From a bacterium (GTDB lineage: Bacteria; Myxococcota_A; Bradymonadia; UBA7976; UBA1532): a DNA stretch of 64,000 nt. The notes under the pieces are model-generated. The model worked only from the letters and a program-made list of their open reading frames with translations. It did no database searches and was not told where the DNA came from. Shown in pieces: positions 1 to 64,000 of the stretch. Within the stretch, counting starts at the first letter, position 1. The number at the start of each line of letters is the position of its first letter. The stretch covers positions 62,001 to 126,000 of the forward strand of contig JAUHYW010000015.1 in the NCBI GenBank assembly GCA_030426085.1. Direction: 5' to 3'. The translations under genes and the position numbers were made by a program.

Positions 1-1207
1 TGCCCGCGCAGCCGCCGACGAACTTGAGCAGGGTGATGAAGAGCAGCGCGGTGGGGGCATAGGTCCACTGCTCGTAGTCGACGCTGGCGAAGCCGCTGGT
101 GGTGATGATCGCCACCGTCTGGAACGCCGCCATGCGCAGCGCCTCGCCGAAGCCGAAGCCCTGGTCGGCGGCGAGCAGGGACCACGCGATGACCGTGATC
201 GCCACGAGGCAGATGCCGCAATAGGCCCGCCACTCGGGGTCCTTCCAGTAGGCCCGCAGCCGGCCCTGCAGCGCGAGGAAGTGCAGGGTGAAGCTCATGC
301 CGCCGATCCACATGAAGGCGGTGATGACCCACTCGAAGTAGGCGCTGCCGAAGCCGCCGACCGACAAGGCCCGGGTGGAGAAGCCACCGGTGGCCATGGT
401 CGACATCGCGTGGCAGATGGCTTCGAACGCGTCCATGCCGCCGGCCGACAGCAGCATGAACAGCACCGCCGAGAAGAGCAGGTAGACCTTCCACAGGATG
501 GCCGCCGTCTCGCCCACCCGGGGGGCGAGCTTGTCCGGCGAGGGGCCGGGCAGCTCGGCCTTGAGGAGCTGCATGCCGCCCACCCCCAGCAGCGGCAGGA
601 TGGCGACCCCCAGCACGATCATGCCCATGCCGCCCAGGTAGTGGGTCATCGCCCGCCACAGCAGGATGCCCCGGGGCAGGCCGGCCCGGCCGTCGGGGGT
701 CTCGCCGGGGGTGTCGCCCCACAGGCCGTCGGTGATATTGCTCGCCCCGGTGGTGGTGATGCCGCTGATCGACTCGAACGCGGCGGCGGTGTAGCTGCAG
801 AAGTCGCTGCCCACCGCCATGACCTCGGGCAGGCACAGGCCGCCCGGCGCGAGGTGGGCGTAGAGCCAGTAGGGCAGCGCCCCGATCAGCCCCGAGGCCA
901 GCCAGCCGATGCCGACGATGAGGAAGCCCTCCCGGTGGCCGACCGGGGTCCGCCGGGCCCAGCGGTAGGTGGGCACGAAGAGCAGCAGCCCCAGCCCCGC
1001 CGAGAGCCCGGTGGCCCAGGCGTGGCCCAGCAGGTCGGGCGCGTCGTCGTAGGCGGCGATGGCGACCGAGGGCAGCATGGCCCCGGCGAGCAGGACCATC
1101 AGGCCACCGACGAGGTTGAGCACGAGGCCCAGCCGCAGCAGCCAGCTCGTCCGGCGGCGCATGCCCCGGGCCGCCGCGCGGTCGTCGGCGGGCCGCTGCT
1201 CTCTCAT
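1..1207 (-). CDS. trkH: TrkH-type potassium uptake permease (3' end outside window)
   Basis: Integral inner-membrane subunit of a Trk/Ktr-type K+ transporter, which normally works with a cytoplasmic TrkA-like regulator (not seen here). The readable 402 residues start at the ATG at 1207 (MREQRPADDR...) and contain many hydrophobic segments plus three recognisable selectivity-filter loops: SGITTTGASN, MSTMATGGFS and IITTSGFAS. The order of loops and spacing match TrkH. The gene runs off the left edge before the fourth pore loop, so it is cut by the window, not broken. The family call is secure; whether it is closer to TrkH or KtrB cannot be settled from this part. Confidence 0.93.
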   Translation of the reverse strand, partial: MREQRPADDRAAARGMRRRTSWLLRLGLVLNLVGGLMVLLAGAMLPSVAIAAYDDAPDLLGHAWATGLSAGLGLLLFVPTYRWARRTPVGHREGFLIVGIGWLASGLIGALPYWLYAHLAPGGLCLPEVMAVGSDFCSYTAAAFESISGITTTGASNITDGLWGDTPGETPDGRAGLPRGILLWRAMTHYLGGMGMIVLGVAILPLLGVGGMQLLKAELPGPSPDKLAPRVGETAAILWKVYLLFSAVLFMLLSAGGMDAFEAICHAMSTMATGGFSTRALSVGGFGSAYFEWVITAFMWIGGMSFTLHFLALQGRLRAYWKDPEWRAYCGICLVAITVIAWSLLAADQGFGFGEALRMAAFQTVAIITTSGFASVDYEQWTYAPTALLFITLLKFVGGCAG

Positions 1208-1342
1208 CGCGCCTCCCCCTCGACCGGGTCGTCCGCACGCTACCGCACGAACTCCCCGGGGGGAAGGCGGCCCGCGCGGGTCAACCCGGTCGCCTCGCGC
1301 GCGTCAGGCGCCCTGCGGCGGATGGGACCGACCGGCGAGCGC

Positions 1343-2512
1343 TCACGACTCCGGGGGGGCCTCGTGGCCCGCCGATACGATCGGCAGGCGGACGTCGAAC
1401 GTCGTGCCCTGCCCCGGCGTCGAGCGCACCTCGATCGATCCCCCGGCGGTCTCGACGGCGACCCGGGCCCGTGACAGCCCGACGCCGAGCCCCGGGTAGT
1501 CCGGGCCGTGGACCCGGTAGAACGCCTGGAAGATCAGCTCGTGATGCTCCGGCGCGATCCCGATCCCCGCGTCGGCCACCGAGATCGACACCTCGTCGGC
1601 CGCCGCGACCACCCGCAGCGCGACCTGCGTCCCGGGGTCGGAGAACTTGAGCCCGTTGTCCACGAGCTGCCCGACCGCCGCGCGCAGGGCCCGCCGAGAC
1701 ATCGTGATCCGCTCGGGCAGCTCGACCGCGACCGCGAGCCTGCCCGCCCCGCCCTCCCTGCGAGCGCGGACCACCGCCACGACCTCGTCGACCTCCTGCC
1801 GGGGGTCGAAGGTCGCGATCACGTCGTGGTGGCCGGCCTCGGTGTAGTCGAGCAACCCGGCCAGGCGCCCGTTGATCAGGCGCGCCGCCTCGTGGATGAG
1901 CTCCAGGGTGTCCGGGTCGTCGTCGGGGTCATCGGGGTCGGACAGCATGAGGACGTGCCGCACCGGCGTCTGGAGATCGTGCGCCGCCGCGTAGGTGACC
2001 TCGCGCAGCATCCGGCGGGACGTCCGAAGCTCTGCGGTGCGGGTCGCGACCGTCGCTTCGAGCGAGGCGTTGAGCGCCCGGAGGTGGCCCTCGGCGCGCC
2101 GCTGGAGCGTGACGTTGACGTACTGGCCGAGCACGCAGCGGCCCGGCAGCGGCTCCAACCAGACCCGATAGGCAGCGTCGGGCAGGTGCTCGTCGCCGTA
2201 GCGGACCTCCGGCAGCTCCATCGACCGCCCGCCGGCCTCGACGTCGCGGTACCACCCGATGAAGGGCGTGCCGCGGATCGCGGGGAACGCCTCGAGGAAG
2301 CGCTGCCCGACCACGTGCCCGATGTCGACCTGCGAGTTGAGCGAGGCGGCCCCGTTGTTGGCGCGGATGACCCAGGTCTCTGGATCGCCGGGGTCGACCA
2401 GCTCGATCACCGAGTAGCCGACCCGCGAGCGGGCGAAGACCGCCTGGAGCACCTCCAGCGGCAGCCGGACCCGTCGAGCGTCCCGCTCGGCCTCCTGCCC
2501 CTCGTCCGCCAC
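1343..2512 (-). CDS. PAS-domain sensor histidine kinase
   Basis: Soluble sensor kinase of 389 residues. Residues about 20-138 resemble a PAS fold ending in 'GQYVNVTLQRRAE'; 140-170 is a short coiled linker. The phosphoacceptor region is AAAHDLQTPVRH with His178, and the C-terminal ATPase domain has an N-box (QLVDNGLKF), G1 (DAGIGI) and G2 (GLGVGLS). No membrane segment is visible, so the signal is probably cytoplasmic. I chose the GTG at 2512, two bases before the upstream receiver gene ends (stop 2514-2516); longer readings upstream have non-coding composition. Tight coupling to the receiver suggests a kinase/response-regulator pair. Confidence 0.85.
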   Translation of the reverse strand: MADEGQEAERDARRVRLPLEVLQAVFARSRVGYSVIELVDPGDPETWVIRANNGAASLNSQVDIGHVVGQRFLEAFPAIRGTPFIGWYRDVEAGGRSMELPEVRYGDEHLPDAAYRVWLEPLPGRCVLGQYVNVTLQRRAEGHLRALNASLEATVATRTAELRTSRRMLREVTYAAAHDLQTPVRHVLMLSDPDDPDDDPDTLELIHEAARLINGRLAGLLDYTEAGHHDVIATFDPRQEVDEVVAVVRARREGGAGRLAVAVELPERITMSRRALRAAVGQLVDNGLKFSDPGTQVALRVVAAADEVSISVADAGIGIAPEHHELIFQAFYRVHGPDYPGLGVGLSRARVAVETAGGSIEVRSTPGQGTTFDVRLPIVSAGHEAPPES

Positions 2513-2513
2513 G

Positions 2514-2936
2514 TCAGGGTCCCCATCCGGCGAAGAGGCGGGTGAAGTCCGACGAGGTCTCGGGCTTGACGAGGTACGCTGCGCAGCCCAGGGCCAGCGC
2601 GCGCTCCCGATCGGCGTCGAGGCGGGACGTGGTGAGCATCGCGATCGGCGTCGCGGCGTCGAGCTCGTCGAGCGCCTTGACCGCCCGCACGACATCGAAG
2701 CCGTTCATGGCCGGCATCCGGACGTCGACGAGGAGGAGCCCGGGATTCGCCGCGACCGGATCGACGAGCCGCCGGAGGAGCGCCGGGCCGTCGGTGAAGG
2801 TCTCCAGCGGGCGCGCGATGCCGCTGCGCGCGTGGCATCGTCGGGCGAGCCGCAGGTCGAGGCGGTCGTCGTCCACCATACAGATGGGGCCCCCGTCGAG
2901 GGGCCGAAGCGCGTTCCGGGTCGGTGAGGGTTTCAT
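2514..2936 (-). CDS. Single-domain response regulator receiver
   Basis: A 140-residue stand-alone receiver (REC) domain with acidic pocket VDDD (residues 21-24), phosphorylatable Asp71 in LLVDVRMPAMNG, the Thr/Ser switch in MLTTS and the conserved Lys in LVKP. It has no DNA-binding or enzymatic output domain, so it probably acts by protein contact or as a phosphorelay intermediate. It lies directly upstream of, and is probably co-transcribed with, the PAS histidine kinase. It shares a distinctive stretch (RRCHARSGIARPL) with the divergently transcribed receiver at 3053, showing that the two are duplicates. Confidence 0.85.
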   Translation of the reverse strand: MKPSPTRNALRPLDGGPICMVDDDRLDLRLARRCHARSGIARPLETFTDGPALLRRLVDPVAANPGLLLVDVRMPAMNGFDVVRAVKALDELDAATPIAMLTTSRLDADRERALALGCAAYLVKPETSSDFTRLFAGWGP

Positions 2937-2947
2937 GGCGTCACAGT

Positions 2948-2962
2948 ATCAGACTGTCTGAT
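2948..2962. promoter_or_regulatory. Perfect inverted repeat between divergent receiver genes
   Basis: ATCAGAC-T-GTCTGAT, 7-base arms around a single central base, 12 bases upstream of the minus-strand receiver start at 2936 and in the divergent gap to the plus-strand receiver at 3053. Position and symmetry fit a repressor operator; this is inference from sequence only. A TTGACT that could be a -35 element lies at 2992-2997, but no convincing -10 follows. Confidence 0.4.
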
Positions 2963-3052
2963 CACGGGGATGCTCCGAGTGTAGATACAGGTTGACTCAA
3001 ATGTAACCGTGTGCGAGCCTTGCGCGTTCCCAGCCGGACCCGAAGGCACGAG

Positions 3053-3505
3053 ATGACCCCCCAGCCGCCCCAGCACCATCCGATCCCGGCCGAGCTGCCG
3101 AGGCCCTGGGGACCCGGACCGATCGTGCTGATCGACGACGACCACCTCGACCTGCGGTTCGCCCGACGATGCCACGCGCGCAGCGGCATCGCGCGCCCGC
3201 TGCTCACCTTCGACGACGCCGGGGCCGCGCTCGAGTATCTGGGGGGCGCGCTCGAGCCCGAGGGCTCCGGGCCGCCGTCCGTGGTCATCATCGACTTTAT
3301 GGAGTCCCGCACGCCGGGGCCCAGCGGCCTCGACATGCTCGCGCAGCTTCGGCGGCAGGAGCCGCGGCTGCCCGTCGTGGTCATGACCGCGTCCAGCATG
3401 GAGAGCTTCCGCCGGCTGGCCGACGCGCGCGGCTGCGCGGCATACATCCGCAAGACCACCCGCCTCGCCGAACTCGTCGCCCTCTTCGCTGCGCTCGGCC
3501 CCTGA
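3053..3505 (+). CDS. Single-domain response regulator receiver
   Basis: A 150-residue receiver domain with acidic pocket IDDD, predicted phospho-Asp81 in VVIIDFMES, MTASS switch and conserved Lys in IRKTT. The N-terminal 20 residues are proline-rich linker. It is a paralogue of the receiver at 2514-2936 (shared RRCHARSGIARPL) but is transcribed in the opposite direction. Start ATG 3053 is chosen; an in-frame GTG at 3011 would add 14 basic residues with no good ribosome-binding site. The loop after the Asp is longer than usual (MESRTPGPSG instead of a MPxxxG loop), as in the receivers of the Rcp1/cyanobacterial phytochrome type. It ends head-to-head with the PAS-like gene (3 bases apart), the stops lying in a 12-base palindrome (3501-3512). 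Confidence 0.8.
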   Translation: MTPQPPQHHPIPAELPRPWGPGPIVLIDDDHLDLRFARRCHARSGIARPLLTFDDAGAALEYLGGALEPEGSGPPSVVIIDFMESRTPGPSGLDMLAQLRRQEPRLPVVVMTASSMESFRRLADARGCAAYIRKTTRLAELVALFAALGP

Positions 3506-3507
3506 GC

Positions 3508-3951
3508 TCAGGATGACGCGCCGGTCCAGCACCCGACGTCGGCCAGCAGCCTCGGCGCGCTGGCGCGGGCGGCGAGCGCCCGCCCGTAGGCCTCGGCGAG
3601 CCGGCCGAGCTGCGTGGTGTCGATCAGCCAGACCGTCGAGGCTCCCGGGTCCTCGGCGTCCGGCTGGATGACCACGTCCAGGTAGCGGCTACTGTCGACG
3701 GTGCCGCGCTCGATCAGGGGCAGGGCGAGCTCCTCCCCGGCGGCGATGCTCTCGATAATCGCCCGGCGCATGCCGAGGAGCTCGGGCAGCGGCGCCGTCA
3801 CCGGCTGCCCGCAGCAGTCGCCCCACAGCGCGACGCAGCCCCCAAGGTCACGGATGATCAGCTCTTCGTCGAGGCGGGCGTACCCGATCCGGCGAGACCT
3901 GAGACCGGCCAGCAGTCGAGACGCGTGCGGCATGGGGACGACCTCATCCAA
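3508..3951 (-). CDS. PAS-like small protein coupled to Ser/Thr kinase
   Basis: A 147-residue protein I do not recognise with certainty. Residues about 15-130 read like a PAS fold: an opening strand 'GYARLDEELIIRDLGG' and a closing 'STVWLIDTTQLGRLAEAYGRAL' similar to PAS ends that lead into a signalling helix. No output domain follows. Its start overlaps the end of the upstream kinase gene by 8 bases (3944-3951), so the two are very likely translated together; an alternative start is the ATG at 3933. It may supply sensory input to the kinase or to the nearby two-component proteins (inference). Confidence 0.6.
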   Translation of the reverse strand: MDEVVPMPHASRLLAGLRSRRIGYARLDEELIIRDLGGCVALWGDCCGQPVTAPLPELLGMRRAIIESIAAGEELALPLIERGTVDSSRYLDVVIQPDAEDPGASTVWLIDTTQLGRLAEAYGRALAARASAPRLLADVGCWTGASS

Positions 3952-5113
3952 CCCGGGTGATCGCGGGGACGGCGCCTCCCCGGGGTCGGGGCGCCGTGGG
4001 CGCCGACACGGCGCGGGTGCAGAGCGAGCGGCTCGCGATGCTGTCCTGGAGCCGGCCGCTGCGCAGGAGCAGCGCCATGGCGTCCCGGTTGTCGGGCTCG
4101 AGGTGCAGCGCGGTGACGAGGTGACGCCGAACGGGCGCCAGCAGTGCTTCGACGTCCGCGTCGCCGCCCTCGTGCCACATCCGCTCCAAGCAGTTCATCG
4201 CGGCCCGCGCCGAGGCGACGTGGCGCCGGGCGCGGCGCGTGGCCCGGCAGGCGGCCAGCGCCGCGCGGAACGCGCCGGCGTCCGGGTAGCGCTCTCCGGG
4301 CCGGCGGCTCATGGCGCGCCGGGCGATCGCCACCAGCCCGGCCGGCGCCGTCGACGGGTAGTCTTCGGGCAGGCACTTCAGCGCCGCCTTGAGCCGGGCG
4401 GTCATGTCCGGCTGGACGTACGGGGCCCGACCGGTCAGCAGCATGTGCAGGCACGCGCCGAGCAGGAACACGTCGGTGCGCAGCCCGATGAGGCGGCTGC
4501 GCACGGCGATCATCTCGGGGGCCAGGTAGCCGGTCGTGCCCTCGACCTGCTCGACGTCGTCGACGTGGCGCAGGGCCGGGTTGCGCTCGTCGACCGCGAG
4601 GGCCAGCCCCCAGTCGATCAGCGACGCGGTGCCGTCGGCTCGGGCGAGCACGTTGCCGGGCTTGATGTCCCGGTGGATGACGCCCCGGGCGTGGGCCCGC
4701 TCGACGACGGCCGCCACGTCCAGGAGGACGCCGAGGTGCCAGTCGAGGGGATCCGCTGCGGCGCCCGGCGGGGCGAGGAGCCGGCCGCCAGGGCAGATCA
4801 GGCTGCGCCAGGAGCGCCCCTCGACGCGGCTCATGTACAACGCCGGGCGATCGAAGTCGTCGCGCCCCATCCCGAAGACCGAAGGCACCCCCGGGCCGGC
4901 CACCGCGGCCATCGCCGCGGCCTCCTGGTGCAGCATCTGCTCCGACCCGTCGACGGTCTTGACCGCCACCTGCCGCGCGAGGTGGCGCTGGTGACCGCCC
5001 CGGACCGCGCCGACGCCGCCCTTGCCGAGGAGCGGGCCGAGATCGCAGCGATCCTCGAAGCGGCCGGTGCGATGGGTCAGGCCTTCCAGGGGCTCGGTCG
5101 GGCGGCTGGGCAT
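3944..5113 (-). CDS. Hanks-type Ser/Thr protein kinase
   Basis: A cytoplasmic protein kinase of 389 residues. The glycine loop is LGKGGVGAV, the ATP-anchoring lysine is Lys52 in VAVK, and the catalytic loop is HRDIKPGN with Asp149. The metal-binding motif is DWG at 167-169 instead of DFG, a tolerated substitution that also occurs in the kinase at 16732. The activation segment ends in YLAPEM. After the kinase fold (about residue 300) comes a helical tail with 'HLVTALHLEPDNRDAMALLL', one TPR-like helix pair. I see no transmembrane segment. ATG 5113 is preferred over 5176 because the extra 21 residues do not look coding. The PAS-like gene follows with overlap. Confidence 0.88.
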   Translation of the reverse strand: MPSRPTEPLEGLTHRTGRFEDRCDLGPLLGKGGVGAVRGGHQRHLARQVAVKTVDGSEQMLHQEAAAMAAVAGPGVPSVFGMGRDDFDRPALYMSRVEGRSWRSLICPGGRLLAPPGAAADPLDWHLGVLLDVAAVVERAHARGVIHRDIKPGNVLARADGTASLIDWGLALAVDERNPALRHVDDVEQVEGTTGYLAPEMIAVRSRLIGLRTDVFLLGACLHMLLTGRAPYVQPDMTARLKAALKCLPEDYPSTAPAGLVAIARRAMSRRPGERYPDAGAFRAALAACRATRRARRHVASARAAMNCLERMWHEGGDADVEALLAPVRRHLVTALHLEPDNRDAMALLLRSGRLQDSIASRSLCTRAVSAPTAPRPRGGAVPAITRVG

Positions 5114-5227
5114 GGTCACCTCGCGGGTCGTCGTGTACGAGGAATGTATCGCAATGTTCGGGCCAATCCGCGACACACGGATTCAAGCCGTTACCAAAGG
5201 CCTGTAGCCCTCATTGGAGTACAACCG

Positions 5228-5242
5228 CGTCTCAGAGAGACG
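5228..5242. promoter_or_regulatory. Inverted repeat CGTCTC-AGA-GAGACG
   Basis: Perfect 6-base arms with a 3-base centre, in the gap between the divergent kinase genes. Fourteen bases of it (GCGTCTCAGAGAGA, 5227-5240) recur exactly at 5551-5564. Likely a protein-binding site; which regulator is unknown. Confidence 0.4.
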
Positions 5243-5526
5243 TCCGGATACAAATATGAAACGTTGCACCCGGTGGCCGGCCCCTCCGGCCCGATGGAGG
5301 CGCTCGCGCCGGTCCGAGCCGGCGCTGTCCAGGTATGGATATGGATGGCCCGCGCGCGAGGCTATCGGCGCGGACGCGTAGAGACCTGAGGGCTCCCCCA
5401 TCCGGTCCCCTCCCGTCGCGCATACTACTGAGACATGACCCCCAGCCCACCATTGGTGACACACCGCACCGATAACGTCCTTATATCACAGGCACAAGCG
5501 CGGGCCGCCCCGTCGTATGCCTCACG

Positions 5527-5564
5527 TCGAGAGACATCGAGAGACACGATGCGTCTCAGAGAGA
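5527..5564. promoter_or_regulatory. Tandem GAGACA repeats plus second copy of the 14-base element
   Basis: TCGAGAGACA occurs twice in perfect tandem (5527-5536, 5537-5546), a period of one helical turn, followed at 5551-5564 by GCGTCTCAGAGAGA, an exact copy of 5227-5240. The cluster lies 110-150 bases upstream of the kinase start at 5676. Helically phased repeats of this kind are typical of activator sites; that function is inferred. Confidence 0.4.
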
Positions 5565-5665
5565 GGCTCGGCGAGCCGGCGCCCCATCAAGGCCCGGCTC
5601 CGGTCGTCGGCACGGTGCCTGCAGTGCACTCGGTCAGCCTCGACGGCACCCCGACCCCGAGCGAT

Positions 5666-5670
5666 GGAGG
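5666..5670 (+). promoter_or_regulatory. Ribosome-binding site fixing the start at 5676
   Basis: GGAGG with 5 bases to the ATG at 5676. An in-frame ATG at 5664 overlaps this site and has none of its own, so 5676 is the better start of the kinase gene. Confidence 0.6.
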
Positions 5671-5675
5671 ATCCC

Positions 5676-6758
5676 ATGCACGTCGCGACCGACTTCCATC
5701 CGACCGGTGGCGCGTCGGCGGATGACTATCAGGTGCTCGACATCCTCGGCAGCGGCGGCTTCGGGGTGGTCTTCCGGGCGCTCGCGCCCGCCACCGGGCA
5801 GACCGTCGCGCTGAAGATGCTCGGGTGTCAGCACATGCTGGGCCCCGAGGGTCACCGTCACTTCGGGCGCGAAGCGCGGCTGTTGGACCGGGTGCGGCAC
5901 CCGGGGGTGGTCGAGCTCGTCGCGCACGGCTGCCGGCAGGGCAACCCCTTCATCGTGACCGGGTACGTCGCCGGTCGCACGCTCGAGGCGTTGATCGAGG
6001 ACGAGGCCCCCCTCGCGCCCGAGCGCGCCGTGGACCTCGCCATCGGGGTCCTCGAGGCGCTGGTCGCGGTCCACGCCGCGGGGGTGGTCCACCGGGATCT
6101 CAAGCCGAGCAACATCATGGTGCGCGCCGACGGCACCGGCCGGGAGTCGGTCGTCCTGCTCGACTTCGGGGCCGCGGCGACCATCGGCGACGCGCTGGAG
6201 TGCAGCGAGATCGTCGGCACGCCGCACTACATGGCCCCCGAGCAGGTCCTCGGCGGGACGGACGCCCGGGTGGATGTCTTCGCGGTGGGCGCGCTGCTCT
6301 TCGAGATGCTCACCGGGCGCAAGGCCTTCCCGACCCGGACCATCCGGACGCTGCTGGCGCGGGCCGATCTCGAGCAGCCGCCGACCTTCGACCCCGTGTT
6401 CGACGTCCCCCCGGCGCTGCAGAACGTGGTCCGCACCGCCCTCGTCGGGCAGCGCGCCTGGCGCCACCCCAGCGCGCAGAGCATGCTGAGCGCGCTCCGT
6501 CGGAGCGCGGGGCGCGCGTGGGTGAAGCCCGAGGCGTCGCCGGGGCCCAGCAGCGACACCGGCCTCCAGCCCCCGGCGGCGGACATGAGCGCGTCGGCCG
6601 ATCCCCTCGATGACCCGCCGGCCGCCGCCGATCACACCCCCGAGCCGACGCGCCCCCGGTGGAGCGGCTGGCTCCACGACGTCGGGCGTCGGCTGGCGGC
6701 CTGCTGGCCGACCCCCGACGCGCCCGCCGAGTCCGTCGCCCTCGACTGCACCGCCTGA
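5676..6758 (+). CDS. Hanks-type Ser/Thr protein kinase
   Basis: A 360-residue protein kinase: glycine loop LGSGGFGVV (24-32), ATP-binding Lys47 in VALK, catalytic HRDLKPSN with Asp141, DFG at 163-165, and activation segment GTPHYMAPEQ. The kinase fold ends near residue 280; the remaining 80 residues are proline/alanine-rich and probably disordered, and I see no transmembrane helix. All catalytic residues are present, so it should be active. It is divergent from the kinase at 3944-5113 across the repeat-bearing gap and 19 bases upstream of the small gene at 6778, with which it is probably co-transcribed. Confidence 0.9.
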   Translation: MHVATDFHPTGGASADDYQVLDILGSGGFGVVFRALAPATGQTVALKMLGCQHMLGPEGHRHFGREARLLDRVRHPGVVELVAHGCRQGNPFIVTGYVAGRTLEALIEDEAPLAPERAVDLAIGVLEALVAVHAAGVVHRDLKPSNIMVRADGTGRESVVLLDFGAAATIGDALECSEIVGTPHYMAPEQVLGGTDARVDVFAVGALLFEMLTGRKAFPTRTIRTLLARADLEQPPTFDPVFDVPPALQNVVRTALVGQRAWRHPSAQSMLSALRRSAGRAWVKPEASPGPSSDTGLQPPAADMSASADPLDDPPAAADHTPEPTRPRWSGWLHDVGRRLAACWPTPDAPAESVALDCTA

Positions 6759-6764
6759 AATCCC

Positions 6765-6772
6765 GGAGGAGG
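6765..6772 (+). promoter_or_regulatory. Strong ribosome-binding site for the gene at 6778
   Basis: GGAGGAGG, 5 bases before the ATG at 6778. It selects this start over the long upstream extension of the same frame, which overlaps the kinase gene. Confidence 0.6.
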
Positions 6773-6777
6773 CCCCC

Positions 6778-7239
6778 ATGTCCCACGCCACCGATGAACG
6801 TCCGGCCGCTGCCGGGAACCCGACCGCCGCCGCCCGCCTGGCGATCGTCGCCGAGCAGCTCCGGCTGACCGCCGTCGCCCTCGACGCGATGAGCCGCATC
6901 ACCCCCAAGGGCGGCGCCCACATCGACCGCCACGCGGCCCGGCTCGACGCCCGCGCCGGCGAGCTGATGCGCGCGGTGAGCCGGTTGAGCCGCGACCTGG
7001 GGACCGTCGACGCCTGGGGGCTCCACATCTTGTTCGAAGAGCCGGGAGCCCCCCCGGCGCCCAGCCGCCCGCCGGCCGCCGCGCGGCCCGACGACAGCCT
7101 CGAGCTGGAGCCCATCGAGTGGCTCCCCCGGCTCGGGCCGCCTCGGCTGCCGCCGCGGGTCGCGCCCGCGACGCGGTGGACGGACGCACCGGTCGAAGCG
7201 GTGGCCCGGCTGCCCGAGCCGCTGCTTCGGGCCTGCTGA
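6778..7239 (+). CDS. Hypothetical protein following kinase
   Basis: A 153-residue protein that I do not recognise. Residues 15-90 are predicted helical (LAIVAEQLRLTAVALDAM ... RLDARAGELMRAVSRLSRDLG); the second half is rich in proline, alanine and arginine and probably unstructured. There is no signal peptide or membrane segment. It has a very good ribosome-binding site and follows the Ser/Thr kinase by 19 bases, so it may be a substrate or partner of that kinase (inference). High-GC third positions support real coding. Confidence 0.6.
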   Translation: MSHATDERPAAAGNPTAAARLAIVAEQLRLTAVALDAMSRITPKGGAHIDRHAARLDARAGELMRAVSRLSRDLGTVDAWGLHILFEEPGAPPAPSRPPAAARPDDSLELEPIEWLPRLGPPRLPPRVAPATRWTDAPVEAVARLPEPLLRAC

Positions 7240-7384
7240 TCGCACCGGAGCCCCGGCCGCCGGGCGCCGGGGGCGGGCGGCGTCGAAAACGCGGGCCGCG
7301 CGCGTGATCAATTGGGTTGCGCAGAGCGGGGCCGACTCGCACGATCGCCCCCCAGACGACGGCGCAACCAGAAGGGGAGGGCCG

Positions 7385-8596
7385 ATGCCCGATCTCGCCG
7401 TGATGGGCGGCCTGTTCGGGGTGCTCGCCGGCCTCGGCCTGCTCGAAGACCGCCGCCACCGCCGCAACCTGCGGCGCATCCCGAAGCGCATCCACGTCAA
7501 CGGCACCCGGGGCAAGTCCAGCGTGTGCCGGCTCATCGGCGCCGGGCTGCGGGCGGGGGGCACGGTCACCTGCACCAAGACCACCGGCACCCTGGCCCGC
7601 ATGATCTTCCCCGATGGGGCCGAGGCCCCGGTCTTCCGCCCGGCCAAACCCAACGTCGCCGAGCAGATCCGCATCGTGCGCACCGCCGCCGAGGCGGGGG
7701 CCGAGGCGCTGGTCATCGAGTGCATGGCGCTGCAGCCGGCCCTGCAATGGCTCAGCGAGTGGCGCTTCGTGCAGGCGACCCACGGGGTCATCACCAACGC
7801 CCGCCCGGACCACCTCGACGTGATGGGGCCCTCCGAGGTCAACGTGGCCCAGGCGCTGGCCGGCATGATCCCCCGGGGGCAGAAGCTCTTCACCGCCGAG
7901 CGGGACCACCTGCCCGTCTTCGCCGAGGCCTGCGCCGACCGGGAGACCGAACTCATCGCCATCGGCGAGGCCGAGGTCGCCGCGATCAGCGAGGCCGATC
8001 TGGCCGGCTTCGCCTACAAGGAGCACCCCGACAACCTGGCCCTGGCCCTGGCGGTCTGCGCCGACCTGGGCGTCGAGCGGCAGACGGCGCTGGGCGGCAT
8101 GTGGGCCGCCATCCCCGACCCCGGCGCGATGACCGAGCACGTCATCGAGTTCTTCGGGCGGCGGCTGGTCTTCATCAACGGCTTCGCGGCCAACGACCCC
8201 GAGTCGACCCGCTACATCTGGGAGCAGGCCCTCGCCCGCCACGCCGCCATGCAGCGCTCGGTGGCGCTCTTCAACTGCCGGGCCGACCGGGCCGACCGCA
8301 GCCGGCAGCTCGGCGAGGACTACATCCGCTGGCAGCAGGCGGACCACGTCGTGCTGATGGGCACCGGGACCTACATCTTCGCCCGGGCCGCCATCCGGGC
8401 CGGGGTGCCGAGCGGGCGCATCGTGACGGTCGAGGACATGGGCGTCGACGAGATCTTCGAGACCATCGTCGGCCTCGTCGGCCGCACCGGGCTGGTGATG
8501 GGCATGGGCAACATCGGCGGGCAGGGGCTCGAGCTCGTCCGCTATTTCCGCAACCGGGAGGTGCTCGCCGAGGCGGGCCCGACGGAGACCGCATGA
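7385..8596 (+). CDS. pgsB: Poly-gamma-glutamate synthase PgsB/CapB
   Basis: ATP-dependent amide ligase of the Mur-ligase superfamily that polymerises glutamate into poly-gamma-glutamate at the inner membrane. The 403-residue protein has an N-terminal hydrophobic stretch (LAVMGGLFGVLAGLGLL), the P-loop VNGTRGKSSV about residue 39, the CapB-typical TKTTGT, and the IECMALQP and ITNARPDHLDVMG segments that mark CapB/PgsB. Start ATG 7385 has GGGGAGG just upstream. It heads an operon with the next two genes, with a 4-base overlap to pgsC. The 145 bp upstream contains GC-rich inverted sequence (about 7250-7280) but no clear promoter. Confidence 0.93.
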   Translation: MPDLAVMGGLFGVLAGLGLLEDRRHRRNLRRIPKRIHVNGTRGKSSVCRLIGAGLRAGGTVTCTKTTGTLARMIFPDGAEAPVFRPAKPNVAEQIRIVRTAAEAGAEALVIECMALQPALQWLSEWRFVQATHGVITNARPDHLDVMGPSEVNVAQALAGMIPRGQKLFTAERDHLPVFAEACADRETELIAIGEAEVAAISEADLAGFAYKEHPDNLALALAVCADLGVERQTALGGMWAAIPDPGAMTEHVIEFFGRRLVFINGFAANDPESTRYIWEQALARHAAMQRSVALFNCRADRADRSRQLGEDYIRWQQADHVVLMGTGTYIFARAAIRAGVPSGRIVTVEDMGVDEIFETIVGLVGRTGLVMGMGNIGGQGLELVRYFRNREVLAEAGPTETA

Positions 8597-9054
8597 TGGT
8601 CGTCGACTTCCTGCCCGAGGCCATCGGCCTGGGGCTGCTGGTGAGCCTGCTGTTCACCGAGCTGTTCGGCCTCGCCGCCGGCGGCATGGTCGTGCCGGGC
8701 TACATCGCGCTGTTCATGACCGACCCCATCAGCGTGGCGGCGACGCTGCTGGCGGGGGTGGTGACCTTCCTGGCGGTGCACGCGCTCAAGAGCGTGGTCA
8801 TCCTCTACGGGCGGCGCATGACCGCGATGGCGATCGTCGTCGGCTACCTGGTGGGCATGGCCGGCAGAGCCATAGCACCGGGCACGCTGGCCGGGGTGCC
8901 CGACTTCCAGTTCATCGGCTACATCATCCCCGGGCTCATCGCGATCTGGATCAACCGCCAGGGCATGGTCGAGACGCTGACCTCCATCGTGACCGTCTCG
9001 GCGGTCACCCGGCTGGTGCTGGTGCTGGTCATCGGCGAGGAGCTGATGCGATGA
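8593..9054 (+). CDS. pgsC: Poly-gamma-glutamate biosynthesis membrane protein PgsC/CapC
   Basis: A 153-residue integral membrane protein that forms the synthase complex with PgsB. It has four or five hydrophobic helices and family-typical stretches FTELFGLAAGGMVVPGY and FIGYIIPGLIAIW. It starts at ATG 8593, overlapping the pgsB stop (ATGA); a second ATG directly follows at 8596. Overlap with the next gene at 9051 shows translational coupling through the operon. Confidence 0.92.
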   Translation: MMVVDFLPEAIGLGLLVSLLFTELFGLAAGGMVVPGYIALFMTDPISVAATLLAGVVTFLAVHALKSVVILYGRRMTAMAIVVGYLVGMAGRAIAPGTLAGVPDFQFIGYIIPGLIAIWINRQGMVETLTSIVTVSAVTRLVLVLVIGEELMR

Positions 9055-10196
9055 AGCGCATGTACTGGCGCCCGCACAAGGTCAGCCGCATCGAGCTGGG
9101 GCTGGTGATGCTGCTCGCCGTCGGCGGGGTCTTCGCCGTCGAGCAGTTCACCGTCGTCGAGAAGCAGAACAACTACGAAGAGAAGATCGAGGCCGCCCGG
9201 CGCACCCGGCGGGCGTTCGAGGCGGTGCGCAGTGCGCGCATCGCCCAGGGGCTGCGCTTCGACGCCGAGGTCGACCCGGCCCAGAGCGGCATCATCGGGG
9301 TGCTCATGTCGCCGGTGACCACCAACTCGGGGCACCTCGCCAGCAAGCAGCTCTCGGTCAACCCCAACTTCGGCGCGCTGGCGCTGCACTACCTCAAGCG
9401 GCTCGAGGTCGAGAAGGGGGACGTCGTCGCCGTCGGCTTCAGCGGCTCGTTCCCCGCGATCAACATCGCGGTGATCGCCGCCATCGAGACCATCGGCGCC
9501 GAGCCCCTGATCATCAGCTCGGCCTCGGCCTCGCAGTGGGGGGCCAACGACCCGGCGATGATGTGGCCCGACATGGAGGCGCTGCTCGTCGACCGGGGCG
9601 TCTTCCAGACCCGCTCGGTGGCCGTCAGCCGGGGCGGCATCGAGGACAAGGCGCTGGGGCTGACCAAAGAGGGCAAGGCGCTCATCGACGCCGCGATGGC
9701 CCGCAGCGGCGCCCGCCAGATCCGGGCGACGAACTACGCCGCCAGCGTCGAAGAGCGGATGAAGATCTACCAGGAGAAGGCCGGCGGGCGGCCGATCAAG
9801 GCCTATATGAACGTCGGCGGGGGCACGACCTCGGTGGGCACCCGCATCGGCAAGCGGCTGTTCAACCCGGGCATCAACCGCTCGGCGCCGGTGGGGGCCA
9901 GCGAGATCGACTCGGTGATGACCCGCTTCGTGCTCCAGGGGGTGCCGGTGGTGCACTTCGTCAAGATCGCCGGCCTCGCCGACCGCTACGGCTTCCCCCT
10001 CGAGATCACCGAGGCCCCCCAGGTGGGCCAGGGCCGCATCTTCAGCCGCCGGGGCTACAACGAGTGGCTGGCCGGCGGCTTCGTGCTAGCGGTGCTCGGC
10101 CTGATGGTCGCCTTCGTGCGCCGCGACTGGGGCTTCCGCATGTTCAAGGTCGCCGCCCGCCGCGAGAGCCGCAAGCCGCCCGAGCAGATGGTCTGA
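9051..10196 (+). CDS. Poly-gamma-glutamate system membrane protein (third gene of pgsBC operon)
   Basis: A 381-residue protein with an N-terminal membrane anchor (about residues 16-30), a large extracytoplasmic domain, and a C-terminal helix (about 340-360, GFVLAVLGLMVAF) followed by a basic tail. It matches my knowledge of the 'poly-gamma-glutamate system protein' family that replaces PgsA/CapA in some Gram-negative pgs operons. Conserved-looking patches are GFSGSFPAINIAV, SSASASQWGAND and YMNVGGGTTSVG. Its biochemical role is not established; release, export or anchoring of the polymer are options. There is no PgsA, CapD or hydrolase gene in the operon. Confidence 0.8.
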   Translation: MKRMYWRPHKVSRIELGLVMLLAVGGVFAVEQFTVVEKQNNYEEKIEAARRTRRAFEAVRSARIAQGLRFDAEVDPAQSGIIGVLMSPVTTNSGHLASKQLSVNPNFGALALHYLKRLEVEKGDVVAVGFSGSFPAINIAVIAAIETIGAEPLIISSASASQWGANDPAMMWPDMEALLVDRGVFQTRSVAVSRGGIEDKALGLTKEGKALIDAAMARSGARQIRATNYAASVEERMKIYQEKAGGRPIKAYMNVGGGTTSVGTRIGKRLFNPGINRSAPVGASEIDSVMTRFVLQGVPVVHFVKIAGLADRYGFPLEITEAPQVGQGRIFSRRGYNEWLAGGFVLAVLGLMVAFVRRDWGFRMFKVAARRESRKPPEQMV

Positions 10197-10233
10197 GCTT
10201 GCCCGGGGCGCGGCGTTCGCGATACCCGACCCC

Positions 10234-11636
<1,403 letters not shown>

Positions 11637-11640
<4 letters not shown>

Positions 11641-13019
11641 GCCGGGTCCTGATCGTCGAAGACAAGCCCGCGCTGCGGGCGATGCTGAGCCGCCTGCTCG
11701 CCGACCGGCACACGGTCGACGTCGCCGCCGACGGCGCCGAGGGGCTGAGCCGGGTCGAGGCGGGGGCCTACGACCTCGTGATCACCGACGTGCGGCTGCC
11801 GGGGGCCGACGGCTTCGCGGTGCTCGACCGGGTGCGCGCGCTGAGCCCCGAGACCGAGGTCATCCTGATGACCGCCTACGCGACGGTCGCCGCGGCGGTC
11901 GAGGCGGTCAAGGCCGGGGCCTACGACTACATCGCCAAGCCGTTCGAGCCCGACGCGCTGCTGCTCAAGGTCGAGCGAGCGCTCGAGCGGCGCGCGCTGC
12001 GGGCCCGGGCCCGTCAGGCCGAGGCGGCGCTGGCCCGGGCCGGCCTCGACGACGAGGAGATGCTGGGCGACAGCCCGGCCATGCGCCAGGTGCGCACGCT
12101 CATCGAGCGGGTCGCCGGGCTCGACGTGACGGTGCTGCTGACCGGGGAGAGCGGCACCGGCAAAGAGCTCGCGGCGCGGGCGATCCACCGGGCGGGGCGC
12201 GGCGGGCGGCCGTTCGTGGCGGTCAACTGCGGCGCGATCCCGGCGCAGCTCTTGGAGAGCGAGCTGTTCGGCCACGCCAAGGGGGCGTTCACCGGGGCCG
12301 ATACGGCGCGGACCGGGCTCTTCGAAGAGGCGGCCGACGGCACGCTCTTCCTCGACGAGATCGGGGACATGCCGCTCGACCTCCAGGTGAAGCTCAACCG
12401 CACGCTGCAGGAGTACACCTGGCGCCGGGTGGGCGAGGCTCGCGAGCGGCGGCTGCGGGCGCGCATCATCGGGGCCACCCACCGCGACCTGAAGGCCGGG
12501 ATCGAGGCCGGCCGCTTCCGGGAGGATCTGTACTTCCGGCTGGCGGTCTACCCCATCGCGCTGCCGCCGCTGCGCGAGCGGGGCGACGACCTCTTCGCGC
12601 TGGCCGCCCGGTTCCTGGCCACCGCCGCCCGCCGCTTCGGGCGCCCGGTGGAGGGCTTCACCGCCGACGCGCTCGAGGCCCTGGCGGGCCACCGCTGGCC
12701 GGGCAACGTGCGCGAGCTGGCCCACGCGGTGGAGCGGGCGGTCATCGTCGCCGACGGGCAGCGCATCGCCGCCGCCGATCTGCCCGAGAGCGTGCGGCCG
12801 GCGGGCGAGGCGCCGGGCGAAGGGCGGACGCTGGGCGACATGAGCTACCGCGAGGCGATGGCGTGGTCCCGCGAGCGGGCGGTGCGGGCCTACGTCGACG
12901 CGGTGCTGCGCAGACACGACGGCAACGTGACCCGGGCCGCCGAGCAGGCGGGCATCGAGCGGGAGAGCCTGCACCGGCTGATGCGCAAGGCGGGGCTCGA
13001 CGCCGACCGCTATCGCTGA
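11637..13019 (+). CDS. NtrC-family sigma-54-dependent response regulator
   Basis: A 460-residue transcription activator: receiver domain with Asp51 (VITDVRLPG), AAA+ domain with Walker A GESGTGKE about residue 170, the sigma-54 contact loop GAFTGA about residue 217, Walker B LFLDEIGDM, and a C-terminal Fis-type helix-turn-helix (GNVTRAAEQAGIERESLHRLM). Start is GTG 11637, overlapping the kinase stop by 4 bases (GTGA). Together with the upstream kinase it makes a complete two-component system that should act at sigma-54 promoters; I did not find a clear -24/-12 promoter in the pgs upstream region. Confidence 0.92.
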
Positions 13020-13075
13020 GCCCGCGCGACCCCGCGGTTGACGCCGACCCCGGCCCGGTCCCATCCTGCGCCGCG

Positions 13076-14032
13076 ATGAGCGACCGCACCCCCCAGCAAG
13101 CCGAGATGTTCCGAAACCGCCTGCGCAAGCGGGCCCGACAGCTCCGCAAGTGGGCCCGGCGCGAGGGCGTCACCTGCTACCGGCTGTACGACCGGGACAT
13201 CCCGGAGCTGCCGTTCGCCGTGGACTGGTACGACGGGCGACTGCACGTCGCCGAGTACAGCCGGCCCCACGACCGCGAGCCCGAAGAGCACGAGGCGTGG
13301 CTCGACGCGATGATGGCCGCCGCCGCCGCGACCTTCGACCTGCCCCCCGAGGCGGTGCACCAGAAGCGGCGGGCCCGCCAGCGGGGCAGCGATCAGTACG
13401 ACCGGCAGGCCGAGACCGGGCGGCGGCACATCGTCGAAGAGGGCGGCCACAAGTTCCTGGTCAACCTCGACGACTACCTCGACACCGGGCTCTTCCTCGA
13501 CCACCGCCCGGCGCGGGCCATGGTCGGCGAGGCCGCCGGGGGCAAGGCGGTGCTCAACCTCTTCGGCTACACCGGCGCGTTCACCGTCTACGCGGCGGCC
13601 GCCGGGGCCCGGCGCACGGTGACCGTCGACCTGTCGAACACCTACCTCGACTGGGCCGAGGACAACCTCGCGCTCAACGGCCTCACCGACCCCCGCCACG
13701 CGCTGGTGCGGGACGACGCGCTGCCCTGGATGCACCACGCCATCCAGCGCGGCGAGCGGTACGACGTCATCGTGCTCGACCCGCCGACGTTCTCGAACAG
13801 CAAGAAGATGAGCGACGTGCTCGACCTGCGCCGGGACCACCCCCGGCTGCTGGCCGACGCGCTGGCGCTGCTCGCCGACGACGGCTGGCTGCTCTTCTCG
13901 ACCAACGCCCGCAAGTTCCGGCTCGAGCGGCGGGGGCTGCCCCCGTGCCGCATCGAAGACATCACCGACCGGACGGTGCCCCCCGACTTCCAAAAGCGCC
14001 CCCACCGGGCGTGGCGACTGGAGCGCGCATGA
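13076..14032 (+). CDS. RlmK-type 23S rRNA methyltransferase (split RlmKL, K half)
   Basis: A 318-residue SAM-dependent methyltransferase equivalent to the C-terminal half of E. coli RlmKL, which makes m7G2069 in 23S rRNA. It begins with the RlmK-type lead (FRNRLRKRARQLRKWAR, CYRLYDRDIPELPFAVD), has the SAM site VLNLFGYTGAFTVYAAAAGA and the catalytic/substrate motif VLDPPTFSNSKK, and the last segment (PPDFQKRPHRAWRL) is RlmK-typical. Here it is a separate gene placed before the RlmL half, with a 4-base overlap (ATGA). Substrate assignment is by family. Confidence 0.82.
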   Translation: MSDRTPQQAEMFRNRLRKRARQLRKWARREGVTCYRLYDRDIPELPFAVDWYDGRLHVAEYSRPHDREPEEHEAWLDAMMAAAAATFDLPPEAVHQKRRARQRGSDQYDRQAETGRRHIVEEGGHKFLVNLDDYLDTGLFLDHRPARAMVGEAAGGKAVLNLFGYTGAFTVYAAAAGARRTVTVDLSNTYLDWAEDNLALNGLTDPRHALVRDDALPWMHHAIQRGERYDVIVLDPPTFSNSKKMSDVLDLRRDHPRLLADALALLADDGWLLFSTNARKFRLERRGLPPCRIEDITDRTVPPDFQKRPHRAWRLERA

Positions 14033-15768
14033 TCCCGCTGCGTCGACCGGACATCTTCGCCGAGGCCCGGCCGATGTTCGCCACCTGCGACATCGGCCTC
14101 GAGCCGGCGCTGGCCGCCTCGCTCGAGGCGGTGGGCGCGACGAACATCACCCCCGTGCAGCGGGGCGTCGGCTTCGTCGGCGATCGGGAGACCTGCTGGC
14201 GCATCAACCTCGAGAGCCGGGTCGCCAGCCGGGTGCTGGTGCCCATCGCCGAGTTCCCCGCCGGGGACAAAGAGGCCCTGCTCGCCGGGGCCACCGAGGC
14301 CCCGTGGTCCGGCTGGTTCCAGGTCTCGAAGACCATCGCCGTCGACGCCACCAGCGAGGACAGCGCGCTGGACCACACCGGCTACATCGCCCAGGTGGTC
14401 AAGGACGGGATCTGCGACCACTTCCGGGCCACCAGCGGGCGCCGGCCCGACGTGGACAAGAAGTTCCCCGACATCCGCATCAACGCCCGGCTCGAGAAGG
14501 ACCGCTGCATCGTCAGCCTCGACAGCTCGGGGGTCTCGCTCGACCGCCGGGGCTACCGCAAGGAGGCCGGCCCCGCGCCGCTGCGCGAGACGCTGGCCGC
14601 CGCCTGCCTGTTCTTCTCCGGCTGGACCCCGGGCAAGGTGCTCGTCGACCCGATGTGCGGCGCGGGCACGCTGCTGTGCGAGGCGGCGCTGATCGCGACG
14701 AACACCCCGCCCGGCCTGGGGCGCGGGCGGCGGGGGCATTTCAGCTTCACCCACTGGTACGGGCATCGGCAGCAGCGCTTCGAGGCGCTGCTCGACGAAC
14801 TCGAGGCGCAGATCATCGAGCCCGAGGCGCCGATCTTCGGGTCCGACGTCGACCCCGAGGTGCTCGGCCACGCGCTGCGCAACGCCGAGCGAGCGGGGGT
14901 CGCCGAGGCGATCACCTTCGCCCAGCAGCCGATCAGCGCCGCCCGCCCGCCCGCCGGGGTCGACGGCGGGGTCGTGCTGTGCAACCCGCCCTACGGCCAC
15001 CGGATCGGGCGCCCGGACCAGCTCGAGGCGCTGTACGCCACCCTGGGCCGCACGCTGAAGTTCGAGTTCGGCGGGTGGGACGTGTGGCTGCTCGTCGGCG
15101 ACGGCGCGCCGGTGCGCAACATCGGCATGAGCTACGCCGCCCGGACCCACCTGCGCAACGGGCCCATCGACTGCCAGCTCTTGCAGTACGAGGTCTTCAA
15201 GGGTCGGCCGTCACTGGTCGAGACCCGTGAGCGGCGGGCGGCGCGGCGCAGCGGCGAGCAGCGGCGGTCGAGCGGGCGCAGCGGCGAGCGGCGGCGATCG
15301 GGCGGGCGCGAGCGACGGGGCGGGCGGGACGACCGGGGCGGCCCCCGGCGGGGACAGCGCGACGATCGGGGCGGGCCGCGGCGCAGCGGGCGCGACGACC
15401 GGGGCGGCCCCCGGCGCAGCGGACGGGACGAGCGGGGGCGGCGCGACGATCGAGGCGGCCCCCGGCGCAGCGGGCGCGACGACCGGGGCGGGCGCGACGA
15501 CCGAGGCGGCCCGCGGCGGGGCGCGCGCGACGAGCGACGAGGCCCGCGGGACGAAGGCGGCGGCGCGCGGACCGACCGCCGGGGGCGGGGTGAGCGCAGT
15601 GTTCCGCAGGGCCGCCCGCAACAGGGCCGCCCGCAGCAGGGCCGCCCGCAGCAGGGCCGCCCGAAGCAGGCCCGCCCCGAGCGCGATGGCCCGAAGCGCG
15701 ACGCCCCCCAGCGCGGCCCCTGGCGCCGGCCGACCGCCCGGCGGCCCGACGAGCCGGAGGAGCCGTGA
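14029..15768 (+). CDS. RlmL-type 23S rRNA methyltransferase (THUMP) with long RGG-like tail
   Basis: A 579-residue protein equivalent to the N-terminal half of RlmKL (m2G2445 in 23S rRNA). Residues about 16-60 are the family's N-terminal fold, 60-165 a THUMP RNA-binding domain, then a Rossmann methyltransferase with VLVDPMCGAGTLLCEAAL and catalytic NPPYG. From about residue 396 to the end are 184 residues of arginine/glycine/aspartate repeats (RDDRGGPRRSG, then PQQGR repeats) that E. coli RlmL lacks; this basic disordered tail probably binds rRNA or pre-ribosomes. ATG 14029 overlaps the upstream stop; ATG 14074 (MFATCDIG) aligns better with the E. coli N-terminus and is an alternative. Confidence 0.82.
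   Translation: MIPLRRPDIFAEARPMFATCDIGLEPALAASLEAVGATNITPVQRGVGFVGDRETCWRINLESRVASRVLVPIAEFPAGDKEALLAGATEAPWSGWFQVSKTIAVDATSEDSALDHTGYIAQVVKDGICDHFRATSGRRPDVDKKFPDIRINARLEKDRCIVSLDSSGVSLDRRGYRKEAGPAPLRETLAAACLFFSGWTPGKVLVDPMCGAGTLLCEAALIATNTPPGLGRGRRGHFSFTHWYGHRQQRFEALLDELEAQIIEPEAPIFGSDVDPEVLGHALRNAERAGVAEAITFAQQPISAARPPAGVDGGVVLCNPPYGHRIGRPDQLEALYATLGRTLKFEFGGWDVWLLVGDGAPVRNIGMSYAARTHLRNGPIDCQLLQYEVFKGRPSLVETRERRAARRSGEQRRSSGRSGERRRSGGRERRGGRDDRGGPRRGQRDDRGGPRRSGRDDRGGPRRSGRDERGRRDDRGGPRRSGRDDRGGRDDRGGPRRGARDERRGPRDEGGGARTDRRGRGERSVPQGRPQQGRPQQGRPQQGRPKQARPERDGPKRDAPQRGPWRRPTARRPDEPEEP
15300..15600 (+). repeat. Coding repeat region: RDDRGGPRR-type units in rlmL tail
   Basis: Imperfect tandem units encoding (G)RDDRGGPRRSG-like peptides, about seven copies. 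Such DNA also produces long open frames in every other frame, which are artefacts. Confidence 0.75.
15607..15666 (+). repeat. 15-base tandem repeat encoding QGRPQ units
   Basis: Four consecutive 15-base units (CAGGGCCGCCCGCAG with few changes), in frame inside the rlmL tail. Being a multiple of three, copy-number change by slippage would alter tail length without a frameshift. Confidence 0.8.
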
Positions 15769-16655
15769 AGCCCGCCGCCCGCCGGGCGCTGCCGGGCTGC
15801 TTCGACCGCAAGGTGGCCCGGCTGCCCGGGGAGGGCGTCCTGCTCGTGGCCACCGACCTCCAGGGCAACCTGGGCGACTTCGAGCGGCTGATGGCGATCT
15901 ACGCCGCCGAAGAGGCCGCCGGCCACCGCCCGATCCTGGCCCTGTGCGGCGACGTCGTGCACGGCCCGTCCCCCGACCTCAACGCGCCCGGCGCGTGGCC
16001 CGACCACCTGGGGACCCCCTACGCCGACCGCTCGGCGGATCTGATCCGGCGGGTCGAGGCGCTCAGCCGCACCCACCGGATCTTCAGCCTCATGGGCAAC
16101 CACGAGCACGCCCACGTCGGCGGCCCGGTGGTGCCCAAGTTCTGGCCCGACGAGGCGGCGGTGCTCGAGACCGCGCTGGGCGACGACGCGCCCGCGCTGC
16201 GCGCCTTCCTGCGCCGCTGGCCCTTGATCGCGGTGAGCCCGGCCGGGGTCGTGCTGACCCACGGCGCCCCGGGCCTGGCCCCGGGCATGCTGCCCGCCAC
16301 CCTCGACGGCTTCGAGGCGCTGGACTACGCCGGCTACACCGACATCTCGATCAACCACATGTACCGCCAGGACGCGCTGGCCGCGCTGCTGTGGTGCCGC
16401 ATGGCCGACGACGGGCAGGCGAAGGCGCTGTGCGCCCGGGCGACCCTCGACGACCGCCCGGCGGCCTTCGTCGCCTACGGCCACGACGTCGTGCGCGAGG
16501 GCTACGAGGTCGTCGGCGGGCACCAGATCTGCGTCTCGACCTCGTACGGGCTCTTCGACCGGGACAAGATCTACCTGCGGCTCGACCTCGGCCGGCGCTA
16601 CCGCGACGTGCACGACCTGCGCGCAGGGCGCGAGATCCGGGCGCTCTACGGCTGA
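15765..16655 (+). CDS. Calcineurin-like metallophosphoesterase
   Basis: A 296-residue hydrolase with the dimetal phosphoesterase motifs in order: ATDLQGN (in place of DxHG), LCGDVVHG, MGNHEH, LTHGAPG and YGHDVV. The first motif has Gln instead of the usual His, as in some protein-phosphatase-like and diadenosine-tetraphosphatase-like members; the other metal ligands are present. Start is GTG 15765 overlapping the rlmL stop by 4 bases, so it belongs to the rlmK-rlmL operon. Substrate is unknown; with four Ser/Thr kinases nearby a protein phosphatase role is possible but unproven. Confidence 0.78.
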   Translation: MKPAARRALPGCFDRKVARLPGEGVLLVATDLQGNLGDFERLMAIYAAEEAAGHRPILALCGDVVHGPSPDLNAPGAWPDHLGTPYADRSADLIRRVEALSRTHRIFSLMGNHEHAHVGGPVVPKFWPDEAAVLETALGDDAPALRAFLRRWPLIAVSPAGVVLTHGAPGLAPGMLPATLDGFEALDYAGYTDISINHMYRQDALAALLWCRMADDGQAKALCARATLDDRPAAFVAYGHDVVREGYEVVGGHQICVSTSYGLFDRDKIYLRLDLGRRYRDVHDLRAGREIRALYG

Positions 16656-16731
16656 GCCGGGCGGCGCCCCGTAGAAGCCCGTAGGAAGGCCGGATCTGGC
16701 CCCCCGCGACCCCGCCGCCCATACTCGCGGG

Positions 16732-19224
16732 ATGGCCGACGACCCGCTCATGGCGTTCGCCCGCCGCCACCGGCTGACCCCGGCCGCGCTGCGCGACCTG
16801 CAGACGCTGACCGGCCTGAGCCTGGGCGCCGACTCCTCGACCGCCGACGGCGGTGACCTCGACGACGGGTTGTTCGAAGGCCGACCGCCCGCGCCGCCCC
16901 CGCGCACCGACCTGCCGCCGCTCGACTTCGGGACCGACCGCTACGCCGTGCTGGGCACCCTCGGCGCCGGGGGCCAGGGCGCGGTCTACCGGGTGTTCGA
17001 CCACAAGATGCAGCGGCCGCTGGCGATGAAGGTCCTGCGCCCGCTGGCCTCGGTCGACGCCCGGGCCCGCTTCCGCACCGAGACCGCGCTGACCGTGGGC
17101 CTCGAGCACCCGGGCATCGTCCCGATCTACGACCGGGGGGTCACCGCCGACGGGCGGCCGTGGTACACGATGCAGATCCTCGACGGGGCGCACTTCGGGC
17201 GGGTGATCCGCGACGCCCGGCTGCCGCTGCGCCGGCGGGTCGACATCTTCGTGCGGGCCTGCGAGGCGGTGGCCTACGCCCACGAGCAGGGGGTCATCCA
17301 CCGGGATCTCAAGCCGCAGAACGTCATGATCGGGGCCTTCGGCGAGGTGCGGGTGCTCGACTGGGGGCTGGCCCGGCGGCTGCGCGACCGGCCGGAGCGC
17401 GTCGGGGGCCCGACCCAGCCCGACACCGACCCGCTGCTGACCCGGGCCGGCGCGGTCATGGGCACCCCCCGCTACATGGCCCCCGAGCAGATCGACGGCG
17501 ACCTGGACGCGCTGTGCCCGGCGACCGACGTCTACGCGCTGGGGCTGATGCTGACCGAGCTGATCACCGGCGCCTCGCCGGGCGGCAGCACGCTGTACGA
17601 GATCGGCGCCCTGCGGGCCGACGACCTGCGCCCGCCGACCGCGGGGCCGGCGCCGCTGCGCAGCCTGTGCGCCGAGGCCACCCGCCACGACCCGGCCGCC
17701 CGCCCGGCCGACGCCGGGGCGCTGGCCGAGGCGGTGCGCACCTGGCTCGAAGGCGCCCGCAGCCGGGCTCAGGCCGCGGCGCTGGTGGCCGAGGCCCGGG
17801 CCATCGAGCCGACCATCGCCGCGCTGCGGGCCGAGGCCGACGGGCTCGACGCCCGGGCCGCCGGGATCCTCGACCCGCTGCCGCCCCATGCCCCGATCGA
17901 AGACAAGCGCCCCGGCTGGCAGGTGGCCGACGCCGCCGTCGCCCGCCGCCGCGAGGCCCGGCTGGCCGAGGTGAAGCTGCGCCAGACGCTGCAATCGGCC
18001 CTGCGGCTCGACCCCGACTCGGCGGCGGCGAAGCTGGCGCTCACCGAGCACTACCGGGCCCGGCTGCTCGAGGCCGAGGCGGCCCACGACGCCGACGGGG
18101 CGGCCGAGTTCGAGGCGCTGCTGCTCGGGCACGACGCCGAGGCCAACATCGAGTGGCTGCGGGGGGACGGCAAGCTGACCCTCGTCACCGACCCCCCCGG
18201 AGCGGCGGTCGAGCTGCTGCGCTACGAGGCGCGCGACCGGCGGCTGGTCGAGGTGCCGCTGCGCACGATCGAGGCGACCCCGATCGTGGAGATGCCGCTG
18301 GCGATGGGCAGCTACCTGCTGCGCATCACCCACCCCGGGCGGGCGCCGGTGCACTACCCGGTGAGCATCGAGCGGCATGCCATCTGGGATGGGATCCCGC
18401 CGGGCGAGGAGATGCCCCATGCCATCCCGCTGCCGACGCTGGATGCCATCGCCGAGGGCGAGTGCTACGTGCCGGCCGGGTGGTGCACCCTGGGGGGCGA
18501 TCCGGACGCCATGGACGGGCTGCCCCGGCAGCGGCTGTGGGTCGATGGCTTCGTGATCGCCCGCGACCCGGTGACCCACGGGCAGTACATCGAGTGGCTC
18601 GACGGGCTCGTCGCCGCCGGGCGCGAGGCCGAAGCCCTCCAGCACGTGCCGGTCGAGTCATCCCAGGGGCAGCGGCGGAGCTGGGCCTACGCCCGGGATC
18701 CCGACGGCCGGTTCCGGCTCACCGGCGCCTTCGGCGGCCGACCGGAGCCCGACTGGCCGGTCGTGGGCGTCTCGTGGGCGTCGGCGATGGCGTTCGGCGG
18801 GTCGCGGCGCACACTGCCCGCGTCCTGGCAGTGGGAGAAGGCCGCCCGGGGGGTCGACGCCCGGGCCTTCCCCTGGGGCGCGACGTTCGCGGTGAACTGG
18901 GCCCGGGTCCTGAGCCACGCGCCCGGGCCGCCGTCGATGGCGGCGGTGCACGCCCACCCCGCGGATCGCAGCCCCTACGGTGTGCGGGGCATGGGCGGCA
19001 ACGTGCGCGACTTCTGTCGGGACGTCTACCGCCGGCGCGGTCCGCCGGTCGTCGAGGGTCGGCCCCGGCTCGGCGCGGTGCCCGATGTCGGGGACTTCCT
19101 GGTCGTCAAGGGGGGCAGCTACGTCAGCAAGCTCAACGCCTGCCGGGCCGCCTCCCGGTTCGGCATGCCGCTCGGCGAGCATCAGGCGACCGTGGGCTTC
19201 CGCCTCTGCCGGCCGCTGCGATGA
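16732..19224 (+). CDS. Ser/Thr protein kinase fused to FGE/SUMF1-like domain
   Basis: An 830-residue two-part protein. Residues about 70-345 are a Hanks kinase: glycine loop LGAGGQGAV, MKVL lysine, HRDLKPQN with Asp192, DWG at 210-212, and GTPRYMAPEQ. A helical/TPR-like middle (350-480) and a PEGA-like beta segment (about 485-555, LVTDPPGAAVELL) follow. Residues about 579-830 are a formylglycine-generating-enzyme (SUMF1) fold: YVPAGWCTLGG at the start, GVSWASAMAF, LPASWQWEKAARG, PYGVRGMGGNVRDFC, VVKGGSY and VGFRLC at the end. I cannot show that the copper-binding Cys pair of true FGE is present, so this may be a binding domain, as in many bacterial kinase-FGE fusions. No membrane helix is clear. 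Confidence 0.88.
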   Translation: MADDPLMAFARRHRLTPAALRDLQTLTGLSLGADSSTADGGDLDDGLFEGRPPAPPPRTDLPPLDFGTDRYAVLGTLGAGGQGAVYRVFDHKMQRPLAMKVLRPLASVDARARFRTETALTVGLEHPGIVPIYDRGVTADGRPWYTMQILDGAHFGRVIRDARLPLRRRVDIFVRACEAVAYAHEQGVIHRDLKPQNVMIGAFGEVRVLDWGLARRLRDRPERVGGPTQPDTDPLLTRAGAVMGTPRYMAPEQIDGDLDALCPATDVYALGLMLTELITGASPGGSTLYEIGALRADDLRPPTAGPAPLRSLCAEATRHDPAARPADAGALAEAVRTWLEGARSRAQAAALVAEARAIEPTIAALRAEADGLDARAAGILDPLPPHAPIEDKRPGWQVADAAVARRREARLAEVKLRQTLQSALRLDPDSAAAKLALTEHYRARLLEAEAAHDADGAAEFEALLLGHDAEANIEWLRGDGKLTLVTDPPGAAVELLRYEARDRRLVEVPLRTIEATPIVEMPLAMGSYLLRITHPGRAPVHYPVSIERHAIWDGIPPGEEMPHAIPLPTLDAIAEGECYVPAGWCTLGGDPDAMDGLPRQRLWVDGFVIARDPVTHGQYIEWLDGLVAAGREAEALQHVPVESSQGQRRSWAYARDPDGRFRLTGAFGGRPEPDWPVVGVSWASAMAFGGSRRTLPASWQWEKAARGVDARAFPWGATFAVNWARVLSHAPGPPSMAAVHAHPADRSPYGVRGMGGNVRDFCRDVYRRRGPPVVEGRPRLGAVPDVGDFLVVKGGSYVSKLNACRAASRFGMPLGEHQATVGFRLCRPLR

Positions 19225-19236
19225 GCCCGCGGCGCA

Positions 19237-20628
19237 TCAAGCCTTGGGGTCGGTCGCCATCGAGTAATAGGTCCGGGTGTAGTCGCTCGTCTGCCGGATG
19301 AAGTACGCCGGGGTGGTGGCGCTGTCGAGCAGGGACGACTTGCCGTTGTTCAGCACGCCATACGCGGTCACCTGATCGGTCGACGCGAAGATATACCCCG
19401 TCGGCGCCCCGCCGCTCGACGTGGCCACTCCGAACGCGTCCTTCATGTTCTGGGACCCGCGGGTCGGGGTCAGCCCGTTCTCCTGGTAGATCAGGGGGCT
19501 CGAAGGCACCGAGATCTGATCGGTCGGGGTGAGCGATGGGGTGCCGGTCTCGAACGACGTGGTGGGCCACGCGCCGTTCGTCCACGCCCAGTACTGCCGG
19601 TTGCTGGTCCAGCCGTGCGACTTGGAGCCCACGTCCCCGGTCACGTACACCGTGCCCAGCGTCGCGCCGCTGCTCGTCTTCAACGTCGCGTTGAGGACCT
19701 CCCCCTCGCCGACCCCGGGCCAGATCTCCTGCCCCGGCAGCCTCTGCGGCGGCCGCGGCCCTCCCACGTCGCCGAGGGCCGAGAACACCCGCTGCTCGCC
19801 GGCCTCGTGACTGCCGAGGAAGCGCGGCCTCTGCTCCACGAGCATGCCCTTCAGGATGTCGGGCGACAGCCGGGCCAGCGCGTTGAACGTCAGCCCCGAG
19901 GTCGTGCCTTCGACCCCGTCGACCAGCCCGTAGCGGTGGATCAGGTTGCTGGCGGCCCACGAGAACGCGCCCCGCACGCCCCCGATGACCGGCACCTCGT
20001 AGCTGACGTGCCCCACCTCGCTCGAGCTCATCACCAGGTCGCCGAAGACGTCGTGGGTCGCCCCCTCGCCGGGCACGACCTTGGTGGTGGCGCCCTGCCA
20101 CGGCAGCGCCCGGCTGCGGGCGGTGCCCACCGCGTCGGTGAAGCCGGTGTCGTTGTGGCAGGTGTCGATGAACGCCGTGATACGCGCCCTCGAACGCGCG
20201 CTCAGGATCGCCGCGACCTCGGTGACCGGCAGCGCGTTGCTCAGCACCCCGCCCCGCGCCTCGATGTCCGACGGGCACAGGATCTGTCCGGCGTCGGTCC
20301 GGGTGCCGTGGCCGGACCACGTCAGCACCGCCTTGGCCGCCTGGTTCTCGTCGAGCTGCTTCACCAGCCAGCCCAGCGCCGCGCACAGCTCGGCCTTGCT
20401 CGTGCCCGAGAACTGCACGTCCCGGGTGTGCGCCGGCGGCACGTAGAACGGCATCCGGGGGCTGACGCAGATCATGATCTGGCTCGGCGGGACACCCAGG
20501 TCGCGCATCATGTGCAGCCAGGCGGCCACGTCGTGGGGCGGGCCCTTCAGATCGGCTCGGCCGCTGGGGTCGAAGGCGGCGTAGTCGCCCACCCCGACCA
20601 GCAGGGCGTATGCGTTGTCGTTGCTCAT
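19237..20628 (-). CDS. Caspase-family (C14) peptidase with unknown C-terminal domain
   Basis: A 463-residue protein. Residues 1-170 carry the caspase/metacaspase p20 signature: an opening strand YALLVGVGDY, catalytic His107 in LTWSGHGT and catalytic Cys157 in AFIDTCHNDTG. Residues about 175-240 could be the p10-like part (VMSSSEVGHVSYEV, RGAFSWAA). The last 200 residues are Ser/Thr/Gly/Asn-rich, beta-like and unfamiliar. No signal peptide is visible. A GAGGA ribosome-binding site precedes the ATG at 20628. It is convergent with the kinase-FGE gene, 12 bases apart. Codon use is slightly less GC-biased than neighbours, especially in the C-terminal part. Activity depends on unknown partners. Confidence 0.82.
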   Translation of the reverse strand: MSNDNAYALLVGVGDYAAFDPSGRADLKGPPHDVAAWLHMMRDLGVPPSQIMICVSPRMPFYVPPAHTRDVQFSGTSKAELCAALGWLVKQLDENQAAKAVLTWSGHGTRTDAGQILCPSDIEARGGVLSNALPVTEVAAILSARSRARITAFIDTCHNDTGFTDAVGTARSRALPWQGATTKVVPGEGATHDVFGDLVMSSSEVGHVSYEVPVIGGVRGAFSWAASNLIHRYGLVDGVEGTTSGLTFNALARLSPDILKGMLVEQRPRFLGSHEAGEQRVFSALGDVGGPRPPQRLPGQEIWPGVGEGEVLNATLKTSSGATLGTVYVTGDVGSKSHGWTSNRQYWAWTNGAWPTTSFETGTPSLTPTDQISVPSSPLIYQENGLTPTRGSQNMKDAFGVATSSGGAPTGYIFASTDQVTAYGVLNNGKSSLLDSATTPAYFIRQTSDYTRTYYSMATDPKA

Positions 20629-20653
20629 GTCTCGTTCCTCTCCATCGACGCCA

Positions 20654-20677
20654 CGGCCGCCTCGAGTGAGGCGGCCG
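20654..20677 (-). terminator. Stem-loop between OmpA-type gene and caspase gene
   Basis: CGGCCGCCTC-GAGT-GAGGCGGCCG: a perfect 10-base GC-only-ending stem with 4-base loop, 46 bases after the stop at 20723 of the upstream gene and 26 bases before the caspase start. No T-run follows on the minus strand, so it may be a weak terminator or an RNA-processing or stabilising hairpin. Confidence 0.45.
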
Positions 20678-20722
20678 CGGATCAGGTTGACGGCTTTCGG
20701 GTGAAAGGGACAGCCCGGCGGC

Positions 20723-24292
<3,570 letters not shown>

Positions 24293-24421
24293 GATGACTC
24301 CCCCTCGGGTGGTCTGATGGTGCGGGGGATCTCAGAGCACGGGCCGTGCCAGAGCCCGGGCCGGCGCCCGAAACGGCGTCGGGGCGGCTCCTCGGGGGGC
24401 TTCACCCCCGCGGTGGGCGAT

Positions 24422-24466
24422 CGGACGGTCCGCGCGGACCGTCCGCCCCGACGCGCGGACCGTCCG
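24422..24466. repeat. 24-base perfect palindrome plus third half-site
   Basis: Positions 24422-24445 are a perfect palindrome built from CGGACGGTCCGC and its complement. The element GCGCGGACCGTCCG at 24432-24445 recurs exactly at 24453-24466, and related CGGACGG runs continue to about 24490. It lies between the stop of the gene at 24562 and the start of the 1189-residue protein (24292), about 130-175 bases upstream of that start. It could be a terminator for the upstream gene or an operator array for the downstream one. Confidence 0.5.
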
Positions 24467-24561
24467 GGCGGACGAGCGCCCGGACGGCGCCCGCCGGTCG
24501 GCGGATCGCGACCCCCGCGCGGGGGCGATCGGCGGGTGATGGACGTGAGGCGGCGCCCGGC

Positions 24562-25104
24562 TCAGGCGGGCCGGTCGGCCGGGCGCCAGCGGTGGCCGCA
24601 GGCGGTGCACTCCAGCTCGAGGCTGCGCCCGTCGAGCACCGTCTGCACCGAGCCGCAGCGGGGGCAGGGCGTGCCGTGGGCCCCGGGCGGCACCGCGTCG
24701 CTGCCGTGCTCGAGGATGTCGCCCAGCGGGTCGTTACCCACCAGCAGCCGCACCCCGAGGAAGATGCCGAAGACCAGGAAGCCGATGGTGAAGATGAGCC
24801 ACTGAGCGCTGCGCAGCAGGTGGGGCACGAAGGCGTCGACCGCCAGCCCCGAGGCCCGCAGGGCGTCCCAGACGAAGTACTCCCCGGCGAGCACCGCGAA
24901 CAGCGAGCCGAAGACGATGATGCGGAGCTGGGCCGGGGTCCCGAACGCCCGGCCGAGGCGGGCCCCGATGCCCGCGAGCAGCCCGGGGGCGATGGCCGCC
25001 ACCGCCAGATCGCCCGGCAGCAGCGCCCGCAGCACGCCGTAGGCGGTGCAGCCCAGCACCAGCCCCAGGCCGATGCCGATCAGGGCGCTCAGGCGGCCGG
25101 TCAT
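24562..25104 (-). CDS. Membrane protein with C-terminal zinc ribbon
   Basis: A 180-residue protein with three or four hydrophobic segments (about 5-27, 32-50, 62-80, 100-122) followed by a cytoplasmic-looking C-terminal zinc ribbon, CPRCGS...LECTACGHRWRP (about 146-175). I recognise no family. It overlaps the upstream PEGA gene by 4 bases (25101-25104), so the two are co-translated. The ribbon may bind protein or nucleic acid partners; no catalytic motif is visible. Confidence 0.65.
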   Translation of the reverse strand: MTGRLSALIGIGLGLVLGCTAYGVLRALLPGDLAVAAIAPGLLAGIGARLGRAFGTPAQLRIIVFGSLFAVLAGEYFVWDALRASGLAVDAFVPHLLRSAQWLIFTIGFLVFGIFLGVRLLVGNDPLGDILEHGSDAVPPGAHGTPCPRCGSVQTVLDGRSLELECTACGHRWRPADRPA

Positions 25105-25757
25105 CGGATGGGCTCGATCGGCAAGACGAGGTCGGGGTCTTCGACCGGCGCGTCATCGGCCGACAGCAGCACCCCGGCGACGACCGCGGTGGTCACCACC
25201 GCGCCGGCCCCGATCCAGATCCACGGCTCGTGGTACCACGGCGCGGCGACCGGCTCTTCGGCCGGCAGCAGCACCACGTCGATCGGATACTGCTCGCCCA
25301 GCTCGACCCGCAGCGTGCGGCGCCACGGCGCGTGCCCCGGGGCCCGGATGACCACCCGCCGCCGGCCGGGCTCGACATCGCCGCTCCACGGGGCCTCGCC
25401 GAGCAGCTTGCCGTCGACGATGACCTCGGCCCCCCGGGGCCGGGCGAGCACCGTCAGGGCCGCCGAGACCGCGATCAGATCGATCTGGAGCACCGTCTCG
25501 CCGCCGCCCTCGATGCGGAAGGTGTCGATGTAGTCGGCGTGCCCCGGCTTCGAGACCCGCAGCGTATGCTCGCCGGGCGACAGCGCCAGCGGGTGGTGCA
25601 TCGGGGTCTGGCCCGCCTCGCGCCCGTCGACGTGGATCGTCGCCCCCTCGGTGAGCGAGTGCACCAGCAGGGTGCCGTCCCGGCCGGCTCCGAGGAGCAG
25701 CGCCGACAACAGGCCGAGCAGGGGGATGAGGCGGCGGGGGGCCGCGGCGGCGATCAT
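25101..25757 (-). CDS. PEGA-domain envelope protein
   Basis: A 218-residue exported or anchored protein: an N-terminal hydrophobic segment (about 9-24), two PEGA-type beta domains (about 27-95: TLLVHSLTEGATIHVDGREAGQTP ending in GEHTLRVSKPGH; about 97-165: LARPRGAEVIVDGKLLGEAPW ending in GRRRVVIRAPGH), then a C-terminal helix (about 176-198) and a short acidic tail. PEGA domains are found in surface proteins and beside bacterial Ser/Thr kinases. Start ATG 25757 follows the end of an unrelated open frame. Confidence 0.75.
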   Translation of the reverse strand: MIAAAAPRRLIPLLGLLSALLLGAGRDGTLLVHSLTEGATIHVDGREAGQTPMHHPLALSPGEHTLRVSKPGHADYIDTFRIEGGGETVLQIDLIAVSAALTVLARPRGAEVIVDGKLLGEAPWSGDVEPGRRRVVIRAPGHAPWRRTLRVELGEQYPIDVVLLPAEEPVAAPWYHEPWIWIGAGAVVTTAVVAGVLLSADDAPVEDPDLVLPIEPIR

Positions 25758-25804
25758 GCCCGGCACGATACCGCAAACCGGCCGGTGGATGGACCTCGCC
25801 CCGA

Positions 25805-26686
25805 TCAGAACACGCCGCCGGCCAGGGGCAGCATCAGCGTCGCGCCCTCGGCCGCGGTCGGGGTCGGGGCCGGGGCCCCGTCGTCCAGATCGCGGGTCAG
25901 GTGCCACGCCACCCCGATGCCCACCGGGATGCCGATCGCCACCGCGCTCAGATACCACGCCTGAAGGTCCTCCTCGGGCCCCCACACCATGAACAGCGCC
26001 GCCGGCCCGGCCAGCGCCCCGGCGAAGGCCCCCAGGTCGAGCAGCCGGGCCCGCCCCCGGGAGATGTTCACGTCCCGAGCCAGCCAGGCCCCCACCAGCA
26101 GCCCCACGTCGGCCGCCACGGTGGCCCAGGTCAGGTAGCTCGAGCCGTCCTCGACCCCGAACGCGCCCTGGATGAGCGCCACCTCGGCCCCGGTCCAGGT
26201 CGCGACGGTGTTCATCAGCGAGATCTGCCCCGCCGTGCGGTCGACGTTCGCCGCCAGCAGGATGCCCAGCGCCTGCCCGGCCCAGCCCGAGATCAGGGTG
26301 TTCCACAGCAGCGCGTCGGCGTCGTCCAGCCCCACCCCGACCCCGCCGGCGACCCCGTTGAGCGCGGCCCACAGCACGGTGCTGGTGAACAGCCCCGACT
26401 CGGCCTCGGTGACCCCGTACTCTTCGGTGACCCACCAGCCGAGCCCGAAGCCCAGCCCGGTCGTCGCCAGGGTGAGCCCGCTGCCGACCATCAGCGCCCC
26501 GCCGACGTCGTTCGGCATCAGGTCGTACTCGTCGAGCAACATCGAGATCGCGACGCCCTGCCAAGCCCCGTAGGCGGTGGTCAGCACCAGCGCCTGGGGC
26601 CGGCCGCGGGTGTCCTTCTCGGCGGCCGACGCGCCCGGCGCCAGCGCCAGCATCAGGCCCAGCGCGGCGGGGAGGGCCCTCACCAT
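25805..26686 (-). CDS. Exported/multi-helix membrane protein, tandem paralogue 1
   Basis: A 293-residue protein with a signal peptide (1-21, ending GASA-AE) and eight or so glycine/alanine-rich hydrophobic segments separated by short acidic turns. I do not recognise the family. It clearly resembles the neighbouring gene product at 26680-27537: both have SGLFTSTVLW / TGLITSAAAW and ISLMNTVATW / LSLINSGGLW at matching places, so they arose by tandem duplication. Start ATG 26686 overlaps the upstream stop by 7 bases. The topology could be an alpha-helical bundle or an unusual outer-membrane barrel. Confidence 0.65.
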   Translation of the reverse strand: MVRALPAALGLMLALAPGASAAEKDTRGRPQALVLTTAYGAWQGVAISMLLDEYDLMPNDVGGALMVGSGLTLATTGLGFGLGWWVTEEYGVTEAESGLFTSTVLWAALNGVAGGVGVGLDDADALLWNTLISGWAGQALGILLAANVDRTAGQISLMNTVATWTGAEVALIQGAFGVEDGSSYLTWATVAADVGLLVGAWLARDVNISRGRARLLDLGAFAGALAGPAALFMVWGPEEDLQAWYLSAVAIGIPVGIGVAWHLTRDLDDGAPAPTPTAAEGATLMLPLAGGVF

Positions 26687-27537
26687 ACGCCGACCCACAG
26701 CGGCATCGGCGTCGGCTCGGCCCGGGTGGGGGCGGCCTGGGGCTCGACCGGCGCCGCGCCCGCCGCCCCGTCGAGGCCGACGAGGTTCACCGCCACCAGC
26801 CCCCCGGTGACCATGCCCGCCAGCGTGATCAGGGCCCCGACCTCGACGCTGTCGCTCATCACCGCCCCGATGAGGCCCACCAGCCCCCCGCCCAGCGTAC
26901 CCACCGCCAGCCCCGCGTCGAGGTACAGCGCCTGCGTCCGGGTCGGCTGCACCTGGGCCGCCACCAGCGCCCCCGCGCCCAGACCCAGCCCCGACGTGAG
27001 CAGGACCCAGGCCAGCGGGTAGTCCAGGATCTCGTCCAGCGCCGGCGCGGCGAGCAGGGTGAGGGCCACCGGGGTCCACAGGCCGCCGCTGTTGATCAGC
27101 GACAGGTCGCCCACCGACGTCTCGTAATACGGCGCCAGCCCGTAGGCCACCCCCGCCGCCACCGCGCCCGCGCCCAGGGCCATCCAGACCGCCCCGTCCT
27201 CGTCGACGTCCAGGGCCGCCGCGAGCAGCAGCGTATCGAGCATCGTCCACGCCGCCGCGCTGGTGATCAGCCCGGTCTGATTCGGCTGGAGGTCCCGGGT
27301 CTGCGCCGCCTCCCAGGTGCCCCACAGCGCGCCCCCGGCCAGCCCCGCGGTCAGCCACGCCGCGGGGCGGGCGTTCAGATCCAGCTCCAGCGCGCTCCAC
27401 AGCCCGACGCCGGCCCCGTAGAGCGCGGCGTAGGTGGTCAGCTCGATCCGGGCCTCTTCGGCCGGCGTCAGCGCGCGGGCGGGGAGCGAAGCCAGGAGCG
27501 CAGCCAGCGTCAGCGCGAGCGGGGACCAACGGCGCAT
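26680..27537 (-). CDS. Exported/multi-helix membrane protein, tandem paralogue 2
   Basis: A 285-residue protein with a signal peptide (1-22, ARA-L) and repeated hydrophobic segments, paralogous to the product of 25805-26686. Its C-terminal 30 residues are proline/alanine-rich (APVEPQAAPTRAEPTPMP). It is first in a four-gene minus-strand run (this gene, its paralogue, the PEGA protein, the zinc-ribbon protein). Function unknown; the neighbours suggest an envelope role. Confidence 0.65.
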   Translation of the reverse strand: MRRWSPLALTLAALLASLPARALTPAEEARIELTTYAALYGAGVGLWSALELDLNARPAAWLTAGLAGGALWGTWEAAQTRDLQPNQTGLITSAAAWTMLDTLLLAAALDVDEDGAVWMALGAGAVAAGVAYGLAPYYETSVGDLSLINSGGLWTPVALTLLAAPALDEILDYPLAWVLLTSGLGLGAGALVAAQVQPTRTQALYLDAGLAVGTLGGGLVGLIGAVMSDSVEVGALITLAGMVTGGLVAVNLVGLDGAAGAAPVEPQAAPTRAEPTPMPLWVGVW

Positions 27538-27585
27538 GGCCCGAGCATCGCACACACCCCGGGCGGTGCGGTATGGTCCCCCGCC

Positions 27586-28362
27586 ATGCAGACCCCCACG
27601 CTCATCGACAGCCACGCCCACCTCACCTTCGACCGCTTCGACGCCGACCGGGGCGCCGTGCTCGACCGGATGACCGAAGCCGGCGTCGAGTCGGCCATCA
27701 CCATCGGCACCGACGTCGACAGCTCCGAGGCCGCGCTGAAGCTCGCCGAGTCCGACGCCCGCCTCTTCGCCTCGGCCGGCATCCACCCCCACCAGGCCGA
27801 CGACTTCGACGACGCCCGCTGGGCCGAGCTCGAGGCGCTGTGGGATCGGGAGCGGGTCGTCGCCGTGGGCGAGACCGGGCTGGACTACTACTACGACTAC
27901 AGCGACCGGGCCCGGCAGCAGGCCCTCTTCCGGCGCCACCTCGAGGCGGCGAAGCGGCGGGCCATGCCGGCCGTGATCCACATCCGCGACGCGTTCGACG
28001 ACGCCTTCCGCATCATGGGCGAGGTCGGCGCCGGCGGCGTCGTGCACTGCTTCACCGGCGGCCCCGCCGAGTGCGAGCGGGCGCTGGCGCTGGGCTTCTT
28101 CATCTCGCTGTCGGGCATCGTCACCTTCAAGAGCGCCAAAGCCCTGCGGGCGGCGGTGCCGCTCATCCCCGCCGACCGGCTGCTCGTCGAGACCGACGCC
28201 CCGTTCCTGGCGCCGACGCCCCACCGGGGCAAGCGCAACGAGCCGGCGTTCGTCGTGCGGACCGCGGCCGAGGTGGCGACGCTGCGGGGGCAGGACTACG
28301 CCGACATCTGCGCGGCGTCCCGGGCCAATACCATCCGGCTGTTCGGGCTGCCCACGCCGTGA
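27586..28362 (+). CDS. tatD: TatD-family metal-dependent DNase
   Basis: A 258-residue TIM-barrel hydrolase of the TatD family (3'-5' exonuclease linked to DNA repair). Metal-binding motifs: DSHAHL (His10, His12), VGETGLDYY with the bridging Glu, HIRDA, VHCFTG and LLVETDAPFL. Length is standard. Divergent from the paralogue pair with 48 bases between starts; the phosphotransferase gene overlaps its stop by 4 bases. Confidence 0.93.
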   Translation: MQTPTLIDSHAHLTFDRFDADRGAVLDRMTEAGVESAITIGTDVDSSEAALKLAESDARLFASAGIHPHQADDFDDARWAELEALWDRERVVAVGETGLDYYYDYSDRARQQALFRRHLEAAKRRAMPAVIHIRDAFDDAFRIMGEVGAGGVVHCFTGGPAECERALALGFFISLSGIVTFKSAKALRAAVPLIPADRLLVETDAPFLAPTPHRGKRNEPAFVVRTAAEVATLRGQDYADICAASRANTIRLFGLPTP

Positions 28363-29156
28363 ACCCGCTGCCGGCGGCGGTCGCCGAGGCCATCGGCTGT
28401 CGCTGGGGGGTCGAGACCACCCGCGATCGACGCCAGTCCCGGGTGTGGCGGGTCGCGATCGGCGGCGGGGCCTACGCCAAGCAGCACGCCACCGTGGGCA
28501 AGTACCGCCGCGAGCGGGACGCGCTGCGGGCGCTCGGCGGGTGCCCGTTCGTGCCGGCGCTGGTGGCCCATCACGATGACATCCGGCTGCTGGTGGTCGA
28601 GGCCTGCCCCGGCGACTGGCCCGATGACGCGCAGGCATGGCATCGCGCGGGCGAAGCGTTGGCCGAGCTGCATCGGATGCCATGCGCCGCCGATCCGATG
28701 GCTCTGCCCGATGCCATCGCCCGCCGCCGGGACGGCTGGCTCGCCCGCGCCGAGGGCGTCCTGCCCGATGGGACCCGGGCGGCCCTGGCCGCGCGCGTCG
28801 ACGGCGCCGTATTTCGCGGCGCGGCGCGGGTCTTCTGCCATCGGGACTACGCGCCCCGCAACTGGCGGGTGGGGGCGGACGGGGTCTTCCGGGTCTTCGA
28901 CTTCGAACACGCCGGGCCCGACGCCGCCGAGGTGGATCTGGTCCGGCTGTACGACGGGCCGCTCGAGGGTCGGCCCGGGCGCGAGGCGGCGTTCTTCGCC
29001 GGCTATGGGGGCCGCCCCGATCGGGCGCGGCTGGCGGCGCTGCTGGCTCTGCACGCCCTGGGCACGGCGACCTGGGGGCGGCTGCACGGCGATCGGGCGT
29101 ACGCCGCGCGCGGGGACCGGCTCATCGAGCGGGCGCTGGCCTCGCGGGCGCCGTGA
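28359..29156 (+). CDS. APH-family phosphotransferase
   Basis: A 265-residue kinase-like enzyme of the aminoglycoside/choline phosphotransferase fold. It has the Brenner motif HRDYAPRNW (catalytic Asp) and the metal-binding DFEHAG; the N-terminal part has YAKQH as the probable ATP-lysine segment. Start is GTG 28359 overlapping the tatD stop (GTGA). Substrate is unknown: a sugar, amine or small metabolite is more likely than an antibiotic, since the gene sits in a housekeeping-like operon. Confidence 0.8.
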   Translation: MNPLPAAVAEAIGCRWGVETTRDRRQSRVWRVAIGGGAYAKQHATVGKYRRERDALRALGGCPFVPALVAHHDDIRLLVVEACPGDWPDDAQAWHRAGEALAELHRMPCAADPMALPDAIARRRDGWLARAEGVLPDGTRAALAARVDGAVFRGAARVFCHRDYAPRNWRVGADGVFRVFDFEHAGPDAAEVDLVRLYDGPLEGRPGREAAFFAGYGGRPDRARLAALLALHALGTATWGRLHGDRAYAARGDRLIERALASRAP

Positions 29157-29168
29157 CGGGGGCGGGCC

Positions 29169-30722
29169 TCACCGATCGCGCGCTTCGGCGTAGTCCGCCG
29201 CCGCCCGCAGCAGCCGCTGCACCTCGTCCCCGTCGGTCACGCCCATCAGCCCCTTCTCGGTGACCGCGCCCTTGCGCCCCACGGTGCGCTCGATGACGAA
29301 GTCCGAGCGCCCGTCCCGCCGATCGCGGCGCTCGGCGTAGGCCAGCGAGCTGCCGCGGAAGCGCTGCACGCCGTCCCCGTTGAACGCGTCCCACCACTGG
29401 GGCCACAGGGGCCCCCGGACCTCGAGGGCCTGACGGTCGGTCACCGCGTAGAGGGTGCGGCGGTGCTTGTTGCGGGCGCGCAGGGGCGCGGTGAGCATGC
29501 TCACCCCGATCAGGACGAAGGGCAGGCCGAAGAGCGGGAAGAAGTAGTGGAACGGGCCCGCGTCGGCCGTCATCACGAACGCGGCGACGGTCCAGAACAG
29601 GGCGAAGCCGGTCCACGGGATGGCGAACAGGACCGGCCCGCAGCCCGACTTGCGCCAGCCGCCGGGCGGGGGGCGGCCGCTCCACAGGATGGGCTCGTCG
29701 ACGGCCACGCTGGCCTTCAGCCGGGACACCGCGGCGGGGGGCAGGTCGGGGCGCAGGCCGACGGCGAGGTCGGCGGCCGGGCGCTTCGCCGGGGTCGCCG
29801 ACGGCGCCGCGTCGAGGTCGACGGCGGCCAGCGCGGCGCGGACCTCGCGGGCCGACTGCGGGCGGTCGGCGGGGTCGTCGGCCAGCAAGCGCTCGATGAG
29901 GGCCACCAGCCCCGGGGCGGCGTGCACCGCGCCCGCCCAGTCGAGGCGGTGGTCGGCGCCGACGAGGTCGACGACGTCCTGCCGGGACAGCAGGCCCACG
30001 GCCATCGCGCCCACCGCGTAGAGGTCGGTCGCCGGGGTGGCGACGCCGCGGAACTGCTCGGGCGCCATGTAGCCGTAGGTCCCGGCGATGGTGCTGCCGC
30101 CCACCTTGGGGTCGTTGACCACGTCCCGCACCGCGCCGAAGTCGATGAGCACCAGCGCCCCGTCGGACCGGCGGATGACGTTGCCCGGCTTGAGGTCGCG
30201 GTGGATGACCGGGGGCGCGAGCCCGTGCAGGTACTCGAGCACCGCCAGCACCGCGTCGAGCGCCTCGACCACCTGGGCCTGGGACAGCCGGCGCTCGGCG
30301 ACCTCGGCGGCCAGCGTGCGGCCCTCGACGAAGGTCTGCACCACGTAGAACGCCCGGTGGCGGCCGGCGCCGGCCTCGAAGTGGGCCACGTAGGCCGGGA
30401 TGCGGGGGTGGTCCAGCTCGCGCAGCACCCGGGCCTCGCGGGCCATGCGGTCGCGCAGGTGCAGCGGGGTGCCGGGGCGGATGGGCATCTCCTTGACCGC
30501 CACCGGCTGCCCGGTCTGCCGGTCGAGCGCCCGCCAGGTCGTGCCCACCGCGCCCTGGCCCACGATGCGCCGGAGCGCGAAGCGGCCCTCGAGGGCCACC
30601 GCGCCGCCGCACGCGGGGCAGGGAGCGTCGTCGGTGGGGGCCGCCTCGCCGCATCGGGCGCAGACGAAGCCGGAGGTGAGGTCGGGATCGGGCCGGTCGG
30701 GCCCGGGGACGTGCTCGCTCAT
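29169..30722 (-). CDS. Ser/Thr kinase with N-terminal zinc ribbon and C-terminal membrane/PH-like part
   Basis: A 517-residue protein. An N-terminal zinc ribbon (Cys21, Cys24, Cys35, Cys38: CARC...CPAC) precedes a complete Hanks kinase: GQGAVGTTW, Lys77 in VAVKE, HRDLKPGN with Asp176, DFG at 194-196 and GTYGYMAPEQ. After about residue 310 come a linker, two hydrophobic helices (about 360-415) and a soluble C-terminal beta-rich domain containing LYAVTDRQALEVRG, which resembles the bacterial PH (bPH/YdbT-like) fold. It therefore probably sits at the inner membrane. It ends convergently with the phosphotransferase gene (12 bases) and lies 34 bases downstream of the MopE/RCC1 lipoprotein, likely in one transcript. 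Confidence 0.88.
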   Translation of the reverse strand: MSEHVPGPDRPDPDLTSGFVCARCGEAAPTDDAPCPACGGAVALEGRFALRRIVGQGAVGTTWRALDRQTGQPVAVKEMPIRPGTPLHLRDRMAREARVLRELDHPRIPAYVAHFEAGAGRHRAFYVVQTFVEGRTLAAEVAERRLSQAQVVEALDAVLAVLEYLHGLAPPVIHRDLKPGNVIRRSDGALVLIDFGAVRDVVNDPKVGGSTIAGTYGYMAPEQFRGVATPATDLYAVGAMAVGLLSRQDVVDLVGADHRLDWAGAVHAAPGLVALIERLLADDPADRPQSAREVRAALAAVDLDAAPSATPAKRPAADLAVGLRPDLPPAAVSRLKASVAVDEPILWSGRPPPGGWRKSGCGPVLFAIPWTGFALFWTVAAFVMTADAGPFHYFFPLFGLPFVLIGVSMLTAPLRARNKHRRTLYAVTDRQALEVRGPLWPQWWDAFNGDGVQRFRGSSLAYAERRDRRDGRSDFVIERTVGRKGAVTEKGLMGVTDGDEVQRLLRAAADYAEARDR

Positions 30723-30756
30723 GTGCCTCTCGAATGGATGATCGGCCGCCGCCGGC

Positions 30757-33700
30757 TCAGGGGACGGTCGCCTGCCCCAGGTGGAAGAACCCGTCCGGGT
30801 CGAACGCGGGGCTGCCGGCGCCCCAGCAGTGTACGACGTCCTGCGCGTCGAGGCCGCAGGTATGCAGCCCGCCGGCCGCGACGCGCACCAGGGACAGCCC
30901 CTCGGGCACCACCGACTGGCCGAAGTGGGGGTATTGCGGCCCCAGGCCGGGTCCGCCCGCGCCCCAACAGATCGGCGCGCCCTCGGCGTCGAGCGCGCAG
31001 GTGTGGAAGTCGCCGGCGTCGAGCGCTTCGAACACCCCGGGCGGCGCCAGCAGGCGGCCCAGGCCGGCGGCGCCCCAGCAGGCGATCGCGCCGTCTTCGC
31101 CCAGGGCGCAGCCGTGCTCGCTGCCCAGCGACAGCGCCCGGAAGCGCCCGGCCGGCGGCTCGTCGCGGGCGTTGTCCCCCGCGCCCCAGCAGCGCAGGGT
31201 GGCGTCCGTGTCGACCCCGCAGGTCAGCGCCGGGCCCGCGGCGAGCGCGGTGAACCGGACCCCGGCCGGGGGCGTGATCTCGCCCGCGCTGTCCAGGCCC
31301 CAGCAGCGGGGGGCGCCCCCGGCGTCGAGCGCGCAGCCGTGGCTGGTGCCCAGGGCCAGGGCCTCGAACGCGCCCGGGGGCGGGGCGAACAGCTCGGCCG
31401 GGCCGTCGCCCCAGCAGGCGATCGCGCCGTCGGGGTCGAGCGCGCAGTGCCAGTCGCCGCCCGCGGCGAGCCCCCGGTGGGGGCCGAGCGGGGGCGGGTC
31501 GACGTCGCCGAAGCACAGCAGGCGCGCGTCGGGGCGGGCCAGGCAGGTGTGATAGCCCCCGGCGGCGACCTCCAGCGCCAGCCGGGCGCAGCCGGGGCCG
31601 AAGTCCTCGTCGGTGGCCCCGTCGCAGTCGTCGTCGAGGTCGTCGCAGACCTCGGCCCGGGCCGACCCCGGGCGGGCGGTGCACCGGGTGCCCCCGTCCG
31701 CGGCGCAGACGACGGCCCCGACGGCAAAGCAGGCCCCGACGCCCCGCTCGCAGGCGTCGCCCAGCGTGGGGAACGCCTCGTCGGTGCGCCCGTCGCAGTC
31801 GTCATCGTCCCCGTTGCACAGCTCGTCCGCCGCCGGCAACGGCCGGGCATCGCACACCAGCCCCGCCCCGTCGGGGGCGCACACCAGCCGCCCGTCGGCC
31901 TCGCACTCGCCCAGCCCGGCCGAGCACAGGCGGCCCCGATCGCGGAAGCCCTCGTCGGTGACCCCGTCGCAGTCGTCGTCGAGGTCGTTGCACACCTCGT
32001 CCGCCGGCGGCAGCCCCGGCCCGGCGTCGCAGATCACGGCGTCGCCCTCCGGCGCGCAGACCCCCTCGCCGCCGCCCCGGCAGATGCCGACGCCCACCCC
32101 GCAGGCCGCCCCGAGCCCCTGGGGCACGTAGTCCTCGTCGACCGCGCCGTCGCAGTCCTCGTCCCGGCCGTCGCAGGTCTCGGGCGCCGGATCACCGGCC
32201 TCGGCGTCGCACCCGATCAGGCCGTTGTCGGCGCAGACGGCGGCCCCCGGGCGGGCGCAGACCCCCTGCCCCGCGGTGCACGGCGCGCCCAGGTCGAAGC
32301 CCTCGTCGGTCAGGCCATCGCAGTCATCGTCGATGTCATTGCAGCGTTCCTGCCCGGCGGCGGCCTCTTCGGCGCTGCACCGGGTCGCGCGGCGGTCGAG
32401 GGTGCAGACATAGGTGCCTTCGACCACGCAGGCGCCGACCCCCACCGCGCAGGGTTCGTCCCGCCGGGGGAAGTCTTCGTCGACGGCGCCGTCGCAGTCA
32501 TCGTCGATGGTATTGCACAGCTCGGCGATGGGCAGCCCGGGTCGGGCGCCGCAGACCGCGATCCGCGCGAACGGATCACACACGAACAGCCCCTCGGCGC
32601 GGCAGGCGCCCACCCCGTCGACGCACGGCTCACCCAGGCCCAAGCCCTCGTCGGCGGTCCCGTCGCAGTCGTCGTCGAGACCGTTGCACGCCTCGGGCTC
32701 GGGCGGGGCCGGCGCGGCGTCGCAGGCGTAGTCCCCGCGGGCCGGATCACAGAACAGCGCGCCCGGCCGGGCGCAGGTGCCGGCGCCCTCGACGCACGGC
32801 TCACCGACCCGGGGGAAGTCTTCGTCGACCGTGCCATCGCAGTCATCGTCGATACCATTGCAGATCTCGTCGCCCGGCATGCCTTCGACCGCGTCGCACG
32901 CCGCGGCGAGCGTATCGGCGGTGCAGCGCACGGTGCCTTCGCCCTGGCAGGCGCCGACCCCGACGGTGCACCGCCGGCCGACGTCGCCGAACGCCTCGTC
33001 GATGCGCCCGTCGCAGTCGTCGTCGGCCGCGTTGCACCGCTCGTCGGTCGGGGGCGGGGTCTCGGCCCCGCAGCGGGTGTCGATGCCGCTCGCGCTGCAC
33101 ACGACGACCCCGCTGGCGCCGCACGCGCCCAGGCCCGCCTCGCAGACGAAGCCCAGGTCGGGGAAGTCCTCGTCGACGAGGCCGTCGCAGTCGTCGTCGA
33201 TGTCATTGCACCGCTCGTCCCGGGGGCTGCCCTCGACCGCGTCGCAGGCCGGCGCCCCGTCGTCGCCGCAGGCCAGCACCCCCTCGGCGGCGCAGGCCCC
33301 GACGCCCACGGTGCACGGGTCGCCCAGGCCGGCGAACCCCTCGTCCACCGCGCCGTCGCAGTCCTCGTCGAGCCCCGAGCACCGCTCCTCGCCCGGCGCG
33401 CCCGGCTCGCCGACGCACTCGACGGACTGCCCGTCGGCGGCGCAGACCGTCACCCCCACCTCGGCGCACATGCCCCGGCCCACCGCGCACGGCTGGCCCT
33501 CGTCGACCTCGCACGGCAGCGGCTGGCGCTCGGGGCAGTCGGGGTCGGCGTCGCACGGGTCGCGCTGGTCCGACAGACCGTCGCCGTCCATGTCCGAGAG
33601 GTCGCTCTCCAGGGCGTCGATGCGCCCGTCGTCGTCGGTGTCGGGGCCGTCGAACAGCCGGGTCCCCGGGCGCCAGCCCAGCTCCTCGCCGTCGTCGGCC

Positions 33701-33951
33701 CCGTCGCGGTCGGTGTCGGCCTCGGCCGGATCGGTGCCCGCGACGGCCTCGACCCCGTCGGGCACCCCGTCCCCGTCGCCGTCGGTGGGGTCGATCGGGC
33801 CGCAGAACCCGTCGACGCAGAGCTGCTCGACGGCGCACGCCTCGGCCCGGGCGCAGGGCTGGCGGGGGGTCTCCCCGTCGTCGCAGCCCGCCGCCAGCGC
33901 GGCCCACAGGGCGATGAGGGCCCACCGGCCGCTGCTGAACGCTCGATTCAC
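30757..33951 (-). CDS. Giant lipoprotein with calcium loops, MopE repeats and RCC1-like propeller
   Basis: A 1064-residue exported lipoprotein. Lipobox LAAG-Cys23, then Asp-Asp. Residues about 54-142 hold DxDxDG calcium loops (DGDGDGVPDG, DTDRDGADDG, DTDDDGRIDA, DMDGDGLSDQ). About 145-795 carries eleven MopE-type units (CxxxDDDCDGxxDE core with a Cys-rich connector). About 796-1064 has seven RCC1-like blades (AAGGYHTCxLxxxxxxxCWG), which should form a beta-propeller; each blade has two cysteines. Start is GTG 33951 behind GGGGAGG. It is probably surface-exposed, metal-loaded and disulphide-rich. The C-terminal part could be a ligand-binding platform; the ligand is unknown. Confidence 0.85.
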   Translation of the reverse strand: MNRAFSSGRWALIALWAALAAGCDDGETPRQPCARAEACAVEQLCVDGFCGPIDPTDGDGDGVPDGVEAVAGTDPAEADTDRDGADDGEELGWRPGTRLFDGPDTDDDGRIDALESDLSDMDGDGLSDQRDPCDADPDCPERQPLPCEVDEGQPCAVGRGMCAEVGVTVCAADGQSVECVGEPGAPGEERCSGLDEDCDGAVDEGFAGLGDPCTVGVGACAAEGVLACGDDGAPACDAVEGSPRDERCNDIDDDCDGLVDEDFPDLGFVCEAGLGACGASGVVVCSASGIDTRCGAETPPPTDERCNAADDDCDGRIDEAFGDVGRRCTVGVGACQGEGTVRCTADTLAAACDAVEGMPGDEICNGIDDDCDGTVDEDFPRVGEPCVEGAGTCARPGALFCDPARGDYACDAAPAPPEPEACNGLDDDCDGTADEGLGLGEPCVDGVGACRAEGLFVCDPFARIAVCGARPGLPIAELCNTIDDDCDGAVDEDFPRRDEPCAVGVGACVVEGTYVCTLDRRATRCSAEEAAAGQERCNDIDDDCDGLTDEGFDLGAPCTAGQGVCARPGAAVCADNGLIGCDAEAGDPAPETCDGRDEDCDGAVDEDYVPQGLGAACGVGVGICRGGGEGVCAPEGDAVICDAGPGLPPADEVCNDLDDDCDGVTDEGFRDRGRLCSAGLGECEADGRLVCAPDGAGLVCDARPLPAADELCNGDDDDCDGRTDEAFPTLGDACERGVGACFAVGAVVCAADGGTRCTARPGSARAEVCDDLDDDCDGATDEDFGPGCARLALEVAAGGYHTCLARPDARLLCFGDVDPPPLGPHRGLAAGGDWHCALDPDGAIACWGDGPAELFAPPPGAFEALALGTSHGCALDAGGAPRCWGLDSAGEITPPAGVRFTALAAGPALTCGVDTDATLRCWGAGDNARDEPPAGRFRALSLGSEHGCALGEDGAIACWGAAGLGRLLAPPGVFEALDAGDFHTCALDAEGAPICWGAGGPGLGPQYPHFGQSVVPEGLSLVRVAAGGLHTCGLDAQDVVHCWGAGSPAFDPDGFFHLGQATVP
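30790..31570 (-). repeat. Seven RCC1-like coding repeats
   Basis: Seven in-frame units with consensus AxGxxHxCALDxxGxxxCWG at the C-terminal end of the giant lipoprotein, the number needed for a closed seven-bladed propeller. Confidence 0.75.
31590..33500 (-). repeat. Eleven MopE-type coding repeats
   Basis: In-frame units of about 55-60 residues with core CNDIDDDCDGLVDEDF. They are homologous to the six units at 22670-23620 in the other large surface protein, so this genome carries at least two expanded members. Confidence 0.8.
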
Positions 33952-34087
33952 GGTGCCTCCCCCCGGCGCTCCCGAATGGGGTCAGCCTATCACCCGTTCT
34001 CGGGCATGGTCGACGTCGGCCGCCCGCGGCCCGTCCGGGGTGGTTCCACCTATACTCGGCGGTGGCCCGAATGTGGGAACCGGAGTC

Positions 34088-34693
34088 ATGCGCATCCCAC
34101 CCCTGCTCTGTCCGCCCGCCGTCTTGACCCTGCTCGCGGCGCTCGGCTGCAGCGAGCCCGAACCGGCCGACGTCGTCGCGCTGCCGCCCACCGCGGCGGT
34201 GACCGTCGTCGGCGCGGACAGCGATCGGGAGATCGTCTTCGACCTGGCCAACCCCAACGGCTTCGCGGTGGCGGTCGACGCGCTCTTCGTGGGGGTCGAC
34301 GTCGGCGAGCAGAGCCAGGCGCTGTGCGTGCCGCTGAGCAGCGGGGGCTGCGCCGGCGAGGCCCCCGACTGGCCCGACGGGGCGTCCCTCGTCGCGCCGC
34401 CCGACCCGCCGGACGCGCTGACCCTGCCCCCCCGGGAGACGACCGAGTGCTACCCGGCGATCGAGGGCTGCGTGGTCGACGGCGACGAGTGGTGCTGCGT
34501 CAACGGGGCCGGCTGCAAGCCGCTGCGGGACTGCATCGGGCGGGTCGTGCCCGACGGCAGCCGGTGCCTCGTCTGCCCGGTGCACGTCGAGGTGCGGCTG
34601 CCGCTGGCCCTCGACGAGGCGCCGGACGCGGTGCGGGGCGCGGCGCGCTTCTCGTCGGCCGACCTCGGGGCGTCATTGATCGTCGCCGAGTGA
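34088..34693 (+). CDS. Small cysteine-rich lipoprotein
   Basis: A 201-residue protein with a lipobox LAALG-Cys21 and no family I recognise. Residues about 35-65 (REIVFDLANPNGFAVAVDALFVGVDVG) look like a beta sandwich of the kind seen in LEA/fimbrial-accessory lipoproteins. About 75-165 is cysteine-rich (CYPAIEGCVVDGDEWCCVNGAGCKPLRDC...CLVC), so several disulphides are likely. It is divergent from the giant lipoprotein (136-bp gap), and its last 21 bases overlap the convergent ABC ATPase gene. Confidence 0.7.
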   Translation: MRIPPLLCPPAVLTLLAALGCSEPEPADVVALPPTAAVTVVGADSDREIVFDLANPNGFAVAVDALFVGVDVGEQSQALCVPLSSGGCAGEAPDWPDGASLVAPPDPPDALTLPPRETTECYPAIEGCVVDGDEWCCVNGAGCKPLRDCIGRVVPDGSRCLVCPVHVEVRLPLALDEAPDAVRGAARFSSADLGASLIVAE

Positions 34694-35470
34694 GCCCCGC
34701 TCGACCGGGTGGGGGATGACCAGCGGCCGGCCAGTGCACGGGTCGGGCACGATGGTCGCCTCGACGCCGAAGACCCGCCGCACGATGGCCGGGGTCAGCA
34801 CCGCCTCGGGCGGGCCCTCGGCGACGACCCGCCCGTCGGCCAGCGCGACGAGGTGATCGCAGTTGCGGGTCGCCTGAAGCAGGTCGTGCAGCACCACCAC
34901 CAGGGTCCGGCCCCCGCGCAGGGCCCGCAGCACCGCCAGCACCTCCATCTGGTGGCTGATGTCGAGGAAGGTCGTCGGCTCGTCGAGCAGCAGCACCCCG
35001 GTCTGCTGGCACAGCGCCAGCGCGATCCACGCCCGCTGCCGCTGCCCGCCGGAGAGCGCGTGCACCGGGCGCTCGGACAGCGCGCTCATCGCGGTGTGGC
35101 GCAGCGCGTCGTCGATGGCCGCCCGGTCGGCGGGGCCGAGCAGCCCGAAGCCCGTGCGGTGGGGGTGGCGCCCGAGCGCGACCAGCTCCCGCACCGACAT
35201 GCCCGGCGGCGCCTGGGGGTCCTGGGGCAGCAGGCCCAGCCGGCGGGCGAGGGCCCTGGTCGGCACCCGGTGGATGTCCTGCCCGTCGAGCAGCACCGCG
35301 CCCCGCCTGGGCTCGAGCACCCGGGCCATCGCCCGCAGCAGCGTCGACTTGCCCGAGCCGTTGGCCCCGATGAGGCCGGTGGTGCGGCCGGCGGGCAGCT
35401 CGAGGTCGACGCCGTCGAGCACGATCCGCTCGCCGTAGCCCAGGGACAGGTCGGTGGTGGCCAGCGCCAT
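34673..35470 (-). CDS. Siderophore/cobalamin-type ABC transporter ATPase
   Basis: A 265-residue ATP-binding subunit of the FepC/FhuC/BtuD group. Walker [10 protein letters not shown], the FepC-type [23 protein letters not shown], signature LSGGQRQR, Walker [13 protein letters not shown], and switch His in VVLHDL. It energises the two permeases encoded immediately upstream (start 15 bases from the permease stop). Its C-terminus ([24 protein letters not shown]) is typical of iron-siderophore ATPases. Substrate fits the neighbouring receptor, probably a ferric siderophore. Confidence 0.92.
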
Positions 35471-35484
35471 GGTTCGGGCTCCTC

Positions 35485-36486
35485 TCAGCGGCGGTAGAGT
35501 CGGGCCAGGGCCACCAGCAGCCACGGGACGCCGATGACCGCCACGACCGCGCCGGTGGGCAGCACGGTGTGCGGGATGAGGCGCCAGGCGGCGACGTCGG
35601 CCAGGCAGGTGACGGTGGCCCCGACGGCGGCGGCGGCGGGCACGCCCAGGCGGTGGGACGCGCCGACCAGCCCCCGGGCGATGTGGGGGGCGAAGAGGCC
35701 CACGAAGCCCAGCGCGCCGGCCATCGCCACCGCCAGCCCGGCCAGCAGCGCGGCGAGCACGGTGGCGGCGATGCGGGTCCGGGCGCAGTCGACGCCCAGC
35801 CCGGTGGCCAGCGGGTCGCCCAGCGCCATCACGTCGAGCCGGTCGGCCAGGGCCAGCGCCAGCCCGCCGCCCACCGCGACCCCCGGGGCCAGGACCGCGA
35901 CGCTCTCCCAGCCGCGGCCGACGAGCGTGCCCGCCTGCCAGGCGACGACCGCGCGGAAGAGGTCGGGGCGCAGGCCGAGCGCCAGCACCTGGCTGATCGC
36001 GCCGGTCGCCGCGCCCAGCCCCAGGCCCACCAGCAGCAGCCGGGCGGGGTGGGCCCCGGTGCCCCGGCCCCCGCCGGACAGCCCCAGGATGGCGGCCGCC
36101 GAGGCCAGCCCGCCGGCGAAGGCCACGATCGGCAGCAGCCACAGCGGCGCGGCCTTGGTGTGGGTGTAGGTCGCCATCAGCATCAGGACCGCCAGCCCGG
36201 CCCCGCCGCTGATGCCCAGCAGCCCCGGCGCGGCCAGCGGGTTGCGGGTGACCCCTTGCAGCAGCAGCCCGCTGATGGCCAGCCCCCCGCCGACCAGCGC
36301 CCCCAGCAGCGCCCGGGGCAGGCGCAGCTCGAGGATGGCGTGGCGCTGCATGGGCCCGCCGCCGCCGAGCAGCGTGTCGATCACCTCGGCCGGGGTCGAC
36401 ATGTGCCCGGTCAGGCACACCGCGAGCACCACCCCGATCACCGGGCAGATCAGCAGCGCGATCAGGCGGGGGATGGGGCGGCTCAC
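35485..36486 (-). CDS. FecCD-family ABC permease
   Basis: A 333-residue integral membrane subunit with about ten hydrophobic helices and the family motifs RLPRALLGALVGGGLAISG, GVTRNPLAAPGLLGISGGA, ALGFVGLFAPHIARGLVG (the ATPase-coupling region) and the C-terminal LPTGAVVAVIGVPWLL. Start is GTG 36486, overlapping the upstream permease stop by 4 bases (GTGA). With the next gene it forms a heterodimeric channel. Confidence 0.92.
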   Translation of the reverse strand: MSRPIPRLIALLICPVIGVVLAVCLTGHMSTPAEVIDTLLGGGGPMQRHAILELRLPRALLGALVGGGLAISGLLLQGVTRNPLAAPGLLGISGGAGLAVLMLMATYTHTKAAPLWLLPIVAFAGGLASAAAILGLSGGGRGTGAHPARLLLVGLGLGAATGAISQVLALGLRPDLFRAVVAWQAGTLVGRGWESVAVLAPGVAVGGGLALALADRLDVMALGDPLATGLGVDCARTRIAATVLAALLAGLAVAMAGALGFVGLFAPHIARGLVGASHRLGVPAAAAVGATVTCLADVAAWRLIPHTVLPTGAVVAVIGVPWLLVALARLYRR

Positions 36487-37481
36487 GTCAGCTTCGCCAT
36501 GTCGCGGCGGCCCACCAGCCACACCAGCAGCGGCGCGCCGACGAGCCCCAGGAAGACCCCCAGCGGGATCTCGCCGGGGGCCGAGGCGACCCGGCCGATG
36601 ATGTCGGCGACCTGCACCGCCGCTGCCCCGACGAGCGCCGCGCCGGGCACCGTCCACCGCTGGTCGTGGCCGAAGAGCGCCCGGCTGGCGTGGGGGGCCA
36701 TCAGCCCGACGAAGGCCACCGGCCCGGCGACGGCGGTGGCCAGCCCGGCCGACATCACCACCACCGCGATGCCCAGCAGCCGCACCCGGCGGATGGGCTG
36801 GCCCAGGCCGACGGCGGTCTCGTCGCCCAGCAGCAGGATGGTCAGCGCCGGAGTCAGGTGCACCGCCAGCGCGCCGGCCGGCAGGACCCCGGCGGCGAGG
36901 AAGCCCACCGCGCCCCAGTCGAGGGTGCCCAGGCCGCCGACCGTCCAGTAGAGCATGTCGTTCTGCATGTTGACCGCGATGACGATGGCCCCGGCGATGG
37001 CCCCGAAGAAGGCGGCGATGGCCGCCCCGCACAAGGTCAGGCCGAGGGGGGTCAGCGCGGCGCCCAGCGCGCGGGCGACGAGGGTGACGAGGCCGGCGGC
37101 GACGGCCGATCCGCCCAGGCTGCCCAGGGCCAGGGTCGGCAGGCCGGCGTAGGGGAAGGCGATCATGATGCCCAGCACGGCCAGCGCGCTGCCCCCGTTG
37201 AGGCCCATGATGCCCGGCCCGGCCAGCGGATTGCGGGTGATGACCTGCATGATGGCCCCCGCCCCGCCCAGCGCGCCGCCGACCAGCGCCGCGGCCAGCG
37301 CCCGGGGCATGCGTACGTGCTGCACGACCAGCCGGGTCTCGGGGTCGGCCCCGCCCCACAGCGCGTCGACGATCGCGCCCGGGGCCCGCTCGGTGGCCCC
37401 GACGAACAGGGCGAAGAGCGCCACCCCCAGCGCCACCAGGGCCAGGCCGAGCATCGAGAGCGGCGGCGCCGGGCGCCTCAC
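36483..37481 (-). CDS. FecCD-family ABC permease
   Basis: A 332-residue partner permease: RMPRALAAALVGGALGGAG, VITRNPLAGPGIMGLNGG, GPVAFVGLMAPHASRALFG, and the C-terminal EIPLGVFLGLVGAPLLVWLVGRR. The GTG at 37481 is chosen because it overlaps the stop of the binding-protein gene by 4 bases; the internal ATG at 37454 is an alternative that would shorten it by nine residues. Confidence 0.92.
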   Translation of the reverse strand: MRRPAPPLSMLGLALVALGVALFALFVGATERAPGAIVDALWGGADPETRLVVQHVRMPRALAAALVGGALGGAGAIMQVITRNPLAGPGIMGLNGGSALAVLGIMIAFPYAGLPTLALGSLGGSAVAAGLVTLVARALGAALTPLGLTLCGAAIAAFFGAIAGAIVIAVNMQNDMLYWTVGGLGTLDWGAVGFLAAGVLPAGALAVHLTPALTILLLGDETAVGLGQPIRRVRLLGIAVVVMSAGLATAVAGPVAFVGLMAPHASRALFGHDQRWTVPGAALVGAAAVQVADIIGRVASAPGEIPLGVFLGLVGAPLLVWLVGRRDMAKLT

Positions 37482-38503
37482 TCGAGGCCACCGAGGATGC
37501 GGTCGAGGCGGTCGAGCACGACCTCCCGGCTGATGACGCCCCCCCGCATGAGCAGGTCGGGCACCGGGTAGACGCGCCCCGCGCGCACCGCGGGGAGCTG
37601 CTGCCACACCGGGTGGTCGAGCAGCCGCCGCATCTCGCTGGCGCTGATGGGCACCCGCTGCTCGTGCATCAGCAGGATGTGGTCGGCGTCGAGCCGGATG
37701 AGGCCCTCCAGCGACAGGCGCACGACGTCCCGATCCCAGGCGAGCTGCTGCACCAGGGTCGGGCGGCGCAGCGCGAGGTCGCCGTAGAGCAGCGGGCCCG
37801 AGTAGCCGTGGCCGTAGAGCCGGTACTCCCGGGCGAAGATGCGCAGCATGGCCACCGAGGCGTCGCCGATGCGGGCGTGGATGCGGTCGCGGCTCTCGGC
37901 GATGCGGGCGTCGAGGGCCGCCAGCCGCTCCCGCCCGGCCGCGGCCCGGCCGGCGAGGGTCGCCACGTCTTGGAAGCGCGCGCGCCAGAACCAGTGGCTC
38001 GGCTGGAGGACGACCGTCGGGGCGATGGCGGCGAGGTGGTCGTAGCGGGTCTGCCAGTACCACACGGCGATGATCAGATCGGGCGCGGTGGCGGCGAGCG
38101 CCTCGAGGTCGGGGCCGCCGGCGGTCACGTCGACGAGCGGCACCCCTTCGAGGCGGTCGGCGAGGTGCGGTTCGAAGCCCCGGGCCCCGCTGCCGGCCGC
38201 GGCGCAGGGGCGCACGCCGACGGCGAGCAGCTCGTCGTTCCAGCCCAGGCTGGCGATGCGCCGGGGGGCGGCGGGGATGACGCTGATCCCCTGGATGTGC
38301 TCGACCTCGAGCCGCCCGTCGGGCAGCGGGCGGGGCCGGATCGGGGTCTCGCCGGTGCCGGGGATGACCGTGTCGGGGGCCCGGCTGTGGTGGCGGGCGG
38401 CGCCCGGCTGGCCCTCGACGAACCGCACGATCGCGACGGCGGCGACCGCCAGGCCGCCGACGATCAGCAGCGCGCGCAGCTCGCGGCTCCAGCGTCGGAT
38501 CAT
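37478..38503 (-). CDS. Siderophore-type ABC transporter substrate-binding protein
   Basis: A 341-residue periplasmic-binding-protein of the FepB/FecB class (cluster A-II): IPAAPRRIASLGWNDELLAVGVRP at the N-domain, DLEALAATAPDLIIAVWY, a long linking helix, and VWQQLPAVRAGRVYPVPD. The N-terminus has a hydrophobic stretch (about 10-28) with no clear cleavage site or lipobox, so it may stay anchored in the inner membrane. Start ATG 38503 is preferred to an upstream extension at 38599. It is first in the four-gene ABC operon and divergent from the TonB receptor. Confidence 0.85.
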   Translation of the reverse strand: MIRRWSRELRALLIVGGLAVAAVAIVRFVEGQPGAARHHSRAPDTVIPGTGETPIRPRPLPDGRLEVEHIQGISVIPAAPRRIASLGWNDELLAVGVRPCAAAGSGARGFEPHLADRLEGVPLVDVTAGGPDLEALAATAPDLIIAVWYWQTRYDHLAAIAPTVVLQPSHWFWRARFQDVATLAGRAAAGRERLAALDARIAESRDRIHARIGDASVAMLRIFAREYRLYGHGYSGPLLYGDLALRRPTLVQQLAWDRDVVRLSLEGLIRLDADHILLMHEQRVPISASEMRRLLDHPVWQQLPAVRAGRVYPVPDLLMRGGVISREVVLDRLDRILGGLE

Positions 38504-38858
38504 GGCGATCGGGTCGGCATCGAGTCCCCCTCGGGGGTCTGCTGTGGCAGAGCAGGCGCCGCCCGTCGATAGGTGACTTCGCCCACCCGCAGATGGCATC
38601 GGATGGCTGCGCCGCGCGGGGCAAACCGTTCATCTTTCTCTGCCCGGTGCGCGGTCGACAAGGCATCGGCGATGGGTGTTCTCCCCGGGGGTGGACCTGC
38701 CCACGGGGTGTCCCGAAGTACGTGGGGCTCAAGGTGGAACTGCCTATTGGCCGCCTCGACGACACGCTCTGATACTGCCCGCGGAGCATGCTGAGGACCG
38801 GAGTCCGGGCGGTTCGCGCGCCCGTCGACTCATCCAGAGTGATTCACGAGGGGGGACC
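38504..38858. other. 355-bp divergent regulatory gap of the siderophore locus
   Basis: Separates the ABC transport operon (minus) from the TonB receptor operon (plus). No gene is supported. I do not see a convincing Fur box. A hairpin-forming GGAC-CGGA-GTCC at 38795-38806, 53 bases before the receptor start, lies in a segment (38796-38810) that partly resembles the conserved 3' box of cobalamin riboswitches. Promoters for both operons should be here. Confidence 0.65.
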
Positions 38859-41084
38859 ATGTCTTCGACGAGACCGGTGTGTCATATGATGGCATCGCGC
38901 GCGGCGGCGCTGGCCGCGGCGCTGGCGCTGGCCGCGCCGGCCGGAGCCCAGGAGGCGCCGGCCACACCCGATGAGCCGGCCGCCGAGGCGCCGGCCGTCG
39001 AGAAGGGCGAGGCGCAGACCCTCGTCGTCGAGGCCGATCCGCTCGCCGAGAGCTACGTCGAGCCGAACCCCAGCACGCTGACCAAGGGCCAGCCGCTGCC
39101 GCTGACCGAGTCCGAGCGGCGGGTCGACGTGGTGCCCAAGGCGCTGATGCGCGACCTCGGCGCGACGACCATCGACGAGCTCTACCGGGCGGTGCCCAAC
39201 CTCGTGCTCACCGAGGAGGGCAGCTTCAACCTGCGCGGCTTCGGCTCGGGGCGGGGGGCGATGACCATCGACGGCATCCACAACTCGCCGTTCCGGGTGA
39301 TGTCGCCCTACCTGCTCAACGTCGAGCGGGTCGAGGTGCTCAAGGGGCCGGCGGGGGTCATCCACGGCACGGGGCACGCCGGGGGCGACATCAACCTGGT
39401 GCTCGAGAAGCCGCTGAGCCACGACCGCTATGAGTTCGCGGCCTACTTCAGCAGCCTCGGCCAGCGCCGGGTCGAGGTGGACGGCACCGGGCCGCTGGTG
39501 GGTGAAGACACCCTGATGTATCGCTTCAACGTGGCCCTCGAAGACAGCGAGACCTTCCGGGCCAACGGGCAGATCGACAACGCCTTCTTGAGCCTGGCGC
39601 TGACCTGGAACCCCCACGAGCGGGTCGAGCTGACCTTCCAGGGCTTCGCGCTGGAGGACATCCGCACCGGCGGCCGGGGCTATGGCTATCCCATCCTCGA
39701 CGACGACCCGTACTTCCTGCCCCGGGAGACGAGCATCAACGAGCCGACCGACCAGCGGCGCAACCGCATCGCCTGGGGCACCCTGACCACCACCGTCGAG
39801 CTGGCCGAGGACTGGGGCGTCGAGCTGGCGCTGTTCGCCAACGACTTCCGCTACTCGAATCGGTATCACGAGGGGCGGCGCAGCACCGAGAACGTCGAGT
39901 CGCGGTTCATCGACCGCCAGTGGCGTGATCAGAGCGCCGACAGCATGATGCTGGGCTACGATCTGCGCATCCGGGGCGAGCTGGAGGCGGGGCCGACGAA
40001 GCACCGGCTGCTGCTCGGCCACGACGTGCGCGACTTCACCAACCCGATGTTCCCCGCCATCCGGGCCCGCATCGCCAACCCGGCCTCGGCCGATCGGCCG
40101 AACGGGGCCGCGCCGCTCGACCTGCTCGCCCCGGACTACGGCGCCGCCGCGGAGGAGACCTACACCCTCACCGGCGACAACGAGACCACCGCCGACCGGC
40201 TCAACCTGGGGGTCTACGCCACCTACCGCCTGACCATCATCGACGACATCCACCTGATGGGCGGCTTCCGCTGGGACAGCTACGAAGAGACCACCCACGG
40301 GGAGAACTACCTCACCGGCGAGACCAGCGACACCCAGGACGACAGCACGGCCATCGCCGGGCAGGGCGGGCTGGTCTACGAGGTCTTCGACGACGCGCTG
40401 TCGGTCTACGCCACCCTGTCGACCGGCTTCCGGGAGCAGTCGTGGTTCCAGCAGGGCAACCCCAACGGGCCGTTCGATCCGTTCCGCTTCACCCAGTACG
40501 AGGTGGGGGTGCAGGGCAAGGCCCTCGACGGGCGGCTGCTGGCGACAGCGACGGTCTTCCGCATCGACCGGGAGAACGAGCTGGTGCCCGACCCCGATCC
40601 GACCGCCGAGCCCGGGGCCCGGGTCTCGCAGGGGGTGACCCGCTCGGAGGGCGTCGAGCTGACCCTCGGCGGGCGGCCGGTGGACGGGTGGGACATCACC
40701 GGCCAGTTCGGCCTGCTCGACGCCCGGGTGCTCGAGAGCACCGGCGACAACAAAGACGACCCCATCGCCCAGGTGCCCGAGATGACCGCCGGGCTGTGGG
40801 TCGCCCACGACCTGGGCCGGCTGCCGCTGCGCCTCTTCGGCGGCTTCACCTACGTCGGCGAGCGGCCGACCCACAGCGACGACAGCAACCCGCTGGCGAC
40901 GACCATGCCGGCCTACACCGTCCTGGACGTGGGCGGCCGGTTCGACGTCGGCGGCTGGAGCGCGCAGCTCAACTTCTTCAACGTGCTCGACGAGCACTAC
41001 TTCGTGCACTACCGCCCGCCGGCCCACTCGCTGACCCCCGGCTCGCCTCGCGGCGTGCGGCTGGTGCTCTCGGCGACGTTCTGA
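38859..41084 (+). CDS. TonB-dependent siderophore receptor
   Basis: A 741-residue outer-membrane gated channel. The signal peptide covers about residues 1-30 (AGA-QE); a TonB-box-like AQTLVVEA lies at 52-59. The plug domain follows: ELYRAVPNLVLTEEGSFNLRGFGSGRGAMTIDGI, then LNVERVEVLKGPAGVIHGTGHAGGDINLVLEKP, typical of FhuA/FoxA-like siderophore receptors. A 22-strand barrel ends in Phe (VLSATF) after NVLDEHYFVHY. ATG 38859 has GAGGGGGGA upstream. It heads the TonB2-type operon with a 1-base overlap (TGATG) to the next gene. The ligand is not predictable; iron-siderophore is favoured over cobalamin from the plug sequence. Confidence 0.92.
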   Translation: MSSTRPVCHMMASRAAALAAALALAAPAGAQEAPATPDEPAAEAPAVEKGEAQTLVVEADPLAESYVEPNPSTLTKGQPLPLTESERRVDVVPKALMRDLGATTIDELYRAVPNLVLTEEGSFNLRGFGSGRGAMTIDGIHNSPFRVMSPYLLNVERVEVLKGPAGVIHGTGHAGGDINLVLEKPLSHDRYEFAAYFSSLGQRRVEVDGTGPLVGEDTLMYRFNVALEDSETFRANGQIDNAFLSLALTWNPHERVELTFQGFALEDIRTGGRGYGYPILDDDPYFLPRETSINEPTDQRRNRIAWGTLTTTVELAEDWGVELALFANDFRYSNRYHEGRRSTENVESRFIDRQWRDQSADSMMLGYDLRIRGELEAGPTKHRLLLGHDVRDFTNPMFPAIRARIANPASADRPNGAAPLDLLAPDYGAAAEETYTLTGDNETTADRLNLGVYATYRLTIIDDIHLMGGFRWDSYEETTHGENYLTGETSDTQDDSTAIAGQGGLVYEVFDDALSVYATLSTGFREQSWFQQGNPNGPFDPFRFTQYEVGVQGKALDGRLLATATVFRIDRENELVPDPDPTAEPGARVSQGVTRSEGVELTLGGRPVDGWDITGQFGLLDARVLESTGDNKDDPIAQVPEMTAGLWVAHDLGRLPLRLFGGFTYVGERPTHSDDSNPLATTMPAYTVLDVGGRFDVGGWSAQLNFFNVLDEHYFVHYRPPAHSLTPGSPRGVRLVLSATF

Positions 41085-41779
41085 TGGGCCGGGGCCTCGC
41101 GCTGGGGCTCGGGCTGGGGCTGGGGCTGCTGTCGCCGCCGGCCGGGGCCGAGGTGCGGCCGGCGCTCGACGCGCTCGCCGGGGCCGATCGGGCGCGGGCG
41201 GCGCTGGCCCGGGAGCAGGCCGAGTGGGCCCTGGCCCGCGATCGACAGGCGGCGCTGGCCGACGCGTTGAACGCCGAGGCCCGCCGGCTGGAGGCCGAGA
41301 TCCACCGGCTGCGGGCGCAGGCGGCCGAGCTGAGTGAAGACGACGCCGCCGCGGCCCTCGCCGCGCGGGTGGCGTCGAGGCAGGCCGAGGCCGAGGCGGT
41401 GGCGCGGTCGATCCGGGCCGGCCTCGCCCCGCTGGCGCCGCGGTGGTCTCCCCCCACCGCGGCGCCGGGCCTCGCCGGCGCGCTGGGGCTCCTGCGGGCG
41501 GCGGAGCAGGCGGCGGCGGCGGTCGAGGTCGGCGTCGCCACCGGCGAGCTGGACGGGCAGAGCGTCGCGGTCCAGACCCTGCGCCTGGGGCTGGCGGCGA
41601 TGTGGTGGCGGGCGCTCGACGGATCGGCCGCGGGGCGGGTCGAGGTGGTCGACGGCCGCCGGATCCTGCGCCGGGGCGACCCGGCGACGCTGCGGGCGGT
41701 GACCGAGGCGCTGGCCGTCGCCGGGGGCCAGATCCCGCCCCGCCTGATCGACCTGCCGGTGGCCGTGACCGCCCCGTGA
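41084..41779 (+). CDS. DUF3450-like periplasmic coiled-coil protein of the TonB2 system
   Basis: A 231-residue protein with a signal peptide (1-22, AGA-E), a long coiled coil (about 30-115, LAREQAEWALARDRQAALADALNAEARRLEAEI...) and a C-terminal globular part with GELDGQSVAVQTLRLGLAAMWWRALDG. Position directly before a TtpC-like gene and this layout match the DUF3450 proteins of Vibrio/Shewanella-type TonB2 clusters. Its role is not firmly known; it may stabilise the energiser in the periplasm. The start overlaps the receptor stop by 1 base. Confidence 0.75.
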   Translation: MGRGLALGLGLGLGLLSPPAGAEVRPALDALAGADRARAALAREQAEWALARDRQAALADALNAEARRLEAEIHRLRAQAAELSEDDAAAALAARVASRQAEAEAVARSIRAGLAPLAPRWSPPTAAPGLAGALGLLRAAEQAAAAVEVGVATGELDGQSVAVQTLRLGLAAMWWRALDGSAAGRVEVVDGRRILRRGDPATLRAVTEALAVAGGQIPPRLIDLPVAVTAP

Positions 41780-42999
41780 GCCCGACCCTCCTCCTCCTGC
41801 CCCTCGCGCTGCTGGCCCCGCCGGACGGCGTCGCCCTGCGCGCGGCGGCGCTCGACGCCCGGGCGGCCGCCGAGGCCGAGCTGGCCGACTTCCGCGCCCG
41901 CCGGGTCGACGATCACGCCGCGCTGGTGCGCCGGGTGCACGCGGCCCAGGGGCGCCTGAGCCGGGCCCGGGCGGCGCGGGCCGAGGCGCAGGCCGCGCTG
42001 GAGGACGCCCGGGTCACGGCGACCCGGCGGGTGGACGCCGCCGGCGAGCAGCAGGCCGCGCTGGACGCGCTGGAGGCCCGGCTGGCCGAGGCCGACGGGG
42101 TCTCCGAGCGGCTGGCCCGGCTGGCCCGGCGGGCGGCGGTCTTCGTCGAGCCGGGCGCGCTGCACGACCGTCGGGGGCGGCCGGCCACCGCCCCGATCGT
42201 GCACCTGGGGCCGCTGCGGTGGGCGGTGGGCGACCACCCGGCGACGGTGGGCCTGCTCGACGGCGCCCCGCTGCGCATCGGCGGGCCGCCGATCGACCCC
42301 CCGGCGGCGGCGACGCTGCGCCGGGTCGCGGCGGGCGAGGCGGCGGGGGTGGTGGCTTTGCCGATCGACCTCTCGGGCGAGATGGCGGGGGCCGAGGCCG
42401 GCGCGCCGTGGACCGTGTGGCGCTGGCTGCGGGCCGGCGGGCCGTTCGTATGGCCCATCCTGGCCCTGGCGCTGGCCGCGCTGCTGGTGGTGCTCGACCG
42501 GATCCGGGTGACGGCGCGCGACCGGGCCCCGCCGGGGCTGGCCGACGCGGTCTTCGCCGATCTGGCCCGCGGCGACCGGGCGGCGGCTCGGGAGCGGGTG
42601 GCCGGCGCCCGGTCGTCCCTGGGCCGGCTGCTGGCGGTCGGGGTCGACGACCGCTCCCCCGGGGCGATCGAGGCGGCCTTGGCGGTCGAAGATCTGCGCC
42701 TCGACCGGGGTCTGCGGCTGCTGGCGGTCTTCGCCGCGGTGGCCCCGCTGCTGGGGCTGCTGGGCACGGTGAGCGGCATGATCGGGACCTTCGACGTGAT
42801 CGCGGTGCACGGCACTGGCGAGCCCCGGCTGCTCTCGGGCGGCATCGCCCAGGCGCTGACGACGACCCAGCTCGGGCTGATGGTGGCGGTGCCCGCGCTG
42901 CTGGCCCACGCGGTGGCGGTGCGCGGCGCCGAGCGGCGCCGGGCCGACCTCGAGGCGGCGGCGTCCCGGCTGGTCGACCCCGACGGGGAGGGCCCATGA
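41776..42999 (+). CDS. TtpC-like extended MotA/TolQ/ExbB proton-channel protein
   Basis: A 407-residue protein: signal-like N-terminus, periplasmic coiled coil (about 15-110) and a small domain, TM1 about 220-245 (FVWPILALALAALLVVL), then the ExbB/TolQ core with LLAVFAAVAPLLGLLGTVSGMIGTFDVI and GGIAQALTTTQLGLMVAVPALLAH. In TonB2 systems TtpC is an ExbB-like protein with such an N-terminal extension and is essential for energising TonB2. GTG 41776 overlaps the previous stop by 4 bases. Confidence 0.85.
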   Translation: MSPTLLLLPLALLAPPDGVALRAAALDARAAAEAELADFRARRVDDHAALVRRVHAAQGRLSRARAARAEAQAALEDARVTATRRVDAAGEQQAALDALEARLAEADGVSERLARLARRAAVFVEPGALHDRRGRPATAPIVHLGPLRWAVGDHPATVGLLDGAPLRIGGPPIDPPAAATLRRVAAGEAAGVVALPIDLSGEMAGAEAGAPWTVWRWLRAGGPFVWPILALALAALLVVLDRIRVTARDRAPPGLADAVFADLARGDRAAARERVAGARSSLGRLLAVGVDDRSPGAIEAALAVEDLRLDRGLRLLAVFAAVAPLLGLLGTVSGMIGTFDVIAVHGTGEPRLLSGGIAQALTTTQLGLMVAVPALLAHAVAVRGAERRRADLEAAASRLVDPDGEGP

Positions 43000-43427
43000 G
43001 CCCGTCGGCCGAGGGCTGGGCGGCGCTGGCCGAGCTGGGGCGCCGGGGCGGGCCGGTGCTGTGGGTCATCACCGGGGTGGCGCTGGTGGTCTATGGGCAG
43101 CTCGCGTACGGGCTGGTCGAGCTGACCGGGGCCGCGGGCCGGGACGCGGCCGCCCGCTGTCAGCGGCGCCTGATCTCGATCCGGGCGGGCATCGCCGCCG
43201 CGCCGCTGCTGGGGCTGCTGGGCACCGTCGGCGGGCTGGTGACGAGCTTCGAGGGGCTGATGGCCGACGGCCGGCCGACGGCGCTGGCCGACGGCATCGG
43301 GCAGGCGATGCTGACGACCGAGTACGGCCTGCTGGTCGCCGCGCCGGCGCTGGTGCTCTGCGGCCTGCTCGAGCGACGGGTCCGCCGGGTGGCGGTGTCC
43401 GGCGCGGCGCCGGGGGCCACGCCATGA
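42996..43427 (+). CDS. exbB: ExbB-like proton channel subunit
   Basis: A 143-residue short MotA/TolQ/ExbB-family protein with TM1 about 20-40 and the core IAAAPLLGLLGTVGGLVTSFEGL ... ADGIGQAMLTTEYGLLVAAPALVL. It lacks the periplasmic extension of the preceding TtpC-like protein, as ExbB2 does. Starts inside the upstream stop (ATGA). Confidence 0.88.
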   Translation: MSPSAEGWAALAELGRRGGPVLWVITGVALVVYGQLAYGLVELTGAAGRDAAARCQRRLISIRAGIAAAPLLGLLGTVGGLVTSFEGLMADGRPTALADGIGQAMLTTEYGLLVAAPALVLCGLLERRVRRVAVSGAAPGATP

Positions 43428-43840
43428 GGCGCTTCCGCCGCGCCGGCGCCGGCCCGCCGGGGGCCGCGGTCGACCTGTCGGCGATGATCGACATGGTCTT
43501 CCTGCTGCTGATCTTCTTCCTGGTGACGACCCGCTTCACCCGCGACGCGGGGGTCGAGGTCGAGCGGCCGGAGAGCGCGCGGGCGGTGTCGGTGGCGGCC
43601 CGGGTGGTGCCGGTGGGCATCACCGCGGCCGGCACGATCCACATCGGCGGGCGGGCGGTCGACCCGGCGGACGTCGCCGGGCTGGGCGGGCTCATCGCCG
43701 AGGCGCTGCGGGCGGGGGACGCGACCGACGTGCTCATCCACGCCGACCGCCGGGCGCCGGTGGGGCTGGCCCTGACGGTGCGCGACCGGGCGCTGGACGC
43801 CGGCGCGGCCCGGGTCGACATCGCGGCGGTGCGCCGATGA
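43424..43840 (+). CDS. exbD: ExbD biopolymer transport protein
   Basis: A 138-residue protein with one N-terminal membrane helix carrying the proton-conducting Asp: VDLSAMIDMVFLLLIFFLV, followed by the periplasmic ExbD/TolR domain with VLIHADRRAPVG. Overlaps both neighbours by 4 bases. Confidence 0.92.
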   Translation: MRRFRRAGAGPPGAAVDLSAMIDMVFLLLIFFLVTTRFTRDAGVEVERPESARAVSVAARVVPVGITAAGTIHIGGRAVDPADVAGLGGLIAEALRAGDATDVLIHADRRAPVGLALTVRDRALDAGAARVDIAAVRR

Positions 43841-44487
43841 GGCAGCGCAGCGGGCGGCTCCTCATCGCGGTCACGACGACGGTGGCGGTCAACCTGGGGC
43901 TCTTGCTGGCGCTGGTCGAGCTGAGCGCGTCGCAGCCCCCCCCGCCGCCGACCGTCGCGACGCCGCTGGGCGCCCCGCCGCCGCCGCCGCCGCCGCCGCC
44001 GACCCGCCCCGCGCCGCCGCCGCAGGCCCCGGTCGCGGCGGCGGGGGCCTCGACGCCGGCCCCGTCGCTGCCGCCGCTGGCCCTGGCTCCGCTGGCGAAC
44101 CGCGCGGTGGCGCTGCCCCCGCCGACGATCACCGCCGCGCCGGGCGATCTGCCGGCGCTGACCCTGCCCGGGGTGCCCACGGGCGCGATCGGCGGCGGGG
44201 GCGCCCCGCCCGATGAGGGGCCGACCCTCATCTTCGCCCCCGACCTGGAGGACCACTATCCGCCGCAGGCCCGGACCCGCAAGGTGGAGGGCCGGACCCG
44301 GCTGCGGCTGGCCCTGGACGCGGCGGGCACGGTGACGGCGATCGACATCCTGGGCGGCGAGCCGGTGGGCGTGTTCGAGGACGCGGCCCGGGCCGCGGCC
44401 CGGCGGCTGCGCTACCGCCCGGCGCGGCGGGACGGGCGGGCCGTGCCGAGCACCATCGAGCTGGTGCTGCAATGGAGCCTCAGATGA
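43837..44487 (+). CDS. tonB: TonB energy-transducing protein
   Basis: A 216-residue protein: one N-terminal membrane helix (about 8-28), a very proline-rich periplasmic span (35-110; a run of nine prolines PPPPPPPPP), and a TonB C-terminal domain (about 128-216: DHYPPQARTRKVEGRTRLRLALDAAGTVTAIDIL ... AARRLRYRPARRDG). It reaches the TonB box of the receptor at 38859. Overlaps ExbD and the TPR gene by 4 bases each. Confidence 0.92.
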   Translation: MRQRSGRLLIAVTTTVAVNLGLLLALVELSASQPPPPPTVATPLGAPPPPPPPPPTRPAPPPQAPVAAAGASTPAPSLPPLALAPLANRAVALPPPTITAAPGDLPALTLPGVPTGAIGGGGAPPDEGPTLIFAPDLEDHYPPQARTRKVEGRTRLRLALDAAGTVTAIDILGGEPVGVFEDAARAAARRLRYRPARRDGRAVPSTIELVLQWSLR

Positions 44488-45659
44488 CCGGGGCGCTGTT
44501 CCTGTGGGGCTGGTTGCTCGCCGCGCCGCCCGGGCCCCCGCCGCCGGGCGTGGGCCCGCTGCTGGCCACGGTCGAGCAGGCGATCGCGGCGGGCGACGGC
44601 CCGGCGGCGCTGGCCGCGGTCGAGGGCTGGGACGGGCCGGCCCACCCGCTGGTGGCGCTGGCCCGGGGGCACGCGCTGTCGCTGGCCGGGCGCCACCCGG
44701 ACGCCATCGCGGCCTATCGCGCGGCGCTGGCCGGCCAGCCCGATCTGCGCGAGGCGGGGCTGGGGCTCATCGGGGCGCTGGCCCGGGCCGAGGACTGGGC
44801 CGGCCTGTGCGCCGAGCTGCCCCGCTGGATGCACCTGGCCGACGCCGAGCAGCGCACGGTCCGGCTGTGGCTGGCGGCGGCGCTGGGCGCGGGCGACATG
44901 CTGCTCGCCGAGGAGGTCGCCCGCCGGGGGCTGGTGCGCTGGCCGGGGGACGAGCAGCTCCGGCGGGGGCTGGCCCATGCGCTGCTGGCGACCGATCGGC
45001 CCCGGGCGGCGGCGGCGGCGCTGCGCCGGCTGCTGGACGCCCACCCCGACGACGCCGGGCTGTGGCAGCGGCTGGCGACGGCCGATCCGACCCTGGCCCG
45101 CCCGGCGCTCGAGGCGGCGGTGCTCGTCGCGCCCGACGACCGCGAGGCCCGGGCCCGGCTGGTGACGGCTCAGCTCGCCGCCGGTCAGACCGCCGCCGCG
45201 CTGCGCTACGCCGCCCCGCTGGCGAGCGGCCCCGATCGGGTGCTGGCGGTCCGGGCGGCGGTGGCGGCGGGCGACGTCGATCAGGCGGCGGCGTGGCTCG
45301 AAGGGGTCGCGGACCGCACGCCCGAGGTGCGCCGGTTGAGGGCCCGGGTGGCGCTGGCCCGGGGCGATCGGGCGACGGCCCGCCGCGAGCTGAGCGCGCT
45401 GCTGGCCATCGGGCAGACCGACGTGCGCATCCGGCTGGCGGCCCTCGAGCGGGCCGCGGGCGCCCTCGATCGGGCCGAGGCGCTGCTGCGGCAGGCGGTG
45501 GCGGCGGCCGATCCGGGCCCGGCGGCGCTGCACCTGGCCCATCTCCTGATCCAGCGCGGCCAGCGGGGGCCGGCCCGGCGGGTGCTGCGGGCCCAGGTGG
45601 CCCGGGCCCCGGGCGACGACGCGGCCCGGGCGCTGCTCGACGCGCTGGAGGGGAGCTGA
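44484..45659 (+). CDS. TPR protein ending the TonB2-type operon
   Basis: A 391-residue periplasmic or lipid-proximal protein with an N-terminal signal-like segment (LFLWGWLLAAPPG) and about nine tetratricopeptide-like helical repeats (e.g. HPLVALARGHALSLAGRHPDAIAAYRAAL). TonB2 clusters in Vibrio and Shewanella end with a TPR protein in just this place. ATG 44484 overlaps the tonB stop; ATG 44472 is possible. It is convergent with the next gene, 3 bases between stops. Confidence 0.82.
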   Translation: MTGALFLWGWLLAAPPGPPPPGVGPLLATVEQAIAAGDGPAALAAVEGWDGPAHPLVALARGHALSLAGRHPDAIAAYRAALAGQPDLREAGLGLIGALARAEDWAGLCAELPRWMHLADAEQRTVRLWLAAALGAGDMLLAEEVARRGLVRWPGDEQLRRGLAHALLATDRPRAAAAALRRLLDAHPDDAGLWQRLATADPTLARPALEAAVLVAPDDREARARLVTAQLAAGQTAAALRYAAPLASGPDRVLAVRAAVAAGDVDQAAAWLEGVADRTPEVRRLRARVALARGDRATARRELSALLAIGQTDVRIRLAALERAAGALDRAEALLRQAVAAADPGPAALHLAHLLIQRGQRGPARRVLRAQVARAPGDDAARALLDALEGS

Positions 45660-45662
45660 GCG

Positions 45663-46901
45663 TCAGCCGGGCGGCAGGTCGGGCCCGACCCCGGGGGGCA
45701 GCGCGGTGGGGAAGACGCCCAGCGGGTCATCGGGCCAGGTCTCGGCGCGCACCGGCCAGGTCACCTGCCCCCGCTCGTGGAACCGGTTGTGCACCGGGTC
45801 CTTGCGGTTGCGCATCGCCTTGATGAAGTAGCGCCAGCCGGGCCGGGCCGAGGGGCGGCAGTCGTGGAAGTCGCCGTGCTCCATCAGCACGACCTCCTGC
45901 GGCCGGGCGTGCACCTCGGTCACCCCGCCCGCGTCGAGCAGGTCGGCGATGATCCGCTGCTGGTGCGGCCGCACCTCGCCCCGCGGGATCCCGAACGGGA
46001 TGTCGGGGATGGCCACCTCGCCCACCAGGAACCCGGTCATCGCGGTCGGGCCCACCGAGCAGGCGATGTTCTGGATGCGCACCCCGGGGTTCGCCAGATC
46101 GGGGCAGCCGTCGGGCCGCTTGCGGATGCGGCTGGTGCCGTCGAAGTGCCAGCCGGCGAGGCATGACGACCAGCCGGGGCTCAGCTCGTTGATCCGGCCG
46201 ACCACCACCGCGTCGGGGTGGTCCAGCCAGTCCCGGGGCAGCGCGGCGACGAACGCCCGGGCGATGGGCCCGCCGTGCTCGGCCAGCCAGCGGGGGTGAC
46301 ACAGGTCGGGCACCGGCTCCCGCCCGATCTGGGCCGCGGTGAACGCCGGGAGCCGGCCGATGACCCGGAACCCGCTGTGGAAGACGAGGCTGCGGTCGTC
46401 GGCCCACGGCGGCATCTCGACGCCCCGGGGCGTGATCCGGTTGCCCCGGTTGAAACACCGCGCGCTGCGTCGGCGGCGGTCGAAGCGGGGCCCGCCCCGG
46501 CGGGCGATGGCCATCAACGCCTCGGTGGGCGCGGCGCCCGGCTCGGCGTCGGGCATCGGCCGCCCGCGCACCGGGGTGTCGCCGGCGAGGAAGAGCGGCG
46601 GCCCGCCGGGCGGGTGATACGGCACCCCGTCGAGGATCGGGCGGGGCGCGTCGATCAGCAGCGCCACCTCGTCGTCGCCGCCGGCGGGGCCCATCAGCGG
46701 GCGCTTCACCGGCGGCGCGGCGCAGGCCCCCGCCCCCAGCCGCACGATCTGGAGGTCGATGGCGAAGTCCCCGCCCCACCGGGCCCGGCAGGCGTCGGCC
46801 AGCGCCTTCGCCCGGGGGCCGCCGCGGGCGGCGATGGTCTCCGGTCCGGCGGCGTACCACATGGGCTCGGCGGTCGCCGGCAGCGGCGGTGTGTCGTGCA
46901 T
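45663..46901 (-). CDS. Uncharacterised protein with 2-oxoglutarate-oxygenase-like residues
   Basis: A 412-residue protein with no family I can name. A possible Fe(II)-binding triad is visible: His252-x-Asp254 in AGWHFDG, and His346 in EHGDFHDCRPSARPGWRYF with Arg357 eleven residues on, the spacing expected for the 2-oxoglutarate-binding Arg of phytanoyl-hydroxylase-like enzymes. Trp/Pro/Arg-rich composition and many short loops suggest a compact soluble enzyme; no signal peptide or membrane helix. ATG 46901 is preferred to the upstream GTG/ATG at 46937. It adjoins the siderophore/TonB operon convergently, so a link to iron cannot be taken from co-transcription. Confidence 0.6.
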   Translation of the reverse strand: MHDTPPLPATAEPMWYAAGPETIAARGGPRAKALADACRARWGGDFAIDLQIVRLGAGACAAPPVKRPLMGPAGGDDEVALLIDAPRPILDGVPYHPPGGPPLFLAGDTPVRGRPMPDAEPGAAPTEALMAIARRGGPRFDRRRRSARCFNRGNRITPRGVEMPPWADDRSLVFHSGFRVIGRLPAFTAAQIGREPVPDLCHPRWLAEHGGPIARAFVAALPRDWLDHPDAVVVGRINELSPGWSSCLAGWHFDGTSRIRKRPDGCPDLANPGVRIQNIACSVGPTAMTGFLVGEVAIPDIPFGIPRGEVRPHQQRIIADLLDAGGVTEVHARPQEVVLMEHGDFHDCRPSARPGWRYFIKAMRNRKDPVHNRFHERGQVTWPVRAETWPDDPLGVFPTALPPGVGPDLPPG

Positions 46902-46979
46902 GGGCCCAGTGTCGGATTGCCCCGAACGGGCGACCATGGGCGGAACTACCGCCGGACGTGTGGCCCGCCCGGCGGGGGG

Positions 46980-49511
46980 TCAGCTCGGCGGCGGCACGCC
47001 CCGGGGGCCGGCGGTGCGGCGGCTGCTCTTGCGCAGCGCCTCGATCAGCGAGCGGATGTGCAGCGGCTTGCTGAGGTAGTCGTCCATGCCCGCCGCCAGG
47101 TACTCCTCGCGGTCGCCCTGAAGCGCGTTGGCGGTCAGCGCGATGATGCGCGGCTGCACCCCGTCCCGCTCGCGGATGACCCGGGTCGCCTCGAGCCCGT
47201 CCATCTCGGGCATCTGCACGTCCATCAGGATGACGTCGTACGGCGAGTCGGCCACCGACTTGACCGCCTCGGCGCCGTTGCTCACCACGTCGGGGCGGTA
47301 GCCCAGCCGGTCGAGCATCATCACCACCAGCCGCTGGTTGATGGGGTTGTCCTCGGCGATGAGGATGCGCAGCGGGTGGCGGGTGCCCATGTCGGCGTCG
47401 AACTCCGAGGCCGCCCGGCGCACCGCCGACGAGCTGGTGACGTGCCGCCCCGAGCGGCCGGTGGTCTCGACGAGGCAGTCGAACAGCCGCTCGGCTTTGA
47501 TCGGCTTGGCCAGGGTCGCCTGATAGCGCCGCAGCCGGGGGTCGCCCCGGCCGGTGTAGAGCATCGACGAGAGCAGCACCAGCGGCGCCGAGACGGGGCC
47601 CTTGCGGTGCAGCAGCTCGGCCAGCGCCAGCCCGTTGAGGCCGGGCAGGTGCAGGTCGACGAGCACCGCGTCGAAGCGCTGGTCGTCGGAGAGCCGGGTC
47701 AGCGCCGCCTTGCCGTCGTCGATCGTCTCGATCGCCATGCCCCAGCCCTGGCACAGCGCCTCGATCTGGGCCCGGCTGGCGGCGTTGTCGTCGACGAGCA
47801 GCACCCGCCGGCCGCGCAGCGCGGGGTGGCTGCCCCGGTCGTGGATCGGGGGGTCGTAGCGGGCCGGCTCGAGCCGGGCGGTGAAGTGGAAGGTCGACCC
47901 CTGCTGCATCTCGCTCTCGACCCAGATGCGGCCGCCCATCATCGAGGTCAGCCGCTTGCAGATCGCCAGCCCCAGCCCGGTGCCGCCGTAGCGCCGGGTG
48001 GTCGAGGCGTCGACCTGGCTGAACGACTTGAAGAGGCGGTCCATGCGCTCGGCGGGGATGCCGACCCCGGTGTCGCGCACCGAGAAGCGCAGCAGCAGGC
48101 CGCCGTCGGGGTCCTGCTCGTCGACGCTCACCCGGACCTCGACCTCGCCGTCCTCGGTGAACTTGACCCCGTTGCTGAGCAGGTTGACCAGCACCTGGCG
48201 CACCCGGGTGACATCGCCCAGCGCGGCCCCGGGCACGTCCTCGTCGAGGTGGTAGACGAGGTCGATGCGCCGCTCGGCGGCCCGGTTGGCGACCACGTCG
48301 AGCGCGTCTTCGACGCACTTGCGCATGTCGAACGGCTGGTGCTCGAGCGACAGCTCGCCGGCCTCGATCTTCGAGAAGTCGAGGATGTCGTTGATGATGG
48401 TCAGAAGCGCGTCGCCGCTGGAGCGGATGACCTCCACGAACTCCCGCTGCTGGTTGTCGAGCGCGGTGTCGAGCAACAGCCCGGTCATGCCGATGACCCC
48501 GTTCATCGGGGTCCGGATCTCGTGGCTCATGTTGGCCAGGAAGACGCTCTTGGCCCGGGTGGCCATCTCGGCGGCGTCCCGAGTGCGGCGCAGCTCTTCG
48601 AGGGCCCGCTCGTGCGCGCTGCGGTCGCGCACCAGCCCCAGCACCAGCGCGGTGTCGTCCAGGTCGAAGCGGGTGGCGGTCACCTCGGCGGGGAACCGGG
48701 AGCCGTCGGGCCGGGCCAGCTCGGTCTCGAAGCGCACCATGCCCGCCTCGAACGCCTCGGCGACGTGCTCTTCGATCGCCACGGCGACCGCGTCGTCGGG
48801 GGCCAGCCGGGCCAGCTCCATCGACAGCAGCGCCTCGGCCGGGTGGCCGAGCAGCGCGCCGGCCCGGGGGTTGGCGTCGAGGATGCGCCCGGCGCGGTCG
48901 TAGACCAGCAGCCCCTCGCCCAGCCGCTCGAAGAGCACCCGGTAGCGGTCCTCGCTCTGCTGGAGGGCCTGCTCGGTGTGCCGCCGCCGGTCGCGGGCCT
49001 CGATGAGCGAGGCGATGGTGCCGGCGTGCAGCGCGTAGAGCGCGCCCAGGGTCGACAGCAGGCCCCGCTCGACGGCGGCCTGCTCGCCCACCGCGAAGAC
49101 CAGCGCCCCCCGGGGCGCGCCCCGGGCGTGCAGCGGCAGCACCAGCAGCGCGGCCGGCCCGGCCTCGGTCAGCCAGCGGCGGGTCTCGTCGTCGGTCGCG
49201 GGGTAGGGGGGGTCGAGCCACGCCGGGGCTCCGGCCTCGATCCGGCCCTCGACCTCGGCGTCGGCCACCGGCGCGTCCACCGCCCGGAAGCTGCCCCGGG
49301 CGAAGCGGCCGACGACGCGCAGGGCGCCGCCCTCGCCCCACAGGACGACCATGCGCCGGGCGGGCACGACCCACCGGGCGTTGGCGCAGACGCTGGGCCA
49401 CAAGTCGGCGAAGCGGGCCTTCGACGAGAAGTCGAGGACGGCCTCGTGCAGGCTGCTGAGCGCCAGCGCGCTGACGACGGGCGGCTCGCCCGGGGGGAGG
49501 TCTATCGCCAT
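46980..49511 (-). CDS. Hybrid histidine kinase GAF-PAS-HisKA-HATPase-REC-REC
   Basis: An 843-residue cytoplasmic kinase. GAF-like domain about residues 15-175, PAS about 195-305 (EDRYRVLFERLGEGLLVYDRAG), HisKA with FLANMSHEIRTPMNGVIGM, ATPase with LVNLLSNGVKFT, DTGVGI and YGGTGLGLAIC, then two receivers: REC1 (LLVDDNAASR, LVDLHLPGLNG, LAKPI) and REC2 (LIAEDNPINQ, LMDVQMPEMDG, LSKPL). Both receivers keep the phospho-Asp, switch and Lys residues. No membrane helices. ATG 49511 has GAGGATCG just before it; ATG 49577 would add 22 residues. Divergent from the Liv operon. Confidence 0.88.
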   Translation of the reverse strand: MAIDLPPGEPPVVSALALSSLHEAVLDFSSKARFADLWPSVCANARWVVPARRMVVLWGEGGALRVVGRFARGSFRAVDAPVADAEVEGRIEAGAPAWLDPPYPATDDETRRWLTEAGPAALLVLPLHARGAPRGALVFAVGEQAAVERGLLSTLGALYALHAGTIASLIEARDRRRHTEQALQQSEDRYRVLFERLGEGLLVYDRAGRILDANPRAGALLGHPAEALLSMELARLAPDDAVAVAIEEHVAEAFEAGMVRFETELARPDGSRFPAEVTATRFDLDDTALVLGLVRDRSAHERALEELRRTRDAAEMATRAKSVFLANMSHEIRTPMNGVIGMTGLLLDTALDNQQREFVEVIRSSGDALLTIINDILDFSKIEAGELSLEHQPFDMRKCVEDALDVVANRAAERRIDLVYHLDEDVPGAALGDVTRVRQVLVNLLSNGVKFTEDGEVEVRVSVDEQDPDGGLLLRFSVRDTGVGIPAERMDRLFKSFSQVDASTTRRYGGTGLGLAICKRLTSMMGGRIWVESEMQQGSTFHFTARLEPARYDPPIHDRGSHPALRGRRVLLVDDNAASRAQIEALCQGWGMAIETIDDGKAALTRLSDDQRFDAVLVDLHLPGLNGLALAELLHRKGPVSAPLVLLSSMLYTGRGDPRLRRYQATLAKPIKAERLFDCLVETTGRSGRHVTSSSAVRRAASEFDADMGTRHPLRILIAEDNPINQRLVVMMLDRLGYRPDVVSNGAEAVKSVADSPYDVILMDVQMPEMDGLEATRVIRERDGVQPRIIALTANALQGDREEYLAAGMDDYLSKPLHIRSLIEALRKSSRRTAGPRGVPPPS

Positions 49512-49744
49512 CGATCCTCGACGAGGCGCGGTCGGGGGCTCCATCCGCCGCACGAGTCGGTACAAATCCTGACCCATGTCGACGGTGGTTGCAATTCCGT
49601 CGCGGCGAACGCCCCCCCACCCCGGATGCCGAGCTTGCGCGCCGTCGACAAACGCGGTTTGCTGGCCCGTCGGTGGTCGGGGGACCGCCGCGAGACGATT
49701 GCGCCGCCGGCCCGGACCGGCGGCCGGAAAGCGGGAGGGGTTCG

Positions 49745-51067
49745 ATGCGTTGGACGACGCTGTGCGCGCTGCTGGCGATCGCCGCGGTGGGCTGCGGTCA
49801 GAAGGACGGGGGCGAGAAGACCGGCGAGGCCACCGGCGCCGAGAAGGCCGCCGAGAAGGCGCCCGACACCCCGGCGCTGAAGGCGGGCAAGGGGGTCGAC
49901 ACCACGGCGAAGCTCATCCGCATCGGCGCGCTCAACGACGAGAGCGGCCCCGGCGCGGCCATCGGCAAGTCGTTCGTGGTGGGCAAGAAGATCCTCGCCG
50001 CCCAGATCAACGCCGGGGGCACGGCGCTGCTGCCCGAGGGCTGGAAGGTCGAGCTGATCGACAAGGACCACGGCTACGACCCCAGCAAGGCCCAGCAGCA
50101 CTTCAGCGCGATCAAGGACGACGTCCTCTTCATCGCCACCAGCTTCGGCACCCCCAACACCCTGCCCCTGCGGCCCTTCCTCGAGAAGGAGAGCATCGTC
50201 GCCTTCCCCGCCTCGCTGTCGTCGCAGATGGCCGAGTTCGAGTTCACCCCGCCCATCGGCGCGCCCTACACCTACGAGGCGATGCGGGCGGTGGACTGGG
50301 CGGTCGAGCGCGCCGGCGGGGCCGACGGGGTCAAGTTCGGCATCGTCTACGACCAGACCGACTACGGGAAGGACGGCCTCGACGGGCTGAAGAAGGCCGC
50401 CGGGCAGCACGGGGTCGAGATCGTCGCCGAGCGGCCGATCAAGCCCGGGCAGAAGGACTTCACCGCCGACATCTCGGCCCTGTCGAGCGCCGGGGCGACC
50501 CATGTGCTGCTGACGGTGCTGCCCTCGTCCACCGGCCCGCTGCTGGGCACCGCCGCGGCGATGAAGTTCGCCCCGACCTGGATCGGCAACACCCCGGCCT
50601 GGATCGACGCCTTCTTCGCCCACCCCAAGCTGCCGGCGCCGGTCTTCGCCAACTTCTACTGGGCCGGCGGGCTGCCCTACTGGGGGGAGAAGGTGCCCGG
50701 CATGGACGCCTTCCTCGCCGCCTACAAGGCCCACGGCAAGGACCTCGGCCGGCCCGACTTCTACATCCTGCTGTCCTACGCCCAGGGGCTGGTGGCCCTC
50801 GAGGCGGCCCGGCGGGCGATCGAGGCCGGGGACATCACCCGCGCGGGCTACGTGAAGGCGCTGCGGGGCATCGAGAAGTTCGACGCCGGGGGGCTCATCC
50901 AGCCGGTGAACCTGAAGAACATGCCCTACGTGACCGGCACGCAGGTCCGCATCCTCAAGCCCGACTTCGAGGCGAAGACGTGGACCGTCGCCGGGGGCTA
51001 CGCCGAGCCGAAGGGCATCGGCGCCGCCGACGAGCCCGCCGCGCCGGCCGCGCCCGAGAGCGAGTAA
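49745..51067 (+). CDS. Liv-type ABC transporter substrate-binding lipoprotein
   Basis: A 440-residue periplasmic binding protein of the branched-chain-amino-acid (LivJ/LivK, type I) class with a lipobox AAVG-Cys17. A lysine/alanine-rich linker (about 20-55) precedes IRIGALNDESGPGAAIGKSFVVGKKILAAQIN, GKVELIDKDHGYDPSKA-like strands and VKFGIVYDQTDYGKDGLDGLKKAA. First gene of the Liv operon, with GGGAGGGG just before ATG 49745. Ligand could be an amino acid, but the acyl-CoA ligase in the operon suggests a carboxylic or aromatic acid. Confidence 0.88.
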   Translation: MRWTTLCALLAIAAVGCGQKDGGEKTGEATGAEKAAEKAPDTPALKAGKGVDTTAKLIRIGALNDESGPGAAIGKSFVVGKKILAAQINAGGTALLPEGWKVELIDKDHGYDPSKAQQHFSAIKDDVLFIATSFGTPNTLPLRPFLEKESIVAFPASLSSQMAEFEFTPPIGAPYTYEAMRAVDWAVERAGGADGVKFGIVYDQTDYGKDGLDGLKKAAGQHGVEIVAERPIKPGQKDFTADISALSSAGATHVLLTVLPSSTGPLLGTAAAMKFAPTWIGNTPAWIDAFFAHPKLPAPVFANFYWAGGLPYWGEKVPGMDAFLAAYKAHGKDLGRPDFYILLSYAQGLVALEAARRAIEAGDITRAGYVKALRGIEKFDAGGLIQPVNLKNMPYVTGTQVRILKPDFEAKTWTVAGGYAEPKGIGAADEPAAPAAPESE

Positions 51068-51076
51068 GCCCGCCGC

Positions 51077-51861
<785 letters not shown>

Positions 51862-51865
<4 letters not shown>

Positions 51866-52629
51866 CCCCGATGCTGACCGTCACCGACCTGGAGCTGTCG
51901 TTCGCCGGGGTCAAGGCGCTCGACAAGGTCTCGCTGATGGTGCCCGGAGGCAGCCTCTATGCCGTCATCGGGCCCAACGGCGCGGGCAAGACCTCGCTGT
52001 TCAACTGCATCAGCGGGGCCTACCGCCCGCAGGCGGGGCGCATCCAGTTCTCGGGGCGCGACCTCGTCGGCCGCCGCCCGCACCACATCGCGGCGCTGGG
52101 GGTGGCCCGCATGTTCCAGCACCCGGCGCTCTTCCAGCAGCTCACCGTGCAGGAGAACCTGCTGCTCGGCCGGCATCACCGCTACCGCACCGGCTGGTGG
52201 CAGGACGCGCTGTGGACCCGCGGGGCCCGCGCCGAAGAGGTGGCCCACCGCGAGAAGGTCGAAGAGATCATCGACTTCCTCGACCTCGAGCGGGTGCGCA
52301 AGACGCCGGTCATGATCCTGCCCTACGGCATCCTCAAGCGGGTCGAGCTGGGCCGGGCCCTGTGCGCCGAGCCCCGGCTCTTGCTGCTCGACGAGCCGGC
52401 CGCCGGGCTCAACCAGGAGGAGACCGAGGCCCTCGCCCGCTACATGCTCGACGTCAAGGAGCAGATGGGCATCACCCAGGTGCTCATCGAGCACGAGCTG
52501 CGGTTCGTGCTCGAGCTCGCCGACCGGGTGGCGGTGCTCGACTTCGGCCGCAAGATCGCCGACGGCCTGCCCCGGACCGTCGCCCGCGACCCGTCGGTGG
52601 CCGAGGCCTACCTGGGGGGCGCGGCATGA
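51862..52629 (+). CDS. livG: Liv-type ABC transporter ATPase (LivG-like)
   Basis: A 255-residue ATPase: Walker A GPNGAGKTSLFNCISG, ARMFQHPALFQQLTVQENLLLGRHH (LivG-like), a degenerate signature region ILPYGILKRVELGRALC, Walker B LLLLDEPAAGLNQEE, and the LivG-type IEHELRFVLELADRVAVLDFG. GTG 51862 overlaps the livF stop; ATG 51871 is an alternative start. The LSGGQ signature is replaced by LPYGILKR, which is usual for LivG. Confidence 0.92.
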
Positions 52630-54500
52630 CGGCGCTCACCCTGCCCGGGGCCCTGGCCGGGCACGCCCGGGCGACCCCCGACCGCACCGCGCTGCGGGTC
52701 AAGCGCATGGGCATCTGGCAGCCCTACACCTGGGCCGACTACCGGGACGAGGCCGCCGCCTGCGCCCTGGCCCTCGACGCGCTGGGCGTCGGCCCCGGGG
52801 ACCACGTCGCCATCCTCAGCGACAACCGCCCGGAGTGGCTCTTCGCCGACCTCGGCACCCAGACCGTCGGGGCCCGGGCGGTGGGCATCTACCAGACCAA
52901 CCCCGCCGAGGACGTGGCCTACATCCTGGCCCACGCCGGCTGCCGGGTGCTCTTCTGCGAAGATCAGGAGCAGGTCGACAAGGCGGTCGAGTGCCGGGCC
53001 GAGACCCCCACGGTCGAGAAGGTGATCGTCTTCGACCCCCGGGGCACCCGGGGCTACGACGACGACCGGCTCGTGACCTGGGACGCGTGGCGCGCCGGCG
53101 GCTTCGAGCTGCTGGCGCAGAGGCCCGCGGCGTTCGACGGGTTCGTGGAGCGGCTGGACCCGGACGCGGCGTCGATGGTGGTCTACACCTCGGGCACCAC
53201 CGGCCAGCCCAAGGGCGCGCTCATCTCGCCCCGCAACGCGATGCAGATCGCGCCGGCGGTCTGCGAGATGCTGGGGGTCACCGCCGACGACCAGCTCCTC
53301 AGCTACCTGCCGCTGTGCCACGTCGCGGAGAAGATCTTCACCTTCTTCACCCCGCTGACCGCCGGGGCGGTGGTGCACTTCGGCGAGAGCATCGAGACGG
53401 TGCGCCAGGATCTGTGCGAGGTGTCGCCGACGGTGTTCCTGGGGGTGCCCCGCATCTGGGAGAAGATGCACGCCTCGGTCACGCTCAAGATGAAGGACAG
53501 CTCGCCCCTCAAGCGGCGGCTCTTCGACTGGGCCAGCCGGGTGGGGCGCGAGATCGCCGATCGGCGGCGGGCGGGCGCGCAGCGGCCGGGGGACGGGGTG
53601 ACCTGGGCGCTGGCTGATTTTCTGGTGTTCCGCCCGCTGCAAGAGCGCCTCGGCATGCGCCGGTGCCGCATCCCGGTGACCGGGGCGGCGCCCATCTCGC
53701 CCGAGCTCATCCAGTGGTTCCACGGGATCGGCATCCCGGTGCTCGAAGGCTACGGGCAGACCGAGTGCGCCGGGGTGAGCCACATCAACCCCCCGGGCGC
53801 CGAGCGCATCGGCACGGTGGGCCGGTCGCTGCCCGGGCTCGAGTGCCGCATCGCCGAGGACGGCGAGATCTGCGTGCGGGGCCCGGCGGTGTTCGTGGGC
53901 TACCTGCACAATGCCGAGGCGACGGCGGGCACGGTGATCGACGGCTGGCTGCACACCGGCGACATCGGCGAGGAGGACGGCGACGGCTACCTGCGCATCA
54001 CCGGGCGCAAGAAGGAGATCATCATCACCGCGGGCGGCAAGAACCTCTCGCCGGAGAAGATCGAGAACGCGCTCAAGATGAGCCCCTACATCAAGGAGGC
54101 GGTGGCCATCGGCGACCGGCGCAAGTTCGTCTCGGCGCTGATCCAGATCGAGCCCCAGGCGGTGGGCGACTGGGCGACGCGGCAGGAGATCCCGTACACG
54201 TCGTTCGGTGATCTGTCGGGGCGGCCCGAGGTCCGGGAGCTGGTGGCGAAGGCGGTGCGCGAGGCCAACGACCGGCTGGCCCGGGTCGAGCAGGTGCGGG
54301 CGTTCCGGCTGTTCGACAAGGAGCTGCACCAGGACGACGGGGAGCTGACGGCGACCCAGAAGGTGCGCCGACGGGCGATCGCCGAGAAGTATGAGGCGAT
54401 GATCGAGGGGATCTACTCGAAGGGAGCCGCCGGGGCCGGGGCCGGGGCCGGGGCCGGGGCTGGGGCTGGGGCTGGGACCGGCGGGGAGACGGCAGGATGA
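52626..54500 (+). CDS. AMP-forming long-chain acyl-CoA synthetase
   Basis: A 624-residue adenylating enzyme activating a carboxylic acid to its CoA thioester. AMP-binding motif VVYTSGTTGQPKGAL, the FACS-like LPLCHVAEKIF, GYGQTECAG, TGDIGEEDGDGYLRITGRKKEIIITAGGKNLSPE, and the C-terminal catalytic-lysine region ELTATQKVRRR. The internal 'TLKMKDSSPLKRRLFDWA' insert resembles long-chain (FadD15/AcsM-like) synthetases. The last 24 residues are a Gly-Ala run from a hexanucleotide repeat. It lies inside the Liv operon with a 4-base overlap to livG, so it probably traps the transported acid. Confidence 0.9.
   Translation: MTALTLPGALAGHARATPDRTALRVKRMGIWQPYTWADYRDEAAACALALDALGVGPGDHVAILSDNRPEWLFADLGTQTVGARAVGIYQTNPAEDVAYILAHAGCRVLFCEDQEQVDKAVECRAETPTVEKVIVFDPRGTRGYDDDRLVTWDAWRAGGFELLAQRPAAFDGFVERLDPDAASMVVYTSGTTGQPKGALISPRNAMQIAPAVCEMLGVTADDQLLSYLPLCHVAEKIFTFFTPLTAGAVVHFGESIETVRQDLCEVSPTVFLGVPRIWEKMHASVTLKMKDSSPLKRRLFDWASRVGREIADRRRAGAQRPGDGVTWALADFLVFRPLQERLGMRRCRIPVTGAAPISPELIQWFHGIGIPVLEGYGQTECAGVSHINPPGAERIGTVGRSLPGLECRIAEDGEICVRGPAVFVGYLHNAEATAGTVIDGWLHTGDIGEEDGDGYLRITGRKKEIIITAGGKNLSPEKIENALKMSPYIKEAVAIGDRRKFVSALIQIEPQAVGDWATRQEIPYTSFGDLSGRPEVRELVAKAVREANDRLARVEQVRAFRLFDKELHQDDGELTATQKVRRRAIAEKYEAMIEGIYSKGAAGAGAGAGAGAGAGAGTGGETAG
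54432..54473 (+). repeat. Seven tandem GGGGCC/GGGGCT hexamers
   Basis: Four GGGGCC units then three GGGGCT units, in frame at the 3' end of the acyl-CoA synthetase gene, encoding Gly-Ala repeats. Seven consecutive G4 runs on the coding strand should readily form G-quadruplex in DNA or mRNA. Confidence 0.85.
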
Positions 54501-54868
54501 CCGCGTGGGGCAACGCAGCGGCGGTCCGTCCGGTCAGGGGGCCGAGCGGGGAAGATGGGGTGACCGCTTGGGGCAACGCGGCGGCGGTCCGTCCGGCGGG
54601 GCGCCCCACCGCCCTGCTTCCGCATCTGGGGTGGCGGCCTGCGACCTCCCATGGCTTGGGTGAGACCCGTGGGATGACTCCGGTGGGGGCGTGCAGACGG
54701 TTGGTGGGGCGCCCCGCCGGCCGGCCCGCGGGTTCTATCGGAGGGGGTCGGGGCGACGGTGGATGTGGGTTGGGGAGCAGCCGGCGGCGTGTGAGGGGCG
54801 TGGGGTGGCATGGCGTGGAGTGGAATGGCACAGGATGGCATGACACCCGAGGGCAGGTGATGACATGA
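54497..54868 (+). CDS. Doubtful small ORF coupled between synthetase and LivH genes
   Basis: A 123-codon frame whose ATG overlaps the synthetase stop (ATGA) and whose stop overlaps the livH ATG (ATGA), the same coupling used elsewhere in this operon. The product is not recognisable: it has two copies of VTAWGNAAAVRP-like sequence, a glycine/arginine-rich middle and a tryptophan-rich end (GWHGVEWNGTGWH). Third codon positions are clearly less GC-biased than in neighbours, which argues against a long-established gene. I give it as a possibility; the same DNA may be non-coding repeats that happen to stay open. Confidence 0.25.
   Translation: MTAWGNAAAVRPVRGPSGEDGVTAWGNAAAVRPAGRPTALLPHLGWRPATSHGLGETRGMTPVGACRRLVGRPAGRPAGSIGGGRGDGGCGLGSSRRRVRGVGWHGVEWNGTGWHDTRGQVMT
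54498..54596 (+). repeat. 36-base direct repeat, two copies 63 bases apart
   Basis: 54498-54533 and 54561-54596 match at 34 of 36 positions; each begins TGACCGC and ends CGGTCCGTCCGG. Both mismatches fall on third codon positions of the small frame at 54497. Confidence 0.8.
54501..54864. other. 364-bp repeat-rich gap inside the Liv operon
   Basis: Holds the direct and inverted repeats listed separately and TGGCATGG/TGGAATGG-like short repeats near its right end (about 54800-54845). Apart from the doubtful frame at 54497 I see no gene on either strand. No promoter motif is clear before livH. Confidence 0.7.
54593..54720. repeat. 18-base inverted repeat, arms 92 bases apart
   Basis: 54593-54610 is exactly complementary to 54703-54720. 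Each arm contains the palindrome GGGGCGCCCC, so each can also fold on its own. With the direct repeat before it and TGGcATGG-type short repeats at about 54800-54845, the whole 54501-54864 gap is repeat DNA without clear coding; it could be a transcript-processing or terminator/attenuator region that lowers expression of the permease genes relative to the upstream genes. Confidence 0.7.
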
Positions 54869-55815
54869 CCGAGTTCATCCAGTATCTGGTCTCGGGGGTG
54901 GCGCTGGGCGGGGTCTACGCCCTGGTGGCGCTCGGCTTCGTGGTCATCTACCGGGCCAGCCAGGTGTTCAACTTCGCCCACGGCGAGCTGCTGGCGTTCG
55001 GGGCGCTGTCGATGGTGTGGATGACCGCGCCCGCGGTCAGCGAAGAGGACATGCTGTCCATCGGCGCGCCCGAGGTGAGCGGGCTGGGGCTGCCGTGGTT
55101 CGCCGCGCTGCCCATCGCGCTGGCGGCGACGGGCGTCCTGGCGGCGCTGGTCGAGCGGGTCGCGCTGCGGCCGCTGGTCGGGCGGCCGGTGTTCGTGTCG
55201 ATCATCATCACGCTGTTCATCGGGGCCCTGCTGCGCACGGCGATGATCCTGATCTATGGGGCCGGGGGCATGCCGCTGGCCACGCCGTGGGATCCGATGG
55301 GGTCGTTCCAGATCGGCGACGCGGTGCTGGGCTACACCTCGGCGGCCATCATCGGGGCCTCGGCGGTGGCGCTGCTGGCGTTCTTCGCGCTGCTGCGCTT
55401 CAGCCGGCTGGGCATCGCGATGCGGGCCACGAGCAGCGACCAGGAGACGGCGCTGGCGCTGGGCATCCCGGTGGGGCGGGTGTTCGCCGCGACCTGGATG
55501 ATCGCCGGCGGCTTCGCGGCCCTGGCCGGGGTGTGCGTGGCGGTGCGCGACCCGCAGGTCGACCCCACCACCGGCTTCATCGCGCTGCGGGCCTTCCCCG
55601 CGGTGATCGTCGGCGGCCTGGAGTCGCCCACCGGGGCGGTGCTCGCCGGGCTGCTGCTGGGGGTGGCCGAGGTGATGACCGCCGGCTACCTCAACGACGC
55701 CCTGGGCGATATGGGGCGCAACTTCCACATCGTCATGCCCTACCTGCTGATGATCGCGGTGCTGATCGTGCGGCCCTACGGCCTGCTCGGCCAGCGCAAG
55801 GTGGAGCGGCTGTGA
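54865..55815 (+). CDS. livH: Liv-type ABC permease (LivH-like)
   Basis: A 316-residue inner-membrane permease with eight or so helices. Family features: LVSGVALGGVYALVALGFVVIYRASQVFNFAHGELLAFGA, LVERVALRPLVGRPVF, LRFSRLGIAMRATSSDQETALALGIPV (ATPase coupling loop) and PAVIVGGLESPTGAVLAGLLLGVAE. Forms the translocation pore with LivM. The insertion AVSEEDMLSIGAPEVSGLGLPW after helix 2 is periplasmic. Confidence 0.92.
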   Translation: MTEFIQYLVSGVALGGVYALVALGFVVIYRASQVFNFAHGELLAFGALSMVWMTAPAVSEEDMLSIGAPEVSGLGLPWFAALPIALAATGVLAALVERVALRPLVGRPVFVSIIITLFIGALLRTAMILIYGAGGMPLATPWDPMGSFQIGDAVLGYTSAAIIGASAVALLAFFALLRFSRLGIAMRATSSDQETALALGIPVGRVFAATWMIAGGFAALAGVCVAVRDPQVDPTTGFIALRAFPAVIVGGLESPTGAVLAGLLLGVAEVMTAGYLNDALGDMGRNFHIVMPYLLMIAVLIVRPYGLLGQRKVERL

Positions 55816-55828
55816 AGGGGAGTCGCTG

Positions 55829-56902
55829 ATGCCCACCCGCAAGCTCGTCACCCGCTACGAGGACGACCTCGCGCTCTTCCCCGACCGCTATCACAAGCTG
55901 GGGCTGGTGGCCGGGGTCATCGTCCTGGGGATCTTCCCCTTCGTCGCCGGTTCGTACGGCCTGACCGTGTCCCACAGCGGCCTCATCGCGGTGGTCGGCG
56001 CCATCGGCATGATGATCCTCACCGGCTTCGCCGGGCAGGTGAGCCTGGGGCACGCGGCCTTCCTCGCGCTGGGGGCCTACACCGTGGCCATCCTCGGGGG
56101 CACCTTCGGCTGGCCGTTCTGGCTGGCGCTGCCGGTGGGCGGGCTGGTGGCGGCCGGCATCGGGTTGATGGTGGGCCCGTTCGCCCTGCGCCTGGAGGGC
56201 CTGTATCTGGCGATCGTGACGGTGGGGCTGCTGTTCCTCGTCGATCACCTGCTGCGCAACGGCCTCGACATCGCCTACGGCAAGGACTACCTCACCGTGC
56301 CGATGCACACCTGGTTCGCGGTGGACGATCCGTCGGGGCTGGGCACTTTCCGCGACGACGGGGCGCTGAGCGGGGCCCAGAAGCTGTACTTCTTCTTCCT
56401 CGCGCTGGCCGGGGGCGCCGCCTGGGTCAGCAAGAACATCCAGCGCAGCCGCACCGGCCGGGCGATGATGGCGGTGCGCGACCGTGATCTGGCCGCCGAG
56501 GTGCTCGGCGTCGACGCCGCCCGGACCAAGTTCGTGGCCTTCGGCATCTCGTCGTTCTTCGCCGGCATCGCCGGCGGCATGTACGCCTTCGCCCACCCGG
56601 TCATCACGCTCGAGCCGTTCGGCCTGACGATGAGCGTGGGCTACATCGCGATGGTCGTGCTCGGCGGCGCGGGCACCACCTTCGGCGCGGTGTGGGGCGC
56701 CCTGGCCTTCGTGCTGCTGCTGCCGCTGTGCGAGCTGGCCGGCGAGGCGCTGCCCTTCCCCGACACCTTCAGCAGCGAGAACCGGGCGGTGCTGTTGTTC
56801 TACCCGGCGCTGTGCCTGTTCCTGGTGTTCGAGCCGCTGGGCATCCTCGGCATCTGGCTGCGCATCAAGCGCTACTTCATGGCGTGGCCCTTCCGCTACT
56901 GA
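55829..56902 (+). CDS. livM: Liv-type ABC permease (LivM-like)
   Basis: A 357-residue partner permease: LIAVVGAIGMMILTGFAGQVSLGHAAFLALGAYTVAIL, RSRTGRAMMAVRDRDLAAEVLGVDAARTKFVAFGISSFFAGIAGGMYAF, MVVLGGAGTTFGAVWGA, and a C-terminal FEPLGILGIWLRIKRYF. ATG 55829 has AAGGGGAG upstream, 13 bases after livH. Last gene of the Liv operon. Confidence 0.92.
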   Translation: MPTRKLVTRYEDDLALFPDRYHKLGLVAGVIVLGIFPFVAGSYGLTVSHSGLIAVVGAIGMMILTGFAGQVSLGHAAFLALGAYTVAILGGTFGWPFWLALPVGGLVAAGIGLMVGPFALRLEGLYLAIVTVGLLFLVDHLLRNGLDIAYGKDYLTVPMHTWFAVDDPSGLGTFRDDGALSGAQKLYFFFLALAGGAAWVSKNIQRSRTGRAMMAVRDRDLAAEVLGVDAARTKFVAFGISSFFAGIAGGMYAFAHPVITLEPFGLTMSVGYIAMVVLGGAGTTFGAVWGALAFVLLLPLCELAGEALPFPDTFSSENRAVLLFYPALCLFLVFEPLGILGIWLRIKRYFMAWPFRY

Positions 56903-56958
56903 GCCGGGGGCGATGCGGCCGCATCCCCCGCCGGGCGCTGTGGTAACGTACGCCCCGC

Positions 56959-57534
56959 ATGCCCGTACCGCCCCCCGAAGAGGTGCAGCGACTGGCCGAC
57001 GCGATGGGCCGCTACGCCGACGGCGACGCGCGCGCGTTCGTGACGGTCTACGAGGCCCTCTGCCCGGTGGTGCAGCGCTGCATGCGGCGCTGGATCAACG
57101 ACCCGGCGCTCGCCGAGGACCTCGTGCAGGAGACCTTCCTGCGGGTGCACCGGGCGCGGGATCGCTATCGCCCGGGGGCCCCGGTGGGGCCGTGGGTCAT
57201 CACCATCGCCCGCCGGCTGAGCATCGACGCCCACCGGCGGCGGGGTTCGAACCGGGTGCTGCTGACCCGCGAGGGCCAGGTGCCCGAGGTGGGGGTCGCC
57301 CCGCCGGAGCCGGTCGATGACGTCAACGCGCTCATCGCCGAGGTCCGGGCGGCGATCGCCGAGCTGCCCCCCAGCCTGCGGCCGGTGGTGCAGATGCACA
57401 AGCTCGAGGGGCGCCCGATGGCCGAGGTGGCCGAGGCGCTCGGCATCAAGGAGGGCGCCGCCCGGGTGCGGGCCCACCGCGGCTACAAGCGACTGCGGGC
57501 CAGCCTGGCCCGGGTCTTTTCGAAGGAGAGCTGA
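56959..57534 (+). CDS. ECF-type RNA polymerase sigma factor
   Basis: A 191-residue sigma-70-family factor. Region 2 has DPALAEDLVQETFLRVHRARDRYRPGAPVGPWVITIARRLSIDAHRRR; region 4 has ELPPSLRPVVQMHKLEGRPMAEVAEALGIKEGAARVRAHRGYKRLRASL, a helix-turn-helix that reads the -35 element. The next gene encodes a six-helix protein of the kind that serves as its membrane anti-sigma, so activation probably follows an envelope signal. Confidence 0.9.
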   Translation: MPVPPPEEVQRLADAMGRYADGDARAFVTVYEALCPVVQRCMRRWINDPALAEDLVQETFLRVHRARDRYRPGAPVGPWVITIARRLSIDAHRRRGSNRVLLTREGQVPEVGVAPPEPVDDVNALIAEVRAAIAELPPSLRPVVQMHKLEGRPMAEVAEALGIKEGAARVRAHRGYKRLRASLARVFSKES

Positions 57535-57539
57535 CGCCG

Positions 57540-58187
57540 GTGTCGTCCGCCGCGCCCCACGACCTGCCCCCGCCGCCCGCCGCCCTGCTCGACGAGGTGC
57601 AGCGGGACTGCGACGCCCTGGCTCGGGCCCGTCGGCGCCGGCTGGGCGCGTTCGCCGCGCTGGCGCTGGGGCTGGTGCTGGGCTTCGGCGCGCTCATCGG
57701 CTGGCGGGAGGGCGGCTTCGTCGGGCCCGGCTGCGGCTCGCCGATGCACACCGTCATCCTGGCCGGCTTCGCGGTCGGCGGCCTGGGGCTGGTCGCGCTG
57801 GCGTTCGGTCTGGCCCTGCCCGCCGGCCGGGCCCTGCGCCCGCTGCCGTTCCTCGGGCTGGGGCTGGGGCTGGCCGGGCTGGGCGGCATCGCCGCGATCT
57901 ACGGCGAGCCGGCCACCGGGCACGGGGGCCTGCCCTGCCTGACGACCGGCGGGCTGACCGCGCTGGGGCTGGTCGGGCTGGCGCTGGTGCTCGGGCGGCG
58001 GGTCATCCGGCGCCACGCGCCGAGCGCGGGCCTGTTCGGGGTCGGGGTCGGCCTGCTGGCCCTCATCCCGCTGAGCATGGCCTGCCACGACGCCTCGATG
58101 ACCCACCTCATGATCTGGCACGGCCTGATCCCGGCCGCCGGCGGCGTGATCGGCGTCGCCCTGTGGCGCATCATCCGGCCCGGGTGA
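57540..58187 (+). CDS. NrsF-like six-helix membrane anti-sigma candidate
   Basis: A 215-residue protein with an N-terminal cytoplasmic helix (LLDEVQRDCDALARARRRR) and six membrane helices (about 36-54, 69-91, 96-119, 136-153, 162-178, 188-208). Conserved-looking Cys/His sit at the helix ends (GPGCGSPMH, GLPCLTTG, MACHDASMTHLMIWHGLIP), as in NrsF (DUF1109) anti-sigma proteins encoded next to ECF sigma factors. The similarity is in topology and these patches, so the call is tentative. GTG 57540 follows the sigma stop by 5 bases. Confidence 0.65.
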   Translation: MSSAAPHDLPPPPAALLDEVQRDCDALARARRRRLGAFAALALGLVLGFGALIGWREGGFVGPGCGSPMHTVILAGFAVGGLGLVALAFGLALPAGRALRPLPFLGLGLGLAGLGGIAAIYGEPATGHGGLPCLTTGGLTALGLVGLALVLGRRVIRRHAPSAGLFGVGVGLLALIPLSMACHDASMTHLMIWHGLIPAAGGVIGVALWRIIRPG

Positions 58188-58191
58188 GCCG

Positions 58192-59379
58192 ATGACCCAC
58201 CCGACCCACGCCGTCTGGTGCGAGGTCGACGCCGACGCGCTGGCCCACAACGTGCGCACCTTCCGCCGGCTCGTCGGGCCCGACGTGCGGCTGTGCCCCG
58301 CGGTGAAGGGCGGGGCCTACGGGCACGGCCTGATCCCGGCCGCCCGGGCGTTCCTCGCCGGGGGCGCCGACGGGCTGTGCATCCACCAGATCGACGAGGC
58401 CCGCCGGCTGCGGGCGGCGGGCGTCGACGCCCCGCTTCACCAGGTGGGCCCGGTCCTGCTCGACGAGCTGGCCGAGGTCGAGCCGCTGGGCGTGCAGCCG
58501 GTGGTCTACAACGTCGAGACCGTCGAGCGGCTGGCGAGCCTGGGGGCGAAGGCCAGGCTGCACCTCAAGGTGGAGACCGGCAACCACCGCCAGGGCCTCG
58601 AGCTGCCGGCGGCGCTGGCCCTCGCCGACCGCATCCGCGCGACGCCGGGGCTCGAGCTGGTCGGGGTGTCGAGCCACTTCGCCAACATCGAGGACACCAC
58701 CGACCACCGCTACGCCCGGCAGCAGCTCGCCCGCTTCGAAGAGGCCGTCGCCGCGCTGCGGGCCGCCGGGCACCCGGTCCCCGTGCGCCACCTGTCGAAC
58801 TCGGCCGCCGCGCTGCTGTGGCCCGACCAGGGCTTCGAGATGGTGCGGCTGGGCGTCGCCGGCTACGGCCTGTGGCCCTCGAAGGAGACCCGGGTCGCCG
58901 CCGCGCTCGCCGGCCGGGGGCGCATCGAGCTGCGCCCGGCGCTGGCCTGGAAGGCCCGGGTGGCCCAGATCAAGACCGTGCCCGAGGGCGCGTTCGTCGG
59001 CTACGGCTGCACCTTCATGACCACCCACGAGACCCGGCTGGCCATCCTGCCGGTGGGCTATTACGACGGCTACGACCGGGGGCTTTCGAACCTGGCCCAC
59101 GTGCTCGTCCGCGGCCGCCGGGCGCCGGTGCGGGGGCGGGTGTGCATGAACATCGTCATGGTCGACGTGACCGACGTGCCCGACGTCGCCCTCGAAGACG
59201 AGGCGGTGCTGCTCGGGGCCCAGGGCGACGACCGGATCAGCGCCGAGCAGCTCGCCGGGTGGGCCGGCACCATCAACTACGAGATCGTGACCCGCATCGG
59301 GGGCCACGTCCCCCGGATCACCGTGCGCGGCGGGGCGAAGCCGGCCGCCGACGATCCGCTCTACCGCCGCCCCCGCTGA
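58192..59379 (+). CDS. alr: Alanine racemase
   Basis: A 395-residue PLP enzyme converting L- to D-alanine for peptidoglycan. PLP lysine Lys39 in CPAVKGGAYGHG, LKVETGNHRQG, VGVSSHFANIEDT, HLSNSAAALLWP, the opposite catalytic Tyr271 in VGYGCTF, PVGYYDGYDRG, and CMNIVMVDVTDVP. The usual 'VVKADAYGHG' is 'AVKGGAYGHG' here, and the protein is slightly longer than average; otherwise it looks functional. Ends with a 19-base convergent overlap with the next gene. Confidence 0.93.
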   Translation: MTHPTHAVWCEVDADALAHNVRTFRRLVGPDVRLCPAVKGGAYGHGLIPAARAFLAGGADGLCIHQIDEARRLRAAGVDAPLHQVGPVLLDELAEVEPLGVQPVVYNVETVERLASLGAKARLHLKVETGNHRQGLELPAALALADRIRATPGLELVGVSSHFANIEDTTDHRYARQQLARFEEAVAALRAAGHPVPVRHLSNSAAALLWPDQGFEMVRLGVAGYGLWPSKETRVAAALAGRGRIELRPALAWKARVAQIKTVPEGAFVGYGCTFMTTHETRLAILPVGYYDGYDRGLSNLAHVLVRGRRAPVRGRVCMNIVMVDVTDVPDVALEDEAVLLGAQGDDRISAEQLAGWAGTINYEIVTRIGGHVPRITVRGGAKPAADDPLYRRPR

Positions 59380-60137
59380 GCCCGCCGGGCCACCCGCATC
59401 CGGGGCCCCGGCTTGCGGGTCGCCGCGCCCAGCGTCAGCAGGAAGAGATACGCCGGCACCAGCACCGACAGCACCGCCGGCAGGTTCAGCCCGGCCCGGA
59501 CCCCGGTGTCGAGGAAGTGGATCGGGGTGTTGTCCGGCAGCCGCATGTGATCGCGATACAGCGGCAGGAACGCCCCCTCGGTGCGCCCGTCGGGCCCGGT
59601 CTGCACCGTGCTCACGTCGGCCCGCAGCCGCCCGCTCACCCGCACCGGCGTCGCCGGCGGGGTGCGGTCGACGATGATCAGCAGCCGCCCCTCGTAGGCG
59701 TCGAGCGGCACCAGGAAGCGCTCTCCGTCGGGCCCGCCCAGCCGATACAGCGCCTCGAGCTGCGGCTTGCCCTCGGCGATGAAGAACCCCGAGTCGGGTG
59801 GATCGGAGTCGGTGATCAGCGTCGCGGGGGTCAGCTCGGTGTAGCCCTGGAGCGCCTGCACGACGGCCCAGGTCAGCCCGCCGAGGGTGCCCAGGGCGAA
59901 GACCGCCAGCAGCCCCGCCTTGCCCCGCCGGCTCAGCGTGGCCCGGCTGCGGGCGTGGCGATCGGTCGGCGGCGTCAGCCGGATGTGGCGGGCGAGGTAC
60001 GCCGCCGCCGCCGCGACGAGGCCCAGCCACACCGCCTCGGCCCGCAGCGGCCCGCTGCCGTACAGCCGCACCGCGATCCAGATCCCCCCGCCGACGGCGA
60101 GGGCCAGGATCAACCAGAGCAGGGTCGAGCGACGCAC
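59361..60137 (-). CDS. Hypothetical membrane protein
   Basis: A 258-residue protein with helices at about 5-23, 34-50, 76-94 and a last one about 218-238, and a 120-residue extracytoplasmic domain between the third and fourth (AYEGRLLIIVDRTPPATPVRVSGRLRADVSTV...). The layout resembles unnamed membrane proteins with an OB-like loop domain; I recognise no family. GTG 60137 is the only sensible start. It overlaps the alr 3' end by 19 bases and is divergent from the lipoyl-PurE gene (70-base gap). Confidence 0.6.
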   Translation of the reverse strand: MRRSTLLWLILALAVGGGIWIAVRLYGSGPLRAEAVWLGLVAAAAAYLARHIRLTPPTDRHARSRATLSRRGKAGLLAVFALGTLGGLTWAVVQALQGYTELTPATLITDSDPPDSGFFIAEGKPQLEALYRLGGPDGERFLVPLDAYEGRLLIIVDRTPPATPVRVSGRLRADVSTVQTGPDGRTEGAFLPLYRDHMRLPDNTPIHFLDTGVRAGLNLPAVLSVLVPAYLFLLTLGAATRKPGPRMRVARRAQRGRR

Positions 60138-60207
60138 GGCTCGATGATGGATCAAGAACGGCGAGCATGCTATTTGCCCCCGAACCTCATCGACCGCGAG
60201 GCAACCC

Positions 60208-61053
60208 ATGGCCGTCGACGTGCTCGTGCCGCCTCTGGGCGACGGGGTGACCCACGGCACCCTGATCCGCTGGCTCAAGGCACCCGGCGAGCGGGTCGAA
60301 GCCGACGAGCCGCTCTTCGAGATCTCGGCCGACAAGGTCGACGCCGAGGTGCCCGCGCCGACCTCGGGGGTGCTCGTCGAGCACGTCCGCCACCCGGGGG
60401 ACGAGGTGCGGGTCGGCTCGCTCGTCGCCCGCATCGGCACCCGCGACGAGTGGGTCCAGCTCGAGCCGCCGGCCCTGCGCCCCTCGCACAGCCTCGCCGA
60501 GCAGTCGCTGCTCGGGGCGACCCTGCACAGCAACCCCCCGGCGTTCCTCGACGAGCTCGACGACCGCCCGCTCGGCGCCGCCCGCCCCCCGCGCAGCCGG
60601 GTGGCGGTGGTCGCCGAGAGCGCCCGGGACGAGCCGCTCGTCGAGGCCGCCGTCGCCGAGCTCGAGCGCATGGGGCTGGCCTACGAGCGCCAGCGGCTGC
60701 GCATCGGCCGGGCCGACCGGCTGCGGGAGTTCGCCCGGGGCGCGCCCGAGCGGGCGGTGCGGGCGGTGATCGTCTGCGGCGGATCGGGCGGCCACCTCGC
60801 CGCGGTCGTCGCCGCCGAGTCGCCGCTGCCGGTGATCGCGGTGCCCCGGGCCGACGAGGCCGGGGGGCTGGCCGGCCTGCTCGGCGCGGCCCACGTACCC
60901 GGCGGGCTGGCGGTGGCCACCGTGGCCCCCGGCGACCGCGGCGCCCGGCAGGCGGCGATCGTCGTCGCCCGGTTCGTCGCCGCCTTCGACCCCCACTCGG
61001 TGAGCCCGCTGACCGGCGACCCCAGCGGCGGGTTCTCCGGCGAGCTGTTCTGA
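60208..61053 (+). CDS. Lipoyl-domain/PurE-like fusion protein
   Basis: A 281-residue two-domain protein. Residues 1-80 are a lipoyl/biotinyl domain of the 2-oxoacid-dehydrogenase E2 type: VLVPPLGDGVTHGTLIRWL, FEISADKVDAEVPAPTSG with the modifiable Lys43, and GDEVRVGSLVARIG. A 45-residue linker leads to a PurE-like (AIR carboxylase) fold at about 130-262: RVAVVAESARDEPLVEAAVAELE, VRAVIVCGGSGGHLAAVVAAESPLPVIAVP, and GGLAVATVAPGDRGARQAA, matching PurE's VPVATVAIGxxGAxNAA. The PurE His45 (SAHR) motif is replaced by IGRAD, but His196 of the GGxxHL segment is kept. No E2 core or E3-binding domain. Overlaps the CPBP gene by 1 base. Confidence 0.82.
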   Translation: MAVDVLVPPLGDGVTHGTLIRWLKAPGERVEADEPLFEISADKVDAEVPAPTSGVLVEHVRHPGDEVRVGSLVARIGTRDEWVQLEPPALRPSHSLAEQSLLGATLHSNPPAFLDELDDRPLGAARPPRSRVAVVAESARDEPLVEAAVAELERMGLAYERQRLRIGRADRLREFARGAPERAVRAVIVCGGSGGHLAAVVAAESPLPVIAVPRADEAGGLAGLLGAAHVPGGLAVATVAPGDRGARQAAIVVARFVAAFDPHSVSPLTGDPSGGFSGELF

Positions 61054-61895
61054 TGCGACTGCCCGGCCCGCTCGGGGCCCTGTACCGGGCCATCGCCCCC
61101 GAAAAGACCGAGGGGCCGCCCGTCGGCCGCTTCGAGGTCGGCCTGATCCTGATCATCGCCGCCGGCCTGACGCTGGCGCAGTTCCTCGGCTCGGAGCCGG
61201 CCTTCCTCGACCTCTTCGGCGACCGCCTGCGGGACGCCGCCGCCGAGCGGATGACCGCCGCCGGCGACCCGCTCGGGGCCGAGCTGGCCCACGCCACCGA
61301 CCACCCGCTCTACCGCTTCGCCAACCTCGCGTGGTGGGTCTTCTGCTGCGTGGCGGGCTACATGCTGCTGCCGATGATCTGGCTCGCGCTCAACGGCCGC
61401 TCGATCATCGACACCGGCTACCTGCGGATCGGCGGCTTCACCCGCCACCTGGGGCTCTACGGCGTCCTCTTCGCGCTGGTGATGGTGGCGGTCGTCGGGG
61501 CCTCGTTCATGCCGGCCAACCAGCAGATCTATCCCTTCTACCGCCTCGCCGGCCGGAGCTGGGCCGACCTCATCGCCTGGGAGCTGATCTACGGCTTGCA
61601 GTTCGTGGCGCTCGAGTTCCTCTTCCGGGGGGTCATGCTCGAGGGCCTGCGCCGCTGGCTGGGGCACGGGGCCATCCTGGTGATGCTGCTGCCCTACTGC
61701 ATGCTGCACTTCGGCAAGACCGCCACCGAGAGCATGGCCGCGCTCGTCGCCGGCCTCGCGCTCGGCTCGCTGGCGATGAAGTACCGCTCGATCTGGGGCG
61801 GGGCGCTGCTGCACTGGAGCATCGCCCTCGGCATGGACGTGCTCAGCCTCGTGCACCAGGGCAAGCTGCCGACCCGGTGGTGGCCCGACCTCTGA
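61053..61895 (+). CDS. CPBP-family intramembrane metalloprotease-like protein
   Basis: A 280-residue membrane protein with six or so helices and the Abi/CAAX-protease motifs: motif 1 FVALEFLFRGVMLEGLRRWL (EFxxxRG, where many members have EExxxR), motif 2 MLHFGKTATESMAALVAGLALG, and motif 3 ALLHWSIALGMDVL. The first Glu of the usual EE pair is Leu/Ala here, but the metal ligands Glu, His, His can be found. ATG 61053 overlaps the lipoyl-PurE stop (TGATG), so the two are co-translated. Partner substrates unknown. Confidence 0.85.
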   Translation: MRLPGPLGALYRAIAPEKTEGPPVGRFEVGLILIIAAGLTLAQFLGSEPAFLDLFGDRLRDAAAERMTAAGDPLGAELAHATDHPLYRFANLAWWVFCCVAGYMLLPMIWLALNGRSIIDTGYLRIGGFTRHLGLYGVLFALVMVAVVGASFMPANQQIYPFYRLAGRSWADLIAWELIYGLQFVALEFLFRGVMLEGLRRWLGHGAILVMLLPYCMLHFGKTATESMAALVAGLALGSLAMKYRSIWGGALLHWSIALGMDVLSLVHQGKLPTRWWPDL

Positions 61896-61908
61896 CCGAC
61901 GCCTCCGC

Positions 61909-63114
61909 TCAGCGGGCGGTGGTGCGCAGCCCCTCCTCGGGGAACGGCACGCCCAGCAGGTGGGCCCGGGCCTCGCCCGCCAGGAAGCACGAGCCGGCCA
62001 CCAGCGTGACCCGATCCCGCGGCCGCCGGTCGAGCGCCGCCGCCACCCCGTCACCCACCGTCAGCCGCCCGGCGGGCACAGCCCCTTCGAACAGCGGGGC
62101 CAGCGCCGCCGCCTCGGCCCGCCGCCGATAGTCCGGCGTCACCAGCTCCACCGAGGCCACCCGGGGCCCCAACGCCGCCGCGATCGGCCCCAGATCCTTG
62201 CCCGCCATGCCGCCGAAGATCAGGTGCAGCGGCCCCGGCGGCGTCGGCCCGGCCTGCGCCGCGTCGAGCCACGCCGCCAGCGCCGCGCCGGCCGGCGGGT
62301 TGTGGGCGCAGTCGATGATGACGTCCCCGATGCGCTCGGCCCGCCCCGGCCAGCGGACCCCCATCAGGTCGACCGGCCGCGCCGGGCGCCCGATGGCCAC
62401 GGCCAGCGCCAGCGCCAGGCTCGCGTTCGACCGCTGGTGGGCCCCGGGCAGCGGCAGCGGCGGCAGGTCGGCCCGCGGGGCCACCCGCTCGAGGTGCGGC
62501 GCGCAGGCCCGCAGCGCGGGGATCGCCGCGTCGTCGGCCGTCGTCAGCGCCGGCCGCCCCGGGCGGAAGATGGCCCCCTTCTCGGCCGCGATCAGGGGGA
62601 TCGTATCGCCCAGCGCCTTGCAGTGATCGAGCCCCACGCTGACCACCGCCGCGGCCACCGGCTCGCAGGCGTTCGCCGCGTCGAGCCGCCCACCCATGCC
62701 GACCTCCCAGATGGCCACCTCGACCCCGTGATCGGCGAACAGCCGCGCGGCGAGCGCCCACGACGCCTCGAAGAACGAGGCCCGCGCCCGATCGGCGGCG
62801 TCGACCACCGCCGGGCCCGCCGCCATCAACGTATCGAGCGGCACGTCGACCCCGTCCAGCCGGATGCGCTCCCGATAGCTGACCAGGTGCGGCGAGGTGT
62901 ACAGCCCGGTCGAGACCCCCTGCGCCCGCAGCGCCGCCTCGAGGAAGGCGCAGGTGCTGCCCTTGCCGTTGGTGCCCCCGATCACGACCGAGTCGAACGC
63001 CGCCAGCGGGTCGCCCAGCGCCGCGTTCATGCGCCGGGGGCCGTCCAGGCTGCGCTTCTCGCCGAAGCGGGTCAGCGCGAACAGCCGGCTCAGGAAGTCG
63101 CGATAGGCGCTCAT
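61909..63114 (-). CDS. folC: Folylpolyglutamate/dihydrofolate synthase
   Basis: A 401-residue Mur-ligase-family enzyme adding glutamate to folates. P-loop VIGGTNGKGSTCAFLE, GLYTSPHLVSYRERIRLDG, VAIWEVGMGGRLDAANAC, SVGLDHCKALGDTIPLIAAEKGAIFRPG and IIDCAHNPPAG are all FolC hallmarks. ATG 63114 overlaps the stop of the upstream gene by 4 bases. Convergent with the CPBP gene (13 bases apart). Confidence 0.93.
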   Translation of the reverse strand: MSAYRDFLSRLFALTRFGEKRSLDGPRRMNAALGDPLAAFDSVVIGGTNGKGSTCAFLEAALRAQGVSTGLYTSPHLVSYRERIRLDGVDVPLDTLMAAGPAVVDAADRARASFFEASWALAARLFADHGVEVAIWEVGMGGRLDAANACEPVAAAVVSVGLDHCKALGDTIPLIAAEKGAIFRPGRPALTTADDAAIPALRACAPHLERVAPRADLPPLPLPGAHQRSNASLALALAVAIGRPARPVDLMGVRWPGRAERIGDVIIDCAHNPPAGAALAAWLDAAQAGPTPPGPLHLIFGGMAGKDLGPIAAALGPRVASVELVTPDYRRRAEAAALAPLFEGAVPAGRLTVGDGVAAALDRRPRDRVTLVAGSCFLAGEARAHLLGVPFPEEGLRTTAR

Positions 63115-63782
63115 CGGGCGCCCTCGATCCGATCGAGCGCCGCCAGCGCGTGCATCGGCGGGGGCCCCTCCAGGGTGGCCAGGTGGCGCCGCATCCAGAC
63201 GAGGTCCAGCGGGCGGTCGACGTCGTACCACGGGTCGAGCACCGCGAAGTCGCCCCGGGCGGCCAGCGCCGCCAGCGTCGCCGGCAGCACCGCCGGGGTG
63301 CCCCAGGCCAGCCCGGGGGGGAAGGCCGCCCGATCGACCGCCGCCGCCCCCCGCAGCCCGAGCAGCACATAGCCCCCGTCGCAGGCCGGCGCGATCACCG
63401 CCTCGTGGCGCTCGAGCGCGGCGAACGCCCGGTCGACGTGGGACGGGGGCAGCGTCGGCGAGTCGGTGCCCAGGATCACGACCGGCTCACCGCCCGCCCC
63501 CTCGGCGGCGAAGGCGGCCGCCATGCGATCGCCCAGGTCGCCCTCGGGCTGCGCGGCCAGCGCCACCCCGTGCGCCGCGACCAGCTCGCCCCACAGCGGA
63601 TGCTCGAGGTCGCCGGCCCGCCAGACCGTCACCCGCCGCCCGGGGCGCGCGTGGCGGGCGACGACGTCCCTCACGAACGCCGCGTGCAGCGCCGCGGCGT
63701 CGCCCGGCGGCAGCTCGAGCCGGGTCTTGACCCGCCCCGGCGCGGGGGCTTTGGCGAAGATCATCAGGCGCTCGGCGCGCAT
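63111..63782 (-). CDS. DUF2064/TIGR04282 glycosyltransferase-like protein
   Basis: A 223-residue GT-A-fold protein: LMIFAKAPAPGRVKTRL at the start, QPEGDLGDRMAAAF, VVILGTDSPTLPPSHVDRAF, PACDGGYVLLGL and FDVL-like end 'AVLDPWYDVDRPLDL'. Members are annotated as DUF2064 or as arsenosugar-type glycosyltransferases; the acceptor is unknown. ATG 63782 is chosen since the family begins right at this point; the frame stays open to 63872. It is coupled to folC by a 4-base overlap. Confidence 0.85.
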   Translation of the reverse strand: MRAERLMIFAKAPAPGRVKTRLELPPGDAAALHAAFVRDVVARHARPGRRVTVWRAGDLEHPLWGELVAAHGVALAAQPEGDLGDRMAAAFAAEGAGGEPVVILGTDSPTLPPSHVDRAFAALERHEAVIAPACDGGYVLLGLRGAAAVDRAAFPPGLAWGTPAVLPATLAALAARGDFAVLDPWYDVDRPLDLVWMRRHLATLEGPPPMHALAALDRIEGAR

Positions 63783-63864
63783 GGGCGGCCTCCCGATCGT
63801 GGCGCGGGGACTGTACGGCAATCGCCACCCGCCGGATACACCCCCGCGGCGGAGCATCGCTGCC

Positions 63865-63886
63865 CATGACACCCCGGCGTGTCATG
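63865..63886. promoter_or_regulatory. Inverted repeat CATGACAC-N6-GTGTCATG
   Basis: Perfect 8-base arms separated by 6 bases, 83 bases upstream of the start of the gene at 63782 and 88 bases before the possible plus-strand start at 63974. Spacing and symmetry suit a dimeric repressor or activator site. A further TGTCA occurs at about 63906-63910. Confidence 0.45.
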
Positions 63887-63973
63887 CCGCTGGCCAGCGA
63901 GCGGTATGTCAAAAGTGGTCTACTGCCATCGGTCTCTGCCCGCGACGCGCTCTCCGCTGCCCGGGGGCATGGG

Positions 63974-64000
63974 ATGCTGACGGACTTGCACCCCTGGTGG
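63974..64000 (+). CDS. Possible 5' end of a plus-strand gene leaving the window
   Basis: ATG at 63974 opens a frame (MLTDLHPWW) to the window edge, after a GGGGG run about 8 bases upstream and downstream of the palindrome at 63865-63886. Only nine codons are visible, so product and even reality are unknown. Confidence 0.3.

Follow-up and report, generated by a model that had tools for sequence, protein, structure and literature searches.

A kinase-FGE gene and its caspase neighbour in Myxococcota: a candidate signalling module linked by an orphan beta domain

The kinase-FGE and caspase-CTD genes

The DNA analysed here, called the window below, is a stretch of 64,000 nucleotides (G000:C44:62001-126000) from a genome of 10.1 Mb in 178 contigs. 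Two of its genes lie tail-to-tail with a stop-to-stop gap of 12 bases: a kinase-FGE gene (16732..19224, + strand) encoding 830 aa and a caspase-CTD gene (19237..20628, - strand) encoding 463 aa. The flanking genes were of the ordinary, housekeeping type and included a histidine kinase, a sigma-54 response regulator, methyltransferases, TatD, an OmpA/MopE-type protein and a metallophosphatase (PF00149, 15765-16655), which occupies position -1 of the kinase-FGE gene and was not shared with other modules. With such neighbours the defence-island setting raised in the first-pass annotation was rejected for the window. The OmpA protein (20723-24292, 1189 aa) carries MopE-type metal-binding and TSP3 repeats, and it partly resembles the outer membrane exchange protein TraB at a score far below the TraB cut-off.

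The kinase was initially described as carrying a SUMF1-like C-terminal domain, and the Pfam searches agreed. A Hanks-type protein kinase domain (aa 71-284, 16942..17583, + strand; Pkinase, E 3.9e-34) retained the AMK lysine and the aspartates of the HRD (at 190) and DWG (at 210) motifs. It was followed by a long linker rich in Arg (aa ~340-570) and then by the FGE/SUMF1-like domain (aa 578-826, 18463..19209, + strand), whose assignment to this C-type lectin fold follows from the match to FGE-sulfatase (E 2e-26). No hydrophobic segment of the transmembrane type was found when the protein was scanned, and it was classed as cytosolic. Many PADLOC kinase models, of PD-T4-6 and other defence systems, also matched the protein, in the kinase region only. 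While the FGE-like fold is thus present, the catalytic cysteine pair of FGE is absent from the window domain. At the positions which we take, from the known FGE motif, to be catalytic, the first Cys is a Ser in the window and was replaced in all 34 of 34 kinase-FGE paralogues; the second position was variable. Because the cysteine pair has been lost, the domain is best read as a non-enzymatic binding domain of the C-type-lectin fold.

Diversification of the FGE domain by a diversity-generating retroelement (DGR) was considered and rejected, as no template was matched. The genome gave five reverse transcriptase matches, none on the window contig, and a search of these loci for a template repeat of the window kinase-FGE end found none, the matches listed being of at most 14 nt. 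Elsewhere in the genome, at L051 (G000:C70), two FGE-like gene ends (134-292 and 2399-2557) lie on either side of a short reverse transcriptase gene and have a 159-nt stretch in common with 91% identity; at 10 of the 15 differing positions one or the other copy has an A. This locus is possibly a DGR, judging from these repeats.

The second gene had been credited with a caspase fold and an intact catalytic dyad, which was borne out. Its Peptidase_C14 (caspase/metacaspase) domain spans aa 7-228 (19945..20610, - strand; Pfam E 6.8e-13), and His107 (codon 20310-20308, - strand) and Cys157 (codon 20160-20158, - strand) were invariant in six relatives. The top PDB fold matches of the predicted structure, a model that is weak overall (pLDDT 52), were metacaspases, headed by metacaspase 2 of T. 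brucei (4afp, E 1.4e-5). Asp155 lies two residues N-terminal of Cys157. Metacaspases of this DxC type favour basic cleavage sites; since the motif precedes the active Cys here too, the window caspase is, by analogy, probably Arg/Lys-specific, with a basic P1 preference. The PADLOC match of the protein was weak (E 6e-9), and the NCBIfam model of EACC1-type caspases scored 17 bits, the cut-off being 140. About 11 caspases are encoded in the genome, and only the two with a CTD adjoin kinase-FGE genes. In a caspase-only search of other genomes all close relatives of the window caspase lay beside a kinase-FGE gene. As sole query of the genome contigs the window protein had no match, and an alignment used as query recovered four named loci. 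The named relatives were metagenome-assembled genomes (Myxococcota bacterium KLAP118 and bacterium 2_bin.46).

The CTD and its pairing with kinase-FGE genes

It might be thought that the tight spacing of the two genes in itself argues for a functional link. However, short convergent gaps are common in this genome, so that 12 bp is uninformative on its own: at the same loci 134 of 366 control genes (37%) had a convergent 3' neighbour, with a median convergent gap of 18 bp. Spacing was accordingly rejected as evidence. Among kinase-FGE genes the proportion with a convergent 3' neighbour was higher, 35 of 55, a moderate excess over the controls. The feature that does rise above chance is the recurrence of these two protein families side by side.

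The element responsible for this pairing is the C-terminal end of the caspase protein. The last ~165 residues had no match in Pfam, and gene maps showed that several kinase-FGE paralogues have a small convergent neighbour which matches only the C-terminal part of the caspase. We call this region (aa 299-463, 19240..19734, - strand) the CTD; it was always found beside kinase-FGE. An AlphaFold model of one CTD (L088) had a pLDDT of 78 and eleven strands. A structure search with this model, a step suggested when the locus was first annotated, found no match in the PDB (best E 0.33) or in a viral library (best E 0.02), a negative result limited by the shallow, six-sequence alignment on which the model was built. 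The CTD is a previously undescribed orphan all-beta domain.

Whole-genome profile searches of Myxococcota identified 13 clear CTDs, in three families, and all 13 were encoded directly 3' (+1) of a kinase-FGE gene. Ten came from 57 genomes of the class, every one at +1 and convergent to kinase-FGE, with none elsewhere; because these ten also served as profile seeds, the information in this search lies in the absence of further CTDs at other places. The remaining three were search finds rather than seeds. In 379 genomes of the phylum the profile found two new members in another family (G179 and G255), both convergent to kinase-FGE, and a search of the class of G255 added G303, from yet another family, whose CTD gene is co-directional with kinase-FGE, with an overlap of 4 nt at the kinase stop. 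The first-pass annotation had regarded the link as weaker for being convergent. Twelve of the 13 pairs are convergent; the co-directional, overlapping pair of G303 answers this objection.

Two further matches were borderline. L066 (E 2e-4) is convergent to kinase-FGE. L071 (3-2131, G008:C136) is divergent from it and cut by the contig end; here a caspase gene is followed by an apparent frameshift, weak similarity to DUF4384 and a partial CTD. Profile comparison gave no support for including L033, L046, L045, L061 or the family of exported proteins described below. Weak matches in G060, G190 and G239 (E 0.004-0.009) were attributed to chance; gene calling gave no kinase-FGE gene alongside those of G060 and G190, and the G239 stretch had no called genes.

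The pairing is specific to one position. When positions -4 to +4 of 34 kinase-FGE loci were compared, the CTD family stood at +1 in 10 loci and the exported family at +1 in five, while FHA and sigma-54 activator proteins, which single linkage joined in one group, stood at -1 in 11. At other positions genes were shared only in groups of two to four, mostly from orthologous or closely related loci. The kinase-FGE/CTD pair was kept across three families while flanking genes varied, and the distribution of the module was patchy, with several divergent copies per genome. The sequence divergence of the CTD also followed that of one part of its partner: in a mirror-tree test of only 13 pairs, which are related to one another, the correlation of CTD distances with FGE distances was r 0.63 (Mantel p 2e-4) and kept a partial r of 0.46 once the kinase domain was controlled for, whereas that with kinase-domain distances was r 0.49 and fell to a partial r of 0.05 once FGE was controlled for. 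This closer agreement with FGE than with the kinase suggests a contact between FGE and CTD.

A caspase domain was present on seven of the 13 clear CTD proteins (those of the window, G001:C77, G001:C98, G000:C45, G006:C24, G006:C79 and G255). The CTD gene of G179 is cut by a contig end and starts with residues resembling a caspase tail, so it is probably an eighth. The other five CTDs stand alone. On the kinase tree the caspase-CTD group requires at least two changes. At L028 (5008-12480, G001:C77) tandem kinase-FGE/CTD modules were found, one with and one without a caspase. Because five CTDs stand alone and, in the window's genome, only CTD-bearing caspases adjoin kinase-FGE genes, it is the CTD, not the caspase, that forms the conserved link to kinase-FGE, and the caspase is a swappable output. 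The first annotation would have had its module of kinase and caspase refuted by the lack of a conserved neighbourhood in relatives; this check was run and did not refute it. The idea holds for the pairing; it does not hold for the caspase as the conserved partner, since the orphan domain takes that place with or without a protease.

Neighbouring genes and a possible mechanism

An FHA-domain gene was found at -1 in about half of the CTD modules, and many kinase-FGE genes, those of six CTD loci among them, had an FHA or sigma-54 activator gene at -1 or -2. Pfam confirmed the FHA domain at L030, L034, L035, L040, L044, L045 and L054 and the sigma-54 activators at L036 and L037. FHA and/or sigma-54 activators were also noted at L030 (11464-13931), L031, L034, L035, L040, L045, L106 (1963-2883) and L107 (10244-11161). 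In the G179 and G255 modules the FHA-domain gene is divergently upstream of kinase-FGE. Some FHA proteins beside kinase-FGE possibly have a winged-helix C-terminus. FHA domains bind phosphothreonine, and an FHA protein at -1 thus fits active phosphorylation in the family; from their predicted domains, the neighbours at -1/-2 are likely to be a phospho-reading transcription arm. No FHA or sigma-54 gene was seen beside the window module or its closest relative, and several sister caspase modules also had no FHA. Just past the FHA gene of the G255 module lies a gene for 806 aa (L107 11185-13605) which is caspase-like by BLAST (E 4e-5) and had no Pfam match.

A second family at +1 consists of small exported proteins with a signal peptide, after which most have an AQ-GG-E motif, and has no protease. 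Its six members, from the two genomes of the window's genus, were all beside kinase-FGE genes (L036 8844-9443, L037 5540-6088, L039 9002-9547, L053 5587-6162, L055 5212-5775 and L084 4021-4545).

The explanation towards which we lean, by a modest margin over doubt, is that kinase-FGE and caspase-CTD form one dedicated signalling module in which FGE docks on the CTD and phosphorylation controls the protease. The C-terminal FGE-like domain of the cytosolic Hanks-type kinase would serve as a binding domain for the CTD of the protein encoded by the neighbouring gene; as the CTD has no known fold match, this docking is a guess from co-evolution. A cue would trigger the kinase, which would phosphorylate or release caspase-CTD and so switch proteolysis on or off. 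Sister modules with a caspase-free CTD have this kinase-CTD core as well, and the FHA protein at -1, found in about half of the modules, could read the phosphorylation. The usual convergent layout means that kinase and partner proteins need not be produced together. We infer the docking, the direction of control and the trigger, and likewise the substrate, the outcome and whatever part the module may play in cell death or defence.

A different division of labour would have the CTD serve the kinase primarily as a subunit that senses or binds a ligand, with transcription as the main output through the FHA proteins and sigma-54 activators; the caspase, in modules that have one, would trim pathway components and not kill the cell. 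The five CTD genes without caspase, the FHA and sigma-54 neighbours, and the filling of the same slot by a protease-free exported family beside other kinase-FGE paralogues all agree with this. We nevertheless consider it rather unlikely, because the window module and its closest relative adjoin no such FHA or sigma-54 gene and because caspases were attached repeatedly with their catalytic residues kept. Control might also run in reverse, a caspase triggered through its CTD cleaving kinase-FGE, for instance in the long linker, and thereby releasing or destroying kinase activity. The Arg-rich linker would suit the basic sites favoured by a DxC-type caspase; the retention of the kinase in CTD-only modules, where there is no protease, makes this improbable.

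A further alternative is an abortive-infection or conflict system, with FGE as the sensor of an invader and the caspase as the killer of the host cell. FGE/C-type-lectin domains are presumed sensors and caspases presumed effectors in published systems (PMC7159879, PMC8195603, PMC10907252); the patchy distribution and the divergent copies within genomes would fit such a role. Against it stand the ordinary window flanks, the generic nature of the PADLOC kinase models and the weakness of the caspase match, and neither a partner of the STAND, MoxR-vWA or EACC1 kind nor a DGR template was found, so that we judge it unlikely. Finally, the pair could be a hitch-hiking relic, kinase and partner genes having been duplicated together without interaction of their products. 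Short-gap convergent neighbours are common in the genome, as stated above, and several modules are orthologous or tandem copies; yet the pair persists across three families despite changing flanks, one orientation change (G303) has not broken the link, and it is specifically the FGE domain whose divergence the CTD mirrors. A relic is therefore very improbable.

Relation to known systems

No description of a kinase-FGE/CTD-caspase pair was found in the open-access literature searched, and parts of its design recur elsewhere. In cyanobacterial DGR variable proteins kinase and caspase are alternative fusions on a lectin domain diversified by the retroelement (PMC7517822). As in the Kinase-CLec proteins of that work, a Ser/Thr kinase domain is N-terminal to a domain of C-type-lectin fold, and orthocaspases belong to the same protein family; unlike in Kinase-CLec and orthocaspase-CLec, two separate genes are linked here via the CTD, and no template repeat was found. 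The EACC1-caspase systems resemble the module in having two genes, a constant component and a variable component fused to a caspase (Kaur et al. 2020, PMC7159879), but there the constant component, EACC1, is a single-TM protein encoded 5' of the caspase, whereas kinase-FGE is cytosolic and usually convergent. STAND NTPase-FGS systems likewise have an FGE/FGS lectin-fold domain as presumed sensor, and their effector may be a caspase or a kinase (Kaur et al. 2021, PMC8195603); in contrast, the present module has no NTPase and no effector-associated domain, and its kinase bears the FGE. Metacaspase-FGE fusions combine the same two domain families in one polypeptide (Asplund-Samuelsson et al. 2012, PMC3501461), while in the present pair the FGE domain belongs to the kinase, and the beta domain borne by the caspase is unrelated to it.

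Taken together, we consider it an evenly balanced proposition that Myxococcota have here a signalling system not described before, whose lectin-fold kinase would recognise a beta domain to which a caspase can be attached, giving kinase-gated, exchangeable outputs. To our knowledge, bacterial caspases are widespread and few have a known upstream switch. The gene pair provides a testable route by which protein phosphorylation may control a bacterial caspase. An orphan domain without known structure now has a name, and its pairing with kinase-FGE offers a candidate function for one branch among the kinase-FGE families, which are large in myxobacteria.
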